64,000 nucleotides of DNA from Roseomonas sp. OT10 (GTDB lineage Bacteria > Pseudomonadota > Alphaproteobacteria > Acetobacterales > Acetobacteraceae): contig NZ_CP087719.1 in NCBI RefSeq assembly GCF_020991085.1, positions 124,001 through 188,000 of the forward strand, given 5' to 3'. Numbering within the stretch: the stretch's first letter is position 1; every line of letters begins with the position of its first letter. Below, piece after piece: positions 1 to 64,000 of the stretch. The position numbers and the translations under genes are program-made. The notes beneath the pieces were generated by a model. That model saw nothing but the letters and a program-made list of their open reading frames with translations, ran no database searches and had not been told where the DNA came from.

Positions 1-1
1 C

Positions 2-157
2 GTCCTCCCGCGCCGTTGGGTTGTCGAACGCACACTGGCTTGGCTCAATCGGAACCGCCGCCTCGCCAAGGACTTCGAGCAGACCATCGCATCGGCTACC
101 GCATGGCTCTTCATCGCCTCGATCCAGCTCTTCGCACGCCGCATCGCAAGGCCATGA
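2..157 (+). pseudogene. IS5-family transposase, C-terminal end (5' part lies outside the window)
   Basis: An open frame enters from the left edge and stops at TGA 155-157. It encodes about 51 residues including [18 protein letters not shown], the typical C-terminal helix of IS5/IS427-type DDE transposases, which carries the catalytic Glu. The ending ..LFARRIARP is also typical of the group. No start codon is present in the window, so I cannot tell whether the gene is intact upstream or is the second frame of a two-frame IS5 transposase. It marks an insertion sequence at the downstream end of the restriction operon. Confidence 0.8.
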
Positions 158-175
158 AATCACGCCGGATAATTA

Positions 176-190
176 TGAATCAGACTCTCA
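176..190. repeat. Candidate right terminal inverted repeat of the IS5-type element
   Basis: About 20 bp after the transposase stop lies TGAATCAGACTCTC, which read on the other strand starts GAGAGTCTGATTCA. IS427-group elements commonly end in similar GAG..TGATTC sequences close to the transposase stop. The partner left end is outside the window, so this is only a candidate. Confidence 0.3.
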
Positions 191-462
191 CATGTCTTCT
201 GCGCCGTTGGCGCCGTGAACCGCAGGTTTCCTGGGGTTTCTCCGTGTCGGCTTGAGGGTTGGAGAACGCAACGATCCCGGAAATCGTTCTCCGGATGCGC
301 GAGAGTCTCCGAAGCTCGGGGGTGGGGCGATTTAACCCTCAAGCTCCAAAACTCTGATTTTCCACAGATTTCCCGGCCAGAGCCTTGAGGGTTTTTTGCA
401 TCGGCATTGGCTCTCGGAAGCAACTGGCGTGCGAATTGCCCGGCGTCCCCGGCCCCCAAACC
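191..462. other. Non-coding stretch with inverted repeats between the IS fragment and the DUF262 gene
   Basis: No credible gene is seen. GGAGAACG (261-268) pairs with CGTTCTCC (285-292), with a competing AACGAT/ATCGTT stem inside. The 10-mer CTTGAGGGTT occurs at 251-260, inverted at 334-343 (AACCCTCAAG), and again at 384-393, where six T follow. The 334/384 pair resembles a large-loop terminator; for the minus-strand restriction operon this stretch is the 3' side. Confidence 0.5.
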
Positions 463-2124
463 TCACAAGTCCCAAGCCTGAGCGATCTTCGAAATCAATG
501 CATCCTGACGCTTTTGCAATACGTCGAGCGTCCACACAGGCTCAGCAAGCACCTGATTGGTGAGGGCGAAGTTGCTCGTTCCGCCTTTCGCGCTGAAATA
601 CTTCGCCTTCTTCACTGCAAAATCCGCGTTGTTCGCCTGCGCGTTCTTTCGCCGGGTCAGCAGAAGCAGGTTGGCCAACTTGTGGACCCAGGCCTCGCGC
701 TGCGCGGGATCGGGGAAGTCCGCCGCCCACTGCCCGCCCGCCTGCACCGTTTGCGGCAGCACATGCTCCACGCTGATGGTCGCGTGATCGTAGATGGCGC
801 CCCCTGCCGCCAGCATCGAATCGAGGCGTAGCAGCAGCGGGAGGCGGATACGGGTCTCGGTGTAGATGTCGCCCGCCAGCGCCTGGCGCACCCCTGCCTT
901 ATCGGCGGATGTCAATTGCAGGGGTGAATTCGCCGCGAGCAGGTCCGCGCCCTGCTGAAACGCCTCGAGCGCCGCTCCATACCGTCGCAGCCGCGCATTG
1001 GTATCCGCGCGCGTCAGGAACAGCCCATACGCGAAGCGCTCCAGCGCGTTCACGAAGCGCAGCAGATGGGCCGGGTCACCGCCGTGCCGCGCGAAGACCT
1101 GGATGGCGAGCGGCTGCCAGTCGAAATTGTCGATCCGCGCGAGGTGGCGGAGTGCCGCGTTGATAGCGTCCGCGTGCTGAAAGGTCTCGAAACTCGCGTC
1201 GCTGATGGCGTGGAAGGCCTCGCCGTAGGGGATGAGTTCCTGGTCCACGAAGAGTGCGGGCTGCTTTGCGGTGGGTACGTGTTTTCGGAACTCAGCGATC
1301 AGCGTCTCGCTCATCTTCTGCTTGCGGTGGATGGTTCGGATGTGGCCGAACAGTTCGGCGAAGCGCACCCGGCCGAGCTCCGCTTCCAGCTCCTCCCACT
1401 TCTCGGTGTAGTCATCCTGCTGCGCCTGCGGGATAGCGCCGATGATTTCGGCCTTCAGGATGTCGGCGGGCGAAAGGTCGAGCCCCCGCGAATTCATCAC
1501 CGAGAAGATGCGGAACGCCGATTCCTGATCAGACGCTGCCACCAGCACGAGGTAACAGTGCTGGACCAAGTAGCTGGCCAGCGCGCTGCGGTCGGCCTCC
1601 GGCATGGCCGAGAGCCTGTCTCGGAACAGAGCAGCGTTCTCCACCATCCGGGCGCGCGAATCTTCCAGACTGCGCGGATCGGGCAACGCATCGGTCGCCG
1701 TGCGGCGCTGGATCATATCCCGGAAGAAGGCCGCATCACGCTCCCGCAGCGTCAGTCGGAAGCGGTCCTGGGTGCGCTTCATCTTGTTGCCCACTTCGCA
1801 GACGAAGCCATGCGCGTCGTCGGCGATGCCGGGCGAGAGATCGCGCAGCACGCAGAGCAGGATGGTCAGTGTGGTCAGGCGCTGCTGCCCGTCCACAACA
1901 TCCGCCTCGGGCTTCTGTGGAGCCTTGATCAACACCACGCTGCCCAGGAAGTAAGGGTCGTCCGGGTCGCGCCCGCGGGCGGCCTCGATGTCGCTCAGCA
2001 ACTCGCCGGCCTGCTCCGTGGTCCAGGCATAGGGGCGCTGGTAGGAGGGGATGCGGAACAGGTAGTCATCGCAGAAGATCTTCTCCAGCGGGTGCTGCGC
2101 CGCCTCGATGGTGTGGCGCGTCAC
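463..2124 (-). CDS. DUF262/DUF1524 (GmrSD-like) protein of the restriction operon
   Basis: A 553-aa protein. Residues 25-34 read IPSYQRPYAW and 77-83 VDGQQRL, the two hallmarks of the DUF262 (GmrS-like, ParB-related nucleotidase) fold. Near residue 450 the sequence ISVEHVLPQ, followed by KLANLLLL and downstream Asn residues, fits the DUF1524 HNH-type nuclease domain. The fused arrangement is that of GmrSD type IV restriction enzymes, which cut modified DNA. Its start overlaps the methyltransferase stop by 4 nt (ATGA), so the two are translationally coupled. I infer a role as an added effector of the neighbouring Mod/Res system, or as an independent modification-dependent nuclease. The family call is firm; the activity is inferred. 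Confidence 0.88.
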   Translation of the reverse strand: MTRHTIEAAQHPLEKIFCDDYLFRIPSYQRPYAWTTEQAGELLSDIEAARGRDPDDPYFLGSVVLIKAPQKPEADVVDGQQRLTTLTILLCVLRDLSPGIADDAHGFVCEVGNKMKRTQDRFRLTLRERDAAFFRDMIQRRTATDALPDPRSLEDSRARMVENAALFRDRLSAMPEADRSALASYLVQHCYLVLVAASDQESAFRIFSVMNSRGLDLSPADILKAEIIGAIPQAQQDDYTEKWEELEAELGRVRFAELFGHIRTIHRKQKMSETLIAEFRKHVPTAKQPALFVDQELIPYGEAFHAISDASFETFQHADAINAALRHLARIDNFDWQPLAIQVFARHGGDPAHLLRFVNALERFAYGLFLTRADTNARLRRYGAALEAFQQGADLLAANSPLQLTSADKAGVRQALAGDIYTETRIRLPLLLRLDSMLAAGGAIYDHATISVEHVLPQTVQAGGQWAADFPDPAQREAWVHKLANLLLLTRRKNAQANNADFAVKKAKYFSAKGGTSNFALTNQVLAEPVWTLDVLQKRQDALISKIAQAWDL

Positions 2125-4976
2125 AGTCGGAACACCCGCATGGCTTCGTCCCCATAGTGGTTGATCACCTTCACCGCGATCCGGCCCGACTTCGGCTTCA
2201 CAAAGGGACGGCTTTCCGTGCGGTAGAGGCTGGCCCAGGCGTCCTCGTCCACTTCGGCCTTCAGCGCGGTCTTGAGCTTCTCGAAAGGGTCCTTGCCGCC
2301 CAGGAAGTAGGCGTGGCGGACGAAGAAGCTGTCGCCGTCGTAGTCCGTGTCCACGAACCAGCAGGCCACGTCATCCTCGACACGGCCGGAGGAGCGGACC
2401 TCGCCCGTGGTGGGGTCGAAGATGTCCACCCCCTTCAGGCGCACGACGCATGCACCATCGGCCTGGTCGAGCGCGATGTCCGGCTCGCCGAACACCACGA
2501 ACAGGTTGCCGCCGCCGGCCTTGTAGGCCTCCGCCGCGCGCAGCTCCTGGCTCATGCGCGCCTTCAGCACCACCAGGCGCCCGAGGTTCATGGTGCTGTC
2601 GCCCACCTGCGGGTCGAAGGCGAAGCCGCAGACGACCATGGCATCCGCCCAGTCGCGGCATTCGCGCGCGGCCTCGCGCACCAGGTCCGGGCCGACGGTG
2701 CCGTATTCGGGGCCGATGACGATGGCGGCGCGTTTCTTCACGCCCGCTTCCTCGTATTCGCCCTCGGCCGAGACGCGGCTGCCGCCGGGCCAGGGGCGCA
2801 GCGTGGCGAAGGTCAGGCGCTCATCCTTCTTCGTGTTCTGCACGCCGGCCTTCTGGAGATTGTCCAGCACGGCGGTCACGAAGTCATCGCCAGCGTCCGG
2901 CCGGGTGCGGAGCGGGCGGCGTTCGGGCACGGGCTCGCCCGCTTCCTGCGCGAGCGCCTCCATCACGGCCTGGTCTTCCTCATCCGCTGGCAGGACGCGG
3001 TGGGGCGAGAGGCTCTCCACCGTGAAGGGACCCGTGACGCGGACGGCGTTCTTCTTCGCGTAGGGTCGGTCGTGCAGGAACTCGGTCTCGGCATTGCGAG
3101 CGATGGAGGCGTCCATCTCCGCCTGCCGGGCGCGGCGGGCGGCCCAGAAGGCCGCATGCGCCTCCTGCACCGCCGGTTTCGCGTCTTCGGGCAGGCTGCG
3201 GGGGACCTGCCATTCGGCGTGCTGCGTCCCGAGGGCGGTGTTGAGGGCGGCAAGCGCGGCCTCGATCTTCGGCGCCCAGTTGGCGTGGATGACGTCGATC
3301 TCGGCGTTGTTGGCGATGGATTTCAGGGTGACGTGCGGCACGCGCTCCAGCACCAGGCCCTGGCGGATGTCGTGGCGGAAGGGGCCTTCCTCGGGTGGGC
3401 GCCCAGTGATCTCGCCCTCCTTCGCTGCGCCCTCACGACTGTCGCGCAGCAGGTAGGCGGGGAAGCGCCCGGCCATGAGGCGCGTGCGTGCCAGCGCCAG
3501 GGCGACGCGGGAGGTGTCGGTGGTGATCCAGCGGCGGCCCCATTGCTCGGCGACGAAGGCGGTGGTGCCGGAACCGCAGGTCGGATCGAAGACGAGGTCA
3601 CCAGGATCGGTGGTCATGAGCATGCAGCGCTCAATTGCCGTAGTGGACGTCTGGACCACGTACACCTTCGGATCGCTTCGGCTTTGGATGCCGCCGATAT
3701 CCCGCCAGAGATCGTTGATCTCGACTGCGGCAAAATCATCCAGCTTCCTCACGTAGCGCAGTATGTTCCGCGCAGGCTCAAGCCTGCCAGCGGCCTGGAG
3801 ACGGCCCATCCCAGCTTCGTTGGTTTTCCAACGGGATTGCATCGTCGGAAGAAAACTTCGGCCGTCATGTTTTACTTCAAACCAGGACGCTGCGCCTTCT
3901 CCTTTTTCGCGGCCGGCGCTTTGGCTGGTGAGGTTGTCGTCGGTGTACAACTTCCAGCCATCTGGGAGCGCCGTCGCACCCGAGACTTCGCCCTCTGCGG
4001 CAGGTCTCCGCGCTCCATCGAGATGGATCAACTTGCGATATTTGGTCGCACCCTCTTCGCCGGCTGTTTTCAGATTGTACATGGCGCGAAATTTCGCTTG
4101 CTGACGGTTCTTTCCAAACCACAGCAGGTAGTCGAGCGTGCCGCCGAGAAAATCAGAGGTCGCACCGGTGGTCTTTTGATAAGCGATCTGTCCGATGAAG
4201 TTGGCTGGCCCGAAAACTTCGTCGAGAAGGCTACGCACAACATGGACATTCTCGTCGCCGATCTGAACGAAGATACTGCCGCTTTCGGCCAATAGCTCCC
4301 GCGCTACAGCCAGTCGATCTCGGAGATATGCCAGATAGCTGTGGATGCCATCCTTCCAGGTGTCCCGGAAGGCCTTGATCTGCTCTGGCTCGCGCGACAG
4401 CCCTTCGGCCTTGCCCTCCTTCACATCGCGCGTGCGCGTGCTCGGCTGCCAGTTGCTGCTGAATTTGATTCCATAGGGTGGATCGAGAAAAATCATCTGC
4501 ACCTGGCCGCGAAGACCTTCCTTCTCCGCCAGGCTGTTCATCACCAGCAGGGAGTCGCCCAGGATCATCCGGTTCGACCAGTTCTCGGCGTGCTGGTAGA
4601 ACTCGAGCCGCGCCGCCTCATCCGTGATGCGGTCGAAGCTGCCGAACAGATCGGCCTGCGGTGCCGCTTCCTTCGCCGACACGCGTTGCAGATCGCGGAT
4701 CAGCGCCTCCGGATACAGCTTCTCCTGGATGTAGACGGGCACCGTCTCGACGCGCAGCGGTGCGCTGTCTTGCGCATCCTTCCCGCGCCAGACCAGTTGC
4801 GGATCCAGGTCCGGGTTGCGCGGATAGAGCTTGGGTTCCGCCCGCGCCTCCTCCTCCGCCATCAGCGCCGCGGTCTCCGCGGTCGGGATGTTCTTGCGCG
4901 CGATATCGGCGGGGTGGACGAGCGTCTCCACCTCAGTGGCGAGTGCGTCGGGTTTGAGCTTCTTCGGGCGGGCCAT
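2121..4976 (-). CDS. Type III-like site-specific DNA methyltransferase (Mod)
   Basis: A 951-aa protein. Motif IV DPPYG is at residues 165-169, just after a GDSLLVMNSL region, and motif I DPTCGSGTT is at 464-472. The order IV then I is that of beta-class N6-adenine or N4-cytosine methyltransferases, which use S-adenosylmethionine. About 300 residues separate the motifs and would hold target recognition. The roughly 470-aa C-terminal extension is longer than in EcoP1-type Mod proteins and fits the large Mod partners of Res proteins like the neighbour. The gene begins 19 nt after the res stop and overlaps the DUF262 start by 4 nt. It should protect host DNA from the cognate Res. Confidence 0.9.
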   Translation of the reverse strand: MARPKKLKPDALATEVETLVHPADIARKNIPTAETAALMAEEEARAEPKLYPRNPDLDPQLVWRGKDAQDSAPLRVETVPVYIQEKLYPEALIRDLQRVSAKEAAPQADLFGSFDRITDEAARLEFYQHAENWSNRMILGDSLLVMNSLAEKEGLRGQVQMIFLDPPYGIKFSSNWQPSTRTRDVKEGKAEGLSREPEQIKAFRDTWKDGIHSYLAYLRDRLAVARELLAESGSIFVQIGDENVHVVRSLLDEVFGPANFIGQIAYQKTTGATSDFLGGTLDYLLWFGKNRQQAKFRAMYNLKTAGEEGATKYRKLIHLDGARRPAAEGEVSGATALPDGWKLYTDDNLTSQSAGREKGEGAASWFEVKHDGRSFLPTMQSRWKTNEAGMGRLQAAGRLEPARNILRYVRKLDDFAAVEINDLWRDIGGIQSRSDPKVYVVQTSTTAIERCMLMTTDPGDLVFDPTCGSGTTAFVAEQWGRRWITTDTSRVALALARTRLMAGRFPAYLLRDSREGAAKEGEITGRPPEEGPFRHDIRQGLVLERVPHVTLKSIANNAEIDVIHANWAPKIEAALAALNTALGTQHAEWQVPRSLPEDAKPAVQEAHAAFWAARRARQAEMDASIARNAETEFLHDRPYAKKNAVRVTGPFTVESLSPHRVLPADEEDQAVMEALAQEAGEPVPERRPLRTRPDAGDDFVTAVLDNLQKAGVQNTKKDERLTFATLRPWPGGSRVSAEGEYEEAGVKKRAAIVIGPEYGTVGPDLVREAARECRDWADAMVVCGFAFDPQVGDSTMNLGRLVVLKARMSQELRAAEAYKAGGGNLFVVFGEPDIALDQADGACVVRLKGVDIFDPTTGEVRSSGRVEDDVACWFVDTDYDGDSFFVRHAYFLGGKDPFEKLKTALKAEVDEDAWASLYRTESRPFVKPKSGRIAVKVINHYGDEAMRVFRL

Positions 4977-4995
4977 GCTGCGCTGTCTTCCGGGT

Positions 4996-7900
4996 TCAGG
5001 CGGCGCGTGAGAGAGCGTCGGCGTTCAGCCGCCGCCGGATGATCTCATCCACGCCATAGGGTCCATCCACCCGGCAAAAATCCCAGCGGCCGAAGCGCCC
5101 CAGCGCGTTCACCGCCGGCACCCAGAGTTTGCGCATGGTGTCGTGCTTTGCGTCGTCCTGCGCGGTCTGGCGGCCCTTCACCTCCAGCACGAGGTGCAGC
5201 GGATCATCCGGGCCGCGACCGTCATCCACCACCACGATGAAGTCGGGCCGGTAGTGGCGCTCGGTGCTGCCATCCACATAGGGCACTTCGAAGCCCAGCC
5301 GGTCGTTCTTCACGTAGCGCAGCACCTCCTGCATGCCGTCCAGCGCCTGGGCCGCCGCGGCCTCCCAATTCTCGTCGCAGACGATCAGGTTGACCTGGCA
5401 TTTCTGCGCGTCGGGGGTCCAGAAATTCGTCTTGGTGGTGGCGAAGCTGACATGACGGCTGCTGCCGGCCTCGTTGTAGGGGTCCAGGATCGGCCGAAGC
5501 GTGCCGGGACCAGCGACTTCGGGCGTGCATGCGCGGAAGATGCGCTCCGCGGCCTTGTCGCCGATGTCACGCCACAGCAGGTAGGCCGGGAAGGTACCGC
5601 CGATGCAGGTCAGGCATTCCGCCATCCAGCGCCGCGTGATGGTGAGCAGCGGCGGGAACAGCCAGGGCTTCAGGTGGTCCTCGCTGTCGCGGAACCAGGT
5701 GCGCAGCGTGTGGCCCGCCAGGTGAAAGGCGATGGTGGTGTCGCGCTGATGGCGCAGGTCGTTCAGCGTCAGCGTGTGCTCGGCGCCGATGATGGCGGCG
5801 CTGACGGCTTCGGGCGGCGCGTCCGTCGGATCGATCTCGAGGCGGCTCTCGTTGGTGAAGGCGGCGGTGATGCGGCCGGGCGGCAGCAAGGTGCGATAGC
5901 CGATCACGCGGGGGAAGCGGATTTCCAGCGCCGCACGCTCCGGCAGCACGGCATGGATCTGGGTGGTCTTCTTCGGCGGGGTGTAGTCGGCCTTGGAATT
6001 GGCCGGCACGAAACTGAACGGGATGCCCAGCACCTCGGCATATTCCGGCGCGAACATCGCATTGCCGGCGTCGTCCACGCCGACCGGGTCATAGGAGACA
6101 CGGCGCAGCGCACGGCCGATCACCTGCTCGCACAGCAATTGCGTGCCGAAGGCGCGCACACCCAGCACATGGGTAACGGTGCGCGCGTCCCACCCCTCGG
6201 TCAGCATGGAGACGGAGACCACGCAGCGGATAGGCTCGCCCAGCCGGCCGGGCTGGCCGACGGTGTTCATCACCTCCCGCAGCAGGTCACTGTCGGTGAC
6301 CGTCTCGGCATCCGCATGGCGACCGCGGGCGCGGAGTTCGCGCTTGAAGGCGTCAATCTCGGGACCAGCCAGCTTCCGGAAGTTGTCCGACAGGGCCTCG
6401 CCGGATTCGAGTTCTTCGCTGTCGATCAGGATGGTGACGGGGCGCTCCACCATGCTGCTCTGGCCGATGCCGGCCTGGGTGACGTTGGAGAGGAGCGGCA
6501 GGTTGCCGGGCACGATGACGCGGCGCTCCGCGCCCGCGGCGTCAGTCTCGATGCGCTCGTAGCCGGCGATCCAGTCATGCACGAGCTTCGAGGTGGCGGT
6601 GTTGTTGCAGACCACGATAAAGACGGGCGGCGTGCTGCCGCCGCGGCTGGCCCAGTTCTCGAACACCTGGCGGTAGTGGCCGTATAGCGCCTGGAGCGCG
6701 CCGGTGAGCTGGGAGGGAAGCTGGTCCGGCGTGAGCGGCTTGCCCTGCTTGGCCCGGCCAGCCTTGGGCAGCTTCACATCAGAATGTTCCTGGATGTAGC
6801 GATAGACGTGGCGATAGACCGGCTCGTCGGCGCCTGGCAGGTCCTGCACCGGGACGCGCGGCACCTTCACGATGCCGCATTCGATGGCGTCGATCAGCGA
6901 GAAGTCGGAGACGACCCAGGGGAAGAGCGTGCCCTCGGGGTAGCCTGAGCCGCGCAGGAAGAAGGGCGTGGCGGAGAGATCGTAGACCAGGACAGGCTGG
7001 CCGACGACGCGTTGCAGAGCCTCGATGCCGCTGATCCAGAGGCGGGCAGCGGCGTTGTTCTTCTTGGCCTCCGCCTTGCCTTCAGCGTCGAGCTTCGCGC
7101 TGGCGTCATCCGCTGCGCCGACCTTCTGGCGATAGCAGTGGTGGGCTTCGTCATTGATGACGATGATGCGCTTGCGGCCAAGCAGGTCCTTGCAGATGCG
7201 CTGCGCCATCTGGCCATCGGTTTCGGGGCGCTCGACCTTGCCGGTGCGGCCGGCCAGGATCTCCTTCGCCAACTTCGGCGCCTCGAGCGTCTCGCGCTTC
7301 TTGAAGGCGTGGAAGTTGGTGATGACGATCCGGGCGCGCTGGAGGTCGTCGCGCAGCTCCCGCGGCACGATGTCGAGGGCGGCGTAGATGTTGGAGGGGT
7401 CGGACGGGTGGAGCACGCGCAGGCGGTCCCTCACCGTCAGGCCGGGGGCCACGATCAGGAAGGCGTCGGTGAAGCGGGTCGAGTTGCGCGTGCGCGCGGC
7501 GTTGAGGGTCTGCCAGGCAATCAGCATGCCCATGACGGTGGTCTTGCCGGCGCCGGTCGCCAGCTTGAAAGCGATGCGCAGGAGGTCCGGGTTGGCCTCC
7601 GAATTGAGGGTACGCAGCCGTTCGGTCTCGGCGCGGGGGGCCACTTCGGTCAGCCAGATGGCGGTCTCAACCGCCTCGACCTGGCAGAAGAAGAGCGGGC
7701 GCGCGCGGCCCTGTTCCCGCCAGTGGCGCAGCAGGCGGGCGGTGACGGGCGTGACGGGACGCAGGCCCTGTTCGCCGAGGGAGCGCCATTGGGCAACTTT
7801 GGCCCTGATTTCATTGATGTAGTCGTTTGGCTGGCGCTTCCCGTACTCATCCTCCAGGTCGAGGGTGGCCTGGGCCTTCACCTTGTGCTTCGGCGGGGGG

Positions 7901-8082
7901 ACGGGGACGATGAATTCGCTGCGCCGCCGGCCGAGCGCCGGGGTGCCGGTGGGGATGCCGCTCTCGTCGAGCTCCCAATGGCGGGAGGGTTCCGCGAAGG
8001 GGCTGTTGAGAATCGGGTTGTCGATCACGGGGCCTGTCACGCCCCGAAGATGCCACGGACTTTGCCTTCGCATAATGGCCAT
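4996..8082 (-). CDS. Type III-like restriction endonuclease subunit (SF2 helicase plus PD-(D/E)XK nuclease)
   Basis: About 1028 aa from ATG 8082. Walker A LATGAGKTT lies at about 174-182 and the DEAH box, within VINDEAHH, at about 311-314. Later come the helicase motifs LSATPFF and EQVIGRALRR. Near the C terminus PDFIVVVDDG is followed by LEVKG (about 967), a PD...ExK nuclease signature. The helicase would translocate on DNA and the C-terminal domain cut it when the site is unmethylated. The protein resembles the family NCBI names BPTD_3080-type restriction endonucleases (from memory). The start is uncertain: the conserved region begins at VIDNPILNSPF, so GTG 8040 or 8028 are alternatives, and the frame stays open further upstream. 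It is the first gene of the res-mod-DUF262 operon. Confidence 0.88.
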   Translation of the reverse strand: MAIMRRQSPWHLRGVTGPVIDNPILNSPFAEPSRHWELDESGIPTGTPALGRRRSEFIVPVPPPKHKVKAQATLDLEDEYGKRQPNDYINEIRAKVAQWRSLGEQGLRPVTPVTARLLRHWREQGRARPLFFCQVEAVETAIWLTEVAPRAETERLRTLNSEANPDLLRIAFKLATGAGKTTVMGMLIAWQTLNAARTRNSTRFTDAFLIVAPGLTVRDRLRVLHPSDPSNIYAALDIVPRELRDDLQRARIVITNFHAFKKRETLEAPKLAKEILAGRTGKVERPETDGQMAQRICKDLLGRKRIIVINDEAHHCYRQKVGAADDASAKLDAEGKAEAKKNNAAARLWISGIEALQRVVGQPVLVYDLSATPFFLRGSGYPEGTLFPWVVSDFSLIDAIECGIVKVPRVPVQDLPGADEPVYRHVYRYIQEHSDVKLPKAGRAKQGKPLTPDQLPSQLTGALQALYGHYRQVFENWASRGGSTPPVFIVVCNNTATSKLVHDWIAGYERIETDAAGAERRVIVPGNLPLLSNVTQAGIGQSSMVERPVTILIDSEELESGEALSDNFRKLAGPEIDAFKRELRARGRHADAETVTDSDLLREVMNTVGQPGRLGEPIRCVVSVSMLTEGWDARTVTHVLGVRAFGTQLLCEQVIGRALRRVSYDPVGVDDAGNAMFAPEYAEVLGIPFSFVPANSKADYTPPKKTTQIHAVLPERAALEIRFPRVIGYRTLLPPGRITAAFTNESRLEIDPTDAPPEAVSAAIIGAEHTLTLNDLRHQRDTTIAFHLAGHTLRTWFRDSEDHLKPWLFPPLLTITRRWMAECLTCIGGTFPAYLLWRDIGDKAAERIFRACTPEVAGPGTLRPILDPYNEAGSSRHVSFATTKTNFWTPDAQKCQVNLIVCDENWEAAAAQALDGMQEVLRYVKNDRLGFEVPYVDGSTERHYRPDFIVVVDDGRGPDDPLHLVLEVKGRQTAQDDAKHDTMRKLWVPAVNALGRFGRWDFCRVDGPYGVDEIIRRRLNADALSRAA

Positions 8083-8095
8083 GTGGCCGCGGCCG

Positions 8096-8494
8096 TTACT
8101 TTCCCGACCCGTCATTGCCGAACAATTCGCCCTGGCTGCGCCAGCATAGAGGGAATGGTTCCAACAGGGCGGCCAGGGCGACCGAGGGCATATGCCGCCC
8201 ATCGAGGGCGTTGGTTACGAGGTCGGGTGCCAAGAGGGTCAGGCGGAGCAGGCTGCCGAGGTAGCCGCGTTCGATTCGCTCCGCCTCTGCCATTTCGGTG
8301 ATGGACGCGTAGCGCCCCTCGTCCAGCATCCGCTGGTACCGGAACCCCCTGGCCAACGCCTTCACCAGCGTCGGGTCGGCGCGCGTCGTGACCGGCGCCA
8401 CGCCATCGGTCATCGGCGTCACGACGGTCTTCCGGCCCGGTCGGTGGCGGATTGCCAGCGGCACCCGGACAGTGATGCTCGTCGCCGTCGTCAT
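8096..8494 (-). CDS. Small helix-turn-helix-like protein of the recombinase cassette
   Basis: A 132-aa protein chosen from ATG 8494, which overlaps the recombinase stop as ATGA. The region from LVKALARGFRYQRMLDEG to YLGSLLRLTLLAPDLV looks like a ParB/KorB-type helix-turn-helix (inferred by eye). Similar short proteins often sit next to serine recombinases and DUF2924 genes in alphaproteobacterial mobile elements. It may bind DNA as an accessory or directionality factor. Its stop lies about 13 nt before the chosen res start, which joins the recombination cassette to the restriction operon on one possible transcript. Confidence 0.7.
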   Translation of the reverse strand: MTTATSITVRVPLAIRHRPGRKTVVTPMTDGVAPVTTRADPTLVKALARGFRYQRMLDEGRYASITEMAEAERIERGYLGSLLRLTLLAPDLVTNALDGRHMPSVALAALLEPFPLCWRSQGELFGNDGSGK

Positions 8495-9840
8495 GCTGCC
8501 GTCATCAGTGCGCTGGGCGAGATGGCGGTGAGGTCGCGGACCAGGCCGCCGAGCCCGTCCAGCCGCAGCCGAATGTCGGCACCGGCCGGGCCCACCACCA
8601 CCCGCTCCACCAGCGACCGCACGATCCGCGCCTGCTCCGCCGGAAAGAGGTGTTCCCACAGCGGGTCGAGCCGATGCAGCGCGTCGTGGGTCTCGCCCTC
8701 GGTCAGGTCCGGCGCCTCCACGCGCGCCGCGCGCCAGGTGCCGACCACGATCTCCGGTTGGCGCAGCAGCGCCCGCACCTGGTCCACCACCGCCGCCTCG
8801 ATCTCGGCCGCCGAGACCCGGCGCACAATGCTGGCGTCGCCGGCAGCATCACCCTTCAGGACCCGCTGGGCCACGTAGTAGCGGTAGAGCCGACCGTTCT
8901 TCCGCGCGTGGGTCGGCGACAGTGCCCGCCCGTCCACACCGAAGATCAGCCCCTTCAGCAGCGCCGGCGTCTGCGCCCGGTTCTGGTTGGCGCGGATTCG
9001 CGGGCTGACCTGCAGGATTGCGTGTGCCCGGTCCCAGAGTTCCCGCGACACGATCGCCTGGTGCTCGCCGGGATAGACCTGCCCCTTGTGCGCAGCCTCC
9101 CCGACGTAGGTCCGATTGTTCAGCAGCTTGTAGACATCACCCTTGTCGAGCGGTCGTCCGGCCTTGCTGGTGGCGCCCTCAGCCCGAAGGCGCGCCACCG
9201 TCTCGATGCCCGACCCGGTCTCGGCGAAGATCTCGAACACGCGGCGGACGCGCAGAGCCTCCTCCTCGTTCACCACCAGCTTGCGGGCCACGACGTCGTA
9301 GCCGAGCGGCACCTTGCCCCCCATCCACATCCCTCGCGCCCGCGACGCTGCGAATTTGTCGCGAATGCGCTCGCCGATTACCTCGCGCTCGAACTGCGCG
9401 AAGCTAAGCAGGATGTTGAGCGTCAGCCGGCCCATGCTGGTAGTCGTGTTGAAGCTCTGCGTCACGGACACAAAGGTGACGCCATGCGCGTCCATCACCT
9501 CGACCAGCTTGGCGAAATCCATCAGCGAGCGGCTGAGGCGATCAATCTTGTAGACCACGATCACGTCGACCAGGTCGGCCTGGATATCGCGCAGGAGCCG
9601 CTGCAGCGCCGGCCGCTCCAACGTGCCGCCGGAGAAGCCGCCGTCGTCGTAGCGATCGCGCACCAGCGCCCAGCCCTCGGCGCGTTGGCTGGTGATGTAC
9701 GCCTCGCAGGCGTCGCGCTGCGCGTCGAGGGTGTTGAACTCCTTGTCCAAGCCCTCGTCGGTGCTCTTCCGCGTGTAGACCGCGCAGCGCAGCTTCTTTG
9801 TGCTGGCGGGCATCGCCGTGGTGGTGGCGCGCATCTTCAT
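8491..9840 (-). CDS. Large serine recombinase / site-specific DNA invertase-like protein
   Basis: A 449-aa protein. The resolvase N-terminal domain starts with AVYTRKSTDEG, placing the nucleophilic serine at residue 26. It continues through IVVYKIDRLSRSL and a long helix around FAQFEREVIGERI, followed by the recombinase domain near KVPLGYDV and NNRTYVGEAAHKG. Such enzymes make a staggered double-strand break via phosphoserine and can integrate phages or ICE-type elements. The start ATG overlaps the DUF2924 stop by 4 nt. It is the only integrase-like gene in the window, so it is the best candidate for mobilising the adjacent prophage or restriction island; no att site was identified to prove that. 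Confidence 0.92.
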   Translation of the reverse strand: MKMRATTTAMPASTKKLRCAVYTRKSTDEGLDKEFNTLDAQRDACEAYITSQRAEGWALVRDRYDDGGFSGGTLERPALQRLLRDIQADLVDVIVVYKIDRLSRSLMDFAKLVEVMDAHGVTFVSVTQSFNTTTSMGRLTLNILLSFAQFEREVIGERIRDKFAASRARGMWMGGKVPLGYDVVARKLVVNEEEALRVRRVFEIFAETGSGIETVARLRAEGATSKAGRPLDKGDVYKLLNNRTYVGEAAHKGQVYPGEHQAIVSRELWDRAHAILQVSPRIRANQNRAQTPALLKGLIFGVDGRALSPTHARKNGRLYRYYVAQRVLKGDAAGDASIVRRVSAAEIEAAVVDQVRALLRQPEIVVGTWRAARVEAPDLTEGETHDALHRLDPLWEHLFPAEQARIVRSLVERVVVGPAGADIRLRLDGLGGLVRDLTAISPSALMTAA

Positions 9841-10337
9841 GCGCCACCGCCTGGCTGGCGCAGGCCGAAGAAGGTCCAGCCGTTCCAGCGCGTGCCAGTG
9901 ATGTGCCGCGCGATGGCCGATAGAGACCGATACGGCCGGCCCTCGTATTCGAAGTCATCGGCGCGAACGGTGACCACGTGCTGCACGCCCTGCCATTCCC
10001 GGATGAGGCGGGTGCCCGCCAGCGGCCGGCTGTCGGCGCGGATACGGCGAAGGACCACGTTGCCGCCGTCCAACTGCTCGCCCAGCGCCACCAGTCGATC
10101 GACGGTTTCGGGCTTCAGCCCGCCATACGCGAGCTCCTGGATGCGATACGCGAGCCGGCTCTGGATATAGGCCCGGTTCCAGGGCGGCGGCTCCTTCCCG
10201 AAGAGCTCCCGCCATTGCTGCTTGAGCGTGGCGGTCGGCGCCGCCTGCAGCGCGGCGAGCCGGCTCAGCACCTGCGTCGGTGGGATCGTCGGGATGGTGG
10301 GCGCCGGCGCGGGCGCGGCGGTGGATCGTCTGGTCAT
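9837..10337 (-). CDS. DUF2924 domain protein
   Basis: A 166-aa protein. The signatures LRTL-like RLAALQAAPTATLKQQWRE, FGKEPPPWNRAYIQSRLAYR and RLIREWQGVQHVVTV fit DUF2924, a family almost always encoded just upstream of a serine recombinase in proteobacterial mobile elements. Its biochemical role is unknown; genomic pairing suggests a DNA-binding recombinase partner. It overlaps both neighbours by 4 nt (ATGA), so all genes of the cassette appear co-translated. Confidence 0.9.
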   Translation of the reverse strand: MTRRSTAAPAPAPTIPTIPPTQVLSRLAALQAAPTATLKQQWRELFGKEPPPWNRAYIQSRLAYRIQELAYGGLKPETVDRLVALGEQLDGGNVVLRRIRADSRPLAGTRLIREWQGVQHVVTVRADDFEYEGRPYRSLSAIARHITGTRWNGWTFFGLRQPGGGA

Positions 10338-10528
10338 GCGAGTCCCTTCCTGTTGGGGTTCGCATGCAGGCGCTGGTGGGCGGTGGAGTGTAGGCGAACC
10401 TCTCCCGCCCCCCGAGCTATCTCGGCACTCCGCGCATCGTCCTCGGCATCGCGGCTGCGCAGCCGCACCAGCCCCCGTGCCAGGATGCTGCAGACCTCCC
10501 GGAGGTGCGGCGGGAGGTGCTGGTTCAT
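10334..10528 (-). CDS. Small protein at the head of the recombinase cassette
   Basis: A 64-aa product from ATG 10528 (MNQHLPPHLREVC..), with an in-frame upstream ATG at 10552 that would add eight residues. The sequence MNQHLPPHLREVCSILARG and the C-terminal STAHQRLHANP recur in short proteins preceding DUF2924-recombinase pairs, as far as I recall. No known domain is visible. The stop overlaps the DUF2924 start by 4 nt. Confidence 0.7.
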   Translation of the reverse strand: MNQHLPPHLREVCSILARGLVRLRSRDAEDDARSAEIARGAGEVRLHSTAHQRLHANPNRKGLA

Positions 10529-10552
10529 CGGGCCGGATGCGGGAAGGCTCAT

Positions 10553-10655
10553 CCCAGGCTATTACTCGGCAAGGCCAGAATCCGTATCACGTGACCGTTG
10601 CGGCGCGCTCACAACCTCAGATAGAAAGATTACGAATCATCCATCGGAGCTTCGC
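10553..10655. promoter_or_regulatory. Divergent promoter region between the recombinase cassette and the 410-aa gene
   Basis: Two gene sets point away from this 103-bp gap, so it should hold both promoters. It contains the 8-bp palindrome TCACGTGA (10587-10594) and is richer in A/T than its neighbours. I could not assign -35/-10 boxes with confidence. Confidence 0.45.
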
Positions 10656-11888
10656 TTGGCCAAGAACGTCCGAAACTTCGTGAACCGCCTGTTCATGCAG
10701 ACGGTCGACCTTGGCCTCCTTCAAGAACTCCTGGCGCCACATGAGCCAGACATGGCCTTTAAATGGCTTGAGCTTCCTGAAGACGAATCTGCCCAGCGGG
10801 ACGCCCTCTTTCACCTCTTCCGGGAGCGCGGTGACGAGTTCCCCGATGTATTGTTGGATGCGCTTCACTCAATACTGACTCTTTCGACGCCGAATGGAGC
10901 GCGGGCGCTTCAGGAGATTGCCGATGAGCGCGGCGTGCGATTGGCCGAGGAGGCCGAACCGGCACCCGCCGACGATCGGAAGCGCCTGACCGCGCGCCAT
11001 CTCGCTCTGATCGCCTACCTGCACCACCGCGATATCTTTCAGCGAGCGGTCCATCGGCACGCGTTTTTCGCATCATCCCCCCTCAGGCTGATCGGAGCCA
11101 GGAAGGGAGTGGTGCCGCGGCACGAGGACGAGGCCGCACGGGAAGCCTTCAAAGCCGCCTGCCGGGAATACTTCGCGCGACGTTACCAGGGGCGCATTTG
11201 CGACGTTTACTGGTACCCGGAAGCCACCCACATCAACCTGCTGGTCGAGCACGGGATGAACGCCGTGATCCTTCCCGTAGAAGAGGGCGGCCGGCAGACG
11301 ACACGTCCTGTCCGCGAGATCACAGCAGACGCCATTTGCTTCGAGCCGGAGACGGGGCTCATCAAGGTGGCGGCCCGCGCCAAGGTCGAGCGCCTGAAGC
11401 TGGTACAGCTATTCGCCGAACATCTCCTCGACGATCCCGACTTTTTCTCTGGTCCGAAGAGCGATCAACTTTACCATCTGGCGCCCATCGAAAAGAAAGG
11501 CACCACCTGGAAGTTCGAGAACGACTGGGACGACGATCTGAAAAGCGTCAAGGTCGTCGAGATCGAGATCGATGAGGGGCAAGCAGGCAAAGGCGGCCGC
11601 GGAGGTTCCCCGTGGAGCCTCCGCATGACCGACACCCTGAATTCCGTGTCCCGGGTCGAGCGCGTATGCCCAGACATCGATCTCTCGACCTTGAGGGTAT
11701 CTGGGCTGAAGATGCGGATGCGCTTCGAAATCGACGGGGAGCGACGCGACGTCACGGTCGCGATCAAGGTGCCCAACACAGTCTCCTTTCGCGACCATCT
11801 GCTCGAGGCCCGGATATTCGAGCACCTTCGGCTCAACGGATTTCTGATGGATGACGACCCTGCTCGCCTCGCTGCTGCAGCAGATTGA
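10656..11888 (+). CDS. Unrecognised 410-aa protein paired with a winged-helix gene
   Basis: TTG 10656 is taken as start because GGAG stands about 7 nt upstream; ATG 10695 is the alternative. I recognise no family. The N-terminal third is helical and acidic (FKWLELPEDE, LFHLFRERGDEF). The middle contains DVYWYPEATHINLLVEHG and ITADAICFEPETGLIKVAA, which look like alternating beta strands, and the end resembles a beta-rich domain with a helical tail. There is no signal peptide, membrane segment or nucleotide-binding loop. It overlaps the next gene by 38 nt, so the two probably work as a pair. Its place between a recombinase/restriction block and a prophage suggests a regulatory or defence function, but nothing in the sequence proves it. 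Confidence 0.75.
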   Translation: MAKNVRNFVNRLFMQTVDLGLLQELLAPHEPDMAFKWLELPEDESAQRDALFHLFRERGDEFPDVLLDALHSILTLSTPNGARALQEIADERGVRLAEEAEPAPADDRKRLTARHLALIAYLHHRDIFQRAVHRHAFFASSPLRLIGARKGVVPRHEDEAAREAFKAACREYFARRYQGRICDVYWYPEATHINLLVEHGMNAVILPVEEGGRQTTRPVREITADAICFEPETGLIKVAARAKVERLKLVQLFAEHLLDDPDFFSGPKSDQLYHLAPIEKKGTTWKFENDWDDDLKSVKVVEIEIDEGQAGKGGRGGSPWSLRMTDTLNSVSRVERVCPDIDLSTLRVSGLKMRMRFEIDGERRDVTVAIKVPNTVSFRDHLLEARIFEHLRLNGFLMDDDPARLAAAAD

Positions 11889-12825
11889 TCTGCATCCCAT
11901 CCGCGCGCTGCCCGCCGCAGCCTGCGTAGGGTGGGAGCCACTTCGAGATCACCTCCGCCAAGTGGGCATCCTGGCCTGGCGTCCACCGCTGGACGAGGCG
12001 GACGCAGCGGATGTCGAGTTTGTCGATGGCGAGCCCTACCTCACCGTCGTCCAAGATGATCTGCATGCGCGTTCGCTCGACATCGACTTTCGCGCGACGG
12101 CGGTCGCAATCCGCCGCGACAGCGGGATCACGGGTCCGCCTTTGGAACTGCTGGACGCACGGGTTGTGCGCATCGGTGCCGTCCCGGCCAAACCGTACCC
12201 GTGCGGCGTCTACCTGGTGCGACTCCTGTCCGACCGGAATGCGCTGGACACCTTGTCGGCCATCAAGGCACGCCATGGTGCGGGTCGCGTGATCATCATG
12301 ACACCGACATTGCGCTTCCTCAGTCCCGAGACGCTTCGTTTGATTCAGCCACTCGGCATCACCATCAGCCCCGTCGCCGAGCGCATAGCTGGCGCCCTGC
12401 CCGCACCTTTCCGAATGCTGCTCGACGATCTTGTCAGCGGACAGGAGGCGGCTCCGCGCGAGGATGCTTTGCAGATCGACGAGATTCGCTCGGTTGCGGC
12501 CTTTCGGGGCAGCGAGCTTTCGCTGACCCCCCGTGAATTCCACGCCCTGCGAGAACTCGCCGGTGCGGCTGCCGACCGCGATCCCATCGTTTCGAGGGGT
12601 GCGATCCTGGATGTTCTCGCCAGATACTCGACCCATGGCGAGGAGCCGAGAGACGAGCAGGTGACACTGGTCATCTCGGCCATCAAGAAGGTCATTGCGG
12701 CAGCAGCGTCACCGGAAGAGAAAGCCTCGGACGCGCTCATCCGGACCGTTCGCGGTGTAGGGTACGAGCTTCGGCTGCCGGCTGACCGCATCTGGTTTCG
12801 ACGCTCGGACGCACGAGCAGAATAG
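11851..12825 (+). CDS. OmpR-type winged-helix DNA-binding protein without a receiver domain
   Basis: A 324-aa protein. Residues 216-309 form an OmpR/PhoB-type trans_reg_C winged helix: LSLTPREFHALREL, then VTLVISAIKKVI in the recognition-helix position, and the diagnostic ending LIRTVRGVGYEL. The first 200 residues do not resemble a phospho-acceptor receiver domain and match nothing I recognise. It therefore should bind DNA in response to something other than a histidine kinase, possibly the upstream 410-aa partner it overlaps. The gene ends inside a pair of 21-bp direct repeats that are natural candidate binding sites. It could control the prophage early operon that starts 92 nt downstream. 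Confidence 0.8.
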   Translation: MTTLLASLLQQIDLHPIRALPAAACVGWEPLRDHLRQVGILAWRPPLDEADAADVEFVDGEPYLTVVQDDLHARSLDIDFRATAVAIRRDSGITGPPLELLDARVVRIGAVPAKPYPCGVYLVRLLSDRNALDTLSAIKARHGAGRVIIMTPTLRFLSPETLRLIQPLGITISPVAERIAGALPAPFRMLLDDLVSGQEAAPREDALQIDEIRSVAAFRGSELSLTPREFHALRELAGAAADRDPIVSRGAILDVLARYSTHGEEPRDEQVTLVISAIKKVIAAAASPEEKASDALIRTVRGVGYELRLPADRIWFRRSDARAE

Positions 12826-12860
12826 CTTCCACATAGGTTCGGATAGCTTCCACACAGGTT
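12822..12860. promoter_or_regulatory. Tandem direct repeats (candidate operator) before the prophage early operon
   Basis: The 18-mer ATAGCTTCCACATAGGTT (12822-12839) recurs as ATAGCTTCCACACAGGTT (12843-12860), with one mismatch and a 21-bp period, two helical turns. Both copies lie 57-95 bp upstream of the sigma-like gene. OmpR-class proteins typically bind such same-face tandem repeats, and one is encoded immediately upstream. Confidence 0.6.
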
Positions 12861-12916
12861 GAATCCCCCCCGCGAACGGCACGGTCCGCCCATCAACTCG
12901 ATGGAAAGGACCACCG

Positions 12917-13489
12917 ATGGGTTCCCGCCCCAATCTCCCCGACCTCGCTCCGGCCCACCATCTCGCCGGAGTTGCAGCCTCGGCCCTGTGCCGCAGCCTC
13001 GGCCTGCCGCCTGAGGATCGCGAAGACTTCCGCCAGGATCTTCTTGTCGATCTTTTGACCCGTCTTCCTGCCTACGACCCCGCGAAGGGCGAGTTCGGCG
13101 CCTTCGCTCGGGTCTGCATCCGGAATGCTGCCGCACTGATCGCCGGCAAAGCCCGTCGCCAGCGCGCTGCCCGCCATCCGCGTTCCCTCGACGATGCCGT
13201 TCCCAACACCGAAGGCCTGACGCTGGGCGACACCATCGCGGAGGCGGATGGATACGGCGCGTGGTGCGGCCAGTCCACCGACGCCATCGGCGCGCTGGAA
13301 CGCCGCCTCGACCTGGAGCGCGCGGCCGGTGCAATCGCCCCCGAGGACTACCCGCTCTGCGCAGCGCTCAGCGAGCACACGCCGCACGAGTTCGGCGAGC
13401 AGAAGACGATGCCGCGCATGCGCATCTATCGCCGCATCCGGGAAATCCGCCTGCGGCTGCTCGCCGCCGGCATCCCCTCCGCCGCCTGA
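12917..13489 (+). CDS. Sigma-70-like factor of the prophage
   Basis: A 190-aa protein from ATG 12917, with GGAAAGGA just upstream. The stretch EDFRQDLLVDLLTRLPAYD followed by EFGAFARVCIRNAA fits sigma region 2, the core-binding and -10 recognition helices. The C-terminal MRIYRRIREIRLRL could be the recognition helix of a short region 4. It is the first gene of the prophage operon and would be expected to redirect host RNA polymerase or act as a regulator. An anti-sigma partner is not evident. The sigma fold is moderately well supported; promoter specificity is unknown. Confidence 0.7.
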   Translation: MGSRPNLPDLAPAHHLAGVAASALCRSLGLPPEDREDFRQDLLVDLLTRLPAYDPAKGEFGAFARVCIRNAAALIAGKARRQRAARHPRSLDDAVPNTEGLTLGDTIAEADGYGAWCGQSTDAIGALERRLDLERAAGAIAPEDYPLCAALSEHTPHEFGEQKTMPRMRIYRRIREIRLRLLAAGIPSAA

Positions 13490-13513
13490 TACGGATTTGG
13501 AGGTGGATGAGTA

Positions 13514-13864
13514 ATGGCTGTCATGGACACCAACATCACCGACATCCGCGCAGTGGTGGCGCCTCTCACCGAGGCTTCCCTCTGCACCTGGCTCGGCGCC
13601 GCGGCGCCTGGCGACAGCATCACCTACCACCGTGGCGCGCTCGGCCGGCAGGTCTGCCCGCAGTTGCAGTGCCTGCCCGAGAACGAGCGCACCGCGCTCC
13701 AGCGCCTGGCGGCCCGTGCCTGGAAACTGGCCGAGCTCGGCCTCGCCGACATCGTGCAGCGCCGCCACGGCTACGAGGACTACGCCTACATCCTCGTCGC
13801 CCGCCGTCGCCCGCGCCGCACCGCCTCCACCATCCTGCCGATGCTGCTCGCGGAGGCCGCGTGA
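13514..13864 (+). CDS. Prophage protein of unknown function
   Basis: A 116-aa protein preceded by a strong GGAGGTGG ribosome-binding site. It contains WLGAAAPGDSITYHRGAL and a helical middle (LQRLAARAWKLAELGLADIVQRR), reminiscent of a small DNA-binding or helix-turn-helix adaptor. No family was recognised with confidence. The stop overlaps the next start (TGATG), placing it in the early operon. Confidence 0.75.
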   Translation: MAVMDTNITDIRAVVAPLTEASLCTWLGAAAPGDSITYHRGALGRQVCPQLQCLPENERTALQRLAARAWKLAELGLADIVQRRHGYEDYAYILVARRRPRRTASTILPMLLAEAA

Positions 13865-14406
13865 TGGACGCGCTCCTCACCAATCGCCCCAGCCTCGAAG
13901 CGCTGCGCCACATGCCGGTGAGCGACGTCATCGCGCTTCCCGCCGAGCACCTGGCGCTGCTGCAGACCGATGCGCGCGAGGCGCTGGATGCCGCCAAGCG
14001 CATGCAGGACTGGATCGAGGCCGCGATCGCGCTCCGCTACGAGCAGCGCGCCATCGGCGCCCGTGCCGCTGCCGGCAAGGACACCGGCACGGTCCGCTTT
14101 CAGGACGGCGCCGTGGAGATCGCGGTCGATCTGCCGAAGAAGGTGGATTGGGACCAGGCGCGGCTCGCCGCGCTGTCGGAGCAAATCCGCGCCGGCGGTG
14201 AGGATCCCGGCCAGTACGTCGAGGTCAGCTTCAAGGTCTCGGAGCGGGCCTATACCGCCTGGCCCGATCGCATCCGCCAGGCCTTCGAGCCGGCCCGCAC
14301 GGTCCGCACCGGCCGCGCCACCTATCGCCTCGCCATCATGTCCGAGACGGCGCTGCGCGACAGCCCGCATGGCGCCGGCGTCATCCCGCTGCGGGGAGGC
14401 CGCTGA
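13864..14406 (+). CDS. Prophage early protein of unknown function
   Basis: A 180-aa protein from ATG 13864. The N-terminal part is helical (ALLQTDAREALDAAKRMQDWIEAAI). The C-terminal part carries strands such as TVRFQDGAVEIAVDLPKKVDWDQ and YVEVSFKVSERAY. This layout is seen in small phage proteins encoded just before an ATP-binding protein of recombination modules. No catalytic residues are evident. It overlaps the following ATPase gene by one base. Confidence 0.72.
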   Translation: MDALLTNRPSLEALRHMPVSDVIALPAEHLALLQTDAREALDAAKRMQDWIEAAIALRYEQRAIGARAAAGKDTGTVRFQDGAVEIAVDLPKKVDWDQARLAALSEQIRAGGEDPGQYVEVSFKVSERAYTAWPDRIRQAFEPARTVRTGRATYRLAIMSETALRDSPHGAGVIPLRGGR

Positions 14407-15281
14407 TGGCGCTGCGCATCATCACCGCAGACGAGCGGCAGGCTGAGGCGCGCGGCATCAAGGCCGTGATCTTTGGCAAGAGCGGCATCGGCAAGACCTA
14501 CCTCCTGCTGACACTCGACGAGAGCAGCACGCTCTTCATCGACCTCGAGGCGGGCGATCTCGCCGTGCAGCACTGGCGTGGCGCGTCGATCCGCCCGCGC
14601 ACTTGGGATGAATGCCGCGACCTCGCGCTGTTCCTGGCGGGCCCCAACCCCGCGCTGCGTGACGACCAGCCCTATTCCGCCGCGCAGTATGCGCGCGTCC
14701 TGCAGGCCTATGGCGATCCGGCGCGCATGGACGGCTTCGCCACGATCTTCGTCGACAGCATCACGGTCGCGGGTCGTCTCTGCTTCCAGTGGTGCCGCAG
14801 TCAGCCCGAAGCGTATTCGGAGAAGACCGGCAAGCCCGACATCCGCGGCGCCTATGGTTTGCATGGCCGCGAGATGATCGCCTGGCTCACGCATCTGCAG
14901 CATGCGCGCGGGCGCAACGTGATCTTCGTCGGAATCCTCGACGAGAAGCTCGACGACTTCAATCGCCGCGTCTTCGTGCCGCAGATCGACGGCAGCAAGA
15001 CTGGTCTCGAGCTGCCCGGCATCGTCGACCAGGTGATGACGCTGGCCGAGATCAAGCCGGACGCCGCTCCCGGCCAGCCTGCTGTCGCGTCTTTCCGCGG
15101 GTTGGTCTGCCAGACGCTGAACCCCTGGGGCTACCCCGCGAAAGATCGCAGCGGCCGGCTCGACATGCTGGAGCCGCCGCATCTCGGGCAGCTCTTCCAG
15201 AAAATCCGCAGCCCATCGCTGCCGATCGACGCGCACGGCGCGCCGTCGATCGCGCCGCCCACCGCCAACCCCAACACCTGA
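14406..15281 (+). CDS. Phage AAA/RecA-like ATP-binding protein
   Basis: A 291-aa protein. Walker A GKSGIGKT is at residues 24-31 and a Walker B-like segment (ATIFVDSIT) near 115-121. It corresponds to the AAA_24 phage nucleotide-binding family, RecA-fold ATPases thought to take part in recombination or annealing (for example Sak4-like proteins). It is followed after 16 nt by a probable single-strand DNA-binding or accessory protein, and then a helicase and a nuclease, which supports a replication/recombination role. The call is firm for the fold and moderate for the role. Confidence 0.85.
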   Translation: MALRIITADERQAEARGIKAVIFGKSGIGKTYLLLTLDESSTLFIDLEAGDLAVQHWRGASIRPRTWDECRDLALFLAGPNPALRDDQPYSAAQYARVLQAYGDPARMDGFATIFVDSITVAGRLCFQWCRSQPEAYSEKTGKPDIRGAYGLHGREMIAWLTHLQHARGRNVIFVGILDEKLDDFNRRVFVPQIDGSKTGLELPGIVDQVMTLAEIKPDAAPGQPAVASFRGLVCQTLNPWGYPAKDRSGRLDMLEPPHLGQLFQKIRSPSLPIDAHGAPSIAPPTANPNT

Positions 15282-15297
15282 TCGGAGCAGAAGCCCT

Positions 15298-15930
15298 ATG
15301 GCTGCCTGGAATGACTACAACGACGCCCAGTCCAACCCCAATCTGATCCCCAAGGGGACGCTGGCGAAGGTCCGCCTCACCATCCGCCCCGGCGGCTTCG
15401 ACGATCCGAGCCAGGGCTGGACCGGCGGCTACGCGACGCGCGGCAGCACCGGCGCTGTCTATCTCAACGGCGAGTTCACCGTGCTGGAGGGGCCCTACGC
15501 CAAGCGGAAGATCTTCACGCTGATCGGCCTCCACAGCCCGAAGGGGCCCGAGTGGGCGGGGATGGGCCGCAGCTTCCTGCGCGGGATGCTGAACTCCGCG
15601 CGCGGCATCTCCGACAAGGATGTCTCGCCCCAGGCGCAGGCCGCGCGCCGCATCGGCGGCTTCGCGGATCTGGATGGCCTCGAGTTCGTGGCCAAGATCG
15701 AGCACGGCACCGACGCCGGCGGCGAGACCAAGAACGAAATCCGCATGGCGGTGACGCCGGACCATCGGGACTACGCCCAGGTGATGGGGCGGCAGGTGGT
15801 GCCGGCGGGTTATGCACCCCCCGTCCAGGCCTATGCGCCGCCAGGTGCGCCGGCCATCCACCAGGGTGCCTTCCCTGCCGCCCAGCCCGCCGCCGCCGGC
15901 GCCGACCCGCGTCCCGCCTGGGCGCGCTGA
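15298..15930 (+). CDS. Prophage recombination-module protein (possible ssDNA-binding partner)
   Basis: A 210-aa protein with GGAG 11 nt before the start. The first 150 residues are strand-rich (LAKVRLTIRPGGFDD, AVYLNGEFTVLEGPYAKRKIF) and the tail is Pro/Ala-rich with repeated YAPP-like motifs. A structured core with a flexible tail and this position after an AAA ATPase fit a single-stranded DNA-binding protein, but no diagnostic OB-fold motif can be shown by eye. Treat the function as inference. Confidence 0.68.
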   Translation: MAAWNDYNDAQSNPNLIPKGTLAKVRLTIRPGGFDDPSQGWTGGYATRGSTGAVYLNGEFTVLEGPYAKRKIFTLIGLHSPKGPEWAGMGRSFLRGMLNSARGISDKDVSPQAQAARRIGGFADLDGLEFVAKIEHGTDAGGETKNEIRMAVTPDHRDYAQVMGRQVVPAGYAPPVQAYAPPGAPAIHQGAFPAAQPAAAGADPRPAWAR

Positions 15931-15947
15931 GGGAGGGCCGCGCCAGC

Positions 15948-17624
15948 ATGATGCTCCGCCCCCGCCAGAAGCTCTTCGTCGAGCGCAGCCTTCGTGCGCT
16001 CGGCCAGCACGGCAACACCCTCGGCGTCGCCCCGACCGGCGCCGGCAAGACAATCATGCTGTCGGCGGCGGTGGGCGAGCATATTGGCAGCAGCGCCGCC
16101 AAGGCCGCGGTCCTCGCGCATCGGGATGAGCTGACGGCCCAGAACCTGGCGAAGTTCCGCCGCGTGAATTCCGGAATCTCCACCTCGGTGGTGGATGCCG
16201 GCCAGAAGTCCTGGAGCGGCCAGGTCACCTTCGCCATGGTGCCGACGCTGACCCGCCAGGCGAACCTCGCGGCGATGCCGGCGCTGGACCTGTTGGTGAT
16301 CGACGAGGCGCATCACGCCGTCGCAGACAGCTATCGCCGCATCATCGATCGCGCCCTCGACCGCAACGCCGACTGCCGGATCTACGGCGTCACCGCCACG
16401 CCGAACCGCGGCGACAAGGTCGGGCTCCGCCAGGTGTTCTCGAACGTCGCGGACCAGATCCGGCTCGGCGAGCTGATCGCCTCCGGCCACCTGGTGCCGC
16501 CCCGCACCTTCATCATCGATGTCGGCGTCCAGGATGAGCTGCGCGCGGTGCGGCGCAGCGGCGACGATTTCGACATGGGCGAAGTCGCCCGCGTCATGGA
16601 CACCGTGCCGGTCACCGACGCCGTGGTGAAGCACTGGCAGGAGAAGGCCGGCGGCCGCCAGACGGTGGCCTTCTGCTCCACCATCGCCCATGCCGAGCAC
16701 GTCGCCGCCGCCTTCAACGCGGCCGGCGTCCCCACCGTCATGGTGACCGGCGACATGCCGGAGGGGGAGCGGCGCTCGGTCCTGGCCGCCTATGCCCGGG
16801 GTGAGGCGCGCATCGTCGTGAATGTCGCGGTGCTGACGGAGGGCTGGGACCACCCGCCCACCTCCTGCGTCGTGCTGCTGCGGCCGAGCTCGTTCAAGTG
16901 CACCATGATCCAGATGGTGGGCCGCGGGCTTCGCACCGTGGATCCCACCGAGCATCCCGGTATCGTCAAGCGCGACTGCATCGTGCTCGATTTCGGCACC
17001 TCCTCGCAGATCCATGGCTGCCTGGAGCAGGATGTCGACCTCGACAGCCAGCCTGGCGAGGGTGAACCGCCCACCAAGACCTGCCCCTCCTGCGAGGCGG
17101 AGGTGCCGATCGCGGTGATGGAGTGCCCGATCTGCGGCCACGCCTTCGAGCCTCGCGGGCGCGACACGACGCCGCTCACCGACTTCATCATGACGGAGAT
17201 CGATCTCCTCCGGCGCTCGGCTTTCCAGTGGTGCGACCTGTTCGGCGACGACGCCGCACTGCTGGCCAATGGCTTCAACGGCTGGGCGGGCATCTTCTTC
17301 CTGAACGGAGCCTGGCACGCGGTCGGTGGCGCCAAGGAGGCGCGGCCGCGCCTGTTGTCCATCGGCGAGCGGCTGGTGGCGCTGGCCGCGGCGGATGACT
17401 GGCTGAACGTGTGTGAGACGGACGAGAGCGCCCATAAGAGCCGGCGCTGGCTGCGCGAGCCGCCGACCGAGCGGCAGCTGATCCACCTCCCGCCGGCAGC
17501 CCGCGCCGATCTCGGCATGACGCGCTACCAGGCCTCGGCGCTGCTCACCTTCAAGTTCAACCGCCAGGCCATCCAGCATCTCGTGCGCAGCGCCCAGCCC
17601 GCGGCGCTGGGGCAGGCCGCATGA
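15948..17624 (+). CDS. DEAD/DEAH-box helicase with C-terminal zinc-binding motif
   Basis: A 558-aa protein from ATG 15948 (the next codon is also ATG); GGGAGG lies upstream. Walker A APTGAGKT is at 28-35, DEAH within VIDEAHH at 119-122, then GVTATPNR and MIQMVGRGLRT mark the two RecA lobes of an SF2 helicase. At about 379-398 CPSC..CPIC forms a zinc knuckle, followed by a C-terminal region that probably binds DNA or a partner. It likely unwinds or remodels DNA during phage replication. It sits in the early operon after the probable ssDNA-binding gene. Confidence 0.9.
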   Translation: MMLRPRQKLFVERSLRALGQHGNTLGVAPTGAGKTIMLSAAVGEHIGSSAAKAAVLAHRDELTAQNLAKFRRVNSGISTSVVDAGQKSWSGQVTFAMVPTLTRQANLAAMPALDLLVIDEAHHAVADSYRRIIDRALDRNADCRIYGVTATPNRGDKVGLRQVFSNVADQIRLGELIASGHLVPPRTFIIDVGVQDELRAVRRSGDDFDMGEVARVMDTVPVTDAVVKHWQEKAGGRQTVAFCSTIAHAEHVAAAFNAAGVPTVMVTGDMPEGERRSVLAAYARGEARIVVNVAVLTEGWDHPPTSCVVLLRPSSFKCTMIQMVGRGLRTVDPTEHPGIVKRDCIVLDFGTSSQIHGCLEQDVDLDSQPGEGEPPTKTCPSCEAEVPIAVMECPICGHAFEPRGRDTTPLTDFIMTEIDLLRRSAFQWCDLFGDDAALLANGFNGWAGIFFLNGAWHAVGGAKEARPRLLSIGERLVALAAADDWLNVCETDESAHKSRRWLREPPTERQLIHLPPAARADLGMTRYQASALLTFKFNRQAIQHLVRSAQPAALGQAA

Positions 17625-17627
17625 TCG

Positions 17628-17999
17628 ATGGCCCGCTCCCCGGAACCGCCCTGCGCCGTCTGCTCCCGCCCGGCGCGTGGCTTTGGCTGGTTCGACCCGG
17701 CGCCGCGGAAGAAGCCGCGGCCGTCGGTCTCCTTCTGCTGCATCGCCTGCCAGGGCTTCTGCTCGCGCTTGGCTGGGAGGTCGTCCGCCATGGTTGACCT
17801 CACTGGGCAGGAGAAGGCCGCGATGCGCGCCGCCATGCGCCGCGTCGCGGAGACGATGGCCGAGATCGGCTGGGGCACCCGCTTCCAGGAACTGAGCGAG
17901 GCGCAGGTGCTGACGCTGATCGAGGTCGCCGTCGGCGGCTTCCAGGAGGCGATGCAGGCGATCGCCCGGCAGGATGCGGCGGCGGAGGTGCCGTTCTGA
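17628..17999 (+). CDS. DUF6511-like small cysteine-containing protein
   Basis: A 123-aa protein. CAVCSRPARGFGWFDP near the start and FCCIACQGFC about 30 residues later form a probable zinc-binding site, as in the DUF6511 family found in alphaproteobacterial phages. The remainder is a helical domain. It stands between the helicase and the Cas4-like nuclease and overlaps the latter's start by one base. Function unknown. Confidence 0.75.
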   Translation: MARSPEPPCAVCSRPARGFGWFDPAPRKKPRPSVSFCCIACQGFCSRLAGRSSAMVDLTGQEKAAMRAAMRRVAETMAEIGWGTRFQELSEAQVLTLIEVAVGGFQEAMQAIARQDAAAEVPF

Positions 18000-18766
18000 T
18001 GCTCGACTTCAACAGCCGCAGCCAGACCTCTGCGCATGTGAATGCCGCCATCGACGCGGCGCTTGTCGCGGCCAATCAGGCGACGCCGCCGCGCAACTAC
18101 CTGGGCGGCTCGCGCCTCGGCCACACCTGCGAGCGCGCGCTGCAGTTCGAGTTCGTGAAGGCCCCGAAGGATGAGGGCGCTGACTTCGACGGACGGCTGT
18201 TGCGCATCTTTGGGATCGGCCATGCGCTGGAGGACGTTGCCGTCGCCTGGCTGCGAGGCGCCGGCTTCGATCTCTACACCCGCCGCGGCGGTGGCGAGCA
18301 TGGCGAGCAGTTCGGCTTCTCAGTCGCCGGCGGTCGCATCCGCGGTCATGTGGACGGCGTCTTCGCCGGAGGCCCCGCCGTCCCCGGCATGGCGTTCCCG
18401 GCGCTGTGGGAATGCAAGACCATGAACGCCAAGGCCTGGCGCGAGACGTCCAGCAAGGGCGTCGCCGCGGCCAAGCCGATCTATGCGGCGCAGATCGCGG
18501 TCTACCAGGCCTACATGGACGCCAGCGTCCCGGGCGTGGCGGACAATCCGGCGCTGTTCACCGCCATCAACAAGGACACGGCGGAGCTGCACCACGAGCT
18601 GGTGCCGTTCAACGCGGAGCTGGCGCAGCGCATGTCGGACCGGGCGGTGCGCATCCTCGCCGCGACGGATGCCGGCGAATTGCTTCCCCGCCTTGCCGCC
18701 CAAGCCGATCACTTCGAGTGCCGGTTCTGCCCCTGGGCCAAGCGGTGCTGGGCGCTGCCTGCATGA
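17999..18766 (+). CDS. Cas4/RecB-like PD-(D/E)XK exonuclease
   Basis: A 255-aa protein. GHALEDVAVAWL, GRIRGHVDGVF and ALWECKTMN give the H...D...ExK arrangement of RecB-like nucleases. The C terminus HFECRFCPWAKRCW supplies clustered cysteines like the Cas4 iron-sulfur site, with an upstream Cys in RLGHTCERAL. Such phage enzymes resect DNA ends for recombination. The stop overlaps the primase-helicase start as ATGA. Confidence 0.85.
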   Translation: MLDFNSRSQTSAHVNAAIDAALVAANQATPPRNYLGGSRLGHTCERALQFEFVKAPKDEGADFDGRLLRIFGIGHALEDVAVAWLRGAGFDLYTRRGGGEHGEQFGFSVAGGRIRGHVDGVFAGGPAVPGMAFPALWECKTMNAKAWRETSSKGVAAAKPIYAAQIAVYQAYMDASVPGVADNPALFTAINKDTAELHHELVPFNAELAQRMSDRAVRILAATDAGELLPRLAAQADHFECRFCPWAKRCWALPA

Positions 18767-21039
18767 CGGCATGGGGCGACTTCAACGACGCGGCCTGCCT
18801 GCCCGGCGAGGCAGAGGCGCCGGCAGCGATCGACGCGAGCGCGATCGCCGCGTTCCTCGAGGTGGTGTTCGGCTATTGCGACGGGCTGATCCCGGTCCGC
18901 GGTTTCGTCGACCAGGGCCAGGGCATCGACACCCGCCCGCACAACATCTGGATCCCAGCCGATGCTACCGCGGGCGAGCTTCTGGCCACCTACGCCGCCT
19001 GGGCCGCGCGTGAGGGCAGCGCGGTCTACGTCATTCCCGGCACCGTTGCCGAGCACGGCCAAGCCCGGGCCGAGCATGTCCTGCAGATGCAGGCCGCCGT
19101 CGTTGATCTCGACAATGGTGATGTCGAGGCGAAGCTGGCGCACCTGGTCCAGCACGTCGGCGCGCCCACCCTTCTGGTCGAAAGCGGCGGGCGCACGGCT
19201 GAGGGTGCGGCAAAGCTCCACGCTTGGTGGCGACTGACGGAGCCAGCCGAGGGCGGCGACATCCATCGCCTCTGCACGCTGCGCGGCGACATCGCGGACA
19301 AGGTCGGCGGCGACGCCCACTTCCGCTCCGCTCACCAGCCCATCCGCGTGCCGGGCACCGTCTACCGCAAGGGCGGCGTGGAGCGCGTCGTCACCATCCG
19401 CCACCACGACCCACGCCGCGAGATCGAACTGAGTGACCTCGCCGAGGCGGTCGCCGTCATGCCCTTCCTGCCTGGCCAGGAACGCGCCCAGGCTGGCGCA
19501 CAGGGCGAACGGCCGGGTCTCGACGCCGTCCTGACCACGCCAGTGCGGGAGGGCGCCCAGGACGGTTGGACGCGCTTCCAGGGGGCGAGCGCCGCGATCG
19601 GCCACTTCGTCCGCCAGGTGCATGAAGGCCGCCTCACGCCCGACCAGGGCTGGGAGGCCATCTGCGGGTACAACGCCGCCTGCTTGCGCCCGGCCTGGCC
19701 GCTGGATCGCCTGAAAGCCGAGGCCGACGCGCTCTGGGCGCTGCACGTTGACCGCAACGGGCCGCCGCTGCTGCGCGCCGACGCCGCACCATCAGCAGCC
19801 GTCCCCGCCCACACGCTCGGCGCGCTGCTCGACGACAGTTCGCCAATGCCCGACGACCTCATCGGCCCTCGCTTGCTTACCCCGGGTGGGATGCTGGTGC
19901 TCGGCGGCGCGCCGAAGGTCGGCAAATCCGACTTCCTCATCAGCCTGCTCGTGCACGCCGCCGCCGGCGCGCCCTTCCTGCGCTTCACCGCGCCGCGGCC
20001 GCTGCGCGTGTTCTACCTGCAGGCCGAGATTCAGTACCACTATCTCCGCGAGCGCCTGCAGCAGCTGCGCCTCGACCGCGCCGTCGTTGCCCGCGCGCGC
20101 GACACCCTCGTCGTCACCCCCAAGCTGCGCATGCTGCTCAACGAGCGCGGCGTGCCGCTGGTGGCTGCCGCCATTCGCCAGGCCTTCCCCGACGCGCCGG
20201 CGGACGTGATCTGCATCGATCCAATCCGCAACCTGTTCGACGGTGGCCCCGGCGGCGAAGGCGAGAACGATAACGCGGCGATGCTGTTCTTCCTGCAGAG
20301 CCGCGTCGAGGCGCTGCGCGACGAGGTGGCACCCGAGGCGGGCATCATCCTCGCCCACCACACGAAAAAGCTCAGCAAGCAACAGGTGAAGGACGATCCC
20401 TTCCTGTCGCTCTCCGGCGCCTCCGCGCTGCGCGGCTTCTACACCTCCGGCATGATCCTCTTCCGCCCTGATGAGGAGGAGACGCCGCGCGAACTGCATA
20501 TCGAGCTGCGCAACGGGCCCGGCCTCAACCCGCTCCTCATCGACAAGCGCGGCGGCGCCTGGGTGGAGCTCGACCGCAGAGGCGCGCGCATCGTGCGGCG
20601 TGACGTCGGCGCCCGCCTCGACGCCGAGCGCAGCCGTCGCCACGACGTCATCCTGCAGATCATCGCGCAGGAGGCCCGCGAAGGGCGCGTGTTCACGGGC
20701 GGCGCCTTCGCGGCGCAGTTCGAGAACACGCACGGTCTGGGTGGCAACGACACCATCGCGCGCCGCATCAACGTCCTCGCCAACAAGGGCTACATCAAGT
20801 TCCTGCGCGCGGCCCCGGAGCACGGCATTCCTGCCAGCAAATCCTCCAAGGGCTATCTGCTGGTGCAGGACATGCTCTTCGCGACGGGCGAGGAGACGAC
20901 GGATCCCGAGACCGGCGAGATCACGCCGACCCTGGTCCGCCTGCTGCCCAGCCACTTCCAGTCGGACACCAACAGCGCCGTCCTGCCGGTCGAAAACCCC
21001 GAGGTCTGGGTGCTGAACGACCCGGAGGTCGAGGCATGA
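18763..21039 (+). CDS. Phage primase-helicase-type replication protein
   Basis: A 758-aa protein chosen from ATG 18763, overlapping the previous stop by 4 nt. The N-terminal half contains AVVDLDNGDVEAKL, HAWWRLT and RSAHQPIRVPGTVYRK, typical of RepB/DUF3987-like archaeo-eukaryotic primase domains. From about residue 370 an AAA_25/RecA helicase follows, with Walker A GGAPKVGKSD near 379-388 and the Walker B ICIDPIRN near 483. A C-terminal segment resembles a winged helix. This is probably the main replication initiator or helicase; the repeat array directly downstream may be its target. Confidence 0.85.
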   Translation: MTAWGDFNDAACLPGEAEAPAAIDASAIAAFLEVVFGYCDGLIPVRGFVDQGQGIDTRPHNIWIPADATAGELLATYAAWAAREGSAVYVIPGTVAEHGQARAEHVLQMQAAVVDLDNGDVEAKLAHLVQHVGAPTLLVESGGRTAEGAAKLHAWWRLTEPAEGGDIHRLCTLRGDIADKVGGDAHFRSAHQPIRVPGTVYRKGGVERVVTIRHHDPRREIELSDLAEAVAVMPFLPGQERAQAGAQGERPGLDAVLTTPVREGAQDGWTRFQGASAAIGHFVRQVHEGRLTPDQGWEAICGYNAACLRPAWPLDRLKAEADALWALHVDRNGPPLLRADAAPSAAVPAHTLGALLDDSSPMPDDLIGPRLLTPGGMLVLGGAPKVGKSDFLISLLVHAAAGAPFLRFTAPRPLRVFYLQAEIQYHYLRERLQQLRLDRAVVARARDTLVVTPKLRMLLNERGVPLVAAAIRQAFPDAPADVICIDPIRNLFDGGPGGEGENDNAAMLFFLQSRVEALRDEVAPEAGIILAHHTKKLSKQQVKDDPFLSLSGASALRGFYTSGMILFRPDEEETPRELHIELRNGPGLNPLLIDKRGGAWVELDRRGARIVRRDVGARLDAERSRRHDVILQIIAQEAREGRVFTGGAFAAQFENTHGLGGNDTIARRINVLANKGYIKFLRAAPEHGIPASKSSKGYLLVQDMLFATGEETTDPETGEITPTLVRLLPSHFQSDTNSAVLPVENPEVWVLNDPEVEA

Positions 21040-21068
21040 TCGACCCGATCGGAACGCCCCCGCACCGT

Positions 21069-21267
21069 GCGGAACTTGGTGCGGAACTTGGCAGTTCCGC
21101 AAGTTCCGCAGCGCTGCGGAACTTCCCTGCGGAACTTGATTTGCCCAAGCATTCCAATGGGTTCGCCAAGTTCCGCAAGTTCCGCAAACGGGCTTTGCGG
21201 AACTGGCTTGCGGAACTTCAAAATGTCCAGCCCGAACAAGCGGTTAGGCAAGTTCCGCAAGTTCCGC
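21069..21267. repeat. Array of 12 GCGGAACTT / AAGTTCCGC repeats, candidate phage replication origin
   Basis: Twelve copies occur as six alternating pairs: forward 21069, 21081; reverse 21092, 21101; forward 21116, 21129; reverse 21168, 21177; forward 21197, 21210; reverse 21250, 21259. Copies at 21092 and 21197 carry one mismatch. Forward pairs are spaced 12-13 bp, reverse pairs exactly 9 bp. The copies fall in different reading frames, so the repeat is selected at DNA level. It lies directly after the primase-helicase gene in a gap with no credible gene. Confidence 0.85.
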
Positions 21268-21274
21268 AAAATCC

Positions 21275-21293
21275 CACCCCCCTACGGGGGGTG
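21275..21293. terminator. Strong GC hairpin following the repeat array
   Basis: CACCCCCC (21275-21282), a 3-nt loop TAC and GGGGGGTG (21286-21293) form a perfect 8-bp stem. A second hairpin, GCGCGCC/GGCGCGC with loop TCAAC, follows at 21299-21317. No T-tract follows, so transcription termination is only a possibility; they may instead belong to an origin. Confidence 0.45.
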
Positions 21294-21460
21294 TGCGTGC
21301 GCGCCTCAACGGCGCGCGCACACCACACCCAGAGCGGTCGGGTTCGGGCTCGTGGTCCACCCCGAGAGGGCCATCCCGGAAAGCCGGGCAGCGACGGCGA
21401 GCTCCGCCAAGAACCGCGCCGTCGCCGCCCTCACCACGACGATCCCCTCTTGGAGACCCC

Positions 21461-22009
21461 ATGGCTCTCGCGACTCTCCCCATGCCCGCGGCGCACGCAA
21501 GCGGCCCCTCCATCGCCGAACCACCTGCGATCAACCTGGCACGCCACGCGGTGCTCGCGCTCGATCTCGGCACCACCACTGGATGGGCGTTGCGCAGCCA
21601 GGACGGTGGCATCACCTCCGGCACCGTCACCTTCCGCCCGAGCCGCTTCGAGGGTGGCGGCATGCGCTACCTGCGCTTCCGCAGCTGGCTCGGCGAGCTG
21701 GCAGCGCTTGCCGGCGGCCTCACGCGCATCGCCTTCGAGGAGGTGCGCTCCCACGCCGGCACCGACGCCGCGCACCTCTATGGCGGCTTCCTCGCGCACC
21801 TCTCCGCGTGGTGCGAGGAGCGGGGCATCGCCTACGAGGGCGTGCCCGTCGGCACGATCAAGCGCTACGCGACGGGCAAGGGCAACGCTGACAAGGCGGC
21901 GATGATCGCGGCCATGCGCGCACGCGGCTTCGCGCCGGCCGACGACAACGAGGCCGATGCCATCGCCCTTCTGCTCTGGGCGACCGAGCCCACCGGAGGC
22001 CGCGCATGA
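21461..22009 (+). CDS. RuvC-like (RNase H-fold) Holliday junction nuclease
   Basis: A 182-aa protein. ATG 21461 is chosen because GGAG lies just upstream and the conserved part begins soon after. LALDLGTTTGWAL (Asp35), IAFEEVRSH (Glu near 88) and the final NEADAIALL give the acidic residues of a RuvC/RNase H-like nuclease. Phages use such resolvases to clear branched DNA before packaging. It overlaps the next start by 4 nt. Confidence 0.85.
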   Translation: MALATLPMPAAHASGPSIAEPPAINLARHAVLALDLGTTTGWALRSQDGGITSGTVTFRPSRFEGGGMRYLRFRSWLGELAALAGGLTRIAFEEVRSHAGTDAAHLYGGFLAHLSAWCEERGIAYEGVPVGTIKRYATGKGNADKAAMIAAMRARGFAPADDNEADAIALLLWATEPTGGRA

Positions 22010-22236
22010 GCATCCACGGCGCACCGCTGCCGCCCCGCTCCTGCCTCGACCGCGGCACCCGCAGCCCAACCAACGAGAGCGAGGTGAACGCCATGCGCGC
22101 GGCTGCCTGGCATCGACACGGCGTGGCCGCGCTGCCAGTCGCCGAGATCACCGACGACTGGCTGCGACAGGCCATCACCAACGAAGCCAACCGGCGCTGG
22201 GGGCGTCGCAACGGGGAGAACCAGCATGGCCGGTAA
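22006..22236 (+). CDS. Small prophage protein of unknown function
   Basis: A 76-aa protein that overlaps both neighbours (4 nt before, 11 nt after). The C-terminal half LPVAEITDDWLRQAITNEANRRWG could be a short DNA-binding helix pair. No family was recognised. Confidence 0.6.
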   Translation: MSIHGAPLPPRSCLDRGTRSPTNESEVNAMRAAAWHRHGVAALPVAEITDDWLRQAITNEANRRWGRRNGENQHGR

Positions 22237-22780
22237 GCGCAAGCCCAAGGCCGCGAAGGCGAGCCGCGAGGACCTATCCAAGCCTTCGAAGTGGCGGCTG
22301 CAGCACGGCGGATTCTCGGAGCCGGTCCGCGAAGCGGATCCCGAAACCGGCAGCCCTGTGCAGCATCGCCGTGCTGTGGACACGCTTGGGCAGATGTTGG
22401 CCAACGGCACGATCACGCCGCAGATGCACGAGGCGGGCAGCATCTTCCGCACGCTGTTCCGCAGCGCGGCGATCGACAGCATGTCCACGTCGCAGTTGAT
22501 CCGGCTGCCAGGCTCGACGGCAGACCGGCTCTCCAATCGCCAGATCGACGCGCGCCGGCGTGTGCTCGCGGCGCTGGACGCGTTGGGTGGGCATGATAGC
22601 CCGGCCGGCTCCTGCATCTGGTTCGTCGTGGGCCTGGAGATGTCGGTGCGCGAATGGGCCGCACGCAGAGGCTGGAGCGGCAGGCCAGTCCCGCAACCGA
22701 TCGCCGGTGGCATGCTGGTCGCAGGCCTTGGCATCCTGGCGATGCACTTCGGGCTTACGCCGCGAGAGCAGGCGGCGTGA
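22226..22780 (+). CDS. DUF6456-like phage protein
   Basis: A 184-aa protein with a basic N terminus (MAGKRKPKAAKASRE). The C-terminal half contains ALDALGGHDSPAGSCIWFVVG and LEMSVREWAARRGW, the pattern of DUF6456, a domain of probable helix-turn-helix type found in phage and host regulators. It ends the early operon; a hairpin follows ten bases after the stop. It could act as a late-gene regulator, by analogy of position only. Confidence 0.72.
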   Translation: MAGKRKPKAAKASREDLSKPSKWRLQHGGFSEPVREADPETGSPVQHRRAVDTLGQMLANGTITPQMHEAGSIFRTLFRSAAIDSMSTSQLIRLPGSTADRLSNRQIDARRRVLAALDALGGHDSPAGSCIWFVVGLEMSVREWAARRGWSGRPVPQPIAGGMLVAGLGILAMHFGLTPREQAA

Positions 22781-22789
22781 CGACGTGCA

Positions 22790-22815
22790 ATCGGGGCGGT
22801 CTCCACCGTCCCGAT
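22790..22815 (+). terminator. Hairpin after the DUF6456-like gene
   Basis: ATCGGGGCGGT (22790-22800) and ACCGTCCCGAT (22805-22815) pair over 11 positions with one G-T mismatch and a 4-nt loop. It begins 10 nt after the stop codon. No T-run follows, so it may be Rho-dependent or an RNA-stabilising 3' end. Confidence 0.5.
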
Positions 22816-23086
22816 CGCGCTGTTACAATTCACCCGCTGGCGGCTTGCAAATCGAGTTGGCTATGGTGGTGACACGTCGAGAAGGTGCGTCGAGCACCGC
22901 GGCTCTTGAGCCACTCGTCCGCTGATTTGCCACTGTGGCTCGCGAGCTGCAGGGTCCTTCCTGGGCCTGCTGTATGCGGGGGGCGGAAGCGCGCAAGGTT
23001 CCTAGCGCCAGGCCAGTTTTCCAGGTTGCCAGCGTCGCGCAGTTGCCAGCCGCGCCGGCCACCAATCCACGATCACGCAGGTGCAG
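22816..23086. other. Non-coding gap before the methyltransferase pair
   Basis: No credible gene is seen on either strand. The sequence has less of the strong codon periodicity of its neighbours. It probably holds the promoter of the methyltransferase genes, but no clear -35/-10 pair could be assigned. Confidence 0.5.
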
Positions 23087-24583
23087 ATGCCCCAGGCCCC
23101 ATGGTCTGCGAGCGCCGTCGAGGCGCGCGCGGTCGCCGCGCTGCTGCCCTACGCCGGGAACGCGCGCACGCACTCCGCCGAGCAGGTGGCGCAGATCGCG
23201 GCCAGCATCCTCGAATTCGGCTTCGTCGCGCCGGTGCTGGTGGACGAACGCGGCGAGATCATCGCCGGCCACGGCCGGCTGCTGGCTGCGAAGTCCCTCG
23301 GCCTCGACGCCGTGCCGACCATCGTCCGCGGCGGCCTGACCGAGGCGCAGAAGGCAGCGTATCGGCTCGCCGACAATCGCATCGCGCTGAACGCCGGCTG
23401 GGACGAAGCGCTGCTCGCGGCCGAGGTCGCGAAGCTGCAGGAAATGGGCGGCATCGACCTGGCGCTGACCGGTTTCGACGGCGCCGAGATCGAGCGGCTG
23501 CTGGCAGGGCTGGAAACCGAGGCCGACAACCTCCCGGCGCCGGCGGTTGCCAGTGGTGCCGAGCCCGCTCCTGGCAACCAGCCGGACGCGGATGGCGCGG
23601 AGCCGACGGAAGACCCCGCGGATGCGGAACCTGAGCCGCCCCGCCAAGCCGTCGCACGCGTCGGCGACATCTGGCTGCTGGGCGAGCACCGCCTCGCCTG
23701 CGGCGACAGCACCAATCGAAGCACAGTCGCGCGCGTCATGGCTGCGGATCGCGCCGCGCTGCTGTTCACCAGCCCGCCCTATGGGAACCAGCGGGACTAT
23801 ACGACCGGCGGCGTGTTCGATTGGGACGCGCTGATGCAGGGCGTGTTCGGGCATCTCGAAGGCGCGCTCCGGCGCGACGCTCAGGTGCTGGTGAATCTTG
23901 GGCTGATCCATCGCGAGGGTGAATGGCAGCCGTATTGGCAGGGCTGGCTGGACTGGATGCGTGGCCAGGGCTGGCGGCGCTTCGGGCTCTACGCCTGGGA
24001 CCAGGGCCCCGGCCTGCCCGGCGACTGGAACGGGCGGCTCGCGCCGGCCTTCGAGCTGGTCTTCCACTTCAACCGCGAGGCGCGGCAGGCGAACAAGATC
24101 GTGCCGTGCAAGTGGGCCGGCACGCCGAACAAGGGCAGCGGGCTGCGCGCCGCTGACGGCGAGGTGAAGGCCTACACCCATATCGGCCTGCCGGTGCAGG
24201 AGATGCGCATCCCGGACAGCGTGCTGCGCATCACGCGACACAAGGCGCGGGGGATCGAGACCGAGCACCCGGCGGTGTTCCCCGTCGCGCTTCCGGAGTT
24301 CCTGATGCGCGCCTACACGGACGAGGGCGACGTCGTGTTCGAGCCCTTCGGCGGCTCGGGCACGACCATCCTCGCCGGCCAGCGCACGGGTCGGCGCGTC
24401 CGCGCCATTGAGCTCGCGCCGGCCTATGTCGACCTGGCGATCGCCCGCTGGCGGATGCTGCACCCAGACCTGCCGGTGACGCTGGCCGAGGACGGACGAG
24501 ACCACGACACGGTCGCCGCGGCGCGCACGAGCCCTCAGGCAACGCCCGAGCAGGGCGGTAAGGCGCCGGCCGATGCTGCCTGA
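23087..24583 (+). CDS. ParB-domain DNA methyltransferase (first of a tandem pair)
   Basis: A 498-aa protein from ATG 23087 (CAGG 5 nt upstream; GTG 23081 possible). Residues 1-150 are a ParB/Srx-like domain (NARTHSAEQVAQIAASI, IIAGHGRLLAA, LADNRIALN). After a Pro/Ala linker the methyltransferase part has motif IV TSPPYG near 228 and motif I EPFGGSGTT near 419, beta-class order. Phages use such enzymes to methylate their DNA against host restriction. It overlaps the second methyltransferase by 11 nt and the two share the ParB fusion, so they arose by duplication. Confidence 0.9.
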   Translation: MPQAPWSASAVEARAVAALLPYAGNARTHSAEQVAQIAASILEFGFVAPVLVDERGEIIAGHGRLLAAKSLGLDAVPTIVRGGLTEAQKAAYRLADNRIALNAGWDEALLAAEVAKLQEMGGIDLALTGFDGAEIERLLAGLETEADNLPAPAVASGAEPAPGNQPDADGAEPTEDPADAEPEPPRQAVARVGDIWLLGEHRLACGDSTNRSTVARVMAADRAALLFTSPPYGNQRDYTTGGVFDWDALMQGVFGHLEGALRRDAQVLVNLGLIHREGEWQPYWQGWLDWMRGQGWRRFGLYAWDQGPGLPGDWNGRLAPAFELVFHFNREARQANKIVPCKWAGTPNKGSGLRAADGEVKAYTHIGLPVQEMRIPDSVLRITRHKARGIETEHPAVFPVALPEFLMRAYTDEGDVVFEPFGGSGTTILAGQRTGRRVRAIELAPAYVDLAIARWRMLHPDLPVTLAEDGRDHDTVAAARTSPQATPEQGGKAPADAA

Positions 24584-25841
24584 TCTCCGCGTCGAGATGA
24601 TGCCTGTGGCGGCGCTCGCGCCCTACGCCGCGAACGCCCGGCTCCATCCCACCGAGCAGGTGGCGCAGCTCGCCGCCTCGATCGGGGAGTTCGGCTTCAA
24701 CGTGCCGGTGCTGGTGGATGACGCCGGCGTGCTGATCGCCGGCCATGGCCGCGTGCTCGCCGCCAAGGCGCTCGGCCTCGATGAGGTGCCGGCGATCCGG
24801 CTCGGGCACCTGACCGAGGCGCAGGCGCGGGCGTTCCGGCTGGCGGACAACCAGCTGGCGCTCAACTCCACCTGGGACGAGGGACTGCTCGCCGCCGAGC
24901 TGCGCGCGCTGCGCACCGACGAGTTCGACCTCGGGCTGATCGGCTTCGACGGGGCGACGCTCGACCGGCTGCTGGACGAGGCGGCGTCAGACGCCCCGGC
25001 CGCACCTGGCGGGGATCCCGACGCTCCGGCGCCAGAGCCGCCCGAGGCTCCCATCACGCAGCCTGGCGATCTGTGGCTGCTCGGCCCGCACCGGCTGCTC
25101 TGTGGCGACGCCACCTCCGCTGCGGACGTCGCGCGGCTGCTCGACGGCGCGCGGCCACACCTGATGATCACGGACCCGCCCTACGGTGTGAACTACGATC
25201 CCGAGTGGCGGAATGAGGCGGGCGTCTCGGCCACGATGCGCACAGGCAAGGTGGCGAACGACGACCGCGCCGACTGGCGCGACGCCTGGGCGCTGTTCCC
25301 AGGCGACGTCGCCTATGTCTGGCACGCGGGCGTGCACGCGCGCACGGTGATCGAGAGCCTCGAGGCGGCGGGCTTCGCGGTGCGGAGCCAGATCGTCTGG
25401 GCGAAGTCGCGCTTCGTGCTCGGGCGAGGCGACTACCACTGGCAGCACGAGCCCTGCCTCTATGCAGTGCGCAAGGGTGCGACCGGCCACTGGCAAGGCG
25501 CGCGCGACCAGGCAACGCTCTGGCCGATCAGCGCGGGAGGCGACGAGGACGCGGCGACGGTGCACGGCACACAGAAGCCAGTGGAGTGCATGCGGCGGCC
25601 TATGCTGAACAACAGCGCTCCGGGCGAAGTCGTCTACGAGCCGTTCTGCGGCAGCGGCAGCACCATCATCGCCGCGGAGACCATTAGTCGCATCTGCTAC
25701 GCGATGGAGCTCGACCGCCGCTATGTCGATGTCGCGGTGCGCCGGTGGCAGGCCTTCACGGGCCGTGCGGCCGTGCTGGCGGGGGAGGAGCGGGTCTTCG
25801 ACGACATCGCCGCCGCCCGCGGCATGCAGGCGGCGGCGTGA
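24573..25841 (+). CDS. ParB-domain DNA methyltransferase (second of a tandem pair)
   Basis: A 422-aa protein. The N-terminal ParB-like domain (NARLHPTEQVAQLAASI, LIAGHGRVLAA) closely parallels the upstream gene. Motif IV DPPYG is at residues 201-205 and motif I EPFCGSGST near 356. The catalytic motif differs (DPPYG against TSPPYG), and the region between motifs differs strongly, suggesting another target sequence or base. It should act as an orphan methyltransferase; no restriction enzyme is encoded beside it. Confidence 0.9.
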   Translation: MLPDLRVEMMPVAALAPYAANARLHPTEQVAQLAASIGEFGFNVPVLVDDAGVLIAGHGRVLAAKALGLDEVPAIRLGHLTEAQARAFRLADNQLALNSTWDEGLLAAELRALRTDEFDLGLIGFDGATLDRLLDEAASDAPAAPGGDPDAPAPEPPEAPITQPGDLWLLGPHRLLCGDATSAADVARLLDGARPHLMITDPPYGVNYDPEWRNEAGVSATMRTGKVANDDRADWRDAWALFPGDVAYVWHAGVHARTVIESLEAAGFAVRSQIVWAKSRFVLGRGDYHWQHEPCLYAVRKGATGHWQGARDQATLWPISAGGDEDAATVHGTQKPVECMRRPMLNNSAPGEVVYEPFCGSGSTIIAAETISRICYAMELDRRYVDVAVRRWQAFTGRAAVLAGEERVFDDIAAARGMQAAA

Positions 25842-25856
25842 TCGGTGCGGCGCGCC

Positions 25857-26711
25857 TCAGGCCGGCAGGTGGTAGACCGTGTAGGACCCCTTCGCGCCCT
25901 CCTTGTTCGGGCCGACCTGGCGCACCCGCTCCAGCACCTGCACCTCGATCCCCTGGCGCTTCTTGAGGCCCGCGAAGAACCCGCGAACCGTGTGCTGCTG
26001 CCAGCCGGTCGCCTCGCAGATGTGCGCGATGGTCGCGCCCTCCTCGCGGCGGAGCATCGCCAGGACCGTCTCCTGCTTCGTCCCCTCGCGCGGCTTGCGC
26101 GGCGCGCCGGGCTCGCGCGCGGCGCGGGGCGGCTTGCCGGCCAGGGCGGCGCGGAGGGTCTCGATGGCGCGGCTGATCGGGTTGTCGGTCGCGTCCTGCG
26201 CCGGGCTGGCGTCCCAGGCGGCCAGGACCGCCGCGGCGGCGTAGCGCAGGCTTGCGCGCGGGGCGGGCGTGGTCGCGCCCTGGGCGGGTTCGGCGTCCTC
26301 CGCGGGGCCATCCCGCTCCGTCGCGTCCTCCCCGCCCGTGGGCGCCGTGTCGGCCACCGGTGCAGCGGCCTCCGCGGCGGCGCGGCGCTCGGCGTTGCGG
26401 CGCGCGATGGCCTCGGCGCTCTGCTCGTCCTCCTCGCGCGCGTCGTCCGTGTTCGGGTCGATGCCGATGGCCCGCAGCCCGTCGTCGGTGATGCGCGCCA
26501 CGATCCAGGTGCCGTCCTCGTCCTGCCGCCAGCCCAGCCCGACATGCTCCCGCGGGGCGTTGATCTCGGTCAGCAGGTTGTTCTTGATCAGGCTGCGGAA
26601 TACCGCGTTGCGGGCGGCGGCCGGCAGGGTCTTCGGCGCGCGGGCGAGGCCCATCTCGTGCTGCGCGGCGGCGCTGAGGATCACGCGCTGGGTGTCGGAA
26701 AGCTTCGTCAT
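25857..26711 (-). CDS. DUF3489 domain protein
   Basis: A 284-aa protein chosen from ATG 26711. The N terminus (MTKLSDTQRVILSAAAQHE) is a small winged-helix-like segment. A long acidic Ala/Glu-rich linker follows, and the C-terminal DUF3489 domain has KQETVLAMLRREEGATIAHI and QQHTVRGFFAGLKK. Members are common in alphaproteobacterial prophages and are thought to bind DNA. It lies opposite to the late operon direction with the 78-aa gene upstream, so the pair forms a small counter-oriented unit between the methyltransferases and terminase, where a regulator would be expected. Confidence 0.85.
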   Translation of the reverse strand: MTKLSDTQRVILSAAAQHEMGLARAPKTLPAAARNAVFRSLIKNNLLTEINAPREHVGLGWRQDEDGTWIVARITDDGLRAIGIDPNTDDAREEDEQSAEAIARRNAERRAAAEAAAPVADTAPTGGEDATERDGPAEDAEPAQGATTPAPRASLRYAAAAVLAAWDASPAQDATDNPISRAIETLRAALAGKPPRAAREPGAPRKPREGTKQETVLAMLRREEGATIAHICEATGWQQHTVRGFFAGLKKRQGIEVQVLERVRQVGPNKEGAKGSYTVYHLPA

Positions 26712-26761
26712 CGTGGTGGTCTCCGGTGTCGGGTGCCGACCATCGGCCCCTACTGCCCGGA

Positions 26762-26788
26762 GCCCCGCCGGCGCGCGCCGGTCGGGGC
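26762..26788 (-). terminator. Hairpin between the 78-aa gene and the DUF3489 gene
   Basis: GCCCCG-CCGGC (26762-26772) pairs with GCCGG-T-CGGGGC (26777-26788), an 11-bp GC stem with one bulged base and a 4-nt loop. It sits between the two minus-strand genes and may attenuate read-through or stabilise the upstream message. Confidence 0.4.
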
Positions 26789-26809
26789 CGCGGCGGGGTG
26801 TGCCGCGCA

Positions 26810-27046
26810 CTACTCGGCGAATTCGCCGCGCTTGAAGTAGCAGTCCGTCACGCTCGCGAGCCGGCTGTTCCAGTGTTCGAGCGTCGCGGCCTTGCCCCAG
26901 AGGACGTCCTCGGGATCCGCGCCGAAGTGGTCCGCGCTCATCTCCCGAAGCTCCGCGACCATCGCGTCGAAGCGGGCCTTCTGCTGCAGGAAGGCTTCGA
27001 GGCTCTTCTGCTGGTTGCGGGCGGCGCGGGCTTCGCGGTCGGTCAT
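26810..27046 (-). CDS. Small helical protein of the counter-oriented prophage unit
   Basis: A 78-aa protein from ATG 27046 (MTDREARAARNQQKSLEAF). It is mostly helical with DHFGADPEDVLWGKAATLEHW in the middle. An upstream in-frame ATG at 27127 exists, but the preceding residues look non-coding. Short proteins like this accompany DUF3489 genes in related elements, as I recall; function unknown. Confidence 0.65.
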   Translation of the reverse strand: MTDREARAARNQQKSLEAFLQQKARFDAMVAELREMSADHFGADPEDVLWGKAATLEHWNSRLASVTDCYFKRGEFAE

Positions 27047-27171
27047 GTTCGTCTCCGTCGTGATGCAGGGCAGCCCCTGCTCGTGACGGACCATTCGCGC
27101 TGCGGCGGGGGCTGAGCCAAGCGCCATCGGCGCGACGGCGATTGCTTTCTTCGAGGGGTCTCGATCACATC

Positions 27172-27750
27172 ATGATCGCCACCGCGCAGCCGGGCCGCGT
27201 GGCCTCGCAGCGCGAGGTGGCGCGCCGTCTCGGCGTCTCCCACACGGCGCTGCAGAAGGCGCAGCGTGCCGGCCGCATCGCGCCCGAAGCCGATGGCGCC
27301 TGGGACATCGAGAAGGTCCGGGCGCGGCTCGCCAACAGCAGCGATCCCATCCGGAAGACCGCGACGCTGGTGCCTGCTCCACCGGCCACACCGCGGCCCG
27401 CGGCGCCACCGCCTGTCGCGGCGCCGCCCGCACCGACTGATCCGCTGCCGCGCGCCGCGCAGAACACCTTTCACGATGCGCGCACGGCGAACGAGGTGCT
27501 GAAGGCGCAGGAGCGCCGGCTGCGGCTCGACGAGCGCAAGGGCAAGCTGGTCGACAAAGCCCGCGCGCTGCTGCTGGTGCACCGCCTCGCTAAGGAGGAA
27601 CGCGACGCCATCCTCGCTTGGCCCGCCCGCGTGGCTGCCGAGATGGCAGCCGAGCTCGGCGTCGACGCGCATCGGCTGCAGACCATGATGGACACGCGCC
27701 TGCGAGAGCATCTGGCCGGGCGGCACGATGTGCGCGTGAGCGTCGGCTGA
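27172..27750 (+). CDS. Terminase small subunit-like protein
   Basis: A 192-aa protein from ATG 27172; GAGGGG lies upstream. The N-terminal segment SQREVARRLGVSHTALQKAQRAGRI is a helix-turn-helix as in lambda Nu1-type small terminases, which recognise the packaging site. A Pro/Ala linker follows, then a helical oligomerisation region (ARTANEVLKAQERRLRLDERKGKLV). It overlaps the large subunit start by one base, the usual terS-terL order. Confidence 0.85.
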   Translation: MIATAQPGRVASQREVARRLGVSHTALQKAQRAGRIAPEADGAWDIEKVRARLANSSDPIRKTATLVPAPPATPRPAAPPPVAAPPAPTDPLPRAAQNTFHDARTANEVLKAQERRLRLDERKGKLVDKARALLLVHRLAKEERDAILAWPARVAAEMAAELGVDAHRLQTMMDTRLREHLAGRHDVRVSVG

Positions 27751-29720
27751 TGATCGGGGAACACCTGCTCGACGAGCTCGGTCGCTTCGACGGCGACGCG
27801 GAGATCCTGCAGGCTTGGCGCGACGGCATGGCGCCCGAGCCGGCGCTGCTGGTCTCGGAGTGGGCGGACAAGCATCGCGTGCTCGGCTCGCGGGGCTCTG
27901 CCGAGCCGGGGCCGTGGCGTACGGTCCGCACGCCCTACCTGAAGGAGGTGATGGACGCGCTGTCGCCGGCCCATCCGGCGCGGCGCGTCGTTTTCATGAA
28001 GGGTGCCCAGGTCGGCGGCACCGAGTGCGGCAATAACTGGATCGGCTACGTCATCCACCACGCACCAGGGCCGATGCTCGCGGTGCAGCCCACGACGGAG
28101 CTGGCCAAGCGCTTCTCCGACCAGCGCATCGATCCACTGGTGGAGGAGACACCGGCGATCCGCGAGCGGGTCGCGCCGGCGCGCTCCCGCGACAGCGGCA
28201 ATCGCCAGCTCTCGAAGGAGTTCCCCGGCGGGCAGCTGGTGATGACCGGGGCCAACAGCGCGGTCGGCCTGCGCTCGATGTCGGCGCGCTTCCTGTTCCT
28301 CGACGAGATCGACGCCTATCCCGGCGACGTCGAGGGCGAGGGTGATCCGATCGCACTGGCCGAGGCCCGCGCCCGCACCTTCGGCTGGCGCCGCAAGATG
28401 CTGCTCGTCAGCACGCCGACCATCGCCGGCCTGTCGCGGATCGAGCGGGAGTATCTGGCCTCCGACCAGCGGCGGTACTTCATGCCCTGCCCGCACTGCG
28501 GCCATCGCCAGCATCTCCGCTTCGAGCGGCTGGTCTGGGACGAGGGCCAGCCGGAGACGGCGCGGTATCTGTGCGAGGATTGCGACCGCGCGATCGGCGA
28601 GCAGCACAAGGCGGCGATGCTGGCCGCGGGCGAATGGCGTGCAACCGCCACGGCCACGGACCCGCACGCGATCGGCTTCCACATCTCGGCGCTCTACTCG
28701 CCGCCCGGCTGGATGCCCTGGTCGGAGATCGCGCGGCTCTGGCTTGCCGCGCAGGGCGACGACCGCGCGATCAAGACCTTTCGCAACACCGTACTCGGGG
28801 AGACTTGGCAGGAGGCGGGCGAGGCACCGGACTGGCAGCGCCTCTACGACCGCCGCGAGCAGTGGCCGGTCGGCACCGTGCCGATGGGCGGGCTGCTGCT
28901 CACGGCCGGCGTGGATGTTCAGCGTGATCGCCTCGAGGCGAGCCTATGGGCCTGGGGCCAAGATCGGCAGTCCTGGCTGATCGAGCACCGCGTGCTGGCG
29001 GGCAATCCGTTCGAGGCGGGGGTGTGGGAGGATCTGCGGCTGCTGCTGGGCGAGACCTGGGGGCATGCCAGCGGGCATCGGCTGCCGGTGGCAATGGCGG
29101 CGATCGACAGCGGCGACGGCATGACCACGGCGGAGGTGTATGCGTTTGTCCGGCGCGCGGGTGCCGGCCGCGCGATCGCCGTGAAGGGTCAGGACGGGCT
29201 GCGGGCCGCGATCGGCCAGCCGGCTGCGACGGAGGTCCGGCGGAACGGCCGGAAGCTCGGTGGGCTCAAGGTCTGGCCGGTGGGCTCGTCCTTCCTGAAG
29301 GCCGAGACCTATGGCTGGCTGAAGCTCGACCGGCCCACGGAGGAGAGCGGCGATCCCTTCCCGCCGGGCTACGTGCACCTGCCGGGGCATGCGGCGGGGG
29401 AGGAGTTCTGCCGCCAGATCACGGCGGAGCAGCTGGTGGCCCGTGCTGGGCGGAACGGCTTCCGCCGGCTTGAGTGGGTGAAGACGCGCGAGCGGAACGA
29501 GGCGCTGGACTGCCGGGTCTATGCCCGCGCGGCCGCGGCGGCGCTTGGCATGGATGGCTGGGGCGACGGGCGCTGGGCGCGCATGGCCGATGCGCTGTCG
29601 CTTCCAGCAGCCGAACTTCCCACCGGCGGGAATGTCGCTCCCCCGTCGCCGTCGCAGGCCGCACCCGACACCCACCGCCCGCGCGGCTGGCTCGCGCCGC
29701 GCAGCGGCTGGTTGCGCTGA
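27750..29720 (+). CDS. Terminase large subunit (GpA-like)
   Basis: A 656-aa protein. The ATPase part includes RRVVFMKGAQVGGTECGNNW near 80-95 (Walker A-like P-loop variant), FLFLDEIDAYPGD (Walker B) and LLVSTPTIAGLS. A zinc ribbon CPHCGH..CEDCD lies near 247-275, typical of GpA-family terminases. The C-terminal RNase H-like nuclease contains AGVDVQRDRLEASLWAW and IDSGDGMTT. It packages phage DNA into proheads by ATP-driven translocation and cutting. Length and domain order match the family. Confidence 0.95.
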   Translation: MIGEHLLDELGRFDGDAEILQAWRDGMAPEPALLVSEWADKHRVLGSRGSAEPGPWRTVRTPYLKEVMDALSPAHPARRVVFMKGAQVGGTECGNNWIGYVIHHAPGPMLAVQPTTELAKRFSDQRIDPLVEETPAIRERVAPARSRDSGNRQLSKEFPGGQLVMTGANSAVGLRSMSARFLFLDEIDAYPGDVEGEGDPIALAEARARTFGWRRKMLLVSTPTIAGLSRIEREYLASDQRRYFMPCPHCGHRQHLRFERLVWDEGQPETARYLCEDCDRAIGEQHKAAMLAAGEWRATATATDPHAIGFHISALYSPPGWMPWSEIARLWLAAQGDDRAIKTFRNTVLGETWQEAGEAPDWQRLYDRREQWPVGTVPMGGLLLTAGVDVQRDRLEASLWAWGQDRQSWLIEHRVLAGNPFEAGVWEDLRLLLGETWGHASGHRLPVAMAAIDSGDGMTTAEVYAFVRRAGAGRAIAVKGQDGLRAAIGQPAATEVRRNGRKLGGLKVWPVGSSFLKAETYGWLKLDRPTEESGDPFPPGYVHLPGHAAGEEFCRQITAEQLVARAGRNGFRRLEWVKTRERNEALDCRVYARAAAAALGMDGWGDGRWARMADALSLPAAELPTGGNVAPPSPSQAAPDTHRPRGWLAPRSGWLR

Positions 29721-29734
29721 TCCTGGAGACCCTG

Positions 29735-30088
29735 ATGACCGCGATCGTGCCCGTGCGCACCAGTATCACCGCCGGCCAGGCGCTGAGCGGCCCCGTCGCC
29801 AGCGTCGGCTACAGCGTCTGCCTGCTGCTGCTGCCGGCCGCCTGGACCGACGCGCCGCTCACCCTGCAGGGCTCGCTCGACGAGGGCGAGCCTGCAGCCT
29901 GGGCGGATCTCTACGACCATCTCGGCAATGAGGTGGTGCTGGCCGCCGCCGCCGGCCGGGCACTCACCCTGCCGCCCACCCTTCTGCTCGGCTGGCGCTG
30001 GCTGCGGATGCGCTCCGGCCTCGCCGCTGCGCCGGTGAACCAGGTGGCGGAGCGCCTTCTCACCCTCGGCATCCGGCCCCTCGCATGA
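29735..30088 (+). CDS. Small phage head-region protein
   Basis: A 117-aa protein with GGAG 7 nt before ATG 29735. It contains PVRTSITAGQALSGPVASVGYSVCLLLLP, beta-strand rich, and a helical end. It is overlapped by the next gene as ATGA. In this position some siphophages encode small structural or decoration proteins, but no domain was recognised. Confidence 0.68.
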   Translation: MTAIVPVRTSITAGQALSGPVASVGYSVCLLLLPAAWTDAPLTLQGSLDEGEPAAWADLYDHLGNEVVLAAAAGRALTLPPTLLLGWRWLRMRSGLAAAPVNQVAERLLTLGIRPLA

Positions 30089-30693
30089 CCGCGCTCTTCC
30101 AGCACTACCTGCCGCCGGCGCCGGCGATGCTGCCCTACGTCTCGGGGCGCTTCTACGCCTCGCAGCATGCGCGCGCCGTCGGCGGCGCGGTCGCGATGAC
30201 GGCGAACCGGCTGTACTGCGTCCCCTATGTGCTGGCGCGTCCCGGGCTGTTCTCGGGCATGGCTGTCAGTGTGACGACGGGCGCGGCCGGACTCCTGCGT
30301 ATGGCGCTCGCGGCGGACAATGGTGCCGGCCGGCCGGGAGCGGTGATCGAAGAGCCGGTGGTGGACGCCGACACCGCCGCCACTGGCAATGCACTCTGCC
30401 CCTTCGCGCAGCCGCGCTGGATCTCGGCCGGCATCTGGTGGCTGCTGCTGTGCTTCTCCGGGGCTCCCTCGGTACGCGGTACCAGCACGCAGGCATTCAG
30501 CGGCGGGAACACGCTGCTGCTCGGCTCGGCCGCGGCGGATGGCGGCGCCGGCGGCGGCACGACCGGCAGCGAGAACGGCTTCTTCGCGGCGCTGACGCAC
30601 CAGGCCGGCGTGCCGATCATGCCGAACCCGCCCACCGGGCTGTCCTATCTCGTCAACGCGGCGACGCCGCTGCCGACGCTCAGGGCCGCGTGA
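30085..30693 (+). CDS. Phage protein of unknown function between terminase and connector
   Basis: A 202-aa strand- and glycine-rich protein (SGRFYASQHARAVGGAVAM, VIEEPVVDADTAATGNA, TGSENGFFAALTHQAGVPI). Repeated Gly/Ser/Thr segments resemble virion fibre or decoration domains. It is coupled on both sides by short overlaps. No family was recognised. Confidence 0.68.
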   Translation: MTALFQHYLPPAPAMLPYVSGRFYASQHARAVGGAVAMTANRLYCVPYVLARPGLFSGMAVSVTTGAAGLLRMALAADNGAGRPGAVIEEPVVDADTAATGNALCPFAQPRWISAGIWWLLLCFSGAPSVRGTSTQAFSGGNTLLLGSAAADGGAGGGTTGSENGFFAALTHQAGVPIMPNPPTGLSYLVNAATPLPTLRAA

Positions 30694-30929
30694 TGGATCC
30701 GACTGTTCTCGCGTGGGCGCTGGCGCAGCCGCAGGGGAGCCGCGCCGCGGCGCTGGCGGCCGCCTACACGGGCGGCACGACGCGCGTGAGCTTCGACGGG
30801 CGGACGGTGGAGTATCGCAGCCTCGATGAGCTCGGCCGCGCGCTGGCCGTGCTGCGCGGTGCGGAGATGAGCGCAACGCGCCGTCCTTCCGTGACACTCG
30901 CCAGCTTCTCGCGGGAGAGAACCGGGTGA
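30693..30929 (+). CDS. gpW-like head-tail joining protein
   Basis: A 78-aa protein. The segment TTRVSFDGRTVEYRSLDELGRALAVL is the core of the gpW family, small connector proteins attached to the portal vertex. The position just before the portal gene is the one found in lambda-type phages. It overlaps the portal start by 4 nt. Confidence 0.82.
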   Translation: MDPTVLAWALAQPQGSRAAALAAAYTGGTTRVSFDGRTVEYRSLDELGRALAVLRGAEMSATRRPSVTLASFSRERTG

Positions 30930-32413
30930 TCCGACGCCTCCGCGATGCATGGCAGGTGCTGCGCGGCTATGCCGCGGCGCAGGACCACCGCGCCTCCGCC
31001 TGGGCGCCCTCGGGCGGCAGCGCCAATGCCGAGGTCGGCATGGCGGCAGCAACGGTGGCGCGCCGCGCGCGCGATGCCGTGCGCAATGATCCCTACGCCA
31101 GTCGCATCGTTGATCTCTGGACTGGCAATGCGGTCGGCGCGGGCATCACCACGCGCTGGCCGGACGACGCGCACGGCCGCGCCTGGCAGCGCTGGGCGGA
31201 GAGCACCGCCTGCGACGCGGAGGGGCGGCTCGACCTCTACGGCCTGCAGGCGCTGGTGATGCGGGCTGTGGTCGAGAGCGGCGAGTGCTTCGTGCGCTTC
31301 CTGATGGTGTCGCCATCGCTCACCAACCCGATCGGCCTACGCCTGCAGGTGCTGGAGAGCGACCACCTCGACACGGCGCGGAACGGCATGGTCGAGGGCG
31401 CGCCAACCATCCAGGGCATCGCGCTTGGCGAGGCCGGGGAGCCGATTGGCTATTGGCTCCACCGCGTCCACCCCGGCGCCGCCTGGATCCTGCCGGGCGC
31501 GACCTTGCTCAGCAGCGAGCGCATCCCCGCTGGTGACGTGCTGCACGTCTACCGCAAGCGCCGCCCCGGCCAGCTGCGCGATGTCTCCTGGCTGGCCCCG
31601 GTGCTGCTGCGCCTGCGTGACCTCGGCGACTACGAGGCGGCGCTGCTGATGAAGGCCAAGATCGAAGCCTGCCTCGCCGCCGTGGTCACCGAGGAAGGCG
31701 ACGAGGCGCTGACCGGCGCCGCCGCCGGCCTGCTCCGCGACGCCCAAGGCCGGACGGTGGAGAGCTTCGAGCCGGGGATGATCCTCTATCGCCGCGGCAT
31801 GGGCAGCGTCGAGGTGGTTAACCCCTCCGGCGGCGGCTCACATGCCGCCTTCGCCCGCCGTGCGCTCGAGGCCGCCGCGGTCGGCGCCGGCCTCACTTAC
31901 GACCAGGTCTCAGGCGATCTCACCCAGGCGAACTACTCCAGCTTGCGCGCCGGCAAGATCGAGTTCCGCCGCCTCTGCGAGCAGGTGCAGTACGGGATGC
32001 TCATCCCGATGCTGGTGCGACCCATCGCCGAGCGCTTCCACGCGCAGGGCGCGCTGCTCGGGCTCTGGGGTGCGGAGATGCCGGACGGCGTCAGCCACGT
32101 GCCGCCGGCGCACGAGATGATCGACCCGCTCAAGGACACCACCGCCCTGATCGCCCAGGTCAGGGCCGGCTTCGTGCCGCAGCCCGAGGCGGCCGGCGCC
32201 TTCGGCTACGATTTTCGGGCCGCTGTGGAGATGATCCGCGAGGCCAACGCCCTGCTCGACGAGGCCGGCCTCGCGCTCGACACCGACCCGCGCCGGGTCG
32301 CGAAGTCCGGCGCAGCACAGGACGCCGCGCAGATGGCCGCGGTGGAGATCGCCGCCACCGGCGCGGCCGCGCCACCGCGCGTGCCGACTGAACCTGCGTC
32401 GGGCGAGGGCTGA
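30926..32413 (+). CDS. Lambda-type portal protein
   Basis: A 495-aa protein. RRARDAVRNDPYASRIVDLWTGNAVGAGI, GYWLHRVHP and LTYDQVSGDLTQANYSSLRAG are hallmarks of the lambda-family (gpB-like) portal, the dodecameric ring through which DNA enters the head. The length is typical. The Pro/Ala-rich C-terminal tail may be flexible. It is followed by 49 nt that contain the ribosome-binding site of the capsid gene. Confidence 0.93.
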   Translation: MIRRLRDAWQVLRGYAAAQDHRASAWAPSGGSANAEVGMAAATVARRARDAVRNDPYASRIVDLWTGNAVGAGITTRWPDDAHGRAWQRWAESTACDAEGRLDLYGLQALVMRAVVESGECFVRFLMVSPSLTNPIGLRLQVLESDHLDTARNGMVEGAPTIQGIALGEAGEPIGYWLHRVHPGAAWILPGATLLSSERIPAGDVLHVYRKRRPGQLRDVSWLAPVLLRLRDLGDYEAALLMKAKIEACLAAVVTEEGDEALTGAAAGLLRDAQGRTVESFEPGMILYRRGMGSVEVVNPSGGGSHAAFARRALEAAAVGAGLTYDQVSGDLTQANYSSLRAGKIEFRRLCEQVQYGMLIPMLVRPIAERFHAQGALLGLWGAEMPDGVSHVPPAHEMIDPLKDTTALIAQVRAGFVPQPEAAGAFGYDFRAAVEMIREANALLDEAGLALDTDPRRVAKSGAAQDAAQMAAVEIAATGAAAPPRVPTEPASGEG

Positions 32414-32462
32414 GCGCGCCCTATCCACAGATCATCCCGGCCTTTTCCCCAGGGATATCCAC

Positions 32463-34577
32463 ATGATCGACACCACTGAGCCGGGCGGCAGCGATGCCGC
32501 ACCGGAGCCGGCAGCTGCGCCCACCGCGGCGGACGTTCCGCTCGTGGCGCAGCGCGCCATCACCGCGCCTGCCACCGTCGATCGCGCCGCGCGCACCGTC
32601 GAGGTGGTGTGGAGCACCGGCGCCCGGGCCCGCAACTTCGTCCCGGCCCTCGGCCTGATCACCGAGGAGCTGGAGATGTCGCCGAACGCGGTGCGCATGG
32701 ACGCGCTGCGCTCGGGCCAGGCCCCCGTGCTGAACACCCACCGCCGCGGCGATGCGCGTGACGTCCTTGGCCGCGTCACGGCCGCCCGCCTCGAGCGCGG
32801 CCGCGGCTACGCCACGCTGCAGTTCTCCGCCGCGGCCGATGTCGAGCCCGTCTGGCAGCGCATCGCCGACGGCACTCTCCGCGCGGTGAGCGTCGGCTAT
32901 CGCGTGCACCGCTACGAGCCGCGGCCCGACGTCGCGACTGGCGAGACCGTCCACCGCGCGGTGGATTGGGAGCCCTTCGAGATCTCTGTCGTGCCCGTTC
33001 CGGTGGACCGGGACGCCAGTGTGCGTGGCGAGGCGCCGCAGGGTGCGCCCGCCGTCGCGATCGAACCCGCCCTGCCTGACGAGGACCCACCCATGCCCGA
33101 GACGACGCCGGCCGAGCCGGCTGCTGCCCCGTCGGCGCCGCCTGCCGCGTCGCCGTCCACCGCCCCGCTCCAGGAGACCACCGTGACCACCACGCCCAGC
33201 TCCCCGGCGCCCGAGCCGACCCGCGCCGCGCCCGCACCGGCCGTGCCGACGATCGACCTCGAGGCCGTCCGCGCCGAGGCCGAGCGCGCCGCCACCGAGC
33301 GCATTGCCAGCTACGAGCCGGTCCTCGCCGCCGCCCGCGGCCTGCTCGCCGCGGACACCCTCGACGCGCTGCGCCATGCCGCCATCCGCGAGCGCGTCAG
33401 CCCCGAGGTGCTGCGCAGCCGCCTGTGGGACGCCTTCACCCAGACGCAGACGAGCCGCCCGACGCTCCCGGCCCGCCCCGAGACGGGCCCCGGCCACGAC
33501 GACCCTGCGCAGATCCTCGACGCCATGGCCGAGGCGCTCGCCGCGCGCTCCATGCCCGGCTACCAGCCGCAGGGCTCCGGCCGCCACGCCGAGTTCATGG
33601 GCTGGCGCCCCTCCGACATGATCGGCGAGCTGCTCCGCGCCCGCGGCGTGCGGAGCGTGCCGCGCAACCCGACGCTCCTCGCCGAGCGCGCCTTCCACAC
33701 CAGCTCGGACTTCCCGGCGCTGCTCTCGGCCGCGGCCAACAAGATGCTGCTCGCCGCCTACCAGCCGGCGCAGCCGACCTATCGCCAGATCTTCCTCCGG
33801 CGGGACTTCCGCGACTTCAAGCCGCACCGCCACCTGCGCATCGGCGACTTCCCGACCCTGCTCCCCCTCGCCGAGAACGGCGAGATCCAGGTCGGCACCA
33901 TGTCCGAGAGCCAGGAGATCGTGCTGCTGCAGACCTTCGCGCGGCGCATCCGCGTCACGCGGCCGATGCTGGTCAACGACGACCTCGGCGCCTTCACCGA
34001 CTTCGCCGCCTCCATCGGTCGTCGCGTCGCCGAGTTCGAGAACGCCACGGCCTACAACCTGCTGAACAGCGCCAATGGCGACGGCCCGACCCTCGCCACC
34101 GGCAGCGCCCCGGTCTTCGCCACTGGCGCGGCGCGCGCGAACAAGGCCAGCACCGGCACGGTGCTCGACACCTCGACCATCGGCGCCGGCCGCACCGCCA
34201 TCATGAAGCAGCGCACGCTGGACGGCCTGCCGATCTCCATGGGCCAGACCATGCGCCTGCTGGTCGGGCCGAACCTCGAGCTCGCCGCCCGCCAGGCGAC
34301 GGTGGTCGTGCAGGCGAGCGAGATCGGCAAGGCGAACGTCTTCGCCGGCTTCGTGCAGCCGGTGATCGAGCCGCTGATCCAGGCGAACCGCTGGTACCTG
34401 TTCTCCGACCCGGTCGCCGCACCCGTCTATGTCTACGGCTACCTTAACGGCGCCGAGGGACCGCAGGTCACCACCGGCCCGGTGCAGGGCGCGGACGGCG
34501 TCGAGGTCAGCGTGATCTTCGATTTCGGCGTCGGCGCCATCGACTGGCGCGGCGCCTGGTTCAACCCGGGGACCTGA
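32463..34577 (+). CDS. Prohead protease-major capsid protein fusion
   Basis: A 704-aa protein combining two head functions. Residues 30-185 resemble the HK97/S78 prohead protease: LNTHRRGDARDVLGRV supplies the His and RAVSVGYRVHRYE the Ser. A long Pro/Ala/Glu-rich linker (about 195-275) follows. From about 380 to the end lies a Mu gpT-like major capsid domain (PTYRQIFLRRDFRDFK, RIRVTRPMLVNDDLGAF, LLVGPNLELAARQ). The protease presumably frees the capsid by self-cleavage in the linker region, which may also act as scaffold (inferred). No separate protease or scaffold gene is present, which supports the fusion. Confidence 0.9.
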   Translation: MIDTTEPGGSDAAPEPAAAPTAADVPLVAQRAITAPATVDRAARTVEVVWSTGARARNFVPALGLITEELEMSPNAVRMDALRSGQAPVLNTHRRGDARDVLGRVTAARLERGRGYATLQFSAAADVEPVWQRIADGTLRAVSVGYRVHRYEPRPDVATGETVHRAVDWEPFEISVVPVPVDRDASVRGEAPQGAPAVAIEPALPDEDPPMPETTPAEPAAAPSAPPAASPSTAPLQETTVTTTPSSPAPEPTRAAPAPAVPTIDLEAVRAEAERAATERIASYEPVLAAARGLLAADTLDALRHAAIRERVSPEVLRSRLWDAFTQTQTSRPTLPARPETGPGHDDPAQILDAMAEALAARSMPGYQPQGSGRHAEFMGWRPSDMIGELLRARGVRSVPRNPTLLAERAFHTSSDFPALLSAAANKMLLAAYQPAQPTYRQIFLRRDFRDFKPHRHLRIGDFPTLLPLAENGEIQVGTMSESQEIVLLQTFARRIRVTRPMLVNDDLGAFTDFAASIGRRVAEFENATAYNLLNSANGDGPTLATGSAPVFATGAARANKASTGTVLDTSTIGAGRTAIMKQRTLDGLPISMGQTMRLLVGPNLELAARQATVVVQASEIGKANVFAGFVQPVIEPLIQANRWYLFSDPVAAPVYVYGYLNGAEGPQVTTGPVQGADGVEVSVIFDFGVGAIDWRGAWFNPGT

Positions 34578-34650
34578 TCCTCCCCACCACCACAGCAGCT
34601 TCGTCGAGGGCGTCCTTCGGGACGCCTTCGGCGTTTCAGGAGACCTCTCC

Positions 34651-35001
34651 ATGCGCAACTGCATCCGTCCCGACGCGCGCTCCATCCCGATGGTGGTGCC
34701 CTACGCCGGAGGCATCCTCTCCGGCCAGGGCATGCTGGTCGGCGCCTTCTTCGGGGTGGCGGCGTCCGACGCCGCCCAGAACGCCAGCGTCGAGTGCGAG
34801 ACCCGCGGCGAGTTCGAGCTCACCAAGGAGCCCTCGCTCGCCATCTCCGCCGGCGCGCGGGTGTTCTGGGACAACACCAACCGCCGCATCACCACCACCG
34901 CCACCGGCAACTTCCAGGTCGGCCTCTGCACCGTCGCGGCGCTGGCGGCCGATGCCACGGTCCGCGTCATGCTGGCCCGCGTCTCGGCGTCCGGCACATG
35001 A
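34651..35001 (+). CDS. Capsid cement/decoration protein (DUF2190-like)
   Basis: A 116-aa beta-rich protein. IPMVVPYAGGILSGQGMLVG, GEFELTKEPSLAISAGARVFWDN and FQVGLCTVAALAADATVRVML match the DUF2190 family of capsid decoration proteins. It is the usual neighbour downstream of the major capsid gene, and would stabilise the expanded head. Confidence 0.85.
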   Translation: MRNCIRPDARSIPMVVPYAGGILSGQGMLVGAFFGVAASDAAQNASVECETRGEFELTKEPSLAISAGARVFWDNTNRRITTTATGNFQVGLCTVAALAADATVRVMLARVSASGT

Positions 35002-35654
35002 GCGGCGATCCGAAGACCAGCCGGGGCTACCGCAATCGCAACCCCGGCAACATCGAGCACCTCGCTACGAACAAGTGGCTCGGCCTCGAGGACCCACCCT
35101 CGGATGGGCGCTTCTGCCGCTTCCGCTCGCACCAGCACGGCATCCGCGCCCTGGCCCTGCTGCTGCAGAGCTACCAGGACCGGCATGGGCTGCGCACGGT
35201 GCGCAGCATCGTCGCGCGCTGGGCGCCGAGCAGCGAGAACGACACCCGCGCCTACCAGGCGGCGGTCGCCGCGCGGCTCGGCGTCGCGCTCGACGACCCG
35301 ATCGACCTGCACGACGCGGCGACGATGCGCGGGCTGGTCGAGGCGATCATCCGGCACGAGCTCGGCGGCATGCCCTACGCGCCGGAGACGATCGCGGAGG
35401 GATTACGCATGGCGGGGCTGGTCCAGCCGGGCCTTGCCCACAGTGGCACCGTGCGCGCCGCCGCGGGCTCGGTGGTCGCGGGCGTCACGGCGGCGGCGGT
35501 GGTCGATGCGGTGACCACGCTTGCTCCCCACGCCGAGGGCTTGGCGGCCGTGTTGCGCGCGCTCGGCCCCTGGGGCGTCGCCGCCGCGGTGATCGGCGTC
35601 GCGGCCTGGACAATCCACCAGCGGCTGCAGCGGCAGCGGGAGGTCACCCGATGA
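34998..35654 (+). CDS. Endolysin-like protein with C-terminal membrane segments
   Basis: A 218-aa protein from ATG 34998. The N-terminal YRNRNPGNI, FRSHQHGIRALALLLQSYQ and DLHDAATMRGLVEAII resemble muramidase-like virion proteins (PRD1 P5/P35-like annotations). The C-terminal 75 residues contain two hydrophobic stretches (SVVAGVTAAAVVDAV and WGVAAAVIGVAAW) ending in a basic tail. It may combine peptidoglycan cutting with membrane anchoring. It overlaps the small coiled-coil gene by 4 nt. Confidence 0.75.
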   Translation: MSGDPKTSRGYRNRNPGNIEHLATNKWLGLEDPPSDGRFCRFRSHQHGIRALALLLQSYQDRHGLRTVRSIVARWAPSSENDTRAYQAAVAARLGVALDDPIDLHDAATMRGLVEAIIRHELGGMPYAPETIAEGLRMAGLVQPGLAHSGTVRAAAGSVVAGVTAAAVVDAVTTLAPHAEGLAAVLRALGPWGVAAAVIGVAAWTIHQRLQRQREVTR

Positions 35655-35926
35655 CGGACCACGACCGCGAACTCGGCACGATCGTCACCCGCCTCACCGA
35701 GATCGAGCGGCGGCTCGCCGAGGGCGATAAGGACATGCGCGAGCTGACGCGCACGGTGACCGAGCTGGTTAAGGCGATGGCTGGCCTCACCGCGCGGCTG
35801 TCGCTCGGGGCCGGCGGGCTGCCGGGCACATCACCAGCGATCCCCGCGACGGGTGCGGCCGCAGCCGGCGGCATCGTCGGCGCCGCGGTCGGCGCGAAGC
35901 TCGCCTCCTGGCTCGGGCTGGGCTGA
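35651..35926 (+). CDS. Holin-like small membrane protein candidate
   Basis: A 91-aa protein. Residues 1-50 form an amphipathic coiled coil (EIERRLAEGDKDMRELTRTV). Residues 60-91 are a glycine/alanine-rich hydrophobic segment (AAAAGGIVGAAVGAKLASW) that could cross the membrane once. Adjacent to the endolysin-like gene and overlapping it, it is the best holin or spanin-accessory candidate; the call rests on context. Confidence 0.6.
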   Translation: MTDHDRELGTIVTRLTEIERRLAEGDKDMRELTRTVTELVKAMAGLTARLSLGAGGLPGTSPAIPATGAAAAGGIVGAAVGAKLASWLGLG

Positions 35927-35932
35927 ACCGCA

Positions 35933-36241
35933 ATGGCTGTGTTCGACGATGCACTGGCGGTGCTCGCGGCCGATCCGAACCTTGGCGTCGAGGCCACTTA
36001 CCGCGTCGCGGGCACCGGTGTGCCCATGTCACTGCGCGTGCTTCGGTCGAGCCCCGATCGCGTGGTGGACGCCTTCGACACGCCACTGCTGCGCGCGACC
36101 GACGTGCTGACCGTCGCCATCGGCCTGCTGCCAGCGATCGAGGCGGACGACACCTTCACCATCGGCACGGACATACTGACGGTGGACAGCGCCGAGCGAG
36201 ACGCTGCCGGGGTCGCCTGGCGCGTACTCTGCCGGCGGTAG
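35933..36241 (+). CDS. Head-tail connector / stabilisation protein
   Basis: A 102-aa protein with strands typical of gpFII-like joining proteins (EATYRVAGTGVPMSLRVLRSS, DDTFTIGTDILTVDSAERD). The order connector - DUF6441 - terminator-like - tail tube is common in siphophages of alphaproteobacteria. The family call is by layout and strand pattern. Confidence 0.68.
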   Translation: MAVFDDALAVLAADPNLGVEATYRVAGTGVPMSLRVLRSSPDRVVDAFDTPLLRATDVLTVAIGLLPAIEADDTFTIGTDILTVDSAERDAAGVAWRVLCRR

Positions 36242-36242
36242 C

Positions 36243-36965
36243 ATGCGCCTCTCCGCTGTCGTCGGGGATCTCCGCAAGGCGCTCGCGGAGGAGGTCCGCG
36301 CCGGTGAGCGTGCTGCCTCTCGCGCCGTGCGCGCCGAGACCGACGCGCTTAAGGGGGAACTGCGCCAGCAGGTCACCGGATCCCTGGGCGGGAAAGCCCG
36401 CGGCATCGCCAATGCCTGGCGCTCCCAGGTCTTCCCGCGCACCGGCGTGTCGATGCGCGCTGCCGGCCTCGTCTGGAGCAAGACGCCGTTGGTGATCGAT
36501 GCCTTCGAGCGCGGCGCGCTGATCCGGCCGAAGGGCGGCGGGCGGTTCCTCGCGATCGCCACCGGCTTCAACGCCGCCCGCGGCTGGCGCGGGCGCGGCG
36601 ACAAGGGCCTGCGCGTCACGCCTGCCCAGATGGTCGCCTCCGGCCAGGGCTTCCTCCGACCCTTCCGCTCGGGCCGCGGCTTCGTCTGGTGCCTGCCGCT
36701 GCGCCAGGGCGCGGGAACGGGCCGACGGCGGCGCACACGGCTCATCGCTGGCGGCGTGGCCGAGGTCGGCACGGCCAACCGCAAGGGCCGCGAGGCCTGG
36801 GCACGGGGGCTGCTCGAACAGGGGATGGTGCCGATGTTCCTGCTGCTGCCGCAGGTGAAGCTCGCCAAGCGGCTCGACGTGCGCGGGGCCTCCCTGCGCG
36901 CCCTCCGGCGCCTGCCGCGGCGCTTCGTGGCGGCCTGGGAAGCCGAAGCCGGGAGGCCCGCGTGA
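36243..36965 (+). CDS. DUF6441-like phage protein
   Basis: A 240-aa basic protein (LRKALAEEVRAGERAASRAV, ALIRPKGGGRFLAIATGFNAARG, QGMVPMFLLLPQVKLAKRLD). This pattern fits the DUF6441 family, which in other phages lies between connector and tail-terminator genes and is thought to take part in tail completion or head-tail joining. Overlaps the next GTG start by 4 nt. Confidence 0.78.
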   Translation: MRLSAVVGDLRKALAEEVRAGERAASRAVRAETDALKGELRQQVTGSLGGKARGIANAWRSQVFPRTGVSMRAAGLVWSKTPLVIDAFERGALIRPKGGGRFLAIATGFNAARGWRGRGDKGLRVTPAQMVASGQGFLRPFRSGRGFVWCLPLRQGAGTGRRRRTRLIAGGVAEVGTANRKGREAWARGLLEQGMVPMFLLLPQVKLAKRLDVRGASLRALRRLPRRFVAAWEAEAGRPA

Positions 36966-37390
36966 GCGTTCGCGAGACGGCCCTCGCCGCTCTGTCCGCG
37001 CGCCTGGGCGCCACCCTGGCCGCGCGGAACCCGGCTCCGAAGGTGTTGCGGAACGAGACCGTCCCACAGCGCATGCCCGCCGGCGGGCTCGTGGTGGTCC
37101 GCGACGGCGAGACGGTGGAGGAGACCCCGATCCTGTCACCGCTCGCCTGGGCGGTCGAGCACCGCGCCGAGGTCGAGGTTGTCGCGGCCACGGGTGCGCT
37201 GCTCGACGCGCTGCTGGTCGACATCGCCGCGGCGATCGCCGGCGATCGCACCCTCGGCGGGGCGGTCGAGTGGGCGCAGCCCGGCGCGCCCTCCTTCGAC
37301 GACGCCGAGACCGAGGGCGCCGCCGCGGCCCGCGTCGCCTCCGTGCCCGTCACGCTGTCCTTCACCGTCGCCGGCTCGCCGCTGGCCTGA
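36962..37390 (+). CDS. Tail terminator/completion protein candidate
   Basis: A 142-aa protein from GTG 36962. ALAALSARLGATLAARNPAP, ETVEETPILSPLAWAVEH and AAARVASVPVTLSFTVAGSPLA give the helix-then-strand pattern of gpU/DUF3168-like tail terminators. It lies right before the tail tube gene. No firm domain hit can be claimed. Confidence 0.65.
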   Translation: MSVRETALAALSARLGATLAARNPAPKVLRNETVPQRMPAGGLVVVRDGETVEETPILSPLAWAVEHRAEVEVVAATGALLDALLVDIAAAIAGDRTLGGAVEWAQPGAPSFDDAETEGAAAARVASVPVTLSFTVAGSPLA

Positions 37391-37402
37391 CAGGAGCTTC
37401 CG

Positions 37403-38356
37403 ATGCCCCGTGCCATCGGCGCGAACTCGCGCCTGCTCATGATCCCCGAGGTTACCTACGGCACCGCCCCGGGCGGCAACTGGCGGCGCGTGCCGTTCCT
37501 GTCATGTGACCTGGGCGCAGAGCAACCGCTGCTGGATGCCGACGTGATCGGTGTGGGCAGCAACCGGGATCCGGCGGCGCCCTTCCTCGACACCGTGACG
37601 GTCGCCGGCCAGGCAGTGGTGCCCGTCGATCTGATCAACATCGGCCACTGGTTGCGGCTGCTGCTTGGTGCGCCGACCACCACCGGCACCACCAACTTCA
37701 TCCACACGTTCGGCTCCGGCGCGGCCTCGCTGCCCAGCAACGCGATGGAGGTCGGCTATCCGGACGTGCCGTCCTTCGATGTCTGCACTGGCGTGCGCGC
37801 CGACACGCTGGAACTGGACTTCACGCCGACCGGCGCGGCCACCGCCACCTTCGGGCTGCTTGGCCAGGGTTCGGTGCGCACGGGTGCGACCTCAGGCGGC
37901 ACGCCGACCAGCGCGGCCTACACCGCCTTCAATAAGGCGCAGGGGTCCATCACCCGCAGCGGCGCCGCGCTGGCGCAGGTCACCGGCGCGCGGCTCACCT
38001 ATGCCAACGGCATGGAGGCGGTGCGCACCATCCGCGCCGATCGCCGCGTCGAGGGCGTGGACCCTGGCATTGCGCGCTGCACCGGCCAGATCACCGTGCG
38101 CTTCGAGAACACCACGCTGCTCGCCCAGGCACAGGCCGGCACCTCGGCGGAGTTTGCCATGGCCTTCACGATCGACGCGAACCGCAGCCTGACCATCACG
38201 CTGCACGAGGTCTATCTCGCGCTGGCCAAGACCCCGATCGAAGGTCCGGCCGGTGTGGAGGCCAGCTTCGATTTCCGCGCCGCCTTCAACGCGACGGCGA
38301 CGCGCATGATGACGGCGGTGCTGCGGAACCAGCAGGCGGGGACGGAGTATGCGTGA
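37403..38356 (+). CDS. Tail tube (major tail) protein
   Basis: A 317-aa protein preceded by CAGGAGC. It has the profile of siphophage tail tube proteins: LLMIPEVTYGTAPGGNWRRVPF, a beta-rich middle (TLELDFTPTGAATATFGLLG), and a C-terminal helix plus strands (TITLHEVYLALAKTPIEGPAG). Position before the frameshifted chaperone pair and tape measure supports the call. The counter-oriented NYN gene interrupts the usual immediate adjacency. Confidence 0.88.
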   Translation: MPRAIGANSRLLMIPEVTYGTAPGGNWRRVPFLSCDLGAEQPLLDADVIGVGSNRDPAAPFLDTVTVAGQAVVPVDLINIGHWLRLLLGAPTTTGTTNFIHTFGSGAASLPSNAMEVGYPDVPSFDVCTGVRADTLELDFTPTGAATATFGLLGQGSVRTGATSGGTPTSAAYTAFNKAQGSITRSGAALAQVTGARLTYANGMEAVRTIRADRRVEGVDPGIARCTGQITVRFENTTLLAQAQAGTSAEFAMAFTIDANRSLTITLHEVYLALAKTPIEGPAGVEASFDFRAAFNATATRMMTAVLRNQQAGTEYA

Positions 38357-38386
38357 TGCTGCCGCCGAAGCTCTTGATGTGCCCCA

Positions 38387-38926
38387 TCAAGGGCGCAAAG
38401 CGTCCAAGTGCTGATTGAGCGATATGAAGTTTGAGCATGCGGCCTTCAGCTCCCGCGAGGCATGGTCCCAGAAGACGACATCGACTTGGAAACCGTCGGA
38501 TACGAGATTTTCCACTGCGGGAACGTAGTCACTGTCCCCTGACACGATGGTAAACACGTCTCCAGGCTGCGCGCTCTTGTAGGCATCACGCGTTAGCGCC
38601 GCCACGATCCCAGTGTCGATCTTCTTTTCCTTATTGGCGAAGTTGCGGTCATGAGTAACGACCTCAAAACCAGCGCGCTTTGCAAGGTTCCAAACCGCGT
38701 CATTCTCCGGGGGACGAGATCCAAACAGCATGGCGCGGGCCGTGCCCTTGGGGTCAGTGCCAGCCACAAACTGGTAGAGCTTCCCAAAGCTCATCCGATA
38801 GCTCGTATCGAGAATTCGGTTGTCAAATGCGTCATAGATGTTCAGCGCCATGCCCTTGGCGAGTGCGCTGACCCTTTGTCCCTCGATGAAGACGTTCGAG
38901 TTATCGACGTAGATCCAGTCAGCCAT
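38387..38926 (-). CDS. NYN-domain (PIN-like RNase) protein, reverse-strand cargo gene
   Basis: A 179-aa protein from ATG 38926, with AAGGA 7 nt upstream. IYVDNSNVFIEG gives the first catalytic Asp (residue 8), IDTGIVAAL an acidic residue (104), and SGDSDYVPAV the last pair (131-133). This is the NYN/LabA-like fold of metal-dependent RNases. It is inserted against transcription between the tail tube and tail chaperone genes, and its sequence is visibly more A/T-rich than the flanking phage genes. It is therefore a moron-type cargo gene, probably expressed from the lysogen. An RNase role in phage exclusion or RNA turnover is plausible but inferred. Confidence 0.88.
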   Translation of the reverse strand: MADWIYVDNSNVFIEGQRVSALAKGMALNIYDAFDNRILDTSYRMSFGKLYQFVAGTDPKGTARAMLFGSRPPENDAVWNLAKRAGFEVVTHDRNFANKEKKIDTGIVAALTRDAYKSAQPGDVFTIVSGDSDYVPAVENLVSDGFQVDVVFWDHASRELKAACSNFISLNQHLDALRP

Positions 38927-38971
38927 CAAAACATCCTTCGCTACGGTTAAGTATTCGGCGCGGTGTGTAAC

Positions 38972-38998
38972 GCCGGCCCAGAGCCGATTCGGGCCGGC
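38972..38998. promoter_or_regulatory. GC-rich hairpin upstream of the NYN gene
   Basis: GCCGGCCC (38972-38979) and GGGCCGGC (38991-38998) form a perfect 8-bp stem with an 11-nt loop. A second hairpin, GGCCAGC-AGCA-GCTGGCC, follows at 39047-39064. Both lie in the 175-bp gap between the divergent NYN and chaperone genes. There is no T-run, so they may insulate the cargo gene rather than terminate cleanly. Confidence 0.4.
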
Positions 38999-39101
38999 CG
39001 TTCGTGCAGCATAGTCAGCGCGTCAAGCCGACGCACTCTTCGGGGCGGCCAGCAGCAGCTGGCCAATCGTTCGTAGGTAACCAATCACAAGGGATTGCGA
39101 A

Positions 39102-39479
39102 ATGCTCACCCTCGACCTCCCGGTCGAGCCGTACTGGCTCGACCTGCCGCGCGGCGTCCGCGTGGAGATCCGCCCCGTCACCACCGCTGTGATGGCCGCC
39201 GCCCAGGCCAGCTCCTCCCGCCGCCTCGGCGCGCTGCGAGCCGCCTCCGAGGACCTCGACCCCGACATGGCCCGCGGCCTGGCCTTCGCCTTCCTGGTCA
39301 AGGCGCTCGCCCGCCACGCCGTCACCGCCTGGGAGGGCGTCGGCGACGCCGCCGGCAAGCCGCTGCCGCTCTCGCCCGAGGCGGTCGAGCGCCTGATGGA
39401 CATGGACGAGATCGCCGCCGCCTTCTGGGACCGCGCCACTGGCCCGGTCGCCGCCGTGGCGCTGGAGGGAAACGACTAA
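39102..39479 (+). CDS. Tail assembly chaperone (gpG-like)
   Basis: A 125-aa protein with AAGGGA upstream of ATG 39102. LPRGVRVEIRPVTTAVMAAAQ, LAFAFLVKALARHAVTAWEG and ERLMDMDEIAAAFWDRA match siphophage tail assembly chaperones. It ends in GGA AAC GAC TAA, within which a GGGAAAC slippery heptamer (39467-39473) allows a -1 shift into a longer product. The short form is the equivalent of lambda gpG. Confidence 0.85.
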   Translation: MLTLDLPVEPYWLDLPRGVRVEIRPVTTAVMAAAQASSSRRLGALRAASEDLDPDMARGLAFAFLVKALARHAVTAWEGVGDAAGKPLPLSPEAVERLMDMDEIAAAFWDRATGPVAAVALEGND

Positions 39480-39796
39480 GGGCTCGGGCCGAATGGCACT
39501 TCGGCCAGGGCCCTGACTACTGCCGCGGCTGCGCGGCCCTCGACCGCGACTGCGGCCTCGCCTGCCCCTACGCCGCCCAGGCCCCGGCCAGTGTCGAGGG
39601 CGCCGCAGCTTGGGCCGCCGGCACCACCTGCGCCACGGCGACGATGACGGGCCTCGACCTCGACATGCCGGCCGCCCTCGCCACCGCCCGCGAGATGGGC
39701 GCCACCGGCTGGGCCGCGGCCGAACTGCTGCTGGCCATGCGCATGGGCTTGGCCGCCGGCAGCGCCGCACGGCGCACTGATCCCCCCGGACCCTGA
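39102..39796 (+). CDS. Frameshifted tail assembly chaperone extension (gpGT-like)
   Basis: A -1 shift at G GGA AAC (39467-39473) leaves the chaperone frame four codons before its stop region and continues for about 107 residues to TGA 39794-39796, giving roughly 231 aa. The extension has a Cys cluster (DYCRGCAALDRDCGLACPY) and a helical end, and lacks a start codon of its own near the junction. Lambda makes gpGT at GGGAAAG in the same way, to recruit the tape measure protein. The tape measure gene begins 29 nt after this frame ends. Confidence 0.8.
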
Positions 39797-39825
39797 CCAC
39801 CACACCGATGCAGGAGGCGTGACGC

Positions 39826-41982
39826 ATGGCGGATAGCACGCGCCGCGTCTCGGTCCGGCTATCGCTGGACGATGCCGGCCGGGTCAAGCAGGAGCTGCGC
39901 GAGGTCGGCGAGACCGGCCAGCGCAGCCTGGAGCGCATCCAGGGCGGCGCCGATCGCGCCTCCCGCGCGTTGGACCTGCTCGACATCGCCGTCCGCGGCG
40001 TTCAGATCGCCGGCCTCGCCGCTGGGCTGCGCGCCGTGGTCGTCGCCGGCGACGCGCTCACCCAATCCATGGGCCGGCTCAACACGGCGCTGGGCTCCGT
40101 CGAGCGTGCCGGCGAGATCTACGACCGGCTGTATCGCGACAGCCTGCAGACCGGCGTCGCCGTGCGCGAGAGCGTGGACGCCTTCGCCCGCTTCTCGATC
40201 GCGGCGCGCGAAATCGGCGCCACCTCGGACCAGGTCGCCACGCTGGTCGGCGGCCTGCAGCGCATCGCCATCGCGTCTGGCGCCAGCCAGCAGGAGATCG
40301 CCTCCTCCACTCAGCAGCTCGCCCAGGCGCTGGCCTCGGGCACGCTGCAGGGCGACGAGCTGCGCTCGATCCTGGAAGGTCTGCCGACCCTGGCGCAGGC
40401 GTTGGCGCGCGAGCTCGGCGTCTCCATCGGCGAACTCCGAAAACTCGGCTCCGAGGGCAAGCTCACCGCCGACACGGTGTTCCCCGCGCTGCTCCGCGCC
40501 GTCGAGCGGCTCAATGGCGAGTTCGAGCGGGCACCCCTCTCGGTCGGCCGCGCCTTTGGGCAGCTCACCGCCGCCGCCGATCAGTTCCTCGCCCGGCTCG
40601 ACCAGGCGATCGGCCTGTCCAACGCCCTGGCGCGGGCGTTGTCCGGCGCCGCGCGCGTGCTGGACGGCGTGCGCCGCGGCTCCGGCCTGCTGCTCCCCTC
40701 CGAGCAGGAAGCCGACCGCCGCGCCCAGGCCGAGGCGCTGCGCGCCCAGATCGCCCGCCTCGAGGCGGAGAACGATGGCCGCGACAGCCTGCGCTCGCAG
40801 CCCCGGCGTGGCTCGATCCGCGGCGGGCTGGTCGGCACCGCCCAGCAACAGGCCGGCGTGGATCGCGCCGCCCGGCTGGAGGAGCTGCGCCGGCAGTACC
40901 AGGAGCTGTCGGAGGAAATCACCCGCGGCGAGCAGGCCGCCGGCGAGCGCCAGCGCACCGAGCAGGAGGCCGCAGCTGGCCAGGCCGCCGAGGCTCGCCG
41001 GCGCCGCACGGCCGCCGATGCCGAGGAACTCCGCAAGGCGCTCGACGATCGCTTCCGGATCAACAGCGAATACGACGACCGCGTCCGCCGCCTGCGCGAG
41101 GCCGAGGCCGCGGGCGGCATCACCGCCGCCGATCGTACCCGCCTCGAAACCCTGGCGCTGCGCGAGCGCGACGAGGCGCTGCGCCGCATCGAGGGCACCA
41201 CCCGCCGCGTGGCTGCCATCCCGCGCCCCGACCGCGAGGCCGAGCGCGAGATTAACGACATCATCCGCGAGCGCGAGCGGCTGATCCAGAACAACGAGAA
41301 CGCCCAGGAACGCTACACCCGCCGCCTCGAAACCCTCGGCCGGCTGGTGGAACGCGCCGACCGCATCGGCCAGCCCATCCCCGACGAGACGGTCTCGCGC
41401 GAGGCCAATGCCGCGCTGGAGGAGTTGGAGCGCAGCCAGCAGCGCGTCCAGCAGGCGACCGAGCGCACCAGCAACACGGCGCGCGAACTCGGCCTGACCT
41501 TCTCCTCCGCCTTCGAGGACGCGATCATCAAGGGCGAGAGCTTCTCCAAGGTGCTGCAGGGCATTCTGCAGGACATCGCCCGCATCGTCGTCCGCCGCAC
41601 CATCACCGAGCCGCTCGGCACGGCGGTGACCTCCAGCCTGGCCGGCTTTGACTTCGGCTCGATCTTCTCGGGGATTGGCTCGGCGCTGGGCGGGCTGTTC
41701 CGCGCCGAGGGCGGGCCGGTCGCAGGCGGCCAACCCTATATCGTGGGCGAGCGTGGTCCCGAATGGTTCGTGCCGAACCGCAGCGGCACCGTGCTGCCCA
41801 ATGGCATGGCGCCGGGCGGGCCGGTGATCAACCAGAGCATCACCATCGACGCCCGCGGCGCCGATGCCGGCGTCGAGGCACGGCTGCGGGTGCTTTCGGC
41901 GCAGATCGTCCGCCAGGCCAGTGCGGCGACGCTCGACGCCATCCGCCGCGGCGGCAGCGCCACCTCCATCGTGCGGGGATAG
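39826..41982 (+). CDS. Tape measure protein
   Basis: A 718-aa protein. The N-terminal part (ALTQSMGRLNTALGSVERAGEI, GATSDQVATLVGGLQRI, GTLQGDELRSILEGLPTLAQALA) is the conserved tape-measure domain. A long coiled coil (about 290-560) and a C-terminal part with FGSIFSGIGSALGGLFRAEGGPV and VGERGPEWFVP follow. The rod sets tail length. By the usual 0.15 nm per residue rule, the tail would be close to 100 nm; this is only a rough estimate. Confidence 0.93.
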   Translation: MADSTRRVSVRLSLDDAGRVKQELREVGETGQRSLERIQGGADRASRALDLLDIAVRGVQIAGLAAGLRAVVVAGDALTQSMGRLNTALGSVERAGEIYDRLYRDSLQTGVAVRESVDAFARFSIAAREIGATSDQVATLVGGLQRIAIASGASQQEIASSTQQLAQALASGTLQGDELRSILEGLPTLAQALARELGVSIGELRKLGSEGKLTADTVFPALLRAVERLNGEFERAPLSVGRAFGQLTAAADQFLARLDQAIGLSNALARALSGAARVLDGVRRGSGLLLPSEQEADRRAQAEALRAQIARLEAENDGRDSLRSQPRRGSIRGGLVGTAQQQAGVDRAARLEELRRQYQELSEEITRGEQAAGERQRTEQEAAAGQAAEARRRRTAADAEELRKALDDRFRINSEYDDRVRRLREAEAAGGITAADRTRLETLALRERDEALRRIEGTTRRVAAIPRPDREAEREINDIIRERERLIQNNENAQERYTRRLETLGRLVERADRIGQPIPDETVSREANAALEELERSQQRVQQATERTSNTARELGLTFSSAFEDAIIKGESFSKVLQGILQDIARIVVRRTITEPLGTAVTSSLAGFDFGSIFSGIGSALGGLFRAEGGPVAGGQPYIVGERGPEWFVPNRSGTVLPNGMAPGGPVINQSITIDARGADAGVEARLRVLSAQIVRQASAATLDAIRRGGSATSIVRG

Positions 41983-41987
41983 CGGTC

Positions 41988-42674
41988 ATGACGGAATACG
42001 CCTGGCCCGCCACGCTGCGTCCGTCGCGGCTGAGCTTCTACCTGCAGCACAACACCCTGCGCTTTGTCTCGCCCGTCACCCGCGCCACCCAGGTGCTGCG
42101 GCGCGAGGGCGCGCGCTGGGTGGCAGAGGCGAGCTTCGAGCCGCTGGGGCGCGTGCAGGCTGGGGTGATGGACGGGCTGCTGGCGGCACTCGCTGGCTCG
42201 GCGAACACGGTGCGTATCTGGGACTGGCGGCGGGAATACCGCACCGGCGATCCGCGCAGCCAGGGCGATGTTCCGACTGGGCCCTACAGCTTCTCGGACG
42301 CGACCATCTTCACCGACGGGACCGGGCTGGTCGTCGGCTCTGGCAATCCGTCGCTGGCCGCGGGCGCGCCGCGCGGCGCGCTGTCGATCGTCACGCAGGG
42401 CTGGTGGCCGAGCACCGTGGCGGTCGGCGCCGGCGACTACATCGGCCTCGGCGGTCGCCTTTACATCGCCACCGGCGCGGTCATGGCCTCGGGGGCCGGC
42501 ACCGCCACCATCGCCATCGCGCCACCGCTGCGCGCCGCGGTGGTGGTCGGCGAGCCGCTGATCCTCTCCCTGCCGAGCGTGCCGATGCGGCTGGTCTCCG
42601 ACGACGAGGCGGCCAACCCGACGCGGCCGGGCCCCTTTGCCGCGGTCACCATCCGCCTCGAGGAAGCCCTCTGA
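41988..42674 (+). CDS. Distal tail / baseplate protein
   Basis: A 228-aa protein from ATG 41988. It has WPATLRPSRLSFYLQHNTLRF at the start and strand-rich segments (YIGLGGRLYIATGAVMASG), the pattern of phage tail proteins encoded right after the tape measure. It overlaps the next start (TGATG). Dit-like function is inferred from position. Confidence 0.72.
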   Translation: MTEYAWPATLRPSRLSFYLQHNTLRFVSPVTRATQVLRREGARWVAEASFEPLGRVQAGVMDGLLAALAGSANTVRIWDWRREYRTGDPRSQGDVPTGPYSFSDATIFTDGTGLVVGSGNPSLAAGAPRGALSIVTQGWWPSTVAVGAGDYIGLGGRLYIATGAVMASGAGTATIAIAPPLRAAVVVGEPLILSLPSVPMRLVSDDEAANPTRPGPFAAVTIRLEEAL

Positions 42675-43240
42675 TGTCCGGCACCCCACGCCTCAGCAAC
42701 CAGGCCGCCTCCGCGGCCACCGCGCCCATCGCCACGCCGGTCGTGCTGGTCGAGCTCGACTTCGCCACCGGCCCCTTTCGCGTCTGGACCGGGCTCGGCC
42801 CGCTGGACTGGGCGGGGAAGGTGTTCGAGGGCGCTGGGAGCATCGGCGCCATCTCGGATGTGGAGGAGACGGTGGAGCTGCGTGCCGTCCGGCTCACCCT
42901 CGCACTGTCGCCCGTGCCGCAGGAGGTGGTGGATATCGCGCTGGCCGAGCGCAGCTACCGCTTGCGGCCGGTCACGCTGTGGGGTGCGCTGCTCGATGCG
43001 CAGGGCGCCTTTGTGGCGGACCCGTTCCCGCTCTGGGCGGGGCTGATGGACACGATGGAGGTGACGGACGGCGCGGAGCCCTCCGTGGCACTGGCCTGCG
43101 AGAGCCGGCTGGTGGACCTCGAGCGCGCCGAGGTGCGGCGCTACACGGATGCCGACCAGCAGGCCGAGTATCCCGGCGATCGCTTCTTCGAGTTCGTGCC
43201 CGCGCTCCAGGAGGCGGAGATCCGGCTACCGAACCAGTGA
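42674..43240 (+). CDS. Baseplate/hub-associated tail protein
   Basis: A 188-aa protein. VVLVELDFATGPFRVWTGLGPLDW, ISDVEETVELRAVRLTLALS and PLWAGLMDTMEVTDGAEPSV are typical of a family found in tail tips of alphaproteobacterial siphophages, just before the peptidase-like and J-like genes. No catalytic motif is seen. Confidence 0.72.
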   Translation: MSGTPRLSNQAASAATAPIATPVVLVELDFATGPFRVWTGLGPLDWAGKVFEGAGSIGAISDVEETVELRAVRLTLALSPVPQEVVDIALAERSYRLRPVTLWGALLDAQGAFVADPFPLWAGLMDTMEVTDGAEPSVALACESRLVDLERAEVRRYTDADQQAEYPGDRFFEFVPALQEAEIRLPNQ

Positions 43241-43590
43241 ACCGGCTGCCCGGCTGGCCGGAGCGGCTGGCGGCGCTGATCACCGCCGCGGAGCATCGGC
43301 CCTTCGACGCGACACGCTGGAACTGCGGACGGTTTGCCATGGCGGCGGTGGTCGCTTGCACGGGGCAGCGCCCGTCCTGGCAGCACCGCCCGACCCTCGC
43401 CGCGATGGCCGACACCGCCGGCTACCCGCGCGTGCCAGTGCCTTTCGCCCGTGCCGGCGACGTGGTGCTCGCGGCCGATCCCGAGCGCCTCGGCGTGGTG
43501 CTCGACGCCGGCCGCGCCGCCTTCGTCGGACCCTCGGGCCTGCTGCGCCTCCCCATCACCGCCTGCACCACCGCCTGGAGGATTGGCTAA
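43237..43590 (+). CDS. DUF6950/NlpC-P60-like tail protein
   Basis: A 117-aa protein from GTG 43237, overlapping the preceding stop by 4 nt. DATRWNCGRFAMAAVVACTG places a Cys where NlpC/P60 peptidases have the catalytic one, and RVPVPFARAGDVVLA resembles the following GD motif. The later His is not obvious, so it may be a degenerate member (DUF6950). It probably helps cell-wall penetration, or it is a structural relic. Confidence 0.75.
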   Translation: MNRLPGWPERLAALITAAEHRPFDATRWNCGRFAMAAVVACTGQRPSWQHRPTLAAMADTAGYPRVPVPFARAGDVVLAADPERLGVVLDAGRAAFVGPSGLLRLPITACTTAWRIG

Positions 43591-45611
43591 TGCCGGTCGC
43601 CATCCCGTTCATCGCTGCCGCGGCAGGTGCCGCTGCCTCGGCCGTCATTGGCGGCGGCGTCCTGGGCGCCGTGGCGGCCGCCGGCGCCGCCCTGGTGGTG
43701 TCCGGCGTGGGTGCCGCGGTCTTCCGCCCCAAGTCGCCCTCCGCCGCCCGCAGCGCCAACGTCACGCCAGGCACCGACACCGGTCCCGGCTCCGGCTTCG
43801 ATCCCCGCACACCCGGCGCCGGACGCACCCAGTCCTTCCGCCAGCCGATCACCGAGCACCAGATCGTCTTTGGCCGCTGCCGCACCTCCGGCCCCGTGGT
43901 GTTCCTGCATTCCGCCACCGATGACGAGGGACGCGCCGATGGCTTCCTCCACGTGGTCGTGGTCCTGGCCGCGCACCGCGTCCGCGCCATCGGCGAGGTC
44001 TTCCTCAACGGCACCGCCTCCACCGACGCGAAGTTCGCTGGCCTGCTGCGGATCGAGCGCGCGCTGGGTGATCCCGGCCAGGCCGCCAATGCCAATCTCG
44101 TGGCAGACACTGGCGGCCAGTGGACCGCGGCCCATCGTGGCCAGGGGCGCGCCTATCTCGCCGTGCGCCTCAAGCTGCGGCCCGAGGCCTTCCCCTCCGG
44201 CGCGCCCAGCCTGTCGGCCATCGTCGAGGGCGCGGACACCATCCTCGATCCGCGCACCGGCGCCACCGGCTGGTCCGACAATCCCGCGCTCTGCCTGGCT
44301 TGGTACCTGACCTCGCCCTTCGGGTGGCGCGCCGCCTGGGCGGATATCGACCTGCCCGCGCTGATGGCCGCGGCCAACATCTGCGACGAGATCATGGGCC
44401 GCCGCGATGGCACCGCCGAGCGCCGCTACACCGTCAACGGCGCTGTCACCCTGGGCGAGGGCAAGATCGCCATCACGCGCAAGCTGGTGGCTGCAATGGC
44501 CGGCGCGCTGGTGGTGAGCGGGGGGCGCTTCTACATCCACGCGGGCGCGCCCGCGCTGCCGGCGGCGACCCTCACCTCCGACGATCTGCGCGGCGACGTC
44601 ACCATCGTGGGCTCGCGTCCGCGGCGGGATCTCTTCAACGGGGTGCGCGCCGTTTATGTCGAGCCCGCAGCCGCCTGGCAGCCGACCGATGCCCCGCCGC
44701 TGCTGGCCAGCAACTACGTCACCGAGGATGGCGGCGAGGCGATCTATCGCGACATGGAGTTCCCGCTCACCACCTCCGCCGCCACGGTCCAGCGCCTGAT
44801 GAAAATCGAGCTGGAGCGCAACCGCCGCCAGCGCGAGGTGGCGATGCAGGCCAACCTTTCGGCACTGCGGCTGCGGCCCTGGGATGGGGTGACCGTGGCG
44901 CTCGAACGCCTGACGCCATTCCCGGCGCGGGTGACGGGATGGGCGCTGGCACCGGATGGCGGGGTCAATCTGCAGCTGGCGGAGGAGGATCCCGCCGTCT
45001 GGGCCTGGAACCCGGCGACGGATGAGCGGGCGACGGGGCAGAACCCGTCCGTGGTGCTGCCGAACCCGGGCGTGATCGCCGCGCCAGCGTCTATCCTGGT
45101 GGAGACACCACTCGGGGTGACCTTCGCTGCGATCGCGGTGTCCTGGTCCGCCGTGGGCTCGGCCTATCTGGCCGGCTACGAGATCGAGTTCCGACCCAGC
45201 TCCGTCGCGGTCTGGCAAGGCTATGCGGGCGGCTTCGGCGCCACCGCCGTGGGCATCCCCACCGCGGAACCCACGGCATTCCGGGTCCGGGCGCAGGCGC
45301 GCAGCGGGGCGGTGTCGGGCTGGCGCGAGGCACTGGTGCCGGCCGCCGCGTCGGGCCTGGCCGCGACCGGCATTGCCGGCGGCGTGCGGCTGTCGGGCGG
45401 CTTTCCCCCGGATGCCGTGCGGCTGCAGGTGTTCGAGGCCAGCAGCGCCAGCCTGGCCGCCGCGACCAAGCTGGCCAGCGAGCCCACGGCGCTGCCCTGG
45501 GATCGCACTGGCCTCACCACCGGCCAGGCCCGCTGGTACTGGCTCCGCAGCGTCTCGGCCGAAGGCAACGTCTCGGCCTTCGCCGGCCCGGTCACCGCCA
45601 CCGCCACTTGA
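43590..45611 (+). CDS. Tail tip / host-specificity J-like hub protein
   Basis: A 673-aa protein overlapping the previous gene (TAATG). The N-terminal hydrophobic Gly/Ala segment (about 1-45) is followed by GSGFDPRTPGAGRTQSF, TEHQIVFGRCRTSGPVVFLH and NPALCLAWYLTSPFGWRAAW, hallmarks of the phage tip attachment protein J family. The C-terminal 200 residues form fibronectin-like repeats (YLAGYEIEFRP, AFRVRAQARSGAVSGWREA). It is shorter than lambda J; adhesion may be handled by the separate tailspike downstream. Confidence 0.88.
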   Translation: MPVAIPFIAAAAGAAASAVIGGGVLGAVAAAGAALVVSGVGAAVFRPKSPSAARSANVTPGTDTGPGSGFDPRTPGAGRTQSFRQPITEHQIVFGRCRTSGPVVFLHSATDDEGRADGFLHVVVVLAAHRVRAIGEVFLNGTASTDAKFAGLLRIERALGDPGQAANANLVADTGGQWTAAHRGQGRAYLAVRLKLRPEAFPSGAPSLSAIVEGADTILDPRTGATGWSDNPALCLAWYLTSPFGWRAAWADIDLPALMAAANICDEIMGRRDGTAERRYTVNGAVTLGEGKIAITRKLVAAMAGALVVSGGRFYIHAGAPALPAATLTSDDLRGDVTIVGSRPRRDLFNGVRAVYVEPAAAWQPTDAPPLLASNYVTEDGGEAIYRDMEFPLTTSAATVQRLMKIELERNRRQREVAMQANLSALRLRPWDGVTVALERLTPFPARVTGWALAPDGGVNLQLAEEDPAVWAWNPATDERATGQNPSVVLPNPGVIAAPASILVETPLGVTFAAIAVSWSAVGSAYLAGYEIEFRPSSVAVWQGYAGGFGATAVGIPTAEPTAFRVRAQARSGAVSGWREALVPAAASGLAATGIAGGVRLSGGFPPDAVRLQVFEASSASLAAATKLASEPTALPWDRTGLTTGQARWYWLRSVSAEGNVSAFAGPVTATAT

Positions 45612-45617
45612 CGCAGA

Positions 45618-45944
45618 TTAAGCGGTGCGAGGACCGAGCAGTATCACTGCCGCTCCTACCAGACAGATGACGGCGCCGATCGCATCCCAACGGTCGGGCC
45701 TCACGCCCTCCATGGCCCATAGCCAAACGAGCGAAGCGGCGATGTAGACCCCACCATACGCCGCGTAGGCGCGCCCAGCGGCGGCGCTGTCGACCTGCGC
45801 CAAGAACAAGGCAAACGCCATCAGCGACAGCGTGCCAGGCACCAGCCACCACGCCGAAGCTCCGAGGCGGATCCATGCCCAGAAAGCGTAGCAGCCGGCA
45901 ATCTCTGCCGCCGCACCACCGGCGTAAAAAAGCAAGGTCCGCAT
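45618..45944 (-). CDS. YnfA/UPF0060 family membrane protein, reverse-strand cargo gene
   Basis: A 108-aa protein with four membrane segments. [43 protein letters not shown] and [17 protein letters not shown] are the UPF0060 family signatures, SMR-like small transporters. It is inserted antisense between the tail hub and tailspike genes, 6 nt after the hub gene's end. Like the NYN gene it is not part of virion assembly and looks like moron cargo, possibly affecting host tolerance of toxic compounds. Confidence 0.9.
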
Positions 45945-45977
45945 CTTCGCTCCGCATCTCGTACCAGGGTGGATAAC

Positions 45978-47807
45978 ATGCCGGCTCGCATCGACGACCT
46001 GCTGGTCCTCAACGCCAACCTCAACAAGACCGACTTCGCGAAGTACCTGCGCGACCGCGAGGCGGTTTTGCCGAATGACTTCGGCGGGCTGGGCGATGGC
46101 GTGGCGGATGATCGCACCGCCATCCAGGCCGCCTTTGATCGCGCCGGCGCGGACCAGAAATTCGCGATGATCCCGCCTGGCACCTGGAACGTCTCCGGCA
46201 CCGTGACGCTGCCAGGCGGCGCGCGTGGCCTGATCATGCAGGGGACCATCCGCTACACTGGCACAGCGCCCACCTCCGTGCTGGTGCTGGGCGATGGCGG
46301 CACCATCCGCAACGCGGAGAAGCTCTACACCGGGCTGAACGTGATCCGGCAGACGCTATCGGACTGGTCCTCCGAGGCGGATATCGGCATCACCGTGCGC
46401 AACGTCGATGCGAGCCAGATCGAGCTGCGCCGGGTGGAAGGCTTCACCATCGGCATGCGTACCCTGGGCGATGGCCGCGGCGTGGAGGACAGCACCTTCA
46501 CGCTGGGCCGCATCGTCAACAACCGCATCGGCCTCGACATCTGGTGCGCGACGGCGACCGCCTGGAACACCTCGATCCGCTACTACGGCGGGCACTTCGC
46601 GCAGGCGACGGGGGTGAACGCCGCAATGGACCGCTTCGGGGTGCGGTTCGGGAATGAGGCCGGCGCCTATACCAACCACAATCGCCATGTCTTTGACGCG
46701 CCGAACTTCGAGCTCCGCCAGGCCGGCAGCAACATCGCCATCCCCTTCCTGAACGAGACCTCCGGCAGCGCCATCATCGCGCGGAACATGCGCATGGAGG
46801 CCTGCTCGCCGCTGGCCGCCCGCCACACCGCCGGGGCGCAGGATTGCGAATACGACATCGCCTGGACCAACACCTACCTGGTCGGCATCGACTACACGGC
46901 GACGGCCAATCGCTGCGGCAATGCGGTGATCAACCGGCACCGCGCGCCGGCATCGCGGTTCCAGCGCTTTCTCGCGGGGGTACCGAACACCCGGGCCGCA
47001 GCGTTCCGGCAGTCGGCGACCGAGGTCGGCGTGGAGGGGCTGATCACCATCGCGACCTCCACCACCACCGCGACCTTCATGGCGGATTTCTGCTTCAACG
47101 GGCTGACCGACCTCACGCCGACCGATCGGGCCGTGACGCTGGCGGCGAACCGCGGACTGGGGTGGATGCTCGATACCTCCCAGGCGAAGGAGTTCGCGCT
47201 GGCACATTGGCTGACGAGCGGCGCCTCGGGCGGGCGGCTGTTTGTGCGCGTGTTCGACGGCGCAGGGAATGTCCGCGAGGACATCGCGGGCGACGTCCTG
47301 GCCTCGATCACCACCATGCAGTGGAACGGACCGGCCAAGGGGTGGAACGCCGGCGCGCCCATGGATGATGCCAACTTCAATCGCCGGCAAACTATCCGCG
47401 TGGGCGCGTCCGTGGCCTATGCGCAGGTGGGCGTGATAGGCTTCGACGGGCCGATCGACCTGCAATCGCTGCGGCTCTATGGGCTGCCAGAAGCCACGCC
47501 GGCCGTGCTGAACGGCACGCCGCTGCTGCCACAGTCCGGGCAGCGAGAGTTCGCGGCGGAGGTGTCCTGGGACCTGCCGAGCCTGGCACCGGGGGCGACG
47601 GCGCTGATCGACGTCACGGTGAATGGGGCGCGGGCGGGGGATCTTGCGCAGGCGTCGCTCGTCTCGTCGACGCGCTTCATCGAGCTCGACGCGGCGGTGT
47701 GGTCGAACAACACGGCGCGGGTGATGGCGCGGAACATCTCTGCGGCGACATTCGATCTGGCGGCGGCGACCCTGTCGGTCGGGGTGACGAAGCGGAGGGT
47801 TCCATGA
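45978..47807 (+). CDS. Tailspike/tail fibre protein with pectate-lyase-like beta-helix
   Basis: A 609-aa protein; ATG 45978 is preferred over GTG 45969 because AGGGTGG lies 8 nt before it. [20 protein letters not shown] and [16 protein letters not shown] are typical of beta-helix tailspikes. Further repeated strand turns (residues about 90-330) support a right-handed parallel beta-helix, followed by a C-terminal beta-sandwich-like region. It probably binds or cleaves surface polysaccharide. It is the last phage gene; enzymatic activity is not proven. Confidence 0.82.
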
Positions 47808-47863
47808 CCATCCTCGCCTTTCTGACCAAACGCCTCTGACTCATCAGCGCATCGTGTCCGAAT
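47808..47863. other. Right prophage boundary gap
   Basis: These 56 bp separate the last phage gene from the convergent MFS gene. They hold an 11-codon frame starting at ATG 47804 ([11 protein letters not shown]) with no sign of being a gene. The right attachment site is expected here; no matching repeat was found near the recombinase by eye. Confidence 0.4.
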
Positions 47864-49189
47864 TTAGCGGGGCCAGCGCTGGTGAAGCTCATCGATCACG
47901 AAGGCATGGCGGTGGCGGAACGCTCCTCTCGGATCCGGCTGCGCATCGCCCAGATGCGCATGGCCAGGCGGAAGCCGGTCGTGGACATGCTCGACCTCCT
48001 CCACATCATCCCTCGGCCACAGCATCATGGCGGCGGCCAGCCCCACCGCGCCCAGTACCGCCAGCACCAGGAAGGTGGCCTCCATCCCTGCCGCCGCCCC
48101 GAACCGCCCCGCCACCGGATAGGCGACCAGCCAGCAGGCGTGGCTGAGCGCGAACTGCGCAGCAAACAGTGCAGGACGGTCGCCCGCATGGGCCGAGCGC
48201 CGCAGCAGGCGCCCGCTGGGCGTCAGCACCAGGCCATTGCCTAGACCCAGCAACATCCATAGCGGCAGCAGCATCGACCAACTTGGCACCAGCAGCCCGA
48301 GCAGCAAGCCGGCAACGAGCAGCCCGGCGCCGGCCATCATGGCTGTGCGGTCTGTCATCACACCATCGAGCAGCCGCGGCACAGCGAGTGCGGCCACCAT
48401 CGAGCCCGCGCCATAGGCCGCCAGCGTCCAGCCGAGCTCTGCCGCACCCAGGCCGAAGCCCGCGCGCACCAGCACCACGGTGTTCACGATCACCATCGCG
48501 CCGGCCATGGCGACCGTGACGTTCAGCGCCAGCAGCCCGCGCAGCCGCGGGGTGGCGAGGTAGATGCGGCTGCCGCGCGTGATGCGGCCCCAGGCGCCCT
48601 CCTGCGTTGCAGGCGGCTTCGGCGAGGGCAGCACCACGGTCAGCACCAGGGCGGCCGAGGCGAGGAAGCCCAGCGCATTGCCGGCGAACAACCAATGGAA
48701 GCCGACCAGCCCAAGGAGCGCCGCGGCGATCGCCGGGCTCGCCAACGCCTCAAGGTCATAGGCCAGGCGCGAGAGGGACAGCGCCTTGGTGTAATCGGCC
48801 TCGTCGGGGAGGATGTCGGGGATCGTCGCCTGGAAGGTCGGCGTGAAGGCGGCCGACCCGGTTTGCAGCACGAAGATCAGCATATAGACCTGCCAGATCT
48901 CCGTGACGAAGGGCAGGCACAGCGCGACGGCGGCACGCAGCACGTCGAGTGCCACCAGCAGGCTGCGCCGCGGCACCAGGTGGACGAAGGCGCCAGCGAC
49001 AGGCGCGATGCCCACATAGGCAATCATCTTGATGGCGAGCGCGGTGCCGAGCACCGCACCGGCATCGGCGCCCGCCAGTTCGAAAGCCAGCAGCCCAAGC
49101 GCCACGGTGGCCAGACCCGTGCCGAGCAGCGACAGCACCTGCGCCGCGAACAGGTGGCGATAGGTTTGGTTGGCAAGTGGGCTCACCAT
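47864..49189 (-). CDS. MFS metal exporter with His-rich C-terminal tail (NreB-like)
   Basis: A 441-aa protein with 12 hydrophobic segments. The major facilitator fold is seen in ALDVLRAAVALCLPFVTEI, ALSLSRLAYDLEALASPAIAAALLG and GLGNGLVLTPSGRLL. The final 45 residues are hydrophilic and His-rich (EHVHDRLPPGHAHLGD, FRHRHAF, ELHQ), as in NreB-type nickel exporters. It is the last gene of the minus-strand metal cluster. Metal identity (Ni or Co) is inferred from the tail and the neighbouring sensor. Confidence 0.82.
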   Translation of the reverse strand: MVSPLANQTYRHLFAAQVLSLLGTGLATVALGLLAFELAGADAGAVLGTALAIKMIAYVGIAPVAGAFVHLVPRRSLLVALDVLRAAVALCLPFVTEIWQVYMLIFVLQTGSAAFTPTFQATIPDILPDEADYTKALSLSRLAYDLEALASPAIAAALLGLVGFHWLFAGNALGFLASAALVLTVVLPSPKPPATQEGAWGRITRGSRIYLATPRLRGLLALNVTVAMAGAMVIVNTVVLVRAGFGLGAAELGWTLAAYGAGSMVAALAVPRLLDGVMTDRTAMMAGAGLLVAGLLLGLLVPSWSMLLPLWMLLGLGNGLVLTPSGRLLRRSAHAGDRPALFAAQFALSHACWLVAYPVAGRFGAAAGMEATFLVLAVLGAVGLAAAMMLWPRDDVEEVEHVHDRLPPGHAHLGDAQPDPRGAFRHRHAFVIDELHQRWPR

Positions 49190-49243
49190 GGCGCTTCGAA
49201 CTCCACAGCCCCCCGCCGGCCGAGGCCGGCGGGGAGGCCGGCC

Positions 49244-49891
49244 TCAGGGGCGGATGATGCGTGCGTAGTCGCCCGTCGTGCGCAGCGTGACGCTGACATC
49301 GCGGCCGGAGCGGTTGCGCCAGAACCAGCCATGGGTGCCGTCGAAGATGGCGGTGAACTCGCCCTGTTCGCCGGAGGACCCACGGCCGTTCCGATAGCTA
49401 TGCGCGGCGTTCCGCCCTGGATTGGGCGGTTCACCATGCAGGTCGTAGTTGACCGGCCCCGTGGCGGTCCAGCTGTAGCTGGCCCGCGCACCACGACGCA
49501 TGTCGAGCTTCACTTCCAGGCCTTGGTTCGGTCGGAGCGTGATGGTGGTCTCGTCGGTCCGCGAAGCGGCTGCCGGTGTCGGCGTCTGTGCAGCGGCCGA
49601 GCGGATGAACAGCCCGGCGAAGATCGCGCCGGGCAGGCTGGACCGCGGGCCCGGCGTTGCGGCGGGTGGCGCGCGGTCGGCCTCCGCCTCGGCCGCCAAT
49701 TGCATTTTCAACTCGCCCATCTCGGTCAGGCCCAACGGCCGTCCAATGCCCGTCGGATCGATGCCGTATTCGGCCGGCAGCACGACGGCCACGAGGATGG
49801 CCGCGGCCGCGACGATGGCAATGGCCGTGGAGCGCAGCAGCTGCTTCGAGGACGGCAGTTCGGCGCGGGTCGGCAGGTCGGTATTGTACAT
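49244..49891 (-). CDS. Membrane-anchored periplasmic protein of the metal cluster
   Basis: A 215-aa protein with one N-terminal membrane helix (about 21-42, STAIAIVAAAAILVAVVLP). A Pro/Ala linker and a beta-rich outer domain follow (LRPNQGLEVKLDMRRGARASYSWTA, FTAIFDGTHGWFWRNRSG). NCBI calls similar proteins transmembrane anchor proteins, and they occur beside HupE/UreJ genes. The start lies 12 nt after the HupE stop. Function unknown. Confidence 0.78.
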   Translation of the reverse strand: MYNTDLPTRAELPSSKQLLRSTAIAIVAAAAILVAVVLPAEYGIDPTGIGRPLGLTEMGELKMQLAAEAEADRAPPAATPGPRSSLPGAIFAGLFIRSAAAQTPTPAAASRTDETTITLRPNQGLEVKLDMRRGARASYSWTATGPVNYDLHGEPPNPGRNAAHSYRNGRGSSGEQGEFTAIFDGTHGWFWRNRSGRDVSVTLRTTGDYARIIRP

Positions 49892-49903
49892 GTCAGGGAT
49901 TCC

Positions 49904-50626
49904 TCAGGAGACGAACCAGCCGGTGAGCTGATAGCCGATCAGCACGAACCCAGCGGTCATCATGACGACGTTGGCGGTATAGGCGTGGCGCAGGAAACTT
50001 GGGCTGCGACGCCAGAAGCCCATGGCGATGAGAATGGCGCCGAGCGCCAGCAACTGCCCAACCTCGACGCCGACGTTGAACGCCAGCAGGTTCGGCAGCA
50101 GCCCATCGGGAGAGATGTTGTAGTCGAGGATCTTCGAGGACAGGCCGAAGCCGTGGCAGAAGCCGAAGATCAGCGTCGCCAGTTTGGTGTTCGGCTGGTA
50201 GCCGAGCCAGCGCTGGAAAGCGCCGAGATTATCGAGCGCCTTGTAGACGATCGAGAAGCCGATGATGGCATCGATCAGGTAGCTGTTGATCCCGATGCCG
50301 AAATAGACGCCGGCCAGCATCGTGGTCGAATGGCCGAGCGCGAACAGGCTCACATAGAGGGCGATGTGCTGCAGCCGGTATAGGAAGAAGATCACCCCGA
50401 ACAGGAACAGGATGTGGTCGTAGCCGGTCACCATGTGCTTGGCGCCCAGATAGATGAAGGGCAGCAGGTGAACGCCGGTGATCTCCTGGATGTAGCCCTT
50501 GTCACCCTCGGCGACGGCATGGGCGAGCGCCTCTGTGGTGGCACCCAGCAGGGTGAGGCCGAGGATGCACAGGCATAGCCATGGAATTCGCGACAGGCGC
50601 GCGGCGCCCGCGATGATGGGATTCAT
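49904..50626 (-). CDS. HupE/UreJ-family membrane protein
   Basis: A 240-aa protein from ATG 50626, with a signal peptide-like start and six or more membrane segments. YDHILFLFGVIFFLYRL and GHSTTMLAGVYFGI and the helix CHGFGLSSKI carry the conserved His residues of the HupE/UreJ family, nickel or cobalt permeases or accessory proteins. It sits between the His-rich secreted protein and the anchor protein, in the same direction. Confidence 0.85.
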   Translation of the reverse strand: MNPIIAGAARLSRIPWLCLCILGLTLLGATTEALAHAVAEGDKGYIQEITGVHLLPFIYLGAKHMVTGYDHILFLFGVIFFLYRLQHIALYVSLFALGHSTTMLAGVYFGIGINSYLIDAIIGFSIVYKALDNLGAFQRWLGYQPNTKLATLIFGFCHGFGLSSKILDYNISPDGLLPNLLAFNVGVEVGQLLALGAILIAMGFWRRSPSFLRHAYTANVVMMTAGFVLIGYQLTGWFVS

Positions 50627-50687
50627 GAGGTGAGACCGCTCAGCTGAGATAAGGAAGGAATCGTCCGAAGACGGCGGCACGGGCAGC

Positions 50688-51002
50688 TCAGCCGAGCCCG
50701 CGGGGCGGACGTTCCATCCTGCTGTTTGGCCCTGGCGTCAGGCCCTCCTGCCCCAGGATTGCGAGCCGGGTACGCGGCATCCATCGCGGCACCAGGGAGG
50801 TCGAACGCACGGTCACCGCCTCATGCACATGGTCTGTGATCGCATGATCGGCGGCATCGTGGGGCCCGGGCAGGTCGTGATCGTCCGTGGCGTGGATGTG
50901 GTCGGCAGCACCGTGCATCGTCACCGCTGCGAGGGGCGGTGCGAAGGTGAAGACAAGCAGTGCCACGAGCAGCAGCCTGACGATGTGTCGAAACCCCCTC
51001 AT
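50688..51002 (-). CDS. Small His-rich secreted protein of the metal cluster
   Basis: A 104-aa protein. Residues 1-26 form a signal peptide (LLLVALLVFTFAPPLAAV). The mature start is rich in His/Asp (MHGAADHIHATDDHDLPGPHDAADHAI, in which eight His fall within 30 residues), a probable periplasmic metal-binding segment. It is the first gene of the minus-strand operon, divergent from the sensor gene across the operator. The family was not recognised. Confidence 0.72.
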   Translation of the reverse strand: MRGFRHIVRLLLVALLVFTFAPPLAAVTMHGAADHIHATDDHDLPGPHDAADHAITDHVHEAVTVRSTSLVPRWMPRTRLAILGQEGLTPGPNSRMERPPRGLG

Positions 51003-51038
51003 GCCGCGCGGCTACCCCACTCCTGTGATACTCGCACC

Positions 51039-51075
51039 GGATAGCAGATTGACGCTATCCCTACCAGGGGGATAG
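51039..51075. promoter_or_regulatory. Promoter with CsoR/InrS-type operator between -35 and -10
   Basis: CTATCCC (51055-51061) and GGGATAG (51069-51075) form a perfect 7-bp inverted repeat around a 7-nt centre, with a G/C-rich core as in CsoR-family operators. A further GGATAG half-site lies at 51039-51044. TTGACG (51049-51054) fits a -35 box for the sensor gene, so the operator occupies the spacer. Repressor binding would block both the sensor gene and probably the divergent metal genes. Confidence 0.65.
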
Positions 51076-51084
51076 GACAGGTTC

Positions 51085-51363
51085 ATGAGTGATCCCCATA
51101 CCCACGGGTCCCACCCCGAAATCGTCAAACGGCTGAAGCGGGCCGAGGGCCATCTGCGCAGCGTGGTCGAGATGATCGAGTCGGGTCGGCCATGCCTGGA
51201 CATCGCGCAGCAACTTCACGCGGTGGAAGCGGCCATCGCCAAAGCCAAACGCACCCTTATCCACGACCATCTCGACCATTGCTTGGACCACGTCGTCGGC
51301 GCGATCCCGCGCGCCGACCGCGGGCCTATCGATGACTTCAAGGCCATCACCAAGTACTTGTGA
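51085..51363 (+). CDS. CsoR/RcnR/InrS-family metal-sensing repressor
   Basis: A 92-aa protein. His23 (EGHLRSV), Cys37 (GRPCLDIA), His62 and Cys66 (DHLDHCLD) give the His-Cys-His-Cys ligand set of nickel-sensing InrS-like proteins. Copper-type CsoR lacks the first His and FrmR lacks the same full pattern. The N terminus is also His-rich (residues 5, 7, 10). As an apo-repressor it would bind the palindrome in its own promoter and release when metal binds. Gene order with HupE and a His-tailed MFS protein supports nickel or cobalt. Confidence 0.88.
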   Translation: MSDPHTHGSHPEIVKRLKRAEGHLRSVVEMIESGRPCLDIAQQLHAVEAAIAKAKRTLIHDHLDHCLDHVVGAIPRADRGPIDDFKAITKYL

Positions 51364-51413
51364 GTAATCATCCCGCACATCTCCGGCAGGCTTCGTGGGT
51401 CGGGCACGCCCGT

Positions 51414-52613
51414 TCAGGCAGTCGCCCGAAGCCGGCGACGCCGTACCAGGCCAAGCGCCACGATCGCCGCGGCCGCGAGCGTAAGCCAAGGCAGAAGCAC
51501 GATGTTCAGCATCTGCCATCCGAGCCGATCGAGCATCGCGCCGGCAGCGAGCGAGGAGGCGAGGCCCACCGCGAAGATCGTCAGGTCGTTCGCGGCCTGT
51601 GCCCGCGCCCGCTCCGCCTGGGTGTAGGTTTCGGTCAGCAGCGTCGTGCCGCCGATATAGAGGAAGTTCCACCCCACGCCGAGCAGCACCAGCGCCGCGG
51701 TGAAACTGTGGAAGCCCGTCCCCGTCAGCGTCATGCCGACATGCGCGCAGAGCACCACCACCCCGGTCAACATGATCCGCAGCACCCCGAAGCGCGCGAT
51801 CAATGACCCCGTGAAGAAGGAGGGCAGGAACATGCCGAGTGTGTGCGCCTGGATCACTCGCGCCGCGTCCGCGATGCCGTGCTCGTGGTGGATCATGGCG
51901 AGCGGCGTTGCCGTCATGGCAAGGATCATCACACCATACCCGGTCGCCGCACCGAACAGCGCCACGAGGTAGGATGGCTGGCGAACGATGCTGCCAAGCG
52001 GGCGTGGCGTCGCTGCCCCTGCTACTGCGGCCGCGGGCGGTGCCGCCGGCATGCGCAGGCCGAGCAGAATTCCCATAGCAAGCAGGCTGACGACCGAGAG
52101 CAGCCGGAATGACCCGGTGAATTCCGGCTCCAGCAGCGGACCGCCATGCCGCCCGAGCTCCGGCCCGACGATCGCGGCGAAGACGCCGCCGGCGAGCACG
52201 TAGGAAATGGCACGCGGCCGGAAGGCGGCATCGGCCACTTCGGCCGCGGCAAAGCGGTAGAATTGGGCGAAGCCCTGATAGGCGCCGATCAGCAGTGTAC
52301 CGAAACCGAGCAGCACGAGCGACCCGGTCCAGATGCCGGCGGCGCCGCAGAGCCCGCCGAGGACGCCGAGTGCCGCACCTATGAGGAATCCATATCGGCG
52401 GCCGCGCCGCGCCATCAGCATCGAGGCCGGAAAGGTCGCCGCGGCCGTGCCGAGGAACATCGCCGCGATTGGCGCGGTGACGAGCCATGGCGCAGGGGCG
52501 AGGTACGTCGCGGCCAGCGCAGCGACCGTCATCACCAGCACGGATGCGGTCTGGAACAGAGCCTGGGCCGAGGCGAGCAGCAGCACGTTGCGGGTTTGGT
52601 GCGTCGTGGTCAT
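51414..52613 (-). CDS. MFS transporter
   Basis: A 399-aa protein with twelve predicted membrane segments. MLMARRGRRYGFLIGAALGV between helices 2 and 3 is the conserved MFS loop. No His-rich tail is present. It ends 51 nt from the sensor gene's 3' end (convergent). It heads nothing else downstream and may be co-transcribed with the methyltransferase gene 24 nt upstream of its start. Substrate unknown. Confidence 0.88.
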   Translation of the reverse strand: MTTTHQTRNVLLLASAQALFQTASVLVMTVAALAATYLAPAPWLVTAPIAAMFLGTAAATFPASMLMARRGRRYGFLIGAALGVLGGLCGAAGIWTGSLVLLGFGTLLIGAYQGFAQFYRFAAAEVADAAFRPRAISYVLAGGVFAAIVGPELGRHGGPLLEPEFTGSFRLLSVVSLLAMGILLGLRMPAAPPAAAVAGAATPRPLGSIVRQPSYLVALFGAATGYGVMILAMTATPLAMIHHEHGIADAARVIQAHTLGMFLPSFFTGSLIARFGVLRIMLTGVVVLCAHVGMTLTGTGFHSFTAALVLLGVGWNFLYIGGTTLLTETYTQAERARAQAANDLTIFAVGLASSLAAGAMLDRLGWQMLNIVLLPWLTLAAAAIVALGLVRRRRLRATA

Positions 52614-52636
52614 GGCGGCTCCTCGTGAGTGTCGGT

Positions 52637-53353
52637 TCAGCCGGAAGCCGGCCGGGCGGGCTTATGGACGTGCAGGGCGATGAACGCCGCCCCGAAGGTC
52701 GTCACACGGCCGAGCTGCGCATCGAACCCGGAGATCAGTCGCGCCATCGCGGCGTTCGGCGGGTGGAAGACCGCCCCCCGGACGTCGTCGATCACCAGGC
52801 TGGCGGCTGCCGCCGCGCGGCGCAACTGGCTGGCCGAGTGGAAGGCCGCGCTGCGCCAGAGCCGCGATCCGATCCAGCCGCGGATGCGCCGGCGCAGCGC
52901 CCACAGACTCCAGCGTCCGAGCTCGCCGATCACCAGCCGCCCGCCGGGGCGCAATACGCGCGCCATCTCACGCCAGGCCGTCGCCTCGTCCTTGACGAAG
53001 CACAGCACGGTGACGGCCGTGAGCAGGTCGAAAGAGGCGTCGGGGAAGGGCAGCGCCTCGATGCGGCCCTGCACGAAGCGGATGTCCTGCCCGGCCGTTC
53101 GCTCCGCCGCCGCGCGCAGCATGGCGGCGTCCGGATCGATGCCGGTCACGCGCGCGCCAGCGGCGGCGAGTTCCACCGCGAGCAGCCCGTCGCCGCAGCC
53201 AATGTCGAGACTGTCGAGCCCGACCACGTCGCCGATCATCGGCCGAAGCGCCGCCGCCTCGCAGGCATCCGTGATGCGTCCGAGCGGGGAGGCGCGCCAG
53301 GCGCGATAGGCCTCGGGGCCGGTCGGCGTCGGCGCTTCCCGCGTGATGGTCAG
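52637..53353 (-). CDS. SAM-dependent methyltransferase (class I)
   Basis: About 238 aa. LDIGCGDGLLAVELAAAGARVTG is motif I of class I methyltransferases; LPFPDASFDLLTAVTVLCFV and MARVLRPGGRLVIGELG are motifs II and III. No ATG or GTG is positioned before the conserved part; CTG 53353 overlaps the DsrE stop as CTGA and is the most likely start, by analogy with coupled ATGA starts. Substrate unknown; neighbours suggest a sulfur or metalloid stress role. Confidence 0.78.
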   Translation of the reverse strand: MTITREAPTPTGPEAYRAWRASPLGRITDACEAAALRPMIGDVVGLDSLDIGCGDGLLAVELAAAGARVTGIDPDAAMLRAAAERTAGQDIRFVQGRIEALPFPDASFDLLTAVTVLCFVKDEATAWREMARVLRPGGRLVIGELGRWSLWALRRRIRGWIGSRLWRSAAFHSASQLRRAAAAASLVIDDVRGAVFHPPNAAMARLISGFDAQLGRVTTFGAAFIALHVHKPARPASG

Positions 53354-53703
53354 AACACCAGCACCTTGTCGGCCTCGGCTGTCGCTTCCGCCAGGGCATC
53401 CATGGTGCTGCGGGCGGCGCCTTCCATGACGTCCTCGTCGGTCATCCCGCGGGCATCCATGCAGGTGCCGCACAGCAGCACGCGACCCTTGCCCACGATG
53501 ACGCGCTTCAGCATGCGCTCGAGGCTGTAGTAGCCCTCCGGCACCTTTTGGCCCCGCCGCGCGGCGCCGACGGCATCGGCCATCAGGAAGACCGTCACCT
53601 CGGTCGCGGGATCGCGCTTGAGCAGTGCGCCGGCCAGCCGCAAAGCGTTGTAGCAGCGCTCGGTGCCGTAGGGCGGATCGTTGACGATGAACAGCATCTT
53701 CAT
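53350..53703 (-). CDS. DsrE-family sulfur-carrier-like protein
   Basis: A 117-aa protein. FIVNDPPYGTERCYNALRLAGAL and LLCGTCMDARGMTDEDVM are the DsrE/DsrF-like fold signatures. The cysteine pair in CGTC could carry persulfide sulfur. It overlaps the VTT-rhodanese start by 4 nt. With rhodanese domains on both sides, it suggests sulfur transfer or hydrogen sulfide handling. Confidence 0.85.
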   Translation of the reverse strand: MKMLFIVNDPPYGTERCYNALRLAGALLKRDPATEVTVFLMADAVGAARRGQKVPEGYYSLERMLKRVIVGKGRVLLCGTCMDARGMTDEDVMEGAARSTMDALAEATAEADKVLVF

Positions 53704-54731
53704 GTGGGCGCCTCCTTCAGTGTTGCGCTGGCAATCGACGCGTCGTGGGTCACGGGTAGGCCCGCGGCGGCCCAGGCCTTCATGCCGCCCCGCAGCACGG
53801 CGACATCTTGATGCCCGGCGGCGACCAGCGCCTCGGCCGCGCGGGCGGAGCGGCGATCGGTCAAGCAGACCAGCACCACCGCGCCCGTGCCGGCCAGAGC
53901 CGGGTTCGCCACCAGCGCTTCCACCGGGATGTTGGCGGCGCGCGCGATGTGGCCGAGCGGGCCGGTGAACTCGTCAGCTCCGCGCACATCGATCACCCTC
54001 GGCGCGCCGGATGCGGCGAGCACCTGCGACAGGGCATCGACATCGGTCCAGGCCATTGGCTCCGCGGCCGGAGCAGCCCGACGCATGCGACGCAGTAGCC
54101 GTGGCAGGAAGGCAATGGCAGCGAGCACAGCGAGGCCGAGCAGCCCATAGCGCAACGCCGCCGCGTCGTCGCCCGAAAGCGCTCCGCGCCCGGCATGGCC
54201 GAGCCAGGCATAGGCCGCCGTGCCCGGGATCATGCTGATGGCGGTCGCCAGCAGATACTGGCCGAGCGAGATGCGCGTCAGGCCCAGCGCGTAATTGGCG
54301 AGATTGAAGGGCACCGCCGGCACCAGCCGGACCAGCGCGACGAAACGCCAGCCCTCTGCCTCGACCCCGTCGACGACCTTCTTGAGCCGCCCGCCGGCGC
54401 GTCGTGCCACCCAGTCGCCGGCAAGATGGCGGGCCACCAGGAAGGCCAGCGTTGCGCCGAGCGTTCCGCCCGCGAGGTTGATCACCGTGCCAAGCACCGG
54501 TCCGAACAGTGCGCCGCCGGCCAGGCCGAACACCGAACCGGGCAGGAACAGCACCGTTGCCGCCGCGAAGATCACCACGAAGCCGACCGCGCCCCAGACG
54601 CCGAAGCTGCGCACCGCGCTCTCCAGCGCCGTGAGGTCCAGCCGGTCACGCACCAGGAAGGTTGCCGCGACCGCCGCCGCCAGCACCGCTGCCAGCAGCC
54701 AGCGGGACAACGGCCGCTGGGGCGCCGACAT
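53700..54731 (-). CDS. VTT (TVP38/TMEM64) membrane protein fused to a rhodanese domain
   Basis: A 343-aa protein. Residues 1-215 are a VTT/DedA-like membrane domain (LPGSVFGLAGGALFGPVLGT, RLVPAVPFNLANYALGLTRI). Residues 228-335 form a rhodanese domain with the catalytic Cys289 in VCLTDRRSARAAEAL and a preceding RVIDVRGADEFTG. The fusion would place sulfur-transferase activity at the inner face of the membrane. It shares 4-nt or 1-nt overlaps with both neighbours. Confidence 0.9.
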   Translation of the reverse strand: MSAPQRPLSRWLLAAVLAAAVAATFLVRDRLDLTALESAVRSFGVWGAVGFVVIFAAATVLFLPGSVFGLAGGALFGPVLGTVINLAGGTLGATLAFLVARHLAGDWVARRAGGRLKKVVDGVEAEGWRFVALVRLVPAVPFNLANYALGLTRISLGQYLLATAISMIPGTAAYAWLGHAGRGALSGDDAAALRYGLLGLAVLAAIAFLPRLLRRMRRAAPAAEPMAWTDVDALSQVLAASGAPRVIDVRGADEFTGPLGHIARAANIPVEALVANPALAGTGAVVLVCLTDRRSARAAEALVAAGHQDVAVLRGGMKAWAAAGLPVTHDASIASATLKEAPT

Positions 54732-55567
54732 CAGGCGCGCTCGCGCCGGCCGAGCGGATAGGCGCGATCATCCTCCCGCAACGGCTGGGTCAGCATGCGG
54801 TCGAGGCGGAGCTCGCGCGGGTCGCGGAACTGCTGGATGCCAATGGTCATGGCGTCGTGCCCGGCTGCGGGCTGGGCGCGGTAGGTGCCGAAGATCCGGT
54901 CCCAGACCGCCAGGTTGAAGCCGAAATTGCTGTTCGTCTCGCGCGGGACCACCGAGTGGTGCACGCGATGCATGTCAGGCGTGACCAGCACCAGGCGCAG
55001 TGCTCGGTCGAGCCAGCCAGGCAGGCGGAGATTGGCGTGGTTGAACATCGCGGTGGCGTTCAGCAGTACCTCGAAGATCAGAACCGCGACCGCCGGTGCG
55101 CCGAGGGCGACCACCACCATCAGCTTGATGACCATGGAGAGCACGATCTCGACCGGGTGGAAGCGCAGGCCCGTCGTCACGTCGAAATCCAGATCGGCGT
55201 GATGCATTCGGTGCAGCCGCCAGAGCAGCGGCACCGCGTGGAACATCACGTGCTGGAGGTAGATGGCGAAGTCGAGAACCACGATGGCGAACACGACCGC
55301 GAGCGGCTGCGGCATGCCGAGCCAGGGCAGCAGCCCCACCCCGCGGCCCTCCATGGCGAGGGCGATGCCGACGGCGGCGGTCGGGAAGAGGATGCGCACG
55401 ATTAGGCTGTCCACCACGACGACGCCGAGGTTGTTCGGCCAGCGCAGCCAGCGTCCCGCTGCGCGCTGCCGGCGCGGAAAGAAGGCCTCCAGGCCGGCCA
55501 TCAAGGCCAGCACACCGACAAAGACCGCCAGGCGGATGAGGGGCTCGTTCGCGAGCAGGCTGTCCAT
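54731..55567 (-). CDS. Sterol desaturase/fatty acid hydroxylase-family protein
   Basis: A 278-aa protein from ATG 55567. Histidine boxes HVMFH, HRMHH and HRVHH are the di-iron ligands of the family; four to five membrane segments surround them. It is the first gene of a five-gene minus-strand run with overlapping stops and starts, under the shared operator region. Similar proteins occur in sulfide or hypochlorite-response operons, but its substrate is unknown. Confidence 0.88.
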   Translation of the reverse strand: MDSLLANEPLIRLAVFVGVLALMAGLEAFFPRRQRAAGRWLRWPNNLGVVVVDSLIVRILFPTAAVGIALAMEGRGVGLLPWLGMPQPLAVVFAIVVLDFAIYLQHVMFHAVPLLWRLHRMHHADLDFDVTTGLRFHPVEIVLSMVIKLMVVVALGAPAVAVLIFEVLLNATAMFNHANLRLPGWLDRALRLVLVTPDMHRVHHSVVPRETNSNFGFNLAVWDRIFGTYRAQPAAGHDAMTIGIQQFRDPRELRLDRMLTQPLREDDRAYPLGRRERA

Positions 55568-55610
55568 TGCGGCCGATCCTGGTTGACGCGGCCATGGCGA
55601 CCGCTCATCA

Positions 55611-55628
55611 TTCAATAATACCATTGAA
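55611..55628. promoter_or_regulatory. Palindromic operator for the ArsR-rhodanese regulator
   Basis: TTCAAT (55611-55616), six bases, ATTGAA (55623-55628): a perfect inverted repeat in the 82-bp divergent gap. It resembles the A/T-rich ATTCAA..TTGAAT-type sites of BigR/SqrR/YgaV regulators. It lies 22 bp upstream of the regulator start and 44 bp upstream of the desaturase gene. Confidence 0.68.
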
Positions 55629-55649
55629 CGTAGGAATGAGACCGCATCC

Positions 55650-56318
55650 GTGTCAAGCAGTGACGCTTCCCCCAAGCAGCGCCTTCTGGCCCAGTTCGCC
55701 GCCGTGGCGCGTGCCCTCGGCCATGAACATCGGCTCGACCTGCTGGAACTCCTTGGCCAGGGTGAGCGCACGGTCGAAGGCCTGGCTGCGCGATCGGGCC
55801 AGCCCTTTGCCAACACCTCACAGCACCTGCAGCACCTCCGCCGCGCCGGTCTCGTCGAGACGAGGCGGGAGGGCAAGCACGTCGTCTATCGCTTGAAGGA
55901 TGAGGCGGTGCTGGCACTGATGACTGCGCTGCGCCACGTCGCGGAACGGAACATCGCGGAGGTGCAGCAGATCGTCGCGACCTACTTCTCCGCCCGCGAC
56001 AGCCTCGAAGCCGTGACGCGGCAGGATTTGGTCGGCCGCCTGAAGGCGGGCGACGTCGTCGTGCTTGACGTGCGTCCGGAGGATGAATTCGCGGCCGGTC
56101 ACCTTCCGGGCGCCCTCAACGTGCCTCTCGCCTCGCTCAATCGGGCTATGGCCGCGTTGCCACACGACAAGGAGATCGTCGCCTACTGCCGCGGACCGTA
56201 CTGCGTGTTGTCGTTCGACGCTGTTGACGCACTGCGCGGCTCAGGGTTCCAGGCCCGACGCCTCGAGGACGGGTTCCCGGAGTGGAAGGCCGCGGGCCTC
56301 ACTGTTGAAGTAGCCTGA
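55650..56318 (+). CDS. ArsR-type regulator fused to a rhodanese domain
   Basis: A 222-aa protein from GTG 55650. Residues 10-90 are an ArsR-type winged helix (RALGHEHRLDLLELL, NTSQHLQHLRRAGLVETRREG). It lacks the metal-binding cysteines of ArsR/SmtB and any BigR-like dithiol pair. Residues 128-218 are a rhodanese domain (VLDVRPEDEFAAGHLPGA) with Cys180 and Cys185 in YCRGPYC. Sensing is probably by persulfide chemistry on the rhodanese cysteines; the palindrome upstream is its likely binding site. Confidence 0.92.
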   Translation: MSSSDASPKQRLLAQFAAVARALGHEHRLDLLELLGQGERTVEGLAARSGQPFANTSQHLQHLRRAGLVETRREGKHVVYRLKDEAVLALMTALRHVAERNIAEVQQIVATYFSARDSLEAVTRQDLVGRLKAGDVVVLDVRPEDEFAAGHLPGALNVPLASLNRAMAALPHDKEIVAYCRGPYCVLSFDAVDALRGSGFQARRLEDGFPEWKAAGLTVEVA

Positions 56319-56415
56319 GGACGAAACGGTCGCCGCAGTATCCGCAGGAACCCATAGGGACGGAGCCTCCGCGATAGGCAATGGTTCAAGCCCGGGCGCG
56401 CTGCCTCCGAAAGAT

Positions 56416-57261
56416 CTATCCCAGCTCGCGCACGCGCTCATAGAACAGCCGCGCCGGCGCGCGCCGCGGCAAATCGGCGGGAAGCACTGCCCAGATCTGT
56501 CGGCGCATTGCCGGGCCCGCAAGGGCGACCCTGACCAGTGAGCCCGCCGCCAACTCGTCGCGCGCCGCACATTCCAGCAGCACCGAGACGCCAAGCCCCG
56601 CCGCCACCGCTCGCTTCACGCCCTCAGTGCTGCCCATCGCCCGGGCCACGCGCATCGGGGGCGCCGCGCTGCCCAAGGCCTCGGCCAGCACCCGGCCCAT
56701 GCCGGTGCCGGGTTCTCCGCCGATCAACGGCTCGGCCAGGAAGATCTCCAGCGGTATCGGTTCCGTGCCCGCATAGCGGTGGCCTGGCGGCACGATGCCG
56801 ATGACTGGCTCCTCCCGCCACGGCAGCGCCTCGAAGCCTGGTCGTCCGTCCCACCATTCGGTGAAAGCGATGTCCGTCTCGCCAGCCGCCAACAACTCGA
56901 GTGTCTCTGGGTTGGAGCCGAGGCGCAGTTCCTCTTCTGCACGCAGCAGTGGCGGAAGTAGGTAAAGGCCCGGATTGCGCGCCGAGCCGATGACCAGCGG
57001 ACGCGATGCGAACAGGCTCGCAGCTTGGCGAGCGCCTTCCACAAGGCGGCGGGCATGCGGCAGCAAGCGCTGCCCCTGTGGCGTCGGGGCACCGCCTCGG
57101 CGGCTGCGCTGGATGAGCGGCACACCGAGTTCCTCCTCCAACCGGTGTAGGCGCTGGGTCAGCAACGGCTGCGACACGCCCAAACGCCGCGCCGCAGCGC
57201 GGAAGCCCCCATCTTCGACGACCGCGACAAAGCTGTTCAGCAGGCCGAGGTCGAGCATCAT
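56416..57261 (-). CDS. ptxE: LysR-family regulator of the phosphite locus
   Basis: A 281-aa protein. The winged helix-turn-helix (residues 3-62) reads SFVAVVEDGGFRAAARRLGVSQPLLTQRL, with the LysR-type dimerisation helix after it and an effector domain following. It overlaps the dehydrogenase gene by 4 nt. In Pseudomonas stutzeri the ptxABCDE locus ends with a LysR gene, ptxE, next to ptxD, so the assignment rests on both family and position. The start MM allows two neighbouring codons. Confidence 0.82.
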   Translation of the reverse strand: MMLDLGLLNSFVAVVEDGGFRAAARRLGVSQPLLTQRLHRLEEELGVPLIQRSRRGGAPTPQGQRLLPHARRLVEGARQAASLFASRPLVIGSARNPGLYLLPPLLRAEEELRLGSNPETLELLAAGETDIAFTEWWDGRPGFEALPWREEPVIGIVPPGHRYAGTEPIPLEIFLAEPLIGGEPGTGMGRVLAEALGSAAPPMRVARAMGSTEGVKRAVAAGLGVSVLLECAARDELAAGSLVRVALAGPAMRRQIWAVLPADLPRRAPARLFYERVRELG

Positions 57262-58244
57262 GCCGCCCTTCCGATCAGACCCGGCACCGGCGCGCCGGCG
57301 AAGAAGGAGGCCAGCGATTCCGCGGCCGCCATCTCGATCGCCTCACGCACCTGTGCGACGGCCGAGCCGAGATGCGGCGTGAACAACGTGCGTGGGTGCG
57401 CGAGCAGCGCAGGCGGGATCTCGCGCGGGCGGTCCGGAAGGGCCCAGTCCTCCATGGCGAAGACGTCGGCCGCGTATCCGCCGAGGCGCCCGGCTTCGAG
57501 GGCCGTCGCCACCGCCGCCTCGTCCACCAGCGAGCCACGCGCCACGTTCACCACGAGCGCGTGGGCCGGCAGCAACGCCAAGCGCCTCGCGTCGAGGATG
57601 TGGTGGGTGGCGGGCGTCAGCGGCAGGCCCAGCACCAGCGCATCGGCCACTGGCAGCAATTCCTCGATCGGCGCAGCGGTCACACCCGGCGGGGCCGGGG
57701 CGCCCGCGTCATGGCCAAGGATCCGGCAGCCGAAGCCCTGCAACCGCGCAGCCACAGCCTGGCCCACTCGACCGAAGCCCAGCAGCCCAACTGTCGCGTC
57801 TTCGAGCCCGGCTCCGTAGAGAATCGGCCGCCAGCCCGCGAAGCCGCCGCCGCGCACCAGCGCATCACCTACGCGCACATGCCGGCCGAGGCCGATGAGC
57901 AGCCCGACCGCAAGCTCGGCCGTAGGCGCGGTCAGCAGGTCCGGCACGACGGAGACGACCACGCCACGGCGCTCACAAGCGGCAAGGTCGAAGTTGTCGG
58001 CCCCCTTCAGCGCACAGCCAATCATGCGCAGCCGCGGACAGGCGGCGAGGAAGGCCTCGTCCACATGGTCCGTCATGAAGGCGAGCAGCCCGTCTGCCTC
58101 GGCGGCGCGGGCGCGCAGCTCCACGACCGGCCAGGGCTCGGGGCCCGGGTTCATCTCGACGGTGGCAAAGCCCCGCAGGCGCGCGAGGACGCGCTCGTGC
58201 AGTGGCTGCGTCGCGAGGATGCGAGGTGGCGGGGCGGGTTTCAT
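57258..58244 (-). CDS. ptxD: Phosphonate (phosphite) dehydrogenase PtxD
   Basis: A 328-aa D-2-hydroxyacid dehydrogenase-family enzyme that oxidises phosphite to phosphate with NAD. Signatures match PtxD closely: CALKGADNFDLAACERRGV (Lys80), PTAELAVGLLIGLGRH, and the Rossmann motif G156-F-G-R-V-G161. The catalytic residues occupy Arg236 (VARGS), Glu265 (AMEDWA) and His291 (TPHLGSAV), equivalent to PtxD Arg237, Glu266 and His292. YAADVFAMEDWALPDRPR near 257-274 is especially PtxD-like. Together with the divergent transporter genes, this makes phosphite oxidation very likely. Confidence 0.93.
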   Translation of the reverse strand: MKPAPPPRILATQPLHERVLARLRGFATVEMNPGPEPWPVVELRARAAEADGLLAFMTDHVDEAFLAACPRLRMIGCALKGADNFDLAACERRGVVVSVVPDLLTAPTAELAVGLLIGLGRHVRVGDALVRGGGFAGWRPILYGAGLEDATVGLLGFGRVGQAVAARLQGFGCRILGHDAGAPAPPGVTAAPIEELLPVADALVLGLPLTPATHHILDARRLALLPAHALVVNVARGSLVDEAAVATALEAGRLGGYAADVFAMEDWALPDRPREIPPALLAHPRTLFTPHLGSAVAQVREAIEMAAAESLASFFAGAPVPGLIGRAA

Positions 58245-58277
58245 CGAGACGTCACTCCGATAGCCGTCGTGGCCGGG

Positions 58278-58292
58278 TTATACGGCCATTAA
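58278..58292. promoter_or_regulatory. Candidate LysR box in the ptxD/ptxA divergent gap
   Basis: TTATACGGCCATTAA has TTA/TAA ends and contains the T-N11-A pattern of LysR sites. It lies 74-bp gap between divergent ptxD and ptxA, and the region is A/T-rich (58288-58300), as expected for promoters. It is the likely control point for PtxE. Confidence 0.45.
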
Positions 58293-58318
58293 ATTATCAA
58301 ACAAGCGTGGAGTTGCAA

Positions 58319-59122
58319 ATGAATGATCAAAGAGACCGCGCTGTTGCGCTACGACTGATCGCCGCTGGCGTCGTCTATCCAAATGGCACCCGCGCCCTGC
58401 ATGCCACGAGCCTCGACTTTGCCGAAGGGGCGTTCACCGTGCTGCTCGGCCCTTCGGGCGCCGGGAAATCCACCTTGCTGCGCAGCCTCAACGGCCTTGT
58501 GCCTCTCAGCGAGGGCCATGTGGAGACGAGCCGCCTTGGCGTGGTGCGCGGCACGCGCGGCTGGCGTGAGCACCGCCGCTCCACCGGCATGGTGTTCCAG
58601 CAACACCAGTTGATCGGCCGGCTGACCGCCTTCGCCAATGTGTTAACCGGCCGCCTGGGCCACCACTCGACCCTGCGCAGCCTGCTGCCGCTTTCGCCCG
58701 CCGAGAAGCACCTCGCACTGGACGCGCTGGAGCGCGTGGGCCTGCTGGAATTTGCGCTGCGCCGCGCCGACCAGCTCTCCGGCGGGCAGCAGCAGCGCGT
58801 GGGCATCGCGCGCGCACTCGCCCAGGCGCCCAACCTGATCCTGGCCGACGAGCCCGTGGCCTCGCTCGACCCCGCCACCTCCGAGCGCGTGCTGGCCCTG
58901 CTGCACGACATCTGCCGGCAGGACGGGCTCTCCGCCATCGTCTCGCTGCACCAGGTCGACCTCGCCCGCCAGTTCGCCGACCGCATCATCGGCATCGGTG
59001 GCGGGCGCGTTGTGTTCGACGGACCGCCCAAGGATCTCGATGAGGCAGCGATCCGCCGCATCTACGGCGGCACCGCGCCCACCCCCGTACATGCCACCCG
59101 CATCTTGGAGACCACGCCATGA
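58319..59122 (+). CDS. ptxA: Phosphite/phosphonate ABC transporter ATPase
   Basis: A 267-aa protein from ATG 58319, with GGAG upstream. Walker A GPSGAGKST is at 44-52, the signature LSGGQQQR at 153-160, and Walker B LILADEP near 173-180. The sequence resembles PhnC/PtxA ATPases of phosphonate-type importers. Overlaps the binding-protein gene by 4 nt, showing co-expression with ptxB and ptxC. Confidence 0.92.
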   Translation: MNDQRDRAVALRLIAAGVVYPNGTRALHATSLDFAEGAFTVLLGPSGAGKSTLLRSLNGLVPLSEGHVETSRLGVVRGTRGWREHRRSTGMVFQQHQLIGRLTAFANVLTGRLGHHSTLRSLLPLSPAEKHLALDALERVGLLEFALRRADQLSGGQQQRVGIARALAQAPNLILADEPVASLDPATSERVLALLHDICRQDGLSAIVSLHQVDLARQFADRIIGIGGGRVVFDGPPKDLDEAAIRRIYGGTAPTPVHATRILETTP

Positions 59123-59988
59123 ACCGCCGCTCCCTGCTCGCCGCACCGCTGCTGCTGCCGGCGCTGGCCGCGACCCAGGCCCATGCCCAGGCGCAGAACC
59201 CCACTCGCCTGCGCATGGCGCTGCTGCCAGACGAGAACGCCTCCACCATCATCCAGAACGCGCAGCCGCTGCGCACGCATCTGATGCAGGCGCTGGGCCG
59301 TGACGTGCAGGTGGTGGTGACGACCGACTACTCCTCCATGATCGAGGCGATGCGCTTCGGCCGCATCGAGATCGCGTATTTCGGGCCGTTCTCCTACGTG
59401 CTGGCGAAGTCCCGCGCCGAGGGCATCGAGCCCTTCGCCGTGGGTGTCGAGCGCGGCTCGCCCACCTATCGCTCCATCATCATCGCAACCGCCGACGGTC
59501 CGGTGAAGAAGCTGGAGGATGTGCGCGGCCACCCGATGGCCTTCGGCGACCAGGCCTCCACCTCCTCGCACCTGGTGCCGCGCGCCACCATCCTGCGCCG
59601 CACCGGCCTGGTGGGCGAGCGCGACTTCCGCGTGGTGCATGTCGGCACGCATGACGCGGTGGCCCGCACCGTGCAGTCGGGCCGCGCCCCGGTCGGCGCG
59701 CTGTCGGAGCTGATTTTCCATTCGCTGCTGGCACGGAATGTCATCCAGCGCGAGCGGCTGGTGGACGTCGCCTTCTCCGACCCCATCCCCAACTACCCGA
59801 TGGTGATGCAGGGCAACCTGGCGCCCGACCTGAAGCAGGCCATCCGCGACGCCTTCCTGAACCTGCGCGACCCTGCACTGCTGCGCAATTTCCGCGTCGA
59901 AGGCTTCGCCGCCACCAATGACGCCGCCTACGACGTGCTGCGCGAGACGGCGCGCATCCTGAACCTCGATCTCGGTCGGATGAGCTGA
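59119..59988 (+). CDS. ptxB: Phosphite/phosphonate-binding protein
   Basis: A 289-aa periplasmic protein with an N-terminal signal peptide (SLLAAPLLLPALAATQAHAQ, cleavage about residue 24). LRMALLPDENASTIIQNAQPL, IEIAYFGPFSYVLAK and RGHPMAFGDQASTSSHLVP are PhnD/PtxB-type ligand-binding signatures. The gene follows the ATPase gene and ends one base before the permease. With PtxD nearby, phosphite is the expected ligand, although PhnD-type proteins also bind phosphonates. Confidence 0.9.
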   Translation: MNRRSLLAAPLLLPALAATQAHAQAQNPTRLRMALLPDENASTIIQNAQPLRTHLMQALGRDVQVVVTTDYSSMIEAMRFGRIEIAYFGPFSYVLAKSRAEGIEPFAVGVERGSPTYRSIIIATADGPVKKLEDVRGHPMAFGDQASTSSHLVPRATILRRTGLVGERDFRVVHVGTHDAVARTVQSGRAPVGALSELIFHSLLARNVIQRERLVDVAFSDPIPNYPMVMQGNLAPDLKQAIRDAFLNLRDPALLRNFRVEGFAATNDAAYDVLRETARILNLDLGRMS

Positions 59989-60788
59989 TGTCGGGGACCA
60001 TGCAACAGGGCATCCTGGCGGCCGAGCGTGCCGACGGGCGCCGCCAGGCGCTGCTGGTGGTGGGCGTGCTGGCGATCTGCGTCGTGGCGCTCGCCATCAC
60101 GGGTTTCTTCGACGCGCAGCGCTTCGCCGAGGGCATCCCGGCGCTTGCGCAGCTCGGCTCGGAGATGATCCCGCCGGATTTCTCGCGCTGGCAGTCATGG
60201 GTGCGTCCGCTGCTCGATACGCTGGCCATGTCCATCGCGGGCACGCTGCTGGCCGTGATCATCTCGCTGCCGCTGGCGTTGCTCGCCGCGCCCAACACCA
60301 CGGTGCACCCGGCGCTGGGGCACGTCACGCGGCTGGTGCTCTCCTTCCTACGCTCGGTGCCGGAACTGATCCTCGGCATCATCTTCGTGGCAGCGGTGGG
60401 CTTCGGCGCGCTGCCGGGCGTGCTGGCGCTGGCGCTGCACTCGGTCGGCATGGTCGGCAAGTTCTACGCCGAGGCAATCGAGCATGTGGACCCCAAGCCC
60501 CTGGAGGCGGCGCGCGCGGCCGGTGCGACGCGCCTACAAGTCATCATGCACGCTGTGCTGCCCCAGGTGCTGCCGCAGCTCGCGGACATCACGATCTACC
60601 GCTGGGAATATCACTTCCGCGCCTCGACCGTGCTGGGCATCGTGGGGGCGGGTGGCATCGGCTTCGAGCTCATCGCGGCGCTGCGCCTGATCGCCTATGA
60701 CCAGGTGGCTGCCATCCTCATCACCATCCTGGCCTGCGTGGTGGTCGTGGACAGCCTGGGGGCGGCTCTACGGCGGCGTCTCAAGTAA
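59988..60788 (+). CDS. ptxC: Phosphite/phosphonate ABC transporter permease
   Basis: A 266-aa protein with about six membrane segments. AARAAGATRLQVIMHAVLPQ is the EAA loop that contacts the ATPase; TLAMSIAGTLLAVIISLPLALLAAPNTT is typical for PhnE/PtxC. It ends the operon. A strong hairpin lies 34 nt after the stop. Confidence 0.92.
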   Translation: MSGTMQQGILAAERADGRRQALLVVGVLAICVVALAITGFFDAQRFAEGIPALAQLGSEMIPPDFSRWQSWVRPLLDTLAMSIAGTLLAVIISLPLALLAAPNTTVHPALGHVTRLVLSFLRSVPELILGIIFVAAVGFGALPGVLALALHSVGMVGKFYAEAIEHVDPKPLEAARAAGATRLQVIMHAVLPQVLPQLADITIYRWEYHFRASTVLGIVGAGGIGFELIAALRLIAYDQVAAILITILACVVVVDSLGAALRRRLK

Positions 60789-60821
60789 GGACCGAAGAGT
60801 TCGCCGCAACGGGCGCGCCCA

Positions 60822-60847
60822 GCCGGGCACGGGAAGCCGTGCCCGGC
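60822..60847. terminator. Bidirectional hairpin between ptxC and the MFS gene
   Basis: GCCGGGCACGG (60822-60832), loop GAAG, CCGTGCCCGGC (60837-60847): a perfect 11-bp stem between two convergent operons. There is no T-tract on either side, but position and strength fit a shared terminator. Confidence 0.65.
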
Positions 60848-60920
60848 AGCCGCGCGGGAGCTGAGCGATCATCGATAGCGACCGCATATTCAAATTCATA
60901 CCACGCCCGGCACAAATCAC

Positions 60921-62150
60921 TTATTGGCAGCCCACCCTTGGGGCGTCGCCGGTCTGGCGCTCCTCCGGTGGCTTGATGTGCCGGAAAGCCCAGAGCAAGA
61001 CCAGGTCGTAGGCGATCTTGAGCACGCCGCAGAGGATGAAGGGCGCGGTCGGGTAGCCTGCCACGATGATGGCGCCTGCAATCGCAGGCCCGGCCGCCGC
61101 TGCGAGGCTGCGCGGCACCGCGGTGAAGCTCGCCGCCGCCGTCCGCTCGGCCGGTGTAACGACGGCCATGACGTAGGAGGTGCGTGTCGGCACGTCCATC
61201 TGCGACAACGCCGCTCGCGCCAACAGCAGGCCGAGCGCCCACTCCACCGTCGGCACGAGGACCGCCGCGATCAGGCACAAGCTCGACGGGATATGCGTGT
61301 AGACCATGGTGTTGATCAACCCGATCCGTCCCGCGAGCCAGGCGGCGACCGGGAAGGAGAAGGCCGACAGCACCCCTGACCAGAAGAAGAACAGCCCGGC
61401 CTGCGCCAGCGAAAGATCGAAGCGCTCGAACAGCCAAAGCGCCAGCAGCGCCTGCACCGCAAGCCCACCCGCGAAGCTGTCCACGCAGAACAGGGCGGCG
61501 AGCTTCACCACGATGCCGCGCGAGGGGCCCAGCGGCGCATGGCGTTCCCGGCGGTCCGCCTTCGGCAGCGCCAGGATTCCTCGGTAGGTCAGGAAGCAAG
61601 CGGCACCGAGGAGAGCATAGAGCAGGAAGGCCGAGCGCAGCGCCGCCATCTCCGTGACGCCGGTGCGGGCCAGAAGCTCCGGCGCGCCCGCCGTGAGGGC
61701 GCCGAAGGCGGCGGCCAGCGCGCCGACCAGGCTGTAGCGCGCGAAGACCGCCGTCCGCCGCGCATCGGGAGACGCGGCGGTGAGCATCGCCTGCTCCAGC
61801 GGCGCGAAGATGCTGACACTGCCGGCAGAGGGATTGATGGTCCCCACCAGCGCGATGAGTGCGATGGCCGCGAAGCCCGACGCCAGGGCAAACCCCAGCC
61901 CGCTGGCCGTCATCAACCCCGCCGCCAGAATCAGCAGCAGGCGCGGGTCCAGCCGCGCGCCCGCGACCCCCACGCCGAGCGTCATCAGCGCCGAGCCGAG
62001 CAGGGCCAGCGTCGCCACCGCCCCCACCTCGGCCGCGCCGAAGCCGAGCGCCAGAAGGTAGGCCGGCAGCAGCACCGCCACCAGGCCATCGCCGAAGTCC
62101 CGCAGGCCCCGCGCGACCAGGATCCGCCGGACGGGGCTGCCCCCCGTCAC
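60921..62150 (-). CDS. MFS transporter of the chromate operon
   Basis: A 409-aa protein from GTG 62150, overlapping the chrA stop as GTGA. Twelve membrane segments are visible, with RGLRDFGDGLVAVLLPAYLL at the start and PAERTAAASFTAVPRSLAAAAGP in the second half. The overlap with chrA suggests joint expression. Substrate unknown; some chr operons carry an MFS gene in this position. Confidence 0.85.
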   Translation of the reverse strand: MTGGSPVRRILVARGLRDFGDGLVAVLLPAYLLALGFGAAEVGAVATLALLGSALMTLGVGVAGARLDPRLLLILAAGLMTASGLGFALASGFAAIALIALVGTINPSAGSVSIFAPLEQAMLTAASPDARRTAVFARYSLVGALAAAFGALTAGAPELLARTGVTEMAALRSAFLLYALLGAACFLTYRGILALPKADRRERHAPLGPSRGIVVKLAALFCVDSFAGGLAVQALLALWLFERFDLSLAQAGLFFFWSGVLSAFSFPVAAWLAGRIGLINTMVYTHIPSSLCLIAAVLVPTVEWALGLLLARAALSQMDVPTRTSYVMAVVTPAERTAAASFTAVPRSLAAAAGPAIAGAIIVAGYPTAPFILCGVLKIAYDLVLLWAFRHIKPPEERQTGDAPRVGCQ

Positions 62151-63520
62151 CCGAGGACGAGCTTTGCGGCAAGCCCCACCGCCGCCGTCACGCCCAGGGT
62201 GCGGATGAGGCCGAGCTTCAGCCGGAACACGCACAGCGCGGCCAGGGCGGCGAGGGCCAGCGCCAGCACGTCCAGGCTGCCGGGCATGGGGACGTCCAGC
62301 GAGAGAGGGCCGAACCGCACCTCGCGCAGCTCGGCAAAGAGCACCCGCAGCGCGAACCACATTGCCAGGTTCAGGATGACGCCCACGACGGCGGCGGTCA
62401 CCGCGGCGAGCGCGCCCGTCAGCTTGCGGTTGCCGTGCAGCCGCTCGACGAAGGGCGCGCCCAGGAAGATCCAGGCGAAGCAGGGCGTGAAGGTCACCCA
62501 CAGCACCAGCACCGAGGCGAGCACGCCGTGGAGGATGCCCGCCGCGCCATGCCCCGCCAGGAAGCCCACGAACTGAAGCACCAGGATCAGCGGCCCCGGC
62601 GTGGTCTCCGCCAAGCCGAGGCCGACCAGCATCTGGTCGGCGGTCAGCCAGCCATAGCCCTGCACCGCCTCCTGCGCGACATAGGCCAGCACGGCGTAGG
62701 CGCCCCCCACCGTCACCACCGCCATCACCGAGAAGAACCAGGCGATGTCGGCGAAGACGCCCCCCACGGCCACCATGAGCAGCGCCGTGGGCAGCAGCCA
62801 GAGCGTCACCGCCACCCAGCCCGCACGCCAGGCCTGTGCGGCCATCCGCGCGGGGCGGCCGGGGTCGGCGGCCAGCACGGCGTCCAGCAGGGCGGGCGGG
62901 CCGTCCTTGGCCTTGCCGTGGTCGCTGGCGCGGAAGGCGCCGGGCGCCAAGTAGCCGACCAGCGCCGCGCCCAGCACCACGAAGGGGAAGGGCACGTCGA
63001 AGGCGAACAGCGCCAGGAAGGCGGCGCCCGCCATGACCCAGGCCGCCCTGGTCTTGAGCGCGCGGCGCGCCACGCGCAGCAACGCCTCCACCACCAGCAC
63101 GAGCACGGCTGCCTTCAGGCCGAAGAACAGCGCGGCCACGACCGGCACCTGGCCGAATGTGACGTAGATCACCGACAGCCCGAGCATGACCACGGCGCCG
63201 GGCAAGATGAACAGCGTGCCGGCCGCCAGCCCGCCGCGCACCCCATGCAGCAGCCAGCCGAGATAGGTGGCGAGCTGCTGCGCCTCGGGGCCGGGCAGCA
63301 GGTTGCAGAAGCTCAGCGCGTGGAGGAAGCGCGCATCGGAGACCCAGCGCCGCTGGTCCACCACCTCGCGATGCAGCAGCGCGATTTGCCCAGCCGGGCC
63401 GCCGAAGGACAGCAGGCCGATGCGCCACCAGACGCGCAATGCCTCCGCGAAGGACGGCAGTTGCGCCTCCGCCAGCGTGCGGGGCGTCGCCTCGTCCTTG
63501 TTGGTGGTGTCGGGGGTCAT
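62147..63520 (-). CDS. chrA: Chromate transporter ChrA
   Basis: A 457-aa two-domain (long-chain) CHR-family protein that exports chromate. LSFGGPAGQIALLHREVV and LSFCNLLPGPEAQQLATYLGW in the first half, and LVGLGLAETTPGPLILVLQFVGFLAG in the second, are the two diagnostic repeats. Ten or more membrane segments occur. Overlaps chrB and the MFS gene by 4 nt on each side. Confidence 0.95.
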   Translation of the reverse strand: MTPDTTNKDEATPRTLAEAQLPSFAEALRVWWRIGLLSFGGPAGQIALLHREVVDQRRWVSDARFLHALSFCNLLPGPEAQQLATYLGWLLHGVRGGLAAGTLFILPGAVVMLGLSVIYVTFGQVPVVAALFFGLKAAVLVLVVEALLRVARRALKTRAAWVMAGAAFLALFAFDVPFPFVVLGAALVGYLAPGAFRASDHGKAKDGPPALLDAVLAADPGRPARMAAQAWRAGWVAVTLWLLPTALLMVAVGGVFADIAWFFSVMAVVTVGGAYAVLAYVAQEAVQGYGWLTADQMLVGLGLAETTPGPLILVLQFVGFLAGHGAAGILHGVLASVLVLWVTFTPCFAWIFLGAPFVERLHGNRKLTGALAAVTAAVVGVILNLAMWFALRVLFAELREVRFGPLSLDVPMPGSLDVLALALAALAALCVFRLKLGLIRTLGVTAAVGLAAKLVLG

Positions 63521-64000
63521 GTCTTGCTCCCTGGTGCGGGCCAGTTGTGGGTCTCGGTCGCGGCATCGCGCGCCCAGCGGTAGAAGGCGTCGTAGAGGCC
63601 CATCGCGGCGTTGAGCTGCGCCAGATCCTCCCGATACATGCGCGAGAGGCCGAGCGAGGCGGCAAGCAGCCCCGCCGCCTCCGGCGCCAGGTCGTGCCGT
63701 GCGGTGTCGGCGCCGCGCACGATGGTGGCCAGCCGCAGCAGCGGGTCGGAGGCCAGGGCGAACTCCTCGATCATGACGTCGAAGGTGCAGAGCGCGCCGC
63801 GGTGGCTCCAGAACACGCCGTCGATGTCGAAGGGCGTGGCGCCGAAGCGCTCGGCTACAGCAGGCACCTCGGACGGCGCGACGAAGAGGAACACCGCGGC
63901 CGGATCAATGAAGCGGCGGATCAGCCAGGGGCAGGCGATGCGGTCGATTTTGGGGCGGGCGCGCGTGACCCAGACGGTGCGGCCCTGGGGGTCGCGCGGC
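63517..64000 (-). CDS. chrB: Chromate resistance protein ChrB (C-terminal part, cut by the window edge)
   Basis: The frame enters from the right edge: TRARPKIDRIACPWLIRRF precedes FLFVAPSEVPAVAERFGAT, then FDIDGVFWSHRGALCTFD and LARHDLAPEAAGLLAASLG-like segments, the C-terminal domain of ChrB-type chromate regulators. The cysteine in IACPW and the His in SHRG are conserved. It ends by overlapping chrA. ChrB senses chromate and represses the operon; the N-terminal part lies outside the window. Confidence 0.9.
   Translation of the reverse strand, partial: PRDPQGRTVWVTRARPKIDRIACPWLIRRFIDPAAVFLFVAPSEVPAVAERFGATPFDIDGVFWSHRGALCTFDVMIEEFALASDPLLRLATIVRGADTARHDLAPEAAGLLAASLGLSRMYREDLAQLNAAMGLYDAFYRWARDAATETHNWPAPGSKT

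Follow-up and report, generated by a model that had tools for sequence, protein, structure and literature searches.

The locus and its repeat array

The window examined here, meaning the whole 64-kb stretch (64,000 nucleotides) from Roseomonas sp. OT10, carries a gene on the + strand (18763..21039) whose 758-amino-acid product is assigned as a primase-helicase by matches to Pfam AAA_25, phrog_13004 and phrog_239, by structure models and by structural matches. Phage genes flank the site: upstream are genes for a Cas4-like exonuclease, a helicase and a Sak4-like protein, and downstream are those for terminase, portal, head and tail proteins. The next gene starts with an ATG at 21461, which leaves a gap of 421 nucleotides (21040-21460). 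Its product (21461-22009), for which no Pfam or NCBIfam match was found, looks like a RuvC/RNase-H-fold protein from its LDLGTTTGWA stretch. At 23081-25841 of the window are two adjacent genes, each with ParB-like and DNA methyltransferase matches (Pfam for the first, PHROGs for both).

Within the gap, beginning 29 nucleotides past the primase-helicase stop codon, lies an array of 12 copies of GCGGAACTT / AAGTTCCGC (21069..21267, unstranded), which we propose are initiator-binding sites, as judged from their sequence and from arrays at the same place in relatives. Ten copies are exact, with forward starts at 21069, 21081, 21116, 21129 and 21210 and reverse starts at 21101, 21168, 21177, 21250 and 21259. 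The other two, a reverse copy at 21092-21100 and a forward copy at 21197-21205, both read GCGGAACTG and carry one mismatch. The copies follow the order >><<>><<>><<, in which forward pairs are spaced 12, 13 and 13 bp from start to start, and reverse pairs abut directly with a 9-bp period on all three occasions. The twelve copies, their alternation in pairs and their spacings are as the initial annotation had given them.

Copies with at most one mismatch number 31 on both strands of the 64-kb window, versus 11.7 (sd 3.5) in shuffled sequences, and 12 of the 31 fall within the 199 bp of the array. In the 5.69-Mb host genome, the exact doublet AAGTTCCGCAAGTTCCGC is present only twice, each time inside the array. 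GC content dips to 0.55-0.63 within the array, and GC skew has no clear switch there. A coding repeat was considered and rejected: a frame from 21036 crosses the array, yet that frame yields no Pfam or PHROG match. Iteron origins place several copies of a short site beside the gene for a replication initiator, which is the arrangement formed here by the array and the primase-helicase gene.

Predicted domains of the primase-helicase

Models and structural matches divide the protein into an AEP primase (residues ~22-231), a RepA-like helicase (~380-562) and a C-terminal winged helix (~606-758). By model, the chain thus links a primase resembling RepB′ and a helicase resembling RepA to a winged helix. 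The helicase part is identified both by Pfam AAA_25 and by a structural match to RepA. For the primase part, Pfam RepB_primase scores below its cut-off (13.3 versus 24.3 bits), and a sequence search of the PDB returned nothing relevant. Model quality is moderate for the full-length protein (pLDDT 70, pTM 0.37), and the winged-helix domain modelled alone (20578..21036, + strand) reaches a pLDDT of 85. Residues 662-675 (20746..20787, + strand) form a helix in the model and are predicted to be the recognition helix.

Parts of this protein also occur in other settings. The first ~325 residues of the primase are matched at ~50% identity in open frames of ~830-1080 amino acids whose remainder is unmatched (genomes G034, G060, G167, G228 and others), and the primase part seems to have been combined with other partners as well. 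In phage WO (L215, KX522565), an AAA_25 protein akin to the helicase part has a short gene to itself (annotation: AAA25 phage related protein), and that gene includes no primase part.

Relatives carry different motifs at the same place

Relatives were collected as the best 80 of 597 and the best 80 of 337 matches, and judging by record names they are presumably mainly Roseomonas-like Acetobacteraceae, Paracoccus-like Rhodobacteraceae and other Alphaproteobacteria. A 7-mer occurring at least four times in 250 nucleotides is present in 109 of 134 distinct downstream regions, versus 1 of 123 and 4 of 133 control stretches. Arrays thus occupy the same place in relatives, where they are built from at least a dozen different motifs of 9-10 bp. 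The most frequent words are CCGAAACTGC (23 loci), GCGGAACTT (21 loci) and CCTAACTCCT (18 loci); further words include TGGCAACTG, GGAATCTGG, GGATTCTGG, TGGCAGCTT, TCCCAAAGT, TCCCAACTT (or -G), CCGAAACTGG, CCAAACTGG and others. The initial annotation had named loss or decay of the array in relatives as evidence against its reading; the array is kept in them, but most labelled relatives carry a different motif.

Motif labels were derived from word counts, which left 26 of the 134 loci unlabelled, most of them later read as CCTAACTCAT. Labels K, L, P and Q were set by hand, L120 was assigned to class C by eye, and label N represents a wrong split from L054/L122. Later counts exclude two loci: L045, whose frame ends early in its contig, and the distant L170. 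All counts given are of loci, many of which are related to each other.

Two IHF-like sites form a scaffold in most relatives

The consensus sequence for IHF binding is WATCARNNNNTTR. Of 132 loci, 65 contain an exact copy of this consensus in the 280 nucleotides past the stop codon and 118 contain one that deviates at no more than one position, compared to 0.4 and 12.2 in shuffled sequences. On the opposite strand of the same 280 nucleotides, the corresponding numbers are 0 and 13. The spacing between two IHF-like sites is 79-82 bp in 75 of 82 cases.

The repeat copies are oriented with respect to these sites. At the first IHF-like site, 101 of 102 loci have a forward copy ahead of it and 97 have a reverse copy behind it; at the second, the numbers are 82 and 96. 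The opposite orientations at these four positions were seen in 2, 2, 2 and 3 of 102 loci. This count covers 102 of the 132 loci in thirteen label groups, with 30 excluded beforehand (B2, F except L121, N, O, Q and three unlabelled), and it took the best IHF-like pair at 79-82 bp for each locus, such that it is no test of the spacing. In the unlabelled group, a forward copy lies ahead of the second site in just 1 of 21 loci. The forward/reverse alternation of the array can therefore be described as the pattern 'copy > IHF < copy' occurring twice, with extra copies upstream. The arrays of L147, L161, L082 and L072 (labels B2, F and O), which also lie past the primase stop codon, are spaced differently and lack the two-site scaffold.

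Many loci of classes B and C have one recurring variant word in particular slots. Counted from the first IHF-like site, CCGAATCTGC is found at -48, +35 (in a close form) and +103, and CCTCACTCCT is found at -58 and -30. By analogy, these fixed slots resemble the strong and weak sites of other origins, as if they were arranged on purpose.

In the window itself, the scaffold is degenerate. At the positions of the relatives' conserved sites, the first IHF-like site (21152..21164, + strand) carries three mismatches to the consensus, and the second (21234..21246, + strand), 82 bp from the first, carries two. The bends may therefore be weak or lost in this prophage, and IHF occupancy in the window is doubtful as judged from these sites. 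Both IHF alpha and IHF beta are encoded by the host, with scores above the curated cut-offs.

Motif and winged helix are exchanged together

Across 60 loci of classes A, B and C, protein identity within and between motif classes is alike for all 23 blocks of 25 residues that make up residues 1-575 (the observed difference is equalled or exceeded in 226 to 999 of 1000 label shuffles). All eight blocks past residue 575 are class-dependent (0 of 1000 shuffles), beginning with block 576-600 and strongly from residue 626 on, where the difference is 0.23-0.40. The exchanged part of the protein thus appears to start at about residue 576-626. Neighbouring genes have little or no dependence on motif class, although the exonuclease is represented by only 15 loci.

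Trees yield a similar picture. For nine labels in 70 loci, the motif changes 8 times, which is the minimum, on the tree of the C-terminal domain, versus 32 times on the tree of residues 1-599, a number slightly below the average of 37.7 obtained when labels are shuffled (5 of 500 shuffles needed no more changes). An example is the pair L021 and L036, whose proteins are 97% identical over residues 1-600 and 52% identical in the winged helix. Their DNA is 32-41% identical over the array and returns to 69-98% over the following 300 nucleotides.

Similarity between motifs was also compared with similarity between protein segments for 16 hand-chosen representatives. Motif similarity correlates with identity over residues 660-676 (r 0.50, p 0.0002), less so with the remainder of the domain (r 0.26, p 0.013) and only slightly with residues 1-600 (r 0.13, p 0.08). 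In a sliding window over the same representatives, the correlation is maximal at 657-680, which contains the predicted recognition helix, and is near zero within 601-656. A second peak is located outside the recognition helix, at residues 729-752 (window ~20947-21018; r 0.41 and 0.39).

From these sequence comparisons, the winged helix and the array behave as one exchangeable specificity cassette. The match between the array sites and their predicted reader domain is indirect, as it is based on the joint exchange and on the recognition-helix correlation. Linked exchange alone could pair the array with the domain because the two adjoin: they are ~30 nucleotides apart, so that a single recombination tract tends to take both, and some other phage or host protein could be the reader. 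We regard such travel by adjacency as barely credible, given that the correlation with motif similarity peaks at the recognition helix and falls to almost nothing over residues 601-656 of the exchanged part, and that the neighbouring genes tested are hardly class-dependent.

Multi-site inverted arrays also act as operators or centromere-like sites. The protein could therefore bind the array as an operator or partition-like site, for example in controlling the downstream gene, and the location of the array in the gap ahead of that gene suits this role. However, the DNA-binding domain belongs to a primase-helicase, and an origin located 3′ of such a gene has a precedent in pRN1, as described in the available part of PMC4234260. 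We consider a regulatory or partition role unlikely.

Folding of the array and the adjoining hairpins

The strand of the array folds far better than shuffled sequences (z -10.8). However, this is expected because inverted repeats fold well by construction. Three GC-rich hairpins lie between the array and the next gene (21275-21430), two of which covary in 16 loci. The first two, of the CACCCCCC-TACG type and the GTGTGCGTGCGCGCC type, were recognized by sequence at 21275..21330 (unstranded), and the second of them (~21289-21330) is part of the covarying structure. The third (21387..21429, unstranded) has a conserved CCGCCAAG loop and also has covarying pairs in the 16 loci. Among 24 predicted pairs in these loci, 11 have changes on both sides that preserve the pair. 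The GC hairpins are a structure separate from the array. An Rfam search of 20900-21700 returned no hairpin match; a hit to gyrA RNA in the same region (15.9 bits versus a cut-off of 45) is far below threshold and was dismissed as chance.

These features could be taken to mean that the repeats act by pairing, with a folded single strand or RNA as the recognized object. Such a role has been proposed for the stem-loop of pRN1, which is required and variable in sequence according to the available part of PMC4234260, and both the folding of the array strand and the covarying hairpins beside it are in keeping with this idea. When 14 distinct class-A arrays were examined, however, 0 of 21 deviations were compensated in the hairpin partner, and both the number of copies and their pairing change from one motif class to another. 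A fold made by the array repeats is not supported by these sequences, and recognition through pairing appears very unlikely. The initial annotation had proposed an iteron-type origin with a folded structure; its fold is not borne out for the repeats, whereas an iteron-type origin read by the adjacent protein gains from the joint exchange of motif and winged helix and from the recognition-helix peak.

A proposed replication origin

We conclude that the array is quite probably an iteron-type replication origin of a tailed prophage, bound by the winged helix of the adjacent primase-helicase, bent by IHF and exchanged as a cassette among relatives. Protein binding, IHF occupancy, melting, priming and origin activity are what we infer from the arrangement. 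In the proposed mechanism, the C-terminal winged helix of the primase-helicase encoded upstream would bind the 9-bp sites, and host IHF would bend the DNA at two positions ~80 bp apart, such that the inward-pointing sites on each side are brought together. Several copies of the protein might then assemble, melt the less GC-rich array and load the helicase part. The AEP part would prime, possibly at the adjoining GC hairpins, as RepB′ does at ssiA/ssiB of RSF1010. Recombination would swap the winged helix and array among relatives and leave the IHF-like scaffold, the hairpins and the remainder of the enzyme in place.

Comparison with known systems

The helicase of P4 alpha belongs to SF3, and the P4 origin repeat probably has a different sequence. 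Lambda O is not known to carry a primase or a helicase. Known systems are compared here as presented in the available portions of the cited papers. P4 alpha, compared by description, is a single protein that unites primase and helicase with a winged helix for binding the repeats of the origin (PMC4234260), and the protein described here has the same composition by model. However, the primase of P4 alpha is of the Toprim type and the one found here is an AEP. At RSF1010 oriV, RepA, RepB′ and RepC are separate proteins and RepB′ primes at ssiA and ssiB (PMC4538821, PMC4234260). Structural matches link our primase and helicase parts to RepB′ and RepA, but here one protein takes the place of three, and the iterons of RSF1010 are read by RepC. 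By analogy with the ssi stem-loops near the RSF1010 iterons, the covarying hairpins after the array may be used for priming.

The pRN1 protein ORF904 has an AEP primase, a helicase and a C-terminal winged helix, and its origin lies 3′ of the gene and varies in sequence between relatives (PMC4234260). The proposed origin and its primase-helicase share all of these features. They differ in that pRN1 has an SF3 helicase and a 100-bp stem-loop without iterons, whereas here the helicase appears RepA-like from its matches and the sites are short and paired. In PLE satellites, the RepA_N domain covaries with the origin iterons, and the two move as one module on an otherwise constant initiator (PMC8263062), much as a DNA-binding domain and an iteron-type array appear to be swapped here. 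However, the five PLEs fall into two origin groups, and the loci described here have at least a dozen motifs and another type of initiator. Lambda O and ori-lambda likewise represent a phage initiator acting on iterons, but those iterons lie inside gene O (PMC3349717, PMC7466680) and not in a gap past the gene. Fusions of AEPs to RepA-type helicases have already been described (PMC5862659).

Each element of the proposed origin therefore has a precedent in P4 alpha, RSF1010, pRN1, PLE or lambda, as far as the consulted portions of these papers describe them. A search of open-licence papers, as far as their available text goes, returned nothing that we recognized as the origin of this phage group. 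What is apparently new, in that it was not seen in the literature searched, is the combination within one phage group of a conserved enzyme and two-IHF scaffold with a winged helix and array that are swapped among a dozen or more words.

Possible causes and significance of the exchange

One possible, though on balance somewhat doubtful, explanation is that origin specificity is under diversifying selection, where the enzyme and the two-IHF scaffold are kept and cassettes of winged helix plus array are repeatedly acquired to escape an agent that targets the origin, such as rival phages, satellites, origin-cutting nucleases or resident decoy origins. According to the available portions of two papers, replacement of the replication genes of lambda by those of P22 permits escape from inhibition by a resident ori-lambda plasmid (PMC3349717), and an origin-directed nuclease has been argued to be the selective force for PLE (PMC8263062), although we have no evidence for such a force here.

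Incompatibility between co-resident prophages was considered as a driver and is not supported, as prophages in the same genome share a motif class in 3 of 21 pairs versus 4.5 expected (P 0.31; ten genomes), and class sharing is thus not clearly avoided. This comparison uses classes typed by hand from the match listing and the labels, at loci with a readable array, and excludes G385, where two loci are of class A and a third has class-B words. An origin-directed nuclease might carry the C-terminal domain as a stand-alone copy, and no clearly separate copy was found among 397 family genomes with nine candidates scored per genome. In that set, 25 of the 397 genomes gave 39 matches to the domain, 36 of them in open frames of 766-1064 amino acids; the other three are in short frames (230, 100 and 210 amino acids), one of which starts at base 1 of its contig. 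Because class avoidance is not clear and no clearly separate copy of the domain was found, neither incompatibility nor an origin-cutting rival is supported so far.

Regardless of its cause, the exchange provides a natural series in which at least a dozen putative winged-helix readers are each matched with a DNA word on one scaffold. This series makes it testable how a winged helix changes the sequence that it reads, and how an origin with ~10 sites changes all of them at once, which here would occur by exchange of a cassette that holds both the reader and the sites. The system may also be useful as a compact model in which a single protein would melt and prime an origin.
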